Positions 1-20,419 of a stretch of 20,419 bases of DNA are shown here, piece by piece. The notes under the pieces are model-generated. The model was not told where the DNA came from and ran no database searches. It saw nothing but the letters and a program-made list of their open reading frames with translations. Position numbers and translations under genes: made by a program. Source of the DNA: a virus; the IMG/VR virus record IMGVR_UViG_3300038418_000438, positions 1-20,419 of that record, one strand, 5' to 3'. Each line of letters opens with the position of its first letter. The first letter of the stretch is position 1.

Positions 1-1755
1 ACGGACATCTCCCAATGGGGATACGGCGGCAGGCTCCTTGCGGCGGACGCGACCCACGTCACCCTCGACCGCACGGTGAATATGCTTCCCGGCGTCTCTT
101 ATGAAATTCAGGTCCAGGTCTGGGACGGCACGCTCGTCACCATGGCCGTTGTCAATAACCCCGGCAGCCAGACCGTCCTTACCATTGCCGGCGCCTTCGT
201 CACGGTCCCCCACGGCATGGAGACGGACCCCGAGGGCAACGGCGACGTGTACACCTTCGGTCCCGCAGGCATGAGCGCCAAGCCCTTCATCATCACGGCG
301 ATAAAGCCCGGCCAGGAGAACCGCCGCACGGTCAGCCTCGTCGAATACGTGCCGGACGTATATACCCTGAAGACGATCACGCCCATCAACTATTCGGCCC
401 TGCCGGTGGGCGTCCCATCGGTCACGAACCTCGCTGCGGTGGAGCGTTTCTCAGGGAGCCCCCAGGGGGCTACTCCAACGATAGGCATTACCTTCGACAT
501 ACCATCTTCGCGCACCTGGGATCACGCGGAGATCTGGTGGCGCAGCAACAAGCAGCCCACCTGGCAGGACGCCGGGTCGACGCGCACCGGTTCCTTCAGC
601 CTCATGAGCATGGTCGTTGGCGCGACCTATAACATAGCGGTCGTATCCGCGACTGTGAACCAGACCCAACCCTTCTCTGCAGCGCCCCAGGTGTCGATCT
701 ATATGGCGCCGCCATTGCCCCCCCCGAACGTCACGAACTTCGGCGTGAGCCAGAACGGGAGCATGGTCGTCGCCTCATGGGACGTTTTGGTCGGTTTTAA
801 CGTCGCGTCCTACGAGATTCGGTACAATCCTCGGGGCGACGCTACCTGGGCGGATGGGACGACTGTCACAACGGCCGAGGCGGGTTCGCACCTGGTGAGC
901 GCCAAGGTCGGGCCGGGTGCGTGGACGTTTATGATCTGCGCCCGGGATATCTGGGGGAATTATAGCGCGATTCCCGCAGCCTGCGACCTTATCATAACCA
1001 ATCCCAATGTCCTCATGGCCGGTGGCACGAGCGAAGCGGCGAAGGGATGGCCCGGCCTGTACGCGGATCTCGGGATAGGGGCGCAGTTCGAGCCCGGCAC
1101 ACAGCTTGAGGCGGGGAGCCAGCTTGAGGGTTTAGTTCCTTTAACCTACGGCTTCGTCCTGCACCCGACAGGCGTCCTGATCCCCAAATCTCAGGGGCTT
1201 GCGGTAAATGCCGGATGGGATGCTTTCAACCTTGCGGCCAACCCAGTCCCATTGTGTGTCTATACGACCCTGGAGTTAGACCTGCCGTTCGATGTCCTCT
1301 GCCGCGCCCACGGAGAGATATCGTCCGCCCTTGTTCCGGGGGCCACTGGAAGCGCCAACCCCCAGCTCCAGATCGAAACAAAGCTCTCGGGGGGTTCATA
1401 CAAGGGCTTCATCCCTTGGGGCGTGGGGGACGTGACCTGTCAGGCGGCACTCATGCAGATCGTTTTGGACACCTCGAAGGGCGTGGCCTACATCAAGGAT
1501 TTTACGCCGACCCTGGATGCGGAGTTAAGGACGATCCCCTTCATCAATCAAGCGATAGCCATCGGGGGAACCGCCATAACCTATGGCACGCCATTCGTGC
1601 TGATGCCCAATGTCCAGGCGACCCCCACAGGGTCGGGGTCGGTCCTCGCCGTGATATCGAATGAAACGGAAAGCGGCTGTACCGTCACACTCTACAACCC
1701 GGCAACCGGCGCTTCCGTGGCCGGAAACGCTAACATTACGATCGAAGGAGTTTAA
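1..1755 (+). CDS. Phage tail tip / host-specificity protein J-like, C-terminal part (5' truncated by window)
   Basis: The frame is open from base 1, so the true start lies upstream; an internal ATG at 76 is not the start. The visible part ends in TAA at 1753-1755. The first 120 or so residues resemble the region just after the hub of lambda J-type tail tip proteins: a GYGGRL-type motif, LDRTV, YEIQVQVWDG, then VPHGMETDPEGNGDVYTFG and a segment ending in VEYVPDVY. Two fibronectin type III-like domains follow, roughly codons 140-240 and 245-335 of the visible frame, the second starting PPPNVTNFGVSQNG. The C-terminal 220 residues are less typical and may be the receptor-facing part. J-type proteins sit at the distal tail tip and decide host adsorption. 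The next gene starts 2 bases after the stop, and its ribosome binding site (AAGGAG, 1745-1750) lies inside this gene, so the tail genes are co-expressed. Confidence 0.82.
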   Translation, partial: TDISQWGYGGRLLAADATHVTLDRTVNMLPGVSYEIQVQVWDGTLVTMAVVNNPGSQTVLTIAGAFVTVPHGMETDPEGNGDVYTFGPAGMSAKPFIITAIKPGQENRRTVSLVEYVPDVYTLKTITPINYSALPVGVPSVTNLAAVERFSGSPQGATPTIGITFDIPSSRTWDHAEIWWRSNKQPTWQDAGSTRTGSFSLMSMVVGATYNIAVVSATVNQTQPFSAAPQVSIYMAPPLPPPNVTNFGVSQNGSMVVASWDVLVGFNVASYEIRYNPRGDATWADGTTVTTAEAGSHLVSAKVGPGAWTFMICARDIWGNYSAIPAACDLIITNPNVLMAGGTSEAAKGWPGLYADLGIGAQFEPGTQLEAGSQLEGLVPLTYGFVLHPTGVLIPKSQGLAVNAGWDAFNLAANPVPLCVYTTLELDLPFDVLCRAHGEISSALVPGATGSANPQLQIETKLSGGSYKGFIPWGVGDVTCQAALMQIVLDTSKGVAYIKDFTPTLDAELRTIPFINQAIAIGGTAITYGTPFVLMPNVQATPTGSGSVLAVISNETESGCTVTLYNPATGASVAGNANITIEGV

Positions 1756-1757
1756 CC

Positions 1758-3083
1758 ATGAAGATGTTCAAAGTTCAAGGTTCAAAGTTCAAAGTTCAAA
1801 GTTCAAGGTTGGGGAAAGAGAGCTCTATGCTCCATGCTCTATGCTCTATGCTTTTGTTGCTGCTTTTGCTCTCTGCTGCTCTTCCGGGAACCGCCGATGC
1901 GCGCGAGATATACTACCGGGCGGCCGCCACGGGCAACACCTCCAATTCCATGGACAACATAAGCACCACGACCCCCGGTGGTGATGGTCACCTTCTGGCG
2001 GACGGGGATGTCTGTAACATTCTTAACGGTCAGTTATACGTATACCTGATGGTTGCGGCCTCCGGTGCTACGCCCGATCCCCCTTACGTCGTAGAACCAG
2101 CCACATCACCCGGAAACATGCGGTGGATATGGCAGCTTCCGGCTGGGATTACCTACCCCGCTGCGGGGGTGGCCGTCAGCCCCGGCACAGGCGGTCCTTG
2201 GAGTGCGTCGCTCACGGTGGGCATTGCGGCGAATAACCTCGTGCAGCTGGATGCCTATAACAGGCTCCCGGCCGTAAGCGGGGCCAACCTCACCGGCCTC
2301 AACTTCCAGGCAGCGTACAGCATCCTCTCTACACTCGGCAACCTCGCTAACGGCGCGGGCTGGCTTTACAACAACGGATCGGGCGGCCTGTCATATTCGA
2401 CGCCCAGCAGCGTTGCCTATGCAACCTCGGCGGGATCAGCCAGCTCTGCTTCATATGCAACCTCCACAGGCTCGGCAGGCTCGCTTAACGCCGCCTCCGC
2501 CCTCCCAAACGGGACCACGGCAACAACCCCATGCTTTGGTCAGTCCGGTGCCCCATGTTATAACGGCGTCGATTTCTCAACTAAGATTGCAACAACATAC
2601 TGGGTACAGCAGTGGACAGCGGCAACTTATCAAGCTCTAGGCGGCGGCGACGGAGACTATGCGGACTACCAACCCCTGGCAAAATCCGCAAACCAGGTGC
2701 CGAACATAGTTTATGGCAAAGTCTACTGCGATACCGACCAGGGCGCGCAAATCTGCACAAGCAGGGCGCAAATAGCCGTCATGGGGATAGCTTCGGACAT
2801 CCACGGACAGGTCGTGGGGCTGGACCGGAAAGAAGGGGGTGTCCCTCTCGCGGTCGCGGGATGGGTGTTGGCTTACTGTGACCGGCAATATCCCATCGGA
2901 ACGGTATTAACCAATGATGCGTCCGGCAATCTGACCGTGATGACCGACGCGGAGAAGGCGGCATATCCCGAAAGGATCGTCGCAACGTATCAAAGACCGG
3001 AGCCCCTGCAATATTCGTCAGTCAGGAACAAAGAGGGGGTCCACGTCCTGGTCGATGGACGAGCCTGGGTCAGGGTGAAATGA
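1758..3083 (+). CDS. Putative tail fibre-like protein with repeat-encoded signal-peptide-like N-terminus
   Basis: 441 residues. The start is ATG 1758, with AAGGAG 7 bases upstream. The first 20 residues, including FKVQGSKFKVQSSRLGKES, come from GTTCAAR heptamers. The next stretch, SMLHALCSM plus a poly-leucine core, comes from GCTCYAT heptamers. Together they form a basic n-region, a hydrophobic core and an ADA-type cleavage site near residue 48. This looks like a Sec signal peptide, which is odd for a virion protein. The middle is rich in Gly, Ala, Ser and Thr, with a repeated YATSxGSA pattern (about residues 220-245) typical of fibre shafts. The C-terminus has an ordered segment (VAGWVLAYCDRQYPIGTVL, then YPERIVATYQ and GRAWVRVK) like the end of many phage fibre proteins. 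Position after the J-like gene supports a tail role. Whether the N-terminus is exported, translated or skipped is unknown. Confidence 0.6.
   Translation: MKMFKVQGSKFKVQSSRLGKESSMLHALCSMLLLLLLLSAALPGTADAREIYYRAAATGNTSNSMDNISTTTPGGDGHLLADGDVCNILNGQLYVYLMVAASGATPDPPYVVEPATSPGNMRWIWQLPAGITYPAAGVAVSPGTGGPWSASLTVGIAANNLVQLDAYNRLPAVSGANLTGLNFQAAYSILSTLGNLANGAGWLYNNGSGGLSYSTPSSVAYATSAGSASSASYATSTGSAGSLNAASALPNGTTATTPCFGQSGAPCYNGVDFSTKIATTYWVQQWTAATYQALGGGDGDYADYQPLAKSANQVPNIVYGKVYCDTDQGAQICTSRAQIAVMGIASDIHGQVVGLDRKEGGVPLAVAGWVLAYCDRQYPIGTVLTNDASGNLTVMTDAEKAAYPERIVATYQRPEPLQYSSVRNKEGVHVLVDGRAWVRVK
1766..1880. repeat. Compound heptamer repeat inside a coding start
   Basis: Bases 1766-1810 are five to six copies of a 7-bp unit GTTCAAR. 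A purine-rich joint (GGGGAAAGAG) follows, then 1821-1880 holds GCTCYAT-type heptamers that degenerate into CTTTTG/CTCTCTG. The order (family 1, purine joint, family 2) matches pieces of the intergenic elements elsewhere in the window. Here the element lies in frame at the 5' end of the fibre-like gene. Confidence 0.8.
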
Positions 3084-3091
3084 TATGAAAT

Positions 3092-3201
3092 GTTCAAGGT
3101 TCAAGGTTCGAGGTTGCCCCTTTGGGGCGTTCAAGGTTCTATGTTCAATGTTCAAGGTTGAAATCCTCTCTTTCCCCAACCTTGAACCTTGAACCTTGAA
3201 C
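3092..3201. repeat. Intergenic palindromic heptamer element
   Basis: This fills almost the whole gap between the two fibre genes. GTTCAAR heptamers run rightward, broken by a GC hairpin (GCCCC TTT GGGGC, 3116-3128). More heptamers follow, then a pyrimidine joint (about 3157-3178), then CTTGAAC heptamers in reverse orientation up to 3201. The two arms could pair over 20-30 bp as DNA cruciform or RNA hairpin. The downstream ribosome binding site AAGGAGG (3202-3208) follows at once. Confidence 0.85.
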
Positions 3202-3213
3202 AAGGAGGTTAAC

Positions 3214-4299
3214 ATGAGCGTAGCGCAATACATCCAAAACGACTGCACCAAAATGTCTCCGGGAGCGGAGTATATGGCGGCCCTCGACGGCAACACGCAG
3301 GTTCTGGCCCAGATCGGCCGGGCCTTCGCGCCGCATCAGAACAGCCCGGCAGCGATGAATATTCAAGTCGATGCGGGGAGCCTCATCAATACTGCAACGG
3401 GGGCAGTCGTCAGCCAGGCGGTGCAGACATCGGGGACGATCACGGCACCATCGTCGCATCCGAGGATCGATCTCGCCGTGGTCAATGCGATTACAGGAGT
3501 CCTCTCAGTCGTCACAGGCACGGAGGCATCAAGCCCCGTGGCCCCTGCATGCCCGGTGGGTTCGATCCCCCTGGCGCAAATCGCCCTTGCCGTGGGGCAG
3601 ACAAGCATCGTTAATACCAACCTGACGGACGTCCGGACCTTCCTCGCCGTCCCTCCGCCTTTCGCGCGGACCCGCCAGGTCTTCGGGAGCGGCAACGGCA
3701 CATACACGGCGCCTGCCGGGGTCAAATACATCGTCGTCAGGATGATAGGCGGTGGGGGCGGCGGCGCAGGAAGCGGATCGGCGGGAGCCGGAAACGGAGG
3801 AACAGGTGGAAATACTACCTTTGGCACAACCCTTTTAGCCGCTAATGGGGGGAGCGGGGCGAATTCGGGCGGACCCGGCCATGGGGGAGCGGGCGGCTCG
3901 GCTTCCCTGGGAAGTGGGCCAACAGGAATAGCATTGACTGGCGGGTATGGTTGCCCTGCGGTAATAACTATTAATTCCACCTCTGTTTCTGGCGGAAACG
4001 GTGCATCCACTCCTTTCGGGGGTTCGGGAGGGGGCGGGGGCTTTACGGCGAATGGGATTGCTGGAGTGTCCAATACAGGTGCTGGAGGAGGAGGAGGGGG
4101 AACGGGGAATGACAGCGCTGTGATTTCCGGCGGTGGTGGGGGTGCAGGTGGCTTCATTGACGCCCTAATTACAGCACCAGCCGCCAGCTATTCTTATGCG
4201 GTCGGAGCAGCCGGGTCTGCGGGTTCAGCGGGCACAGCAGGAAATGCGGGCGGCGCAGGCGGATCGGGCATCATCATAGTGGATGAGTTCTACAACTGA
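3214..4299 (+). CDS. Tail fibre/adhesin with glycine-rich C-terminal domain
   Basis: 361 residues from ATG 3214, chosen because AAGGAGG lies 5 bases upstream; an in-frame ATG at 3196 falls inside the repeat element. Residues 1-150 look like a phage baseplate/tail-fibre N-terminal module (MSVAQYIQNDCTKMSPGAEY, then VDAGSLINTATGAVV and SHPRIDLAVVNAITG). From about residue 160 the protein has the glycine-rich domain entry motif (GTYTAPAGVKYIVVRMIGGG) and is then dominated by Gly, Ala and Ser to the end, finishing in GGSGIIIVDEF. Such glycine-rich tips act in receptor binding in several phages. The last 26 bases overlap the end of the opposite-strand methyltransferase. Confidence 0.75.
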   Translation: MSVAQYIQNDCTKMSPGAEYMAALDGNTQVLAQIGRAFAPHQNSPAAMNIQVDAGSLINTATGAVVSQAVQTSGTITAPSSHPRIDLAVVNAITGVLSVVTGTEASSPVAPACPVGSIPLAQIALAVGQTSIVNTNLTDVRTFLAVPPPFARTRQVFGSGNGTYTAPAGVKYIVVRMIGGGGGGAGSGSAGAGNGGTGGNTTFGTTLLAANGGSGANSGGPGHGGAGGSASLGSGPTGIALTGGYGCPAVITINSTSVSGGNGASTPFGGSGGGGGFTANGIAGVSNTGAGGGGGGTGNDSAVISGGGGGAGGFIDALITAPAASYSYAVGAAGSAGSAGTAGNAGGAGGSGIIIVDEFYN

Positions 4300-4909
4300 A
4301 AGGGGATTTTCGGATATGAACGTAGAACCAGCGGGACCCATAATCGGGGAAATCGATGGGGGCGGAAACCCAGGCGATCCGGCCTTCCGCTTTCCGGACC
4401 GTCGCCTCTATCATTCCGAGATTGCGGCATACGCCACCGCCCTGCTGGTGCTCAAGGCTTTCATTGTAGGCATCGTCGGTGACGCCATTGGGGTGGTCGG
4501 CAAATTGAAGCGCGAAAAGGCCGCCCTTCTTGAGGGAGCGAAGCACATGGCGAATCTGCCTTTCAAGGTCGGCATTGCTCATGTGCTGTGTGACAAGGTG
4601 GGAAATTGCAAGGTCAAAGCGGCCCGCAGGAAGGTCGGCAGGGTCGAGCCACCCCCGTTTGATCGATCCTTTTACCCTTTCCAAGGCTGCGCGTGTGATG
4701 TCCAGGGCGTAGACTCTGCATCCTATCTTTCTCAACTGCCGAACGTCCTCGCCGCCTCCAACGCCGATCTCCAAAATGCGTTTCCACCGGTGCACCCGAT
4801 CTACAATATTCATGGCCTCCCAGAGAGAAGGGCCGCCGTAGTTGGAAACAAAGAAAGAGCCCGGCGTGTTGTGGCAGATCTCCCACCACTGTTCAATTGT
4901 CTGCACCAA
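4274..4909 (-). CDS. Class I SAM-dependent methyltransferase
   Basis: 211 residues. A clear SAM-binding motif I, RILEIGVGGGEDVRQL, lies at about residues 43-58, followed by the acidic end of strand 2 (VYALDIT), a motif IV-like stretch (FDLAISHLVTQHM) and LKKGGLFALQF. This is the Methyltransf_11/25 type of Rossmann fold. The substrate is not evident; small molecules, glycans or proteins are possible, and no DNA-methyltransferase NPPY/DPPY motif is seen. The start is TTG 4909 or GTG 4906, since an in-frame stop lies just upstream; no strong ribosome binding site is visible. It converges on and overlaps the 3' end of the glycine-rich fibre gene by 26 bp. A plus-strand frame across the same bases has no recognisable motif. 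I infer a moron-like gene, perhaps for host surface modification. Confidence 0.75.
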   Translation of the reverse strand: MVQTIEQWWEICHNTPGSFFVSNYGGPSLWEAMNIVDRVHRWKRILEIGVGGGEDVRQLRKIGCRVYALDITRAALERVKGSIKRGWLDPADLPAGRFDLAISHLVTQHMSNADLERQIRHVLRSLKKGGLFALQFADHPNGVTDDAYNESLEHQQGGGVCRNLGMIEATVRKAEGRIAWVSAPIDFPDYGSRWFYVHIRKSPFSCRTHPL

Positions 4910-5075
4910 TCCATTCTACCATCGCATGGGGCGATGTCAAGATTGAGGCGATACGATGAGAAGGAAATAAGGACGCGCGGCCAGGCGGTGTGGATGCCGC
5001 TTTCGGGAACTACCCTAATGCCGCTCTTACAGAATGGAACGCCCGAGTAACAAAAAGTCAAGGAGATAAAACTTT

Positions 5076-5315
5076 TTAGCGCGGCAACTGGATGAAGCCT
5101 GCGCCGCCCTTCCATCGGGGCTCCTCTTTTGCGGGCTCCGGCTCGGTCTGCTCGGCCATTGGGGCGATCCGGCCGCCGATCCTCCGGAGCTCCTCGAGCA
5201 TCGCCCTTTGAGTTTCGATCAGGACATTGACCTTCCAGTACCAGAGCATCACCGATCGCAGGACGAGGAAAATAAGCAGGGCTATCAAAAAGGTCAGGAC
5301 CAGGTCACTAAGCAT
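5076..5315 (-). CDS. Small single-span membrane protein
   Basis: 79 residues. ATG 5315 is chosen because the purine-rich AGGGGGTGAAGG lies 5-10 bases upstream on the minus strand; a GTG at 5324 would have the Shine-Dalgarno abutting it. One hydrophobic segment (about residues 3-25, including LTFLIALLIFLVL) is followed by an aromatic/basic edge (WYWKV), an amphipathic helix (LIETQRAMLEELRRIGGRI) and a Pro/Glu-rich tail. The family is not recognised. It is read in the same direction as the methyltransferase 166 bp downstream and may share its promoter. Its place between late tail genes and attP is typical of accessory genes; holin or exclusion roles are possible but unsupported. Confidence 0.55.
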   Translation of the reverse strand: MLSDLVLTFLIALLIFLVLRSVMLWYWKVNVLIETQRAMLEELRRIGGRIAPMAEQTEPEPAKEEPRWKGGAGFIQLPR

Positions 5316-5340
5316 CGCCTTCACCCCCTTTAACTCAACG

Positions 5341-5355
5341 ACCCGCGTAGCGGGT
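5341..5355. other. Short perfect hairpin upstream of membrane protein
   Basis: ACCCGC GTA GCGGGT forms a 6-bp perfect stem with a 3-base loop. It lies in the leader of the minus-strand membrane protein gene. No T-run follows on either strand, so it is not a standard intrinsic terminator. Confidence 0.35.
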
Positions 5356-5450
5356 GCCCCGAAACTTAAAACTCAACACTGTCTTTCTTCGTTATGTACT
5401 CCAATGCGCGATGAAATGCAACAATATTCTGCGGCAATGCCGGAGGGGCA

Positions 5451-5715
5451 GAGAGCAGGGAGCAGGGAGCAGAGAACAGCAGAGAGCATGGAGCCCGCGC
5501 CTGCGGCGCTCCGGAGGATAGAGATGTTCAAGGTTCAAGGTTCGAAGTTCGAAGTTTTAAAAAGGCGGGGTTTTAACCTTGAACTTTGAACCCTGAACCT
5601 TGAACATCTCTGAACCCTGAACCTTGAACATCCCTCATCCCTGAACCCTGAATCTTGAACTTTGAACATCCCTATAGTAAAATGAACCTTGAACTTTGAA
5701 CATTGAACCTTGAAC
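5451..5715. repeat. Largest heptamer repeat cluster
   Basis: This accounts for most of the 400-bp gene-free stretch between 5325 and 5740. Bases 5451-5494 are AGCAGAG/AGCATGG-type heptamers (family 2, reverse sense). After a GC-rich joint, 5525-5555 carries rightward GTTCAAR/GTTCGAA heptamers. An A/G-rich spacer (about 5556-5573) follows, then at least six blocks of leftward CTTGAAC heptamers to 5715, separated by short linkers (ATCTCT, ATCCCT). The leftward arm is much longer than the rightward one, as if expanded. Frames through it encode only low-complexity peptides and are not credible genes. Confidence 0.85.
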
Positions 5716-5740
5716 ATTCTTCCGAACGGGGAGCAAGAGC

Positions 5741-6328
5741 ATGTCCGTCCACGTGGAGTGTCCCGGCTGCCGGCAAAAGAACAGCCTCAGGAATAAGCGG
5801 TGCACCTGCGGCAGGGACCTGGACAGGGCGAAGAGGGCAGGGCGCATCAGGTATTGGATCCATTACCGGATACCGGTCGAACGCCCGGACGGCGCGATAG
5901 AGATGCGTCAGCGATGTGAGCTGGCGGCTCGTTCCCTGCCGGAGGCCCGCGACGTCGAGGCCGAGCGCCGGCTCCAGAAACGGGAAAATGGGGTCTTCAA
6001 GGTCCTCCCCTTCCTCCCCTCCCGTCGCAAGACCTTCCCGGAAGCTCCGGCGGCAATAGCCAATGTGCCCAATTTAGAACGCTTCGTGGCCATGGAACTA
6101 CTATCGTGTGTCTACTTTTTGTGCCTCAAGGGTACTGTCGTTTACATAGGCCAGAGCGTAGAACTTCCACAACGTATCGCTACGCATAAGAAACAGAAAA
6201 TTTTTGACAGCGTTTATTTCGTTGCTGTACCCAAAGCCATGCTGGACAAAGTAGAGCGACATTACATTCAAACCCTGAAACCAAGACTCAACAGTATTCG
6301 CGGGGCACTATCCTCTCCAGTCGGATAA
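5741..6328 (+). CDS. Chimeric protein: integrase-type zinc-ribbon N-terminus fused to GIY-YIG nuclease domain
   Basis: 195 residues; ATG 5741 has GGGGAG 7 bases upstream. Residues 1-95 carry a four-cysteine ribbon (C7, C10, C21, C23) and then RIRYWIHYRI, a SLPEARDVEAERRLQKREN helix and VFKVLPFLP. This order is what I know from the N-terminal arm-binding part of some deltaproteobacterial tyrosine integrases; the core-binding and catalytic domains are absent. Residues 122-185 are a GIY-YIG domain: VYFL (124-127), VVYIG (133-137), R145, E172 and the closing LKPRLN. The first GIY triad is CVY and the key Arg and Glu are present, so nuclease activity is plausible. It ends in a strong hairpin terminator and lies directly before attP. 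I infer a homing or recombination event that replaced the body of an older integrase. Confidence 0.7.
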   Translation: MSVHVECPGCRQKNSLRNKRCTCGRDLDRAKRAGRIRYWIHYRIPVERPDGAIEMRQRCELAARSLPEARDVEAERRLQKRENGVFKVLPFLPSRRKTFPEAPAAIANVPNLERFVAMELLSCVYFLCLKGTVVYIGQSVELPQRIATHKKQKIFDSVYFVAVPKAMLDKVERHYIQTLKPRLNSIRGALSSPVG

Positions 6329-6361
6329 ATGCCCGCTCCGGCCTCATTGCGGGCATTTATC
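6324..6361. terminator. Perfect 13-bp hairpin, probable bidirectional terminator
   Basis: GATAAATGCCCGC (6324-6336) pairs perfectly with GCGGGCATTTATC (6349-6361) across a 12-base loop. The TAA stop of the GIY-YIG gene sits in the left arm. The arms are A/T-rich at the base, giving a T-rich tail on either strand. It would end transcription of the rightward GIY-YIG gene and of the leftward integrase reading through attP. Confidence 0.7.
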
Positions 6362-6363
6362 GC

Positions 6364-6373
6364 CGTTGTCCAT
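6364..6373 (+). other. Putative integrase arm-type site (P arm)
   Basis: CGTTGTCCAT matches the two CGTTGTCCAC copies on the other side of the tRNA-like core at 9 of 10 positions, in the same orientation; the shared CCGTTGTCCA (6363-6372 and 6553-6562) is exact. A weaker match, TATTGTCTAC, lies at 6397-6406. Confidence 0.5.
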
Positions 6374-6464
6374 TGATATTCATAGGCATCTATCATTATT
6401 GTCTACGCCGCATAAAGGCTAACTACGCAGCATCATATACTATTTACCGCTTACGGCCCCCTTG

Positions 6465-6509
6465 TTCCTAATCCTGGTGCCAGGTGTTCGAGTCACCTCG
6501 GGGGCACCA
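6465..6509 (+). other. attP core: 3' half of a tRNA-Arg(CCT) gene
   Basis: From 6465 the sequence reads as the anticodon loop TTCCTAA (anticodon CCT at 6467-6469, U33 and A37 present). The anticodon-stem 3' strand, variable loop, T arm (AGGTG TTCGAGT CACCT, 6482-6498), acceptor 3' strand CGGGGGC, A73 and CCA follow. No matching 5' half exists: the bases before 6465 cannot pair with the anticodon stem, and no GCCCCCG acceptor strand lies about 76 bases upstream. A 3'-half tRNA next to an integrase gene is the usual attP/att core of tyrosine integrases that target tRNA genes. Any host tRNA would be restored on integration. Confidence 0.75.
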
Positions 6510-6512
6510 TTT

Positions 6513-7586
6513 TTAAGGCTTTTTGGAAGGGTCGTCTTTTTCGCGTTGTCCACCGTTGTCCACGGCTTCTCGCTCGTAGGCCTCCGCGAGGCGTTTCGAC
6601 GCCTGCCGCTTCTTCTTCATCGTGACCTGCGCGTACCACTGGGTCTGCTCGATGTCGAGATGCCCGAGGAGTTCCTGAACGGTCCTGATGTCCGTATCCT
6701 CCTCGAGGTGATGCGTGGCGTTTGAATGACGCAGGAGATGCGGGTAGACGCGCTTGGTAATACCCGCTTTTTTTGCGAGGGTCGTAAGCGACTTGTTCAT
6801 GCGTTTGACCGGCTTCCCCGTCTGCCTGTTGAGAAAAATGAATCCCTCCATCCTGGCGGGGGCGATGGCGTGAAGCCACTCCAGCACGATCGCGGGCACC
6901 GGCTCGATGCGCTGACGGTTTCCCTTCCCCGTCACCCTGATCACCCCGGCTTCCCGGTCCAAGTCATCCCATTCCGCCTGATTGACCTCCTGGCGCCTAA
7001 GGCCCACGAAGTACAGCAGGCCGAAGTACGCTTTCTGGCGGGGTCCAGCCTTCGACAAAAGCTTGACGACCTCGCCAATTGAGAGGACAAGGGGGACCGG
7101 CCTGCTTGCGGACAGCCGCTCGATGGCAAGGGGCTTCAGATCGGGATAGAGGCTGTTCTTACACCACCGCCGGAAGCCGGAGAACCAGGAAAGCTCTTTG
7201 TTAATGGTGCGGTTCTTGACGCCCTCTGCCTTTCTTGCGGCCTTGTAGAGATCTATGTAGGCAGTGCTGATCGTGACGACCTCTATGTTCCCCAGGTGTT
7301 GCCCGAAGTGCTTCCCGACCGTTTCTATGTCGGCTGCGGTGCTGGGCAGGCGGTTCACCCGCGCGTAGGCGACGTACTGCGGCCAGAGGTCGTTGATCGT
7401 GGATCCACAGGGCTCCGAAGCGACAAGGCCCTTTTCCTCCTTTTGCCCCCTGATCGTCCTTTCCCAGGCCCTCGCCTGCTCTTCGGTGTCGACGCCCGGT
7501 GGGAGACGGAGCCGGATTCTTTTCCCGCGCCGGCCATCGGGGTAGTAGTCGACGTAGTAGGAGCCTTTGCGAAGGATAATGGCCAT
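6513..7586 (-). CDS. int: Tyrosine-family site-specific integrase
   Basis: 357 residues from ATG 7586. An upstream in-frame start at 7646 would overlap the previous gene and lacks support. The N-terminus (AIILRKGSYYVDYYPDGRRG) is an arm-binding-type three-strand domain. A SAM-like core-binding domain follows (about 60-155), then the catalytic domain with R197 (GLRRQE), K221 (TGKGN), H283-R286 (HLLRH), H309 (LLGH) and nucleophile Y318 (QTQWY). It directs integration at the adjacent tRNA-type core, only 3 bp beyond its stop codon. It starts one base after the stop of the upstream exported-protein gene and has no Shine-Dalgarno of its own, so translation is probably coupled. Its 3' end encodes two tandem 10-bp arm-like repeats, which become VDNGGQ in the protein. 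Confidence 0.95.
   Translation of the reverse strand: MAIILRKGSYYVDYYPDGRRGKRIRLRLPPGVDTEEQARAWERTIRGQKEEKGLVASEPCGSTINDLWPQYVAYARVNRLPSTAADIETVGKHFGQHLGNIEVVTISTAYIDLYKAARKAEGVKNRTINKELSWFSGFRRWCKNSLYPDLKPLAIERLSASRPVPLVLSIGEVVKLLSKAGPRQKAYFGLLYFVGLRRQEVNQAEWDDLDREAGVIRVTGKGNRQRIEPVPAIVLEWLHAIAPARMEGFIFLNRQTGKPVKRMNKSLTTLAKKAGITKRVYPHLLRHSNATHHLEEDTDIRTVQELLGHLDIEQTQWYAQVTMKKKRQASKRLAEAYEREAVDNGGQREKDDPSKKP
6544..6563 (+). other. Tandem putative integrase arm-type sites (P' arm)
   Basis: CGTTGTCCAC occurs twice in a row with an exact 10-bp period, about one helical turn, inside the 3' end of the integrase gene. A third copy lies about 180 bp away beyond the tRNA-like core. Distances of 35-100 bp from the core fit arm-type sites of lambda-class integrases. 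Confidence 0.55.
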
Positions 7587-7587
7587 G

Positions 7588-7968
7588 TCAGGGGCTGATA
7601 TACTCGCGGGGCACGTAACCGGCCCGACCCTGCATCCCGCCCTCAAGGATTCTGATTTTTCTCACACCCAGTGCCCCATAATCGATCACTAACACCCTTG
7701 TGCCGTTATTAACGGTGAATATCAGGCCAGCCTGCATCAGATGGAATTGACCATAGTTGTCATTGGCCCCTCTGGCTTTTTGCCATTTGTCGAAAGCGTC
7801 CTCGGTTGCGGCTACCGCGACAAGGCTCCCTCCCTGGACCATAAGCCGACCCTGCTGCCCAATGGGCACGCTCGGTTGATCGTCAATACAGCCACATGTG
7901 AGCCATGACAAGCAAATCAATATCGCCGCTAAGGCGAGGGCTTTCCTGGGTAATAATTTACGCTTCAT
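7588..7968 (-). CDS. Small exported protein, possible lipoprotein, in lysogeny operon
   Basis: 126 residues; ATG 7968 has GGGGTGAG just upstream. The N-terminus is a signal sequence: MKRKLLPRK, then a hydrophobic core ALALAAILICLSWL and TCGC, whose C27 could be the lipidated Cys though the lipobox is atypical. The mature part has beta-rich segments, and the end (KIRILEGGMQGRAGYVPREY) resembles an SH3-like fold. It lies between repressor and integrase, where phages often keep genes expressed in lysogeny. A superinfection-exclusion or other lysogenic-conversion role is plausible but is inference from position and export only. Confidence 0.65.
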   Translation of the reverse strand: MKRKLLPRKALALAAILICLSWLTCGCIDDQPSVPIGQQGRLMVQGGSLVAVAATEDAFDKWQKARGANDNYGQFHLMQAGLIFTVNNGTRVLVIDYGALGVRKIRILEGGMQGRAGYVPREYISP

Positions 7969-7994
7969 GCCTCACCCCCTAAACCTGAGATAGA

Positions 7995-8540
7995 TTACGT
8001 TTCCCTCACGTCGCCGGGAGGGACGGCTGGGTTTAGGCGTTTCTTCAGCGCCTCGATGTTCTGTTCTAATCGTCTGATTTTTTCGTCCCTCTCCAGGGAT
8101 TTTTTGAAGGCGCGGATGTTCTGTTTGAGGGCCTCTTTTGTCCCCGAATCCCGGGACATCATGATCTCTATGACCGTGTCGACCAGTTCCTGAACCTCTT
8201 TCGACTGGTCGGTGCCGAGATAGACGACGCCGCTCTCGCCCAATATTTCTCGCAGTTCGCCGGTTCCGTGCCTTTCCTTTCGCTTGGCTGGCAGCAACGG
8301 AGACGGGCCCTTCCCCCGCACTATCCATTCAGTAGTGGCGTCACAGAGCGCCGCCATGGCTATGAGGGCGGACTTTATGGGCATCGCGCCCCCCTCGTAC
8401 CTCGATAGGGACGCCTGGGTCACCCCGATGAGTCGGGCAAATTCCTCCTGGCGCATCCTTCCGCGTAACCTCCTGATTCTTTTACCCATTTCCGGGTTCT
8501 CGGAAAAATCTTTATCCCCGGTGTATTTTTTTCTTGACAT
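7995..8540 (-). CDS. XRE-family phage repressor without peptidase domain
   Basis: 181 residues. An HTH_XRE-like domain covers about residues 17-72, with the helix pair QEEFARLIGVTQASLSRYEG and a WIVRGKGPSPL tail common in such repressors. The C-terminal half is charged and predicted helical (EKIRRLEQNIEALKKRL), suggesting a coiled-coil dimerisation region. No S24/LexA-type Ser-Lys protease region is seen, so RecA-driven self-cleavage is unlikely and another induction route is implied. It is divergent from the Cro-like gene with only 29 bp between the start codons. Its own start codon overlaps the -35 box of the opposing promoter, so repressor and early transcription are mutually exclusive by layout. 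It heads the leftward operon repressor, exported protein, integrase. Confidence 0.85.
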   Translation of the reverse strand: MSRKKYTGDKDFSENPEMGKRIRRLRGRMRQEEFARLIGVTQASLSRYEGGAMPIKSALIAMAALCDATTEWIVRGKGPSPLLPAKRKERHGTGELREILGESGVVYLGTDQSKEVQELVDTVIEIMMSRDSGTKEALKQNIRAFKKSLERDEKIRRLEQNIEALKKRLNPAVPPGDVRET

Positions 8541-8561
8541 GATTTATCCACTGTGTATAAA
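8534..8561 (+). promoter_or_regulatory. Early rightward promoter (PR-like)
   Basis: TTGACA (8534-8539), a 16-bp spacer and TATAAA (8556-8561) form a near-consensus sigma-70 promoter. The predicted start of transcription is near 8567-8570, at or next to the ATG (8570) of the Cro-like gene, so that mRNA would be leaderless or nearly so. Confidence 0.7.
8544..8560. promoter_or_regulatory. Operator-like palindrome overlapping the early promoter
   Basis: TTATCCAC T GTGTATAA is a 17-bp palindrome with 7 of 8 matching arm positions. It sits between the -35 and -10 boxes and covers most of the -10, where a repressor dimer would block transcription. The minus-strand read of 8552-8560 is TTATACACA, which also fits the DnaA-box consensus TTATNCACA, so DnaA binding is an alternative. 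Confidence 0.6.
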
Positions 8562-8569
8562 ATTCATTC

Positions 8570-8863
8570 ATGATAGTGAAGCGTAAAAGAGGCAGACAAC
8601 CGAAACCGAGAATGACGCCGGCACAGGTTCGCAAAATAAAAGCGGAGATGGCCCTGTACGACGTCACGCAGGAAGCAGTCTCCGCAGCCGTGGGTGTCGA
8701 TCCGAGCGCGGTGAGCCACACCGTAGCGAGCAGGACTAGTTCAAAGCCTATAAGAGAGATGATTGCCCGTATGGTGTTGGCCGCGCAATTTAAGGTGCCT
8801 GTCGAGTCCCTCCTGCAGGAAATGGTCGATGTCAAGATGAAAGAATTATTCGGGGAAGGATAG
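8570..8863 (+). CDS. Cro-like helix-turn-helix protein
   Basis: 97 residues from ATG 8570; GTG 8576 and ATG 8612 are in-frame alternatives. A basic N-terminus (VKRKRGRQPKPR) precedes an HTH-like segment (TPAQVRKIKAEMALYDVTQE, then AVSAAVGVDPSAVSHTVASR, about residues 15-55) and a helical tail. No Shine-Dalgarno is present before 8570, and the strong promoter places the transcript start about there, so leaderless translation is likely, as for lambda cI from PRM. Position opposite the repressor makes it the likely early regulator (Cro role). It is the first gene of the rightward early operon. Confidence 0.75.
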   Translation: MIVKRKRGRQPKPRMTPAQVRKIKAEMALYDVTQEAVSAAVGVDPSAVSHTVASRTSSKPIREMIARMVLAAQFKVPVESLLQEMVDVKMKELFGEG

Positions 8864-8869
8864 CGCCTC

Positions 8870-9004
8870 ATGATCTTGATGACACTTATACCACGCGCGG
8901 AAATCCGCTGCAATTACAAAGTGTATGGGGGCATTGTAATGGCCGATCGGAAGGTGAGCCTCATGAGACTACCTGCCCTCCTTTCAAGGGACACAGCCCT
9001 GTGA
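8870..9004 (+). CDS. Small hypothetical protein in coupled early operon
   Basis: 44 residues. AAGGAT lies 9 bases before ATG 8870, 6 bp after the previous stop. Its TGA (9002-9004) overlaps the next gene's GTG start in the 4-bp GTGA pattern seen throughout the operon, which supports expression. The product contains VYGGIVMADR, repeated as VYGGVVMADR at the start of the gene at 9213 (same frame). Function unknown; it could be a decaying duplicate of that gene's 5' end that keeps translation coupled. Confidence 0.4.
   Translation: MILMTLIPRAEIRCNYKVYGGIVMADRKVSLMRLPALLSRDTAL
8919..8949 (+). repeat. 31-bp direct repeat, copy A
   Basis: Matches 9235-9265 at 30 of 31 positions (A versus G at the GCATTG/GCGTTG position). 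It encodes VYGGIVMADR in the small 8870 frame. Confidence 0.8.
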
Positions 9005-9216
9005 AGCTGGACAAGGACGATATCCAGGCCATCGCCGAGGCTGTAGTCGAACGCCTCATGCATGCCCCCACGGGCAAACCGAGCGGCAAGAACCTGAAGC
9101 CCTACGACAAATACGAGTTCTCGCAAGTAATGGCGAAGGCGCGCCGGACAGGGAACTACAAACCGCTCACCGAATACATCGCGGCCCACTTCCCGCCCGA
9201 GGAGAAAGCGGCATGA
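9001..9216 (+). CDS. Small hypothetical phage protein
   Basis: 71 residues starting at GTG 9001, which overlaps the stop of the preceding small frame (GTGA); its own TGA overlaps the next ATG (ATGA, 9213-9216). The N-terminus (MKLDKDDIQAIAEAVVERLM) is a predicted helix, with a basic middle and a short C-terminal helix (TEYIAAHFPPEEKAA). The family is not recognised. The tight coupling on both sides makes a real gene likely. Confidence 0.6.
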   Translation: MKLDKDDIQAIAEAVVERLMHAPTGKPSGKNLKPYDKYEFSQVMAKARRTGNYKPLTEYIAAHFPPEEKAA

Positions 9217-9476
9217 AAGGGGAATTGAAAAAACAAGTGTATGGGGGCGTTGTAATGGCCGATCGCGGCGCGATCCCAGCCATGAGCGAGGAGCTCCCGA
9301 TCGCCGTCGAGCACGAAGGCAAACAGTACCGGTGCCTGTGCCTCCCGGAGGCGTCTTACGGCGGACGATGGGAATATCTCTACCAGGGACGATGGCATTC
9401 CGTCAGGAACTATTCGCTGAAGATGCTTCTCAACGGACTTTTGCAAAATCGGGTTGCCAAAAACGGCAGAGGATAG
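9213..9476 (+). CDS. Small hypothetical protein
   Basis: 87 residues from ATG 9213 (overlapping the previous stop). An alternative start is ATG 9255 (MADRGAIPAM), preceded by a GGGGG run 9 bases upstream that belongs to the 31-bp repeat. The body is mixed beta (VEHEGKQYRCLCLPEASYGG, WEYLYQGRWHSVRNYS), and the end is helical and basic. No known domain recognised. The 31-bp repeat may have copied the start region of this gene to 8919. Confidence 0.55.
   Translation: MKGELKKQVYGGVVMADRGAIPAMSEELPIAVEHEGKQYRCLCLPEASYGGRWEYLYQGRWHSVRNYSLKMLLNGLLQNRVAKNGRG
9235..9265 (+). repeat. 31-bp direct repeat, copy B
   Basis: Second copy of 8919-8949 with one mismatch. It encodes VYGGVVMADR and contains a possible ribosome binding site plus ATG (9255). 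Confidence 0.8.
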
Positions 9477-9519
9477 GAAAGGGAAGGATTGGAATGGGAC
9501 GGGAAACCAAGCTAAATCA

Positions 9520-9559
9520 ACCGGTACCGCGGGCATCCGTGGCCGGTATTTTCTTTTTT
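9520..9559 (+). terminator. Intrinsic terminator/attenuator directly before a ribosome binding site
   Basis: ACCGG (9520-9524) pairs with CCGGT (9543-9547). Inside it, CCGCGG (9527-9532) pairs with CCGTGG (9537-9542) around a GCAT tetraloop, with one G-U pair and a two-base bulge. The run ATTTTCTTTTTT (9548-9559) follows. Only two bases later comes the Shine-Dalgarno GGAGGG of the next gene. The position resembles lambda tR1 between cro and cII, so control by antitermination is plausible. Confidence 0.7.
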
Positions 9560-9570
9560 CGGAGGGCTGC

Positions 9571-10104
9571 ATGAACTCATTTGAGGCGATGAGGCGATGC
9601 ATCTCGGGAAGGACGCGGCGCCTTGCGAGACGGCTGCGGCTTTCCCCTTCGCTCGTCGGAAAGTGGCAGGAGCCGACGGGGGGAACGTTCTCGGGCTGCC
9701 TCAACCCGCTCGACCGGGTGAAGGAGTGCATCGATGAAGCCATAGCGAGCGGGGTACCCGAGGAAGAAGCCCTGGCGCCCGTTGATTACCTCTGCGAGAC
9801 GTACAGGCGCGTGGCCGTGCCCGTGATCGGGAAAAACAGCATGGAGCATGGAGCATGGAGCAAAGGCAGCAAAGAGCAGAGAGGAGAGAGCGCCGAGAGC
9901 GAGGACCTTACCAGGGAGCTGGCCAGGACGATAAGCGAGTTTGGCAAGCTGACCACCGAGGCCTCAGAGGCGATAGGCGGCGGCAGGGTCCGGAAACTCC
10001 ATGTCCTCAAGATCGGCAGGCACGCATGGCGGGCGGCGAGACAGGCCCTCCTCTTCCTGTTCAAAGTCGAGAAGGCGGCAGCATCCTCCAGAGAGGCGGC
10101 ATGA
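9571..10104 (+). CDS. Putative HTH phage regulatory protein with in-frame repeat insert
   Basis: 177 residues; ATG 9571 is chosen because GGAGGG lies 4 bases upstream, rather than an earlier in-frame ATG at 9454 that would run through the terminator. The N-terminal 70 residues look like a regulator fold: RTRRLARRLRLSPSLVGKWQ as helix-turn-helix, then NPLDRVKECIDEAIASG. An 18- to 25-codon tract (about 9838-9900) is made of AGCATGG/AGCAAAG heptamers and reads SMEHGAWSKGSKEQRGESAE, a linker likely acquired by repeat insertion. The C-terminal 65 residues are helical (LTRELARTISEFGKLTTEAS, later ARQALLFLFKVEKAAA). A CII-like role is suggested by position after a Cro-like gene and terminator, but is inference. 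Its stop overlaps the next start. Confidence 0.6.
   Translation: MNSFEAMRRCISGRTRRLARRLRLSPSLVGKWQEPTGGTFSGCLNPLDRVKECIDEAIASGVPEEEALAPVDYLCETYRRVAVPVIGKNSMEHGAWSKGSKEQRGESAESEDLTRELARTISEFGKLTTEASEAIGGGRVRKLHVLKIGRHAWRAARQALLFLFKVEKAAASSREAA
9838..9900. repeat. Family-2 heptamers inside a coding region
   Basis: Three perfect AGCATGG units, then AGCAAAG, GCAGCAA, AGAGCAG and AGAGGAG. The reading frame of the host gene stays open through it, giving a hydrophilic linker. Confidence 0.75.
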
Positions 10105-10340
10105 AGAGCGCCGAGTCATTGAAGACGATGCCCCCCTCGCCCATGGGCGCCGTCGAGAAGATCCTGCTCACGGTCGAAGAGGCGGCTTTCGCCCTCGGAA
10201 TAAGCGCAAGCACGATACGGTGCGGCATATCGAGACGGGCCAGGAGCCCGTTCCCTATAAAGCCCGTCAGGATAAACGGCTCGGTCAGGTTCGACAAACG
10301 GGACATACTGGCTTTCATAGACTCCATCAAGGAGGCGTAG
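10101..10340 (+). CDS. Excisionase/AlpA-like MerR-type HTH protein
   Basis: 79 residues from ATG 10101, which overlaps the stop of the previous gene (ATGA); longer upstream frames cross that gene and are not credible. The domain LLTVEEAAFALGISASTIRC then VRINGSVRFDKRDILAFIDS is the helix-turn-helix_17/excisionase pattern: a winged helix with the closing strand RFDKRDI. Such proteins act as Xis (recombination directionality) or AlpA-type regulators. Since the phage has a tyrosine integrase and no other Xis candidate is visible, excision control is a reasonable guess. An extra Cys (RCGISRR) lies in the recognition helix where most relatives have polar residues. Confidence 0.65.
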   Translation: MKSAESLKTMPPSPMGAVEKILLTVEEAAFALGISASTIRCGISRRARSPFPIKPVRINGSVRFDKRDILAFIDSIKEA

Positions 10341-10341
10341 A

Positions 10342-10695
10342 ATGGCTCGAAAAAAAGATGAGCTTCGCATAGGCGGACCGAAGGAGGAAAAGCACCTGGC
10401 CGCGATAGCGTTTGCGGTCTTTACCATCCTGTCGGCCGGGATAATAGCGTGGTCCTGGCTGAGCGGTATCGAGTGGTCGGAGGGCTATGCGGCGGGTTAC
10501 GAACAGGCTTGCGATGACGCCAGGCTGTCCGTCGCCATGCAACTTGACGGGATGAAACCGTTCGAGATGGGGAAGACCCGAGTCGCGCTCGTCCCCCTCG
10601 GCGACCGCACTTTTTTCGTCCACGTCAAGGACCCGGCAAAATTTGCACCGGCTGCTGCCACAATTGACACAGGCGAAGGTGTCCCAGGGCAATAA
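10342..10695 (+). CDS. Single-span membrane protein
   Basis: 117 residues; ATG 10342 has GGAGG 6 bases upstream and follows the previous stop by one base. A charged N-terminus precedes one transmembrane segment at about residues 18-40 (AAIAFAVFTILSAGIIAWSW). A Tyr/Glu-rich amphipathic region (WSEGYAAGYEQACDDARLS) and a globular tail of about 45 residues follow, suggesting a domain on one side of the membrane. The family is not recognised. It ends the early block, followed by a structured spacer. Confidence 0.6.
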   Translation: MARKKDELRIGGPKEEKHLAAIAFAVFTILSAGIIAWSWLSGIEWSEGYAAGYEQACDDARLSVAMQLDGMKPFEMGKTRVALVPLGDRTFFVHVKDPAKFAPAAATIDTGEGVPGQ

Positions 10696-10702
10696 CGCCC
10701 GA

Positions 10703-10786
10703 GATCGGGGGGCTAAGGGGTCCCGGCCCGTCAGTCGCCGACTGCCCCGAACGGCTTGCCTCGGCCTGCCCCCCGGTCTTTCTTAA
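10703..10786 (+). other. Structured GC-rich RNA element, possible terminator
   Basis: GATCGGGGGGC (10703-10713) pairs with GCCCCCCGGTC (10768-10778) over 11 bp with one G-U pair. The 54-base interior holds a smaller hairpin, CAGTC GCC GACTG (10732-10744). TTTCTT follows the closing stem, so it could terminate transcription after the membrane protein gene. The large branched interior is more than a simple terminator needs. Confidence 0.45.
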
Positions 10787-10787
10787 G

Positions 10788-10912
10788 CAGCAGAGAGCAT
10801 AAACATGTTCAAGGTTCAGGGTTCAAGGTTGAACATCGAACAGCCCTTTGCTCCAGAGCGAGCGCAGCGAGCGTGCTTCCTTTGCTCCATGCTCTCTGCT
10901 CTATGCTGCTTT
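10788..10912. repeat. Nested compound heptamer palindrome
   Basis: The outer arms are family 2: AGCAGAGAGCATA (10790-10802) is nearly the reverse complement of CATGCTCTCTGCT near 10888-10900, with more GCTCTATGCT copies to 10910. The inner arms are family 1: GTTCAAGGTTCAGGGTTC rightward (from about 10806) then GTTGAACATCGAAC leftward. A GCGAGCGCAGCGAGCG tract lies on the right side. This is the clearest nested case. A plus-strand frame through it (from 10756) is probably not a gene. Confidence 0.8.
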
Positions 10913-10939
10913 TTAGGAGGCACATAATGGGAGGCGATC

Positions 10940-11326
10940 ATGGACTCACGGATGACAGCACCACTCACCAGCGAGATAGCGCAAGGCTCCGGCTGCATCA
11001 AGGAAGATGCGCCCAGGCTGGGCGTCATTGTCGGGCTCGCGGGGACCAGGCAGGTCTTCGTAAACGGGGTCGAGCTTTCCCCCCGGGACAGCGCCCGCGT
11101 CATTCCATTTCTTGAGGGCGGTTTCTATTGGGGTTCCAAGGGGCGCGGTTCTTCTCAACTGGCCCTGGCAATCCTGCTCAGGTTCGTGGACGAGGGTACT
11201 GCCGTCAGCCTCTACAGCGATTTCGAGCGCGAGGTGATCGTGGCCCAGGCTGTCCCCGACCGGCCCCTTTCGCTCGTTGTCAAGCGCATACGGGCCTGGC
11301 TCGGCGGCAAGGGGGTAAAGGTATGA
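10940..11326 (+). CDS. DUF6166-like phage protein
   Basis: 128 residues; ATG 10940 has GGGAGG 5 bases upstream. The segment EGGFYWGSKGRGSSQLALAI LLRF then AVSLYSDFEREVIV has the layout I know from DUF6166: an aromatic-W-G strand, a G.G..QLALA helix and a Y..F..EV strand. Function is unknown; the family is frequent in phages and mobile DNA. Its TGA overlaps the next ATG. An ATG at 10927 in another frame has a good TAGGAGG but leads into a shadow frame without motifs. Confidence 0.6.
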   Translation: MDSRMTAPLTSEIAQGSGCIKEDAPRLGVIVGLAGTRQVFVNGVELSPRDSARVIPFLEGGFYWGSKGRGSSQLALAILLRFVDEGTAVSLYSDFEREVIVAQAVPDRPLSLVVKRIRAWLGGKGVKV

Positions 11327-11571
11327 CCCTCATCGAGCAAAGAAACGGAGACGGCAGTCTCGCCGGCAGGTGCGATGCCCGGTGCTACGAGGCCAAGAAC
11401 CCCGATTGCGACTGTATCTGCGGCGGCAAGAACCACGGGGCCGGCCTCAAGCAGGCCATGGACAATACCAGCGCAATGACTGCGGCCCTTCTCGAGAAGA
11501 CCGGCGTCAGCGTACCGTCCCATAACGGTGACCTCTTTGCCCTCGGTGTTCTCACGGCGGTGCGGACATGA
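11323..11571 (+). CDS. Small cysteine-rich phage protein
   Basis: 82 residues from ATG 11323, overlapping the previous stop (ATGA); the longer frame starting at 11128 would lie inside the previous gene. Six cysteines fall in about 25 residues: RCDARCYEAKNPDCDCICGG then KNHGAGL. I know this C-D-A-x-C...C-x-C-x-C-G-G-x-N-H-G pattern from small conserved phage proteins of unknown function; it probably binds a metal such as zinc. The C-terminal half is a simple helix. No partner can be named. Confidence 0.65.
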   Translation: MTLIEQRNGDGSLAGRCDARCYEAKNPDCDCICGGKNHGAGLKQAMDNTSAMTAALLEKTGVSVPSHNGDLFALGVLTAVRT

Positions 11572-11590
11572 CAACACAGGAGATAAAGGT

Positions 11591-12190
11591 ATGAAAATGG
11601 CTAAGAAGTCCCCGGCCCCGGCCGGTGATACAATTACTATCCCGGCGCTCAATATCGAGGTGATGATGATAAGGATCGTGGGCGATTCTCCTCTTATTTG
11701 CCACGCATGGAGTCCCAAGGCAAAAAAGGAGATGCTCGACAAGCAGATGAAAAAAGCCAAGGCCCCGAAGGAGGCCAAAGACCCGCAGAAGGACTTCGAA
11801 GAGTCTCTTTATCGGCGACCTGATGGTGGATATGTCTTTCCGGCGATTGCTTTCAAGGCCGCCGCGGTCGATGCATGCAGCCACGTGGCCGACGTTACGA
11901 AGGTCCTGGCAAGGGGCGCCTTTCACGTCGTGGGCGAGTGGGTAGAGATCGAGGGCGAGCCGAGGATGCGGGAGGATATGGTAAGGATAGGGCTCGGCAC
12001 GGCTGACCTTCGGTATCGTGGCGAGTTTCCCACCTGGTGCGCCAAGGTGACAGTAAGGTACAACAGAAACGTCCTGTCCGCCGAGCAGATCGTCAGCCTT
12101 TTCAACACGGCTGGTTTCGCGATAGGCATCGGCGAATGGCGCCCGCAGAAAAACGGGGGCTTCGGAATGTTTCACGTGGAGATGAAATAG
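11591..12190 (+). CDS. Conserved uncharacterised phage protein (GIGEWRP motif)
   Basis: 199 residues; ATG 11591 has AGGAG about 8 bases upstream, and the longer frame from 11528 overlaps the cysteine-rich gene. Clear landmarks are GDSPLICHAWSPKAKKEMLD (about residues 29-48), a Lys-rich linker KKAKAPKEAKDPQKDF, FPAIAFKAAAVDA, MREDMVRIGLG, DLRYRGEFPTW and AGFAIGIGEWRPQKNGGFG. I recognise this order from a widespread phage family in recombination/replication regions, but know no demonstrated biochemistry. The 175-bp pentamer tract begins about 20 bp after its stop codon, and a link between the two is worth testing. Confidence 0.7.
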   Translation: MKMAKKSPAPAGDTITIPALNIEVMMIRIVGDSPLICHAWSPKAKKEMLDKQMKKAKAPKEAKDPQKDFEESLYRRPDGGYVFPAIAFKAAAVDACSHVADVTKVLARGAFHVVGEWVEIEGEPRMREDMVRIGLGTADLRYRGEFPTWCAKVTVRYNRNVLSAEQIVSLFNTAGFAIGIGEWRPQKNGGFGMFHVEMK

Positions 12191-12208
12191 GATTCGACCA
12201 GCGCTTGG

Positions 12209-12384
12209 TTAGGCGGGGCAAGTCACGGCAAGGCTGGGCCCGGTAGGGCCGGGCAGGCAAGGCGAGGCTGGGCTTGCGAGGCAGGCTGGGTATGGCGAGG
12301 TATGGCAGGGCATGGTCGGGCTCGGCAAGGCAGGCCAGGCACGGCAAGGCGCGGCCAGTCAGGGCATGTTGTGGCAGGGCGAGG
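12209..12384 (+). repeat. Degenerate GGCNN pentanucleotide tract
   Basis: About 175 bp in which nearly every 5-bp step begins GGC or GGT (GGCAA, GGCTG, GGCGA, GGTAT and so on), with a few one-base slips. The plus strand is G-rich with very few T or C runs, and a T6 run (12385-12390) ends it. No plus-strand gene fits; minus-strand frames translate to low-complexity Pro/Leu/Ala peptides. It fills the whole 220-bp gap between the conserved gene at 11591 and the second recombinase. The period of 5 is not a multiple of 3, so it is not selected as coding sequence. Confidence 0.85.
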
Positions 12385-12412
12385 TTTTTTAAATTCATGA
12401 CGGGGGGCGCTC

Positions 12413-13030
12413 ATGAAGCAGGACTGTACCAAGAGTAAAGCGGGCACGAATTATTTGAGACAGGCTGAAGAGAAGACGTTTTTTGCTTTCCTCAAGAACC
12501 GGAAGGACCGGCAGGCCGAGAGAGACTTCGTGCTCCTGGAACTGTGCCGGCTCACGGCCCTCCGGAGGGGGGAAGCGCTTGCCCTTAACGTCGGCCACGT
12601 CGCCGGAAAGGAAAAGATCGTGGTCGACGCGGTGGTCGCCGAAAAGGGCGCTATCGGCGAGGTCCTGATCTGTAAGCAGTTGCAGGAGATAATTTCCCGG
12701 TTCATGAGGCTCAAGCGCGCCTGGCGCGAGTCTCTGGAAGACGATGCGCCCCTCTTCGTGAGCAGGAAGGGCCGGCGTCTTTCCCTGCGGGCGTTCAACG
12801 ATATCATGGACAAATGGTGTGCACTCGCGGGCATCCCCCGCTACACGCCCCACGCGCTGAGGCACACGAAGGCAAGGCGGGTCTTGGACGACGTGAAGCA
12901 CCTGAGCCCCGAGGAGCAAAGGAAGGCCCTGCTCTTCGTGAAGAAGCAGCTCCGGCACAAGTCGCTCAGCGCGACCATGGTCTACACGCAGCCGACGAAG
13001 GAAGAAATGGCGAAGGTAGCGGAGATATAG
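12413..13030 (+). CDS. Tyrosine recombinase, catalytic domain only
   Basis: 205 residues from ATG 12413, with a G6 run about 5 bases upstream. All catalytic landmarks are present: R51 (ALRRGE), likely K78 (AEKGA), H147-R150 (HALRH), H182 (LRHKS) and Y191 (MVYTQP). The N-terminal arm-binding and most of the core-binding domain are missing; full XerC/D-like enzymes are about 300 residues, while FimB/FimE-type enzymes are near 200. It is separate from the attP integrase and lies in the early region beside a repeat tract. Possible jobs are resolving replication products, inverting a segment, or acting as a DNA-binding accessory. No inverted site pair was identified with certainty. Confidence 0.8.
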   Translation: MKQDCTKSKAGTNYLRQAEEKTFFAFLKNRKDRQAERDFVLLELCRLTALRRGEALALNVGHVAGKEKIVVDAVVAEKGAIGEVLICKQLQEIISRFMRLKRAWRESLEDDAPLFVSRKGRRLSLRAFNDIMDKWCALAGIPRYTPHALRHTKARRVLDDVKHLSPEEQRKALLFVKKQLRHKSLSATMVYTQPTKEEMAKVAEI

Positions 13031-13032
13031 GG

Positions 13033-13197
13033 ATGCGGCGAGAGACCTGGACCGAAGAGAAGCTGGCGCTCCTGGCGACCTACGTCGATAACGGTTTCTC
13101 CCAGGAGCACATGAAGTTCATGCTCGGGATAAACGACGCCGAGCTCGAGGACGGCCTGAGTCGCCTCGCCGGCAAAAGCAGCAAGCATGGAGCATAG
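13033..13197 (+). CDS. Small helical protein with repeat-derived C-terminus
   Basis: 54 residues; ATG 13033 starts 2 bases after the recombinase stop, with GGAGATATAGGG upstream. The sequence RRETWTEEKLALLATYVDNG then FSQEHMKFMLGINDAELEDG resembles a short helix-turn-helix of the kind that begins WTxE.....L......G.S. The last residues (SSKHGA) and the TAG stop come from AGCATGGAGCATAG of repeat family 2, so the original stop has been overwritten. A DNA-binding role is possible but uncertain. Confidence 0.5.
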   Translation: MRRETWTEEKLALLATYVDNGFSQEHMKFMLGINDAELEDGLSRLAGKSSKHGA

Positions 13198-13247
13198 GGA
13201 TGTTCAAGGTTCAAAGTTCGAAGTTCAAAGTTGGGGAAAAAGAGGAT
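13184..13247. repeat. Left half of a split compound repeat element
   Basis: AGCATGGAGCATAG (family 2) then rightward GTTCAAGGTTCAAAGTTCGAAGTT heptamers and the usual purine joint (GGGGAAAAAGAGG). In other copies the leftward arm follows directly; here a gene-sized segment intervenes and the leftward arm is at 13697-13734. Confidence 0.75.
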
Positions 13248-13249
13248 TT

Positions 13250-13260
13250 ATATACTTAAC
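13250..13260 (+). repeat. 11-bp inverted repeat, left
   Basis: ATATACTTAAC is the perfect reverse complement of GTTAAGTATAT at 13670-13680. The pair brackets the gene at 13275-13682 exactly. Confidence 0.75.
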
Positions 13261-13274
13261 GACCGAGAGGAATA

Positions 13275-13682
13275 ATGGCTGATTGGCAGACAGTTCGCTA
13301 TGACCCGACATACGAAGAGAAACTGGATGAGGAAATCATTCCGCTTTGCGACGCCCTAAACGCTGCTGGTTTCGTTACGACCTCATCCTGTACAATGCAC
13401 GGACAGGGCTGGCCGTATGTATTTTTCGAGCACAGCACCGATGAGCGAATCGAGCGGCTGGCAAGATTCGTCAAAAAGGGCGAAATTGGTGATTATCGAC
13501 CGTATTTCACGATGTGGCAGAAAGAGATTTTGGAGGATGGATATGCCTGGTGCCTCGAAATCCACCTAAACAACGTTTACTGCGACACGGCGCAAGCAGT
13601 CGTATCGAGGGAGCGCAGCCACGCATTGGCCAGCGTAACGGAAGCAGTAGTTGATTGGGGAGCGAGGGAGTTAAGTATATGA
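13275..13682 (+). CDS. Unknown cargo-like protein between inverted repeats
   Basis: 135 residues; ATG 13275 has GAGAGG 4 bases upstream. Features are a charged N-terminus (YDPTYEEKLDEEIIPLCDAL), then FVTTSSCTMHGQGWPYVFFE, then WCLEIHLNNVYCDTAQAVVS. I recognise no family; the SSCxMHG...PYVFFE stretch looks like the core of a small alpha/beta domain. Base composition is visibly less GC-rich than its neighbours. It lies inside what is otherwise a single palindromic repeat element, bounded by perfect 11-bp inverted repeats, and its TGA overlaps the right one. This points to insertion as a unit. A defence, anti-defence or toxin role would be a guess. Confidence 0.7.
   Translation: MADWQTVRYDPTYEEKLDEEIIPLCDALNAAGFVTTSSCTMHGQGWPYVFFEHSTDERIERLARFVKKGEIGDYRPYFTMWQKEILEDGYAWCLEIHLNNVYCDTAQAVVSRERSHALASVTEAVVDWGARELSI
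13670..13680 (-). repeat. 11-bp inverted repeat, right
   Basis: GTTAAGTATAT, perfect inverted partner of 13250-13260; it forms the last codons and first stop base of the enclosed gene. Confidence 0.75.
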
Positions 13683-13696
13683 ATCCCGAAAAAAAA

Positions 13697-13734
13697 GGTT
13701 TTAACCTTGAACGTTGAACATCGAACATTGAACA
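13697..13734. repeat. Right half of the split compound repeat element
   Basis: GGTTTTAACC then leftward CTTGAAC/GTTGAAC/ATCGAAC/ATTGAAC heptamers, complementary to the rightward arm at 13203-13236 once the enclosed gene is removed. Confidence 0.75.
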
Positions 13735-13753
13735 GCTTATGGCGGGGGGAACC

Positions 13754-14080
13754 ATGGATGCAGCATCGCAAAAGAGCGCGAACGGCAAGGGCGAAGGCGG
13801 GGTATCGATCGATGACTTCCTTGTCCTCAAATACAAAGAGCTCTTCCAATGGTTCTGGGACGAACGGGAGAAGACCGGCATGTGGTTCTCCGAGATCAGG
13901 GAGCGGCTCCCCAAGTACTACGAGACGATCGTGGTCGAACTGAAGAAGATGGCCGACGCCTGCGAGCAAGGGACCTTCCAGGGCATCGAGGAGGCGCAGG
14001 AACGCGCAAAGAAACTATTCAGCCGGGCGGTAGACAGGCTCAAGCAGATAGCAGCAGAGAGCACAGAGCAGAGAGCATAG
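13754..14080 (+). CDS. Helical hypothetical protein with repeat-derived tail
   Basis: 108 residues; ATG 13754 is preferred over in-frame ATG 13739 because a G6A2 ribosome binding site lies 4-10 bases upstream of it. The protein is mostly helical and charged, with an aromatic core (FLVLKYKELFQWFWDEREKT) and long helices to the end (YYETIVVELKKMADACEQG, AQERAKKLFSRAVDRLKQIA). The last 10 residues (AAESTEQRA region) and the stop come from AGCAGAGAGCACAGAGCAGAGAGCATAG-type family-2 heptamers, so the natural C-terminus was replaced. Unknown function; it looks like a coiled-coil or DNA-packing accessory, without proof. Confidence 0.6.
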   Translation: MDAASQKSANGKGEGGVSIDDFLVLKYKELFQWFWDEREKTGMWFSEIRERLPKYYETIVVELKKMADACEQGTFQGIEEAQERAKKLFSRAVDRLKQIAAESTEQRA

Positions 14081-14158
14081 AGATGTTCAAAGTTCAGGGT
14101 TCAAGGTTTTAAAAAAGACGGAGGTTTAACATTGAACATTGAACATAGAACCTTGAAC
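14049..14158. repeat. Compound heptamer palindrome
   Basis: Family 2 (AGCAGAGAGCACAGAGCAGA onward) lies inside the end of the previous gene. Family 1 follows: rightward GTTCAAAGTTCAGGGTTCAAG (from 14085), spacer TTTTAAAAAAGACGGAGG, then leftward ATTGAACATTGAAC to 14158. The arms pair over about 20 bp. Confidence 0.85.
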
Positions 14159-14179
14159 AAACGCAAGGAGGAGGGAACG

Positions 14180-14284
14180 ATGCGCGCTGAGATCAAATGC
14201 AACGTAACAAAGGAAGATGCCCGGGCTATCGCCCACGCCCTGGTAAAGGCGAAGAAGGGTGCGAAGGAGACCAAAAAACCGTGA
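14180..14284 (+). CDS. Short basic peptide gene coupled to OB-fold-like gene
   Basis: 34 residues; ATG 14180 has an excellent AAGGAGGAGGG 4-10 bases upstream, and its TGA overlaps the next GTG start (GTGA). Sequence MRAEIKCNVTKEDARAIAHA then LVKAKKGAKETKKP: one helix and a lysine-rich tail. The strong ribosome binding site and coupling suggest it is translated and lifts expression of the next gene. No family recognised. Confidence 0.5.
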   Translation: MRAEIKCNVTKEDARAIAHALVKAKKGAKETKKP

Positions 14285-14892
14285 GCGCAGCCAAGCATTT
14301 CAACAGGGGAAACGTCTGGGGCCGCGTGCTCGAGGCGACCCTTAAAAAGAAGGGTGACAGCCCGTCTTACCTACAGCTCAAGATCGACTGCTCTTCCGAA
14401 AAGTACGGGAAGGTGAAGACCTACGGACGCATATGGGGCGCCGAGCGCATCAAGGCGTTTCAGGCCCTCTATAAGGACCACAAGGGCGACATCTTCCGGT
14501 TCACCGGCTTCCTCTCGCAGTACAGGAAGGAGTCGGACCTCAAATACTACAACAACTTCAATTTCTACGAGTGGACGCTGGCGGAAGGCAAGGAGCCGAG
14601 GGCCGCCTTCATCCTGGTCTGCGACGTGACGCAGAAAGGGACGTTCAGGGGCGAGGGCAGGCTGGTAGTGGACCTGATCCGGAGCGGCGCGGACGCCGAC
14701 ACGCCCGTCGAGGAGAACTTCGAGCTCTGGACCGTCACCGGCGCGGAGATCTCCGACATGGTCCAGGGCGAGACTTACGAGCTGAAAGGCATGATCAGGC
14801 CCAGGGAGGCGGAGGACGAATACGGCGGGTCGGGCGGCGAGATCAAGGCGTATGTCATGGCGATCGCGAAGAGGACGAAAGATGGCGAGTGA
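14281..14892 (+). CDS. Putative OB-fold, ssDNA-binding-like phage protein
   Basis: 203 residues from GTG 14281, overlapping the stop of the short peptide gene; the longer frame from 14197 crosses that gene. The sequence is strand-rich with aromatic and basic residues: NRGNVWGRVLEATLKKKGDS, YLQLKIDCSSEKYGKVKTYG, then FRFTGFLSQYRKESDLKYYN. A second half begins at about residue 110 (RAAFILVCDVTQKGTFRGEG, later YELKGMIRP). This looks like two OB-type barrels. Position in the replication/recombination region fits a single-strand binding role, but no acidic SSB tail is seen and the assignment rests on pattern only. Confidence 0.5.
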   Translation: MSAAKHFNRGNVWGRVLEATLKKKGDSPSYLQLKIDCSSEKYGKVKTYGRIWGAERIKAFQALYKDHKGDIFRFTGFLSQYRKESDLKYYNNFNFYEWTLAEGKEPRAAFILVCDVTQKGTFRGEGRLVVDLIRSGADADTPVEENFELWTVTGAEISDMVQGETYELKGMIRPREAEDEYGGSGGEIKAYVMAIAKRTKDGE

Positions 14893-14896
14893 CAGA

Positions 14897-15103
14897 AGCA
14901 GCATGGAGCAAAGGGCTGTTCAAGGTTCAGGGTTCAAAGTTCAAGGTTCAAGGCTCGGAAAAGAGAGGGTTTTAACATTGAACATTGAACATCGAACTTT
15001 GAACGGCTCTGGATGTTCAAGGTTCAGGGTTCAAGGTTCAACGTTGAAAAAAGAGGGGGGTTTTTAACCTTGAACATTGAACATCGAACATCGAACATTG
15101 AAC
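14897..15103. repeat. Two tandem compound heptamer palindromes
   Basis: The first unit: AGCAGCATGGAGCAAAGG (family 2), rightward GTTCAAG/GTTCAGG/GTTCAAA, joint AAAAGAGAGGG, leftward ATTGAAC/ATCGAAC/TTTGAAC to about 15003. A linker GGCTCTGGAT follows. The second unit has rightward heptamers from 15014, joint AAAAAAGAGGGGGG and leftward heptamers to 15103. Most of the 220-bp gap is filled by them. Confidence 0.85.
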
Positions 15104-15336
15104 AGTTTACGATCGACGAGCTTCTCGATCGGGACGAGGCCCTGCTCAGGCAGTGCCGGTCCTGCCGCTATCTCATATCCATCCAGGAGATTTCATACCT
15201 CCAGGTCCGCGTTGACGATGACGTGGAGTGCAGCAAGGTCGAGCAGGGCGACCGCGCTTTCATCATTTACAAGGGCGATGGCCGCTGCACCCGCCATGCA
15301 CCAAGGCTGGTACTCATTCGGGGGGGGGCAGTGTGA
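15013..15336 (+). CDS. Small Cys-containing protein with repeat-encoded 5' end
   Basis: 107 residues if ATG 15013 is used, but the first 30 or so residues are translated heptamer repeat. An in-frame TTG at 15070 lies 9 bases after a G6 run in the repeat joint and may be the true start (88 residues). The real body is FTIDELLDRDEALLRQCRSC then RYLISIQEISYLQVRVDDDV, DRAFIIYKGDGRCTRHAPRL. A CxxC pair (CRSC) and a later Cys suggest a small metal site. Its TGA overlaps the GTG start of the DNA methyltransferase, which supports translation. Function unknown; it may be a partner of the methyltransferase. Confidence 0.5.
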   Translation: MFKVQGSRFNVEKRGGFLTLNIEHRTSNIEQFTIDELLDRDEALLRQCRSCRYLISIQEISYLQVRVDDDVECSKVEQGDRAFIIYKGDGRCTRHAPRLVLIRGGAV

Positions 15337-16664
15337 GCCTCGAGCTGAGGGATTACCTATTCCTTGAGACCAGTTTCGGCGCCCTCCATAACGGGCATGT
15401 CCTCGACGTGCTTCCGCTTTTTCCTTCCGAGTCTGTTCACTGCATCGTGACAAGCCCTCCCTATTGGGGCCTCCGCGACTACGGCCTCCCGCCTCAGGTA
15501 TGGGGCGGAGATCCAGGGTGCGAGCATGAGTGGGGCCACATAGAACGCGGCAGGCGGAAGGATATTCTTCCCGCAGATATAACGACCCTGTCGTCAAGGA
15601 CAGGGACCGATCAGAGACAGAATGGCGCTGCGAATAACGGCGGGATGTTTTGTCGTCTGTGCGGCGCTCTCAAATGTTCCTATGGTCTGGAGCCAACGCC
15701 GGAGCTCTACGTCGAGCATACAGTCCAGATTTTTCGTGAGGCCCGGCGGGTGCTGAGGAAGGACGGGACGCTTTGGCTGAATATGGGAGATTGCTACGCC
15801 GGGAAGAGAAACGACAGGGATAACCTTGAGGGCTGGAGCAGGGAAAATGCGCGTGGCGGTGGCCACCGAGTCACACAATCACGCCGACGTGACGATGCCC
15901 CGATACCCCGGTCCGATTACAAGGTGGCCGGCCTCAAGCCTAAAGACCTCGTCATGATGCCTGCTCGAGTAGCCATGGGCCTACAATCGGATGGTTGGTT
16001 CTTACGATCTCAAATCCCATGGCTCAAGCGCACGGCTATGCCGGAGAGCTGCAAGGACCGGCCCACAACGGCGGTCGAGTACATCTTCATGTTCTCCCGA
16101 TCGGGCAGTTGCCAGTTCTACGTTCACAGGGAGAAGGGCCTGGCAAACAGGATTTACGCCCGTCCGGATCCCGATTACAGGTGGAAGAACTCTCACGGAG
16201 CCGAGACGGATGCGGAGCCGGACGGATGGCGCGGAAGCGGCCTGTGGCGCCGGATAAACCTCTGGAGAGAATATGACTACTACTATGATTACGAGGCGGT
16301 AAAGCTGCTATCGTCGCCCGGTTCAAAGGCCAGGGCCGCCCGCGCCCGGCGCAACTCCGACTGGTTTTTCGAGAGCTGGCAGGGCCTGTTACTTGACGAG
16401 GACGGGCAACCTTTAGCCTGCACCGTGAACCCAAAAGGACTCGAGGATGCCCATTATGCCTCTTTCCCTCCTAAAATGGTTGAGCCCCTAATCCTCGCCG
16501 GCTGCCCGGAGGGCGGCACGGTCCTTGATCCCTTCATCGGGTCCGTGACCACCGGTCTTGTAGCGGAAAGACTCGGGAGGAAATGGATAGGGATAGAGCT
16601 GAGCCTCCCCTACTGCTCGGATATCGCGGCCAAACGGCTCGCCCAGGGGAGGCTGGTTCTATGA
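15333..16664 (+). CDS. Phage DNA methyltransferase, beta class (N4-cytosine/N6-adenine)
   Basis: 443 residues from GTG 15333, overlapping the previous stop; the earlier in-frame ATG at 15228 lies within that gene. The catalytic motif TSPPYW is at about residues 40-45. A cysteine cluster (CEHEW, CRLCGALKC), EPTPELYVEH, and VLRKDGTLWLNMGDCYAG follow. The SAM-binding motif I, LDPFIGSVTTG, is at about 398-408 near the C-terminus. Catalytic motif before motif I defines the beta order; SPPYW is more common in N4-cytosine enzymes. The third Gly of the usual DPFxGSGTT is Val here. No restriction nuclease gene is adjacent, so it probably protects phage DNA or acts as an orphan modifier. Confidence 0.88.
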   Translation: MSLELRDYLFLETSFGALHNGHVLDVLPLFPSESVHCIVTSPPYWGLRDYGLPPQVWGGDPGCEHEWGHIERGRRKDILPADITTLSSRTGTDQRQNGAANNGGMFCRLCGALKCSYGLEPTPELYVEHTVQIFREARRVLRKDGTLWLNMGDCYAGKRNDRDNLEGWSRENARGGGHRVTQSRRRDDAPIPRSDYKVAGLKPKDLVMMPARVAMGLQSDGWFLRSQIPWLKRTAMPESCKDRPTTAVEYIFMFSRSGSCQFYVHREKGLANRIYARPDPDYRWKNSHGAETDAEPDGWRGSGLWRRINLWREYDYYYDYEAVKLLSSPGSKARAARARRNSDWFFESWQGLLLDEDGQPLACTVNPKGLEDAHYASFPPKMVEPLILAGCPEGGTVLDPFIGSVTTGLVAERLGRKWIGIELSLPYCSDIAAKRLAQGRLVL

Positions 16665-16693
16665 GCACAGGGGGCAGGAGGGCGACGGAATGA
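16661..16693 (+). CDS. Ten-codon coupling mini-ORF
   Basis: ATG 16661 overlaps the methyltransferase stop (ATGA), and its TGA (16691-16693) overlaps the next gene's ATG (16690). The peptide MSTGGRRATE contains AGG AGG, which is also the Shine-Dalgarno of the next gene. It may carry ribosomes from one gene to the next; it may also be chance. Confidence 0.25.
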   Translation: MSTGGRRATE

Positions 16694-17133
16694 GTATTGC
16701 TGCCCGGAATTATAGCCGCGTCGAGGTCATGGCTATGCTTGGGCGGGTTTATGGCTTTGAGATCATCGAGGCGGCCCAGGATAAGAAGCTGAAAAGCGTC
16801 GGGCGCGGAGGGCCTGTTGCTCTATGCAAGGGCCGGCATAAATCGGCCCGAACAGGCTTATTGGAGCAAATAATGCACAAAGAGGGGGGAACAGTGAAGA
16901 ACACATTGGAAGACCTGAACGATCATCTTTTCGCGCAACTTGAAAGATTGTCCGGCGAGGATCTGAAGGGCGACGCCCTGAAGGAAGAAATCGCCCGCGC
17001 GGGCGCGGTGAGCAGCATCGCCCGCGACATCGTTGCGGGGGCGTCGCTGGCCGTCAAGGCGGAGAAGATAAAGATGGACGGCGATATAAAAGACATGCCC
17101 AAGATGATCAGGGCCGCGAGCAATGACGGTTAG
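16690..17133 (+). CDS. Hypothetical phage protein with conserved C-terminal module
   Basis: 147 residues from ATG 16690, with GGAGGG 8 bases upstream. The C-terminal 79 residues begin at an in-frame GTG (16894) with its own GAGGGGGG 4-10 bases upstream. That part (VKNTLEDLNDHLFAQLERLS, then EEIARAGAVSSIARDIVAGA) matches a small phage protein family I know as a separate gene of about 80 residues. Either the frame is a fusion or there are two nested starts. The N-terminal 68 residues (NYSRVEVMAMLGRVYGFEII) are not recognised. The gene overlaps the HNH-type gene start by 11 bp. Function unknown. Confidence 0.6.
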   Translation: MSIAARNYSRVEVMAMLGRVYGFEIIEAAQDKKLKSVGRGGPVALCKGRHKSARTGLLEQIMHKEGGTVKNTLEDLNDHLFAQLERLSGEDLKGDALKEEIARAGAVSSIARDIVAGASLAVKAEKIKMDGDIKDMPKMIRAASNDG

Positions 17134-17965
17134 GCACATGCCAGAAGAGCCGGCGGCGCCGAGGATGCGATGGACGGCGGAGTGGCTTGCCTTCATCGGG
17201 GAGGCCTATAAGACGATGACAGCCGAGGGCGTGGCCGAGGCCTTCCGGTGCCGCTTCGGGCTCAAGGCGACGGCGGGGCAGATAAAGAGCGCCTTCCGCA
17301 ACCATGGCATAAAATGCGGCCGGAAACACGCCGACCGCATCAAGCGGCCCCGGCATTGTGACTATACACCCGCGCAGCGCGACTTCATCGTGGAGGGCTA
17401 CAAGACCATGACGCTCCGCAAGCTGACGGCCGCATTCAACGCGGCTTTCGGCACAAAAAAGCCCGAAAGCGCGCTCAATGCCTTTTGCGGTAATCATCAT
17501 GTCTTTTCCGGCCGGACGGGCCGCTTTCCGAAAGGCCACGTACCGGCGAATAAGGATCATAAAGGCGTCCATTATTCACCCGCAACGGAGTTCAAGAAGG
17601 GCCACGTGGATCCCAATCACGTGCGCCCCCTCGGTGCGGAGCGTTATGACAAAGGGGTCCTCATGGTCAAGATCGCAGAGAAGAACCTCTATACGGACTG
17701 TCCTACGCGTTTCAAGAGAAAAGCAATCGTCGTCTGGGAGCGGGAGAACGGCCCCGTCCCCAAAGGGATGATCGTTCGGCAGATCGACGGCAAGCCGGAA
17801 AACTGCGAGCCGGAAAACCTTGTCCTTATCTCCAAGGCGCTCAACGCCCGCCTGAATCAGCGCTATTTCAAGGAAGAGCCGGCCGAGATCAAGCCTACCG
17901 TCTTTATCCTGGCGAAGCTCATAACAAAAATGGGCGAGCGGAGGAGGAAGGTATCCCATGGATAA
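17123..17965 (+). CDS. HNH-type endonuclease-like protein with duplicated N-terminal DNA-binding module
   Basis: 280 residues from ATG 17123 (ATG 17138 is an alternative). Two similar modules at about residues 16-68 and 81-133 share Y/WT..(7)..Y(K)TMT...LTAAF...FG; they look like helix-turn-helix DNA-binding repeats. FPKGHVPANKDHKG and EFKKGHVDPNHVRP follow, a pattern common in phage HNH proteins. The HNH region is FKRKAIVVWERENGPVPKGM, then IVRQIDGKPENCEPENLVLI. The Asn residues (N227, N232) and Asp222 are kept, but the usual catalytic His pair is R219-Q220. It may be an inactive or variant nuclease, or a DNA-binding protein. The 8-bp overlap with the next gene implies coupling. Confidence 0.75.
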   Translation: MTVRHMPEEPAAPRMRWTAEWLAFIGEAYKTMTAEGVAEAFRCRFGLKATAGQIKSAFRNHGIKCGRKHADRIKRPRHCDYTPAQRDFIVEGYKTMTLRKLTAAFNAAFGTKKPESALNAFCGNHHVFSGRTGRFPKGHVPANKDHKGVHYSPATEFKKGHVDPNHVRPLGAERYDKGVLMVKIAEKNLYTDCPTRFKRKAIVVWERENGPVPKGMIVRQIDGKPENCEPENLVLISKALNARLNQRYFKEEPAEIKPTVFILAKLITKMGERRRKVSHG

Positions 17966-19001
17966 AAGCATCGACAAAACACAGGCGAAGCTCACCATCT
18001 CCAAAGAGCAGTACTGGGATAAGCCGTGGTCGCTTGTGCAGGGTTGTTCCCCTGTTTCCCCCGGCTGCCTTCACTGCTGGAGCGCGGCTGAGGCGAATAT
18101 CAGGCAGCATCAGAAGAATCCGATAATCCGCGATCAGTACGCCGGGCTAACCCATAAGGTCAATGGAATACCGACATTCAACGGAACGGTGCGGACGAGA
18201 TGGGACCGCCTGGAGATCCCGCTGAAAACGAAGAAGCCGACCGTCTTTGCAGTGTGGACGGACCTCTTCCACGAGGGCATGCCCAACAGTTTCATCGCAA
18301 GTGCCCTCGCCGTGATGTGCGATGCACGATGCGAGAAGCACACCTTTCTTATATTGACCAAGCGGCCCGGTCGGTGGCCTCAATTCATGGAATGGTACGG
18401 AGAGGCGGCCCGGGGCGCTCCTTCTTTTCTGGGGCGCTTGCCGGACAACGTATGGATCATCCCTACGGCTGAGAATCAAGAGCAGGCAGACAAGCGTATC
18501 CCGATTGCCTTGCAGATACCGGCCGCGCACCACGGCGTGAGCATAGAGCCGACGCTGGGAGCGGTGGACTTTAACGCAATACCGAGCTTTGACATTCCAG
18601 GAGACAGCGAAGCGGGAAGGTGTTGGCATTATGATGCACCTTGGGATGAATATATCGACCTCGTCATCCTCGGATTCGAAACAGGCTCTCATGCCCGACC
18701 CGGCCATCCGGATTGGGTGCGGAAGGTCCGCGACGACTGCGCGGCTGCCGGCGTGCCGTTTTTCTTCAAGGGCTGGGGAGAGTGGATACCCTCTATGGAA
18801 TACGCCAATATGCACCATCTCGGGCAACACGGCAGGATAAACGCACCTTGGAAATACATCCGACCGGACGGCCGCGTAACTGACGATTTTATGGACATTG
18901 ACAGTGGAACGCTTTACGGGATAGTCCACATCGGCCGCAAGAAGGCCGGTCGTCTCCTCGACGGGATCGAGCACAACGACCTGCCCTGGAGGAAGACATG
19001 A
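17958..19001 (+). CDS. DUF5131 (phage Gp37/Gp68 family) protein
   Basis: 347 residues; ATG 17958 has GGAGGAAGG 6 bases upstream. The N-terminus KPWSLVQGCSPVSPGCLHCW has the three-Cys W-P..GC..VSPGC..C signature of the family. Further matches are FAVWTDLFHEGMP, FLILTKRPGRW, NVWIIPTAENQEQADKRIPI, GVSIEPTLGAVD, LVILGFETGSHARPGHPDWV and GVPFFFKGWGEW. This is a TIM-barrel-like, possibly metal-binding protein found in phages and mobile elements; the Cys triad recalls radical-SAM proteins, but the reaction is not known to me. It couples by ATGA to the ASCH gene downstream. Confidence 0.85.
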   Translation: MDKSIDKTQAKLTISKEQYWDKPWSLVQGCSPVSPGCLHCWSAAEANIRQHQKNPIIRDQYAGLTHKVNGIPTFNGTVRTRWDRLEIPLKTKKPTVFAVWTDLFHEGMPNSFIASALAVMCDARCEKHTFLILTKRPGRWPQFMEWYGEAARGAPSFLGRLPDNVWIIPTAENQEQADKRIPIALQIPAAHHGVSIEPTLGAVDFNAIPSFDIPGDSEAGRCWHYDAPWDEYIDLVILGFETGSHARPGHPDWVRKVRDDCAAAGVPFFFKGWGEWIPSMEYANMHHLGQHGRINAPWKYIRPDGRVTDDFMDIDSGTLYGIVHIGRKKAGRLLDGIEHNDLPWRKT

Positions 19002-19420
19002 AAGCCCTATCGCTCTGGCAGCCGTGGGCTCTACTTACTGTATTAGGAGCGAAAAAAATAGAAACGCGGTCCTGGGGCACCCGCTATCGGGGGCCGCTCC
19101 TCATTCATGCGGCCAAGACATTCCGAAAAGCAGACCGGCTTCTCTGCCTTCGCGAACCTTTTGCAAAGGCACTCGTCGACCCGACGAGACAAACCTTCGC
19201 TCGCGGGGCCATCATCGGCCGCTGTGACCTCGTCGATGTCCGCTTTATGGGTCTCGGCTTCGAGTTTCCTCCGGAGCCGGAGCGCAGCTTCGGGCTTTAT
19301 GAGCTTGGCCGCTATGCCTGGATGTTCAAAAACGTTGTCCGGTTCAAGCAGCCCATACCATACCGGGGCGGCCAGAGGATCTTCAACGTCCCGGATGAGC
19401 TGATCAGGGAGGCAGTGTGA
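18998..19420 (+). CDS. ASCH domain protein
   Basis: 140 residues; ATG 18998 overlaps the previous stop. The entry KALSLWQPWALLTVLGAKKI then ETRSWGTRYRGPLLIHAAKT is the ASCH fold signature (SL.QPWA..I..G.K..E.R.W.T.YRG...IHA). It continues to GAIIGRCDLVDV and YAWMFKNVVRF, ending in GQRIFNVPDEL. ASCH is a PUA-like RNA/nucleotide-binding beta barrel; some members hydrolyse modified nucleosides. Together with DUF5131 and DUF1643 it forms a recurring type of phage accessory set. Its last bases carry GGGAGGCAGTGT, repeated 107 bp further on. Confidence 0.9.
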   Translation: MKALSLWQPWALLTVLGAKKIETRSWGTRYRGPLLIHAAKTFRKADRLLCLREPFAKALVDPTRQTFARGAIIGRCDLVDVRFMGLGFEFPPEPERSFGLYELGRYAWMFKNVVRFKQPIPYRGGQRIFNVPDELIREAV

Positions 19421-19525
19421 AAACAGCCGTTATGGGAATGTTCAAGGTTCAGGGTTCAACGTTGAACATCGAACGTCGAACCTTGAACAGCTCTTTGCCC
19501 TCTTCCCCCACCCGGGAGGCAGTGT
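19407..19525. repeat. Heptamer element flanked by 12-bp direct repeats
   Basis: GGGAGGCAGTGT occurs at 19407-19418 (end of the ASCH gene) and again at 19514-19525 (ribosome binding site of the next gene). Between them lies a heptamer palindrome: rightward GTTCAAGGTTCAGGGTTCAA (from about 19440) and leftward CGTTGAAC/ATCGAAC/CTTGAAC to about 19488, then CTCTTTGCCCTCTTCCCCCA. The layout looks like an insertion with target-site duplication. Confidence 0.7.
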
Positions 19526-19526
19526 A

Positions 19527-20240
19527 ATGTCATATGCTCAGGAGTACACCGCTTTTAGCGGCCATTTCGATCAGAAACCGCCGCGCCTGAGGACAAAGGC
19601 GCGCATCAGGTTCATTGGCTTCGTCCGGCCGGACGGATACTGGCCGTACCCTTACACTATTGAGCAGGCTTTTCACGTCTTTCACTGGATGGTAGTCACG
19701 GGGGAGAAATATAGAAAATACGGCTGGCCGGGCGTTTACGATCTCCTCAGCAAGCAGCCCACATGCCTCGGCATCAGCGAAGTTTACCCTATCACGAGCA
19801 TAGATGATCTCCGCAGCCGGTTTCACTACGCCCTGCTGTCCCGTTCGCGGAACTGCTTCGTGCATAACTGGCGGGCCGACAATGGCATATCGGTCACCGC
19901 CGAAAAGATATTGACCTTCCCGCACTACGAGCCTTTTCACCCGACAAGTGCCCACGAGTCGGAGAAGGCCGTCCACGAGGCCCTGTCTTCGCTCCTGGCC
20001 GGATCAAGAGGGAAGGTCCTGGGCGTATCGCTCAACCCTTGTCACCCCAAGGCTACCTGGGTGGGAGGGGTAACCGTGCATATCGACAGGAATGGGTTCT
20101 CGTTCATTATGGACTATGGATATGTGGAAGACCTCGGGTGGTGCCATACACTGGCCGCCACGGAAGCCAAAGAGCCGTTCACGGACGTTCTACATCGAGC
20201 GGAGGTGACACTTGCAGCTCTCATTGAAGGAAAGAAATGA
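19527..20240 (+). CDS. Hypothetical phage protein
   Basis: 237 residues; ATG 19527, with GGGAGG 7 bases upstream supplied by the 12-bp repeat. Recognisable only as a globular, aromatic-rich protein: ARIRFIGFVRPDGYWPYPYT, AFHVFHWMVVTGEKYRKYGW, SLLAGSRGKVLGVSLNPCHP, then WVGGVTVHIDRNGFSFIMDY. No membrane segment or signal peptide. It overlaps the DUF1643 gene by ATGA, so the two are probably made together. I do not recognise the family. Confidence 0.65.
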   Translation: MSYAQEYTAFSGHFDQKPPRLRTKARIRFIGFVRPDGYWPYPYTIEQAFHVFHWMVVTGEKYRKYGWPGVYDLLSKQPTCLGISEVYPITSIDDLRSRFHYALLSRSRNCFVHNWRADNGISVTAEKILTFPHYEPFHPTSAHESEKAVHEALSSLLAGSRGKVLGVSLNPCHPKATWVGGVTVHIDRNGFSFIMDYGYVEDLGWCHTLAATEAKEPFTDVLHRAEVTLAALIEGKK

Positions 20241-20419
20241 TCTCTTCCGCCGTTTTTTCAGCCTGCCGCAAATATCGCTACGTGCTTCATCGGATCTGGA
20301 ATGAGAAGAAGCCCTTTGTCATGTTTGTAGGACTAAACCCGAGCACGGCCAATGAAAAAACGAATGACCCTACTGTCGCGCGTTGTGTCCGGTTTGCTGA
20401 TTCATGGGACTACGGGGGT
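20237..20419 (+). CDS. DUF1643 family protein, 3' end outside window
   Basis: The first 61 residues are visible from ATG 20237, which overlaps the previous stop. KYRYVLHRIWNEKKPFVMFV then GLNPSTANEKTNDPTVARCV and RFADSWDYGG fit the DUF1643 start well: RY.L.R.W, LNPSTA, NDPT...C..FA..WGYG. The family is common in phages and mobile DNA; its biochemical role is not known to me. The frame is open to the last base. Confidence 0.85.
   Translation, partial: MISSAVFSACRKYRYVLHRIWNEKKPFVMFVGLNPSTANEKTNDPTVARCVRFADSWDYGG

Follow-up and report, generated by a model that had tools for sequence, protein, structure and literature searches.

A Vipr-family RAMP gene and an adjacent GGYNN repeat array form a predicted VIPR locus in an uncultivated phage

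The window, meaning the whole 20.4 kb virus record analysed here (20,419 nucleotides), carries on its plus strand a GG(C/T)NN array of about 36 units with a period of five, and 16 nt separate the start of this array from the end of an intact reading frame on the same strand. The array terminates in GGTTTTTT, and the T-run that follows it reaches position 12390. The coordinates of these and other features are collected in Table 1. A second viral contig (L122) has an identical copy of the gene together with a tract of equal GGYNN score; megablast comparison of the window with the phage collection gave no matches. The window also contains many short, mostly intergenic arrays of 7-bp repeats (of the GTTCAAG/GTTCAAA, AACCTTG/AACATTG and GCTCTAT/AGCAGAG types), which often occur as facing pairs with the potential to form stems and have no sequence relationship to the GGYNN array.

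Table 1. Features of the window, with predicted guide modules M0 to M3
Feature	Coordinates	Strand	Description	Evidence
vipr	11591..12190	+	199 aa RAMP protein, phrog_4652	profile, AlphaFold2 model, fold match
vrRNA array (predicted)	12207..12384	+		period-5 statistics, GGYNN score 150, unit parse, conserved vipr association
Putative guide module M0	12207..12255	+	NN = TA GG AA AC AA TG CC AG CG	
M0 end	12252-12255	+	closing GGCA; 9 full units	border predicted from delimiter
Putative module M1	12256..12283	+	GGCAA GGCGA GGCTG GGCT TGCGA GGCA; short, irregular	array parse
Putative guide module M2	12284..12332	+	NN = TG AT GA AT AG AT CG TC AA	
M2 end	12329-12332	+	closing GGCA; 9 units	predicted border
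Putative guide module M3	12333..12382	+	NN = CA AC AA GC CA AG AT GT AG GA; 10 units, then GGTTTTTT	array parse; predicted border
Tyrosine recombinase	12413-13030	+ (same as array)	205 aa, confined to the catalytic domain	Pfam Phage_integrase E=7e-18
Integrase	6513-7646	-	separate, longer	
7-bp arrays, first set	1766-1852, 3092-3201, 5526-5715, 10807-10907, 13202-13232			
7-bp arrays, second set	13703-13734, 14085-14159, 14918-15104, 19440-19489			

The period-5 tract, which had been pointed out in an earlier note on this DNA, is real, and both its self-match and its scan score lie far beyond those of shuffled sequence. Over the interval marked in that note the self-match at lag 5 is 0.55, against 0.325 +/- 0.034 in 2000 dinucleotide-preserving shuffles, and that at lag 10 is 0.58 (z 7.4); neither value was matched by any of the 2000 shuffles. 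In a cyclic GGYNN scan the array scores 150, compared with 20.7 for the second-best site in the window and a maximum of 22.6 over ten shuffled windows. The core of the unit is mostly GGC or GGT with a few instances of GTC or GTT, the step size is 5 nt except for a handful of 4-nt steps, and the NN pairs in the unit parse are near-random and without duplication. The G-rich strand asymmetry that the same note described is equally real (85 G, 40 C, 30 A and 21 T in 176 nt of the tract). A tandem-repeat scan of the window found no repeat-spacer array, the hallmark of class 1 CRISPR-Cas, with period 5 standing alone at the locus, and neither a sigma-70-like promoter nor a terminator hairpin was found beside the array.

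The gene upstream of the array encodes a Vipr-family RAMP protein. Its product matches phrog_4652 in PHROGs (E=3e-32), as do all 81 of the aligned family members; Pfam gave nothing consistent for the family. A search of the PDB with a profile of 81 family members returned chain 36pp_D, annotated 'SUSP1 Vipr protein', at E=3.3e-36, and a single-sequence search against SUSP1 Vipr aligned the C-terminal third only (E=6.7e-5). It was through the profile search that the VIPR identity was traced; a search of the literature under ordinary terms for pentanucleotide or pentameric phage repeats yielded nothing useful. The gene has an intact reading frame, and its product was modelled with confidence by AlphaFold2 (pLDDT 96); the model matches the Csm3/Cas7 RAMPs with a Foldseek E of 9.4e-7 and superposes on them over 150 residues at 3.3 A with a Z of 11.9. 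The function of phrog_4652, which is unassigned in PHROGs, is now tied to VIPR.

VIPR (Viral Interference Programmable Repeat) has been described in Escherichia phage SUSP1 and in a Pseudomonas fulva prophage, and is summarised here from a 2026 preprint (PMC13142463; PDB 36pp). As presented there, the system is composed of Vipr, a RAMP protein, and vrRNAs of alternating GGY and NN that are about 9-16 repeats long; the Vipr proteins bind the vrRNA transcript, and the NN pairs read double-stranded DNA with one target base skipped, in a contest between competing phages. Silencing by Vipr and vrRNA is reported, with vap1 only enhancing it, and vap genes, of which there are six families, are described as typical and not obligatory. 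Types I to VII are defined, the vrRNAs of type II having an invariable structured 3' tail, and VIPR is proposed to predate CRISPR, as a weapon of phage against phage (PMC13142463).

Both core sequence hallmarks of VIPR, a Vipr protein and an adjacent GGY/NN array, are present in the window, and we are highly confident that the locus is a phage-encoded VIPR system with the tract as its vrRNA guide array. As far as sequence and fold go, this assignment is secure; expression, guide borders and targets are what we infer for this phage. By analogy with VIPR, in which the NN pairs are information, the variable pairs of the window array are not noise, and the two variable bases of each repeat probably spell the DNA of rival phages that is to be silenced. 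The kind of system has been known since 2026, and the window locus is a new member from an uncultivated phage.

The tie between tract and neighbouring gene that the earlier note had anticipated is found in other phages as well. In 48 of 52 viral loci recovered solely by homology to the window's vipr gene (the protein-first set), a GGYNN tract lies no more than 1.3 kb from the gene, always on the gene's strand. Two of the remaining four are contigs that end about 500 nt past the gene, and the other two are AT-rich loci (36% GC) with a GTTNN version of clear period 5. Beyond 1.3 kb, the protein-first loci hold one GGYNN tract in 356 kb of flank. When viral contigs were searched instead with the bare pattern (GGCNN)6GGC, at least 120 loci were recovered; the gene family is present in 83 of the 120 matches listed, adjacent to the tract in all 83 and on the same strand in 78, and the 37 gene-less matches among those listed are a mixture of arrays at contig edges, arrays for which no gene was recognised, such as L002 and L061, and plain microsatellites. 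Gene and tract also occur together in Gordonia phages ODay and Pipp, Mycobacterium phage Donkeykong and cyanophage Cy-LDV1. Protein and array are thus tightly linked in 130-odd related loci, across phages of very different hosts. The earlier note was right to read selection on the GGC core as opposed to recent slippage, and right to assign the tract to the neighbouring gene.

The arrays of two AT-rich phages (36% GC; L170:6660-6930 and L171:4665-5040) have a GTT/GGT core with period 5 kept, which suggests that the conserved core shifts as base composition changes. A further gene was detected by profile beside vipr in 47 of the 52 protein-first loci; this conserved gene of 160-190 aa (phrog_15946; L123:6618-7100, with homologues in 74 other loci) is a probable vap, and no homologue of it was found in the window.

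Three of the 4-nt steps in the window array are identical, consisting of GGCA followed by GGC, a step that the earlier note missed and that related arrays also show as a delimiter. Parsing 187 distinct tracts into unit steps gave 9691 steps of five bases, 790 of four and 182 of six; GGCA accounts for 488 of the 790 four-base steps, and the next word is mostly GGC. Of 388 spacings from one GGCA to the next, 64% are 9-13 units long, compared with 18% when positions are permuted, and spacings of six units or fewer are depleted (8% observed, 43% permuted). The punctuation can be seen by eye in Rhizobium leucaenae (L178), a Hyphomicrobiales MAG (L179) and Lachnospiraceae A2 (L180). From these sequence patterns we infer that the GGCA|GGC step marks where one guide ends and the next begins, and that the window array comprises about four guides, of which one is decayed. 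Between the predicted borders M0, M2 and M3 have 9-10 five-base units, in keeping with the clade mode of 9-13 and compatible with the published 9-16 repeats per vrRNA; M1 is shorter, and is probably decayed or partly deleted.

The array parse showed no constant sequence between modules that might be compared with the type II 3' tail, and an Rfam search of the window returned zero families, hammerhead included, albeit a result that is uninformative for vrRNA tails. We think the chances evenly balanced that in the unusually compact VIPR arrays of this clade the guides abut and the one-base contraction at GGCA|GGC is their sole border, which would amount to punctuation by phase shift. The step is perhaps a processing site, or a point at which Vipr filaments start or stop, and the figure of 'staggered arrays' in the preprint may already cover it. 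If the step is a guide border, single guides can be excised on sight, leading to testable predictions of their targets. Long GGCA-punctuated arrays are also present at L002:2558-3326 (157 units) and L061:10549-10898 (70 units) without a recognised Vipr-family gene in the sequence examined; these are either orphan arrays or arrays with a very divergent Vipr.

The array of Rhizobium leucaenae, a relative from a named genome whose Vipr is 57% identical to that of the window, served as a test of the code, and targets for its guides were sought with the published one-base skip in 148 genomes of its genus. Expected counts were obtained by simple arithmetic that assumed equal base frequencies over about 2x10^9 positions. 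For the 22-letter guide 5 there are two matches at 20/22, in two genomes, against about 0.25 expected and none with a reversed control; both lie in codon phase within a prophage portal gene, which in the prophage examined is adjoined by genes for the prohead protease, major capsid and large terminase. Guide 2 (18 letters) matches at 18/18 in one genome, where 0.03 exact matches are expected, and at 17/18 in two, all of them codon-phased and in one homologous gene of unassigned function; there was one further, unrelated one-mismatch match, and a two-base-skip control gave two unrelated one-mismatch matches and zero exact ones. For guides 5 and 2 the matching units are exactly those between the GGCA marks. 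For guide 1 there are 17/18 matches to a single gene family in two genomes, one of them the genome that carries the array; its matches in two other genomes (G117 and G118) were discarded as chance, being antisense to an apparent real gene. The gene in R. leucaenae that matches its own guide 1 at 17/18 letters (L203:1501-1526; G001:C57:10726-10751) could be a tolerated self-mismatch. In-frame candidate targets were found for three of three guides, in one array, at loose stringency and with one clearly phage gene among them, and these matches support the view that the published one-base-skip rule holds in the window's clade. The guide that points to a prophage portal gene is an example of how a target may be predicted from a guide.

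For the window's own guides, searches of viral contigs gave no credible targets. Exact nine-unit searches returned two matches for M0, one for M2 and none for M3, where simple arithmetic predicts about one or two by chance. The two M0 matches represent one 2-oxoglutarate-oxygenase-like gene of AT-rich phages and are out of codon phase, and the single M2 match (L181) lies at a phage contig end where all three frames of the strand are open and phase is uninformative. Eight-unit searches of viral contigs returned seven matches for M3 and two for M2; some of those for M3 are codon-phased and, among those checked, none extends into the remaining units, and the second M2 match lies outside any sense reading frame. 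Compared with the window itself the guides gave no match (best 13 of 18 to 20). With 645 pooled guides and 1.6 Mb of collected loci, which are not expected to contain targets, matches at the one-base skip showed no excess over those of shuffled guides.

Several other readings of the locus were considered. The VIPR system could be decayed or inactive, with vipr intact, the array partly degenerate and the accessory gene lost, as the irregular M1, the missing homologue of the usual neighbour gene and the lack of targets found would suggest. We consider this unlikely, although not negligible, given that the vipr frame is intact and its model confident, that M0, M2 and M3 are normal in length and core, and that Vipr and vrRNA reportedly silence with vap1 as a mere enhancer (PMC13142463). 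The tyrosine recombinase, which lies directly 3' of the array on the same strand while the usual accessory gene is missing, might be imagined as a novel accessory in an RNA-guided recombination system. This reading is extremely improbable: among the loci compared, the window shares the recombinase with L122, its identical copy, and with no other relative, and the presence of the gene beside the array looks incidental.

A very small probability also attaches to the tract being a DNA site bound as such by the neighbouring protein, whether as an iteron-like or replication-start array, an R-loop, a G-quadruplex or a site of single-strand annealing. The G-rich plus strand and the position of tandem repeats beside an early-region phage gene agree with it, and the shared strand of gene and tract in nearly all loci would fit an R-loop, but the fold of the protein is that of an RNA-guide-binding RAMP, each repeat varies strongly at two bases without losing phase, GGCA divides the arrays into modules of guide length, and AT-rich members lose the GG run required of a G-quadruplex while keeping period 5. 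The earlier note's proposal of a binding array for the adjacent protein (its GIGEWRP protein, here Vipr) was close in spirit, except that the published relatives bind the vrRNA transcript and not the DNA tract; for the same reason its alternatives of an annealing site, a replication start or a G-quadruplex are not the best reading of a tract beside a RAMP protein of the Csm3/Cas7 fold. That the tract is a protein-coding repeat or a plain microsatellite made by slippage can be practically dismissed: long minus-strand ORFs do overlap it, and some pattern-only matches (L020 and L093, with one or two NN types) are plain microsatellites, but a 5-base period returns to one frame only every 15 bases, the NN pairs are near-random, and the tract accompanies vipr across very divergent phages.

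For the preferred reading, a VIPR system, a mechanism can be proposed by extension from SUSP1 and Pseudomonas fulva. The array would be transcribed into vrRNAs, and Vipr subunits would assemble along each of them at the GGY positions. The NN pairs would then base-pair with double-stranded DNA, one target base, usually the codon wobble base, being skipped per repeat, and binding would presumably silence genes of competing phages or prophages.

The window locus resembles the SUSP1 and P. fulva systems in its homologous RAMP of about 200 aa, in being phage-borne, and in having a same-strand GGY/NN array in the gap beside the gene; the one-base skip also gives in-frame candidate targets, as seen in the window's Rhizobium relative. 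It differs from them in that its Vipr belongs to a distant clade, and its predicted guides abut without obvious tails, are punctuated by GGCA and are accompanied by no recognised vap. With the Csm3/Cas7 proteins of type III CRISPR-Cas it shares a fold and probably also assembly along a guide RNA, whereas the window has no repeat-spacer array, and its guide would be a 5-nt tandem repeat that is read non-contiguously.
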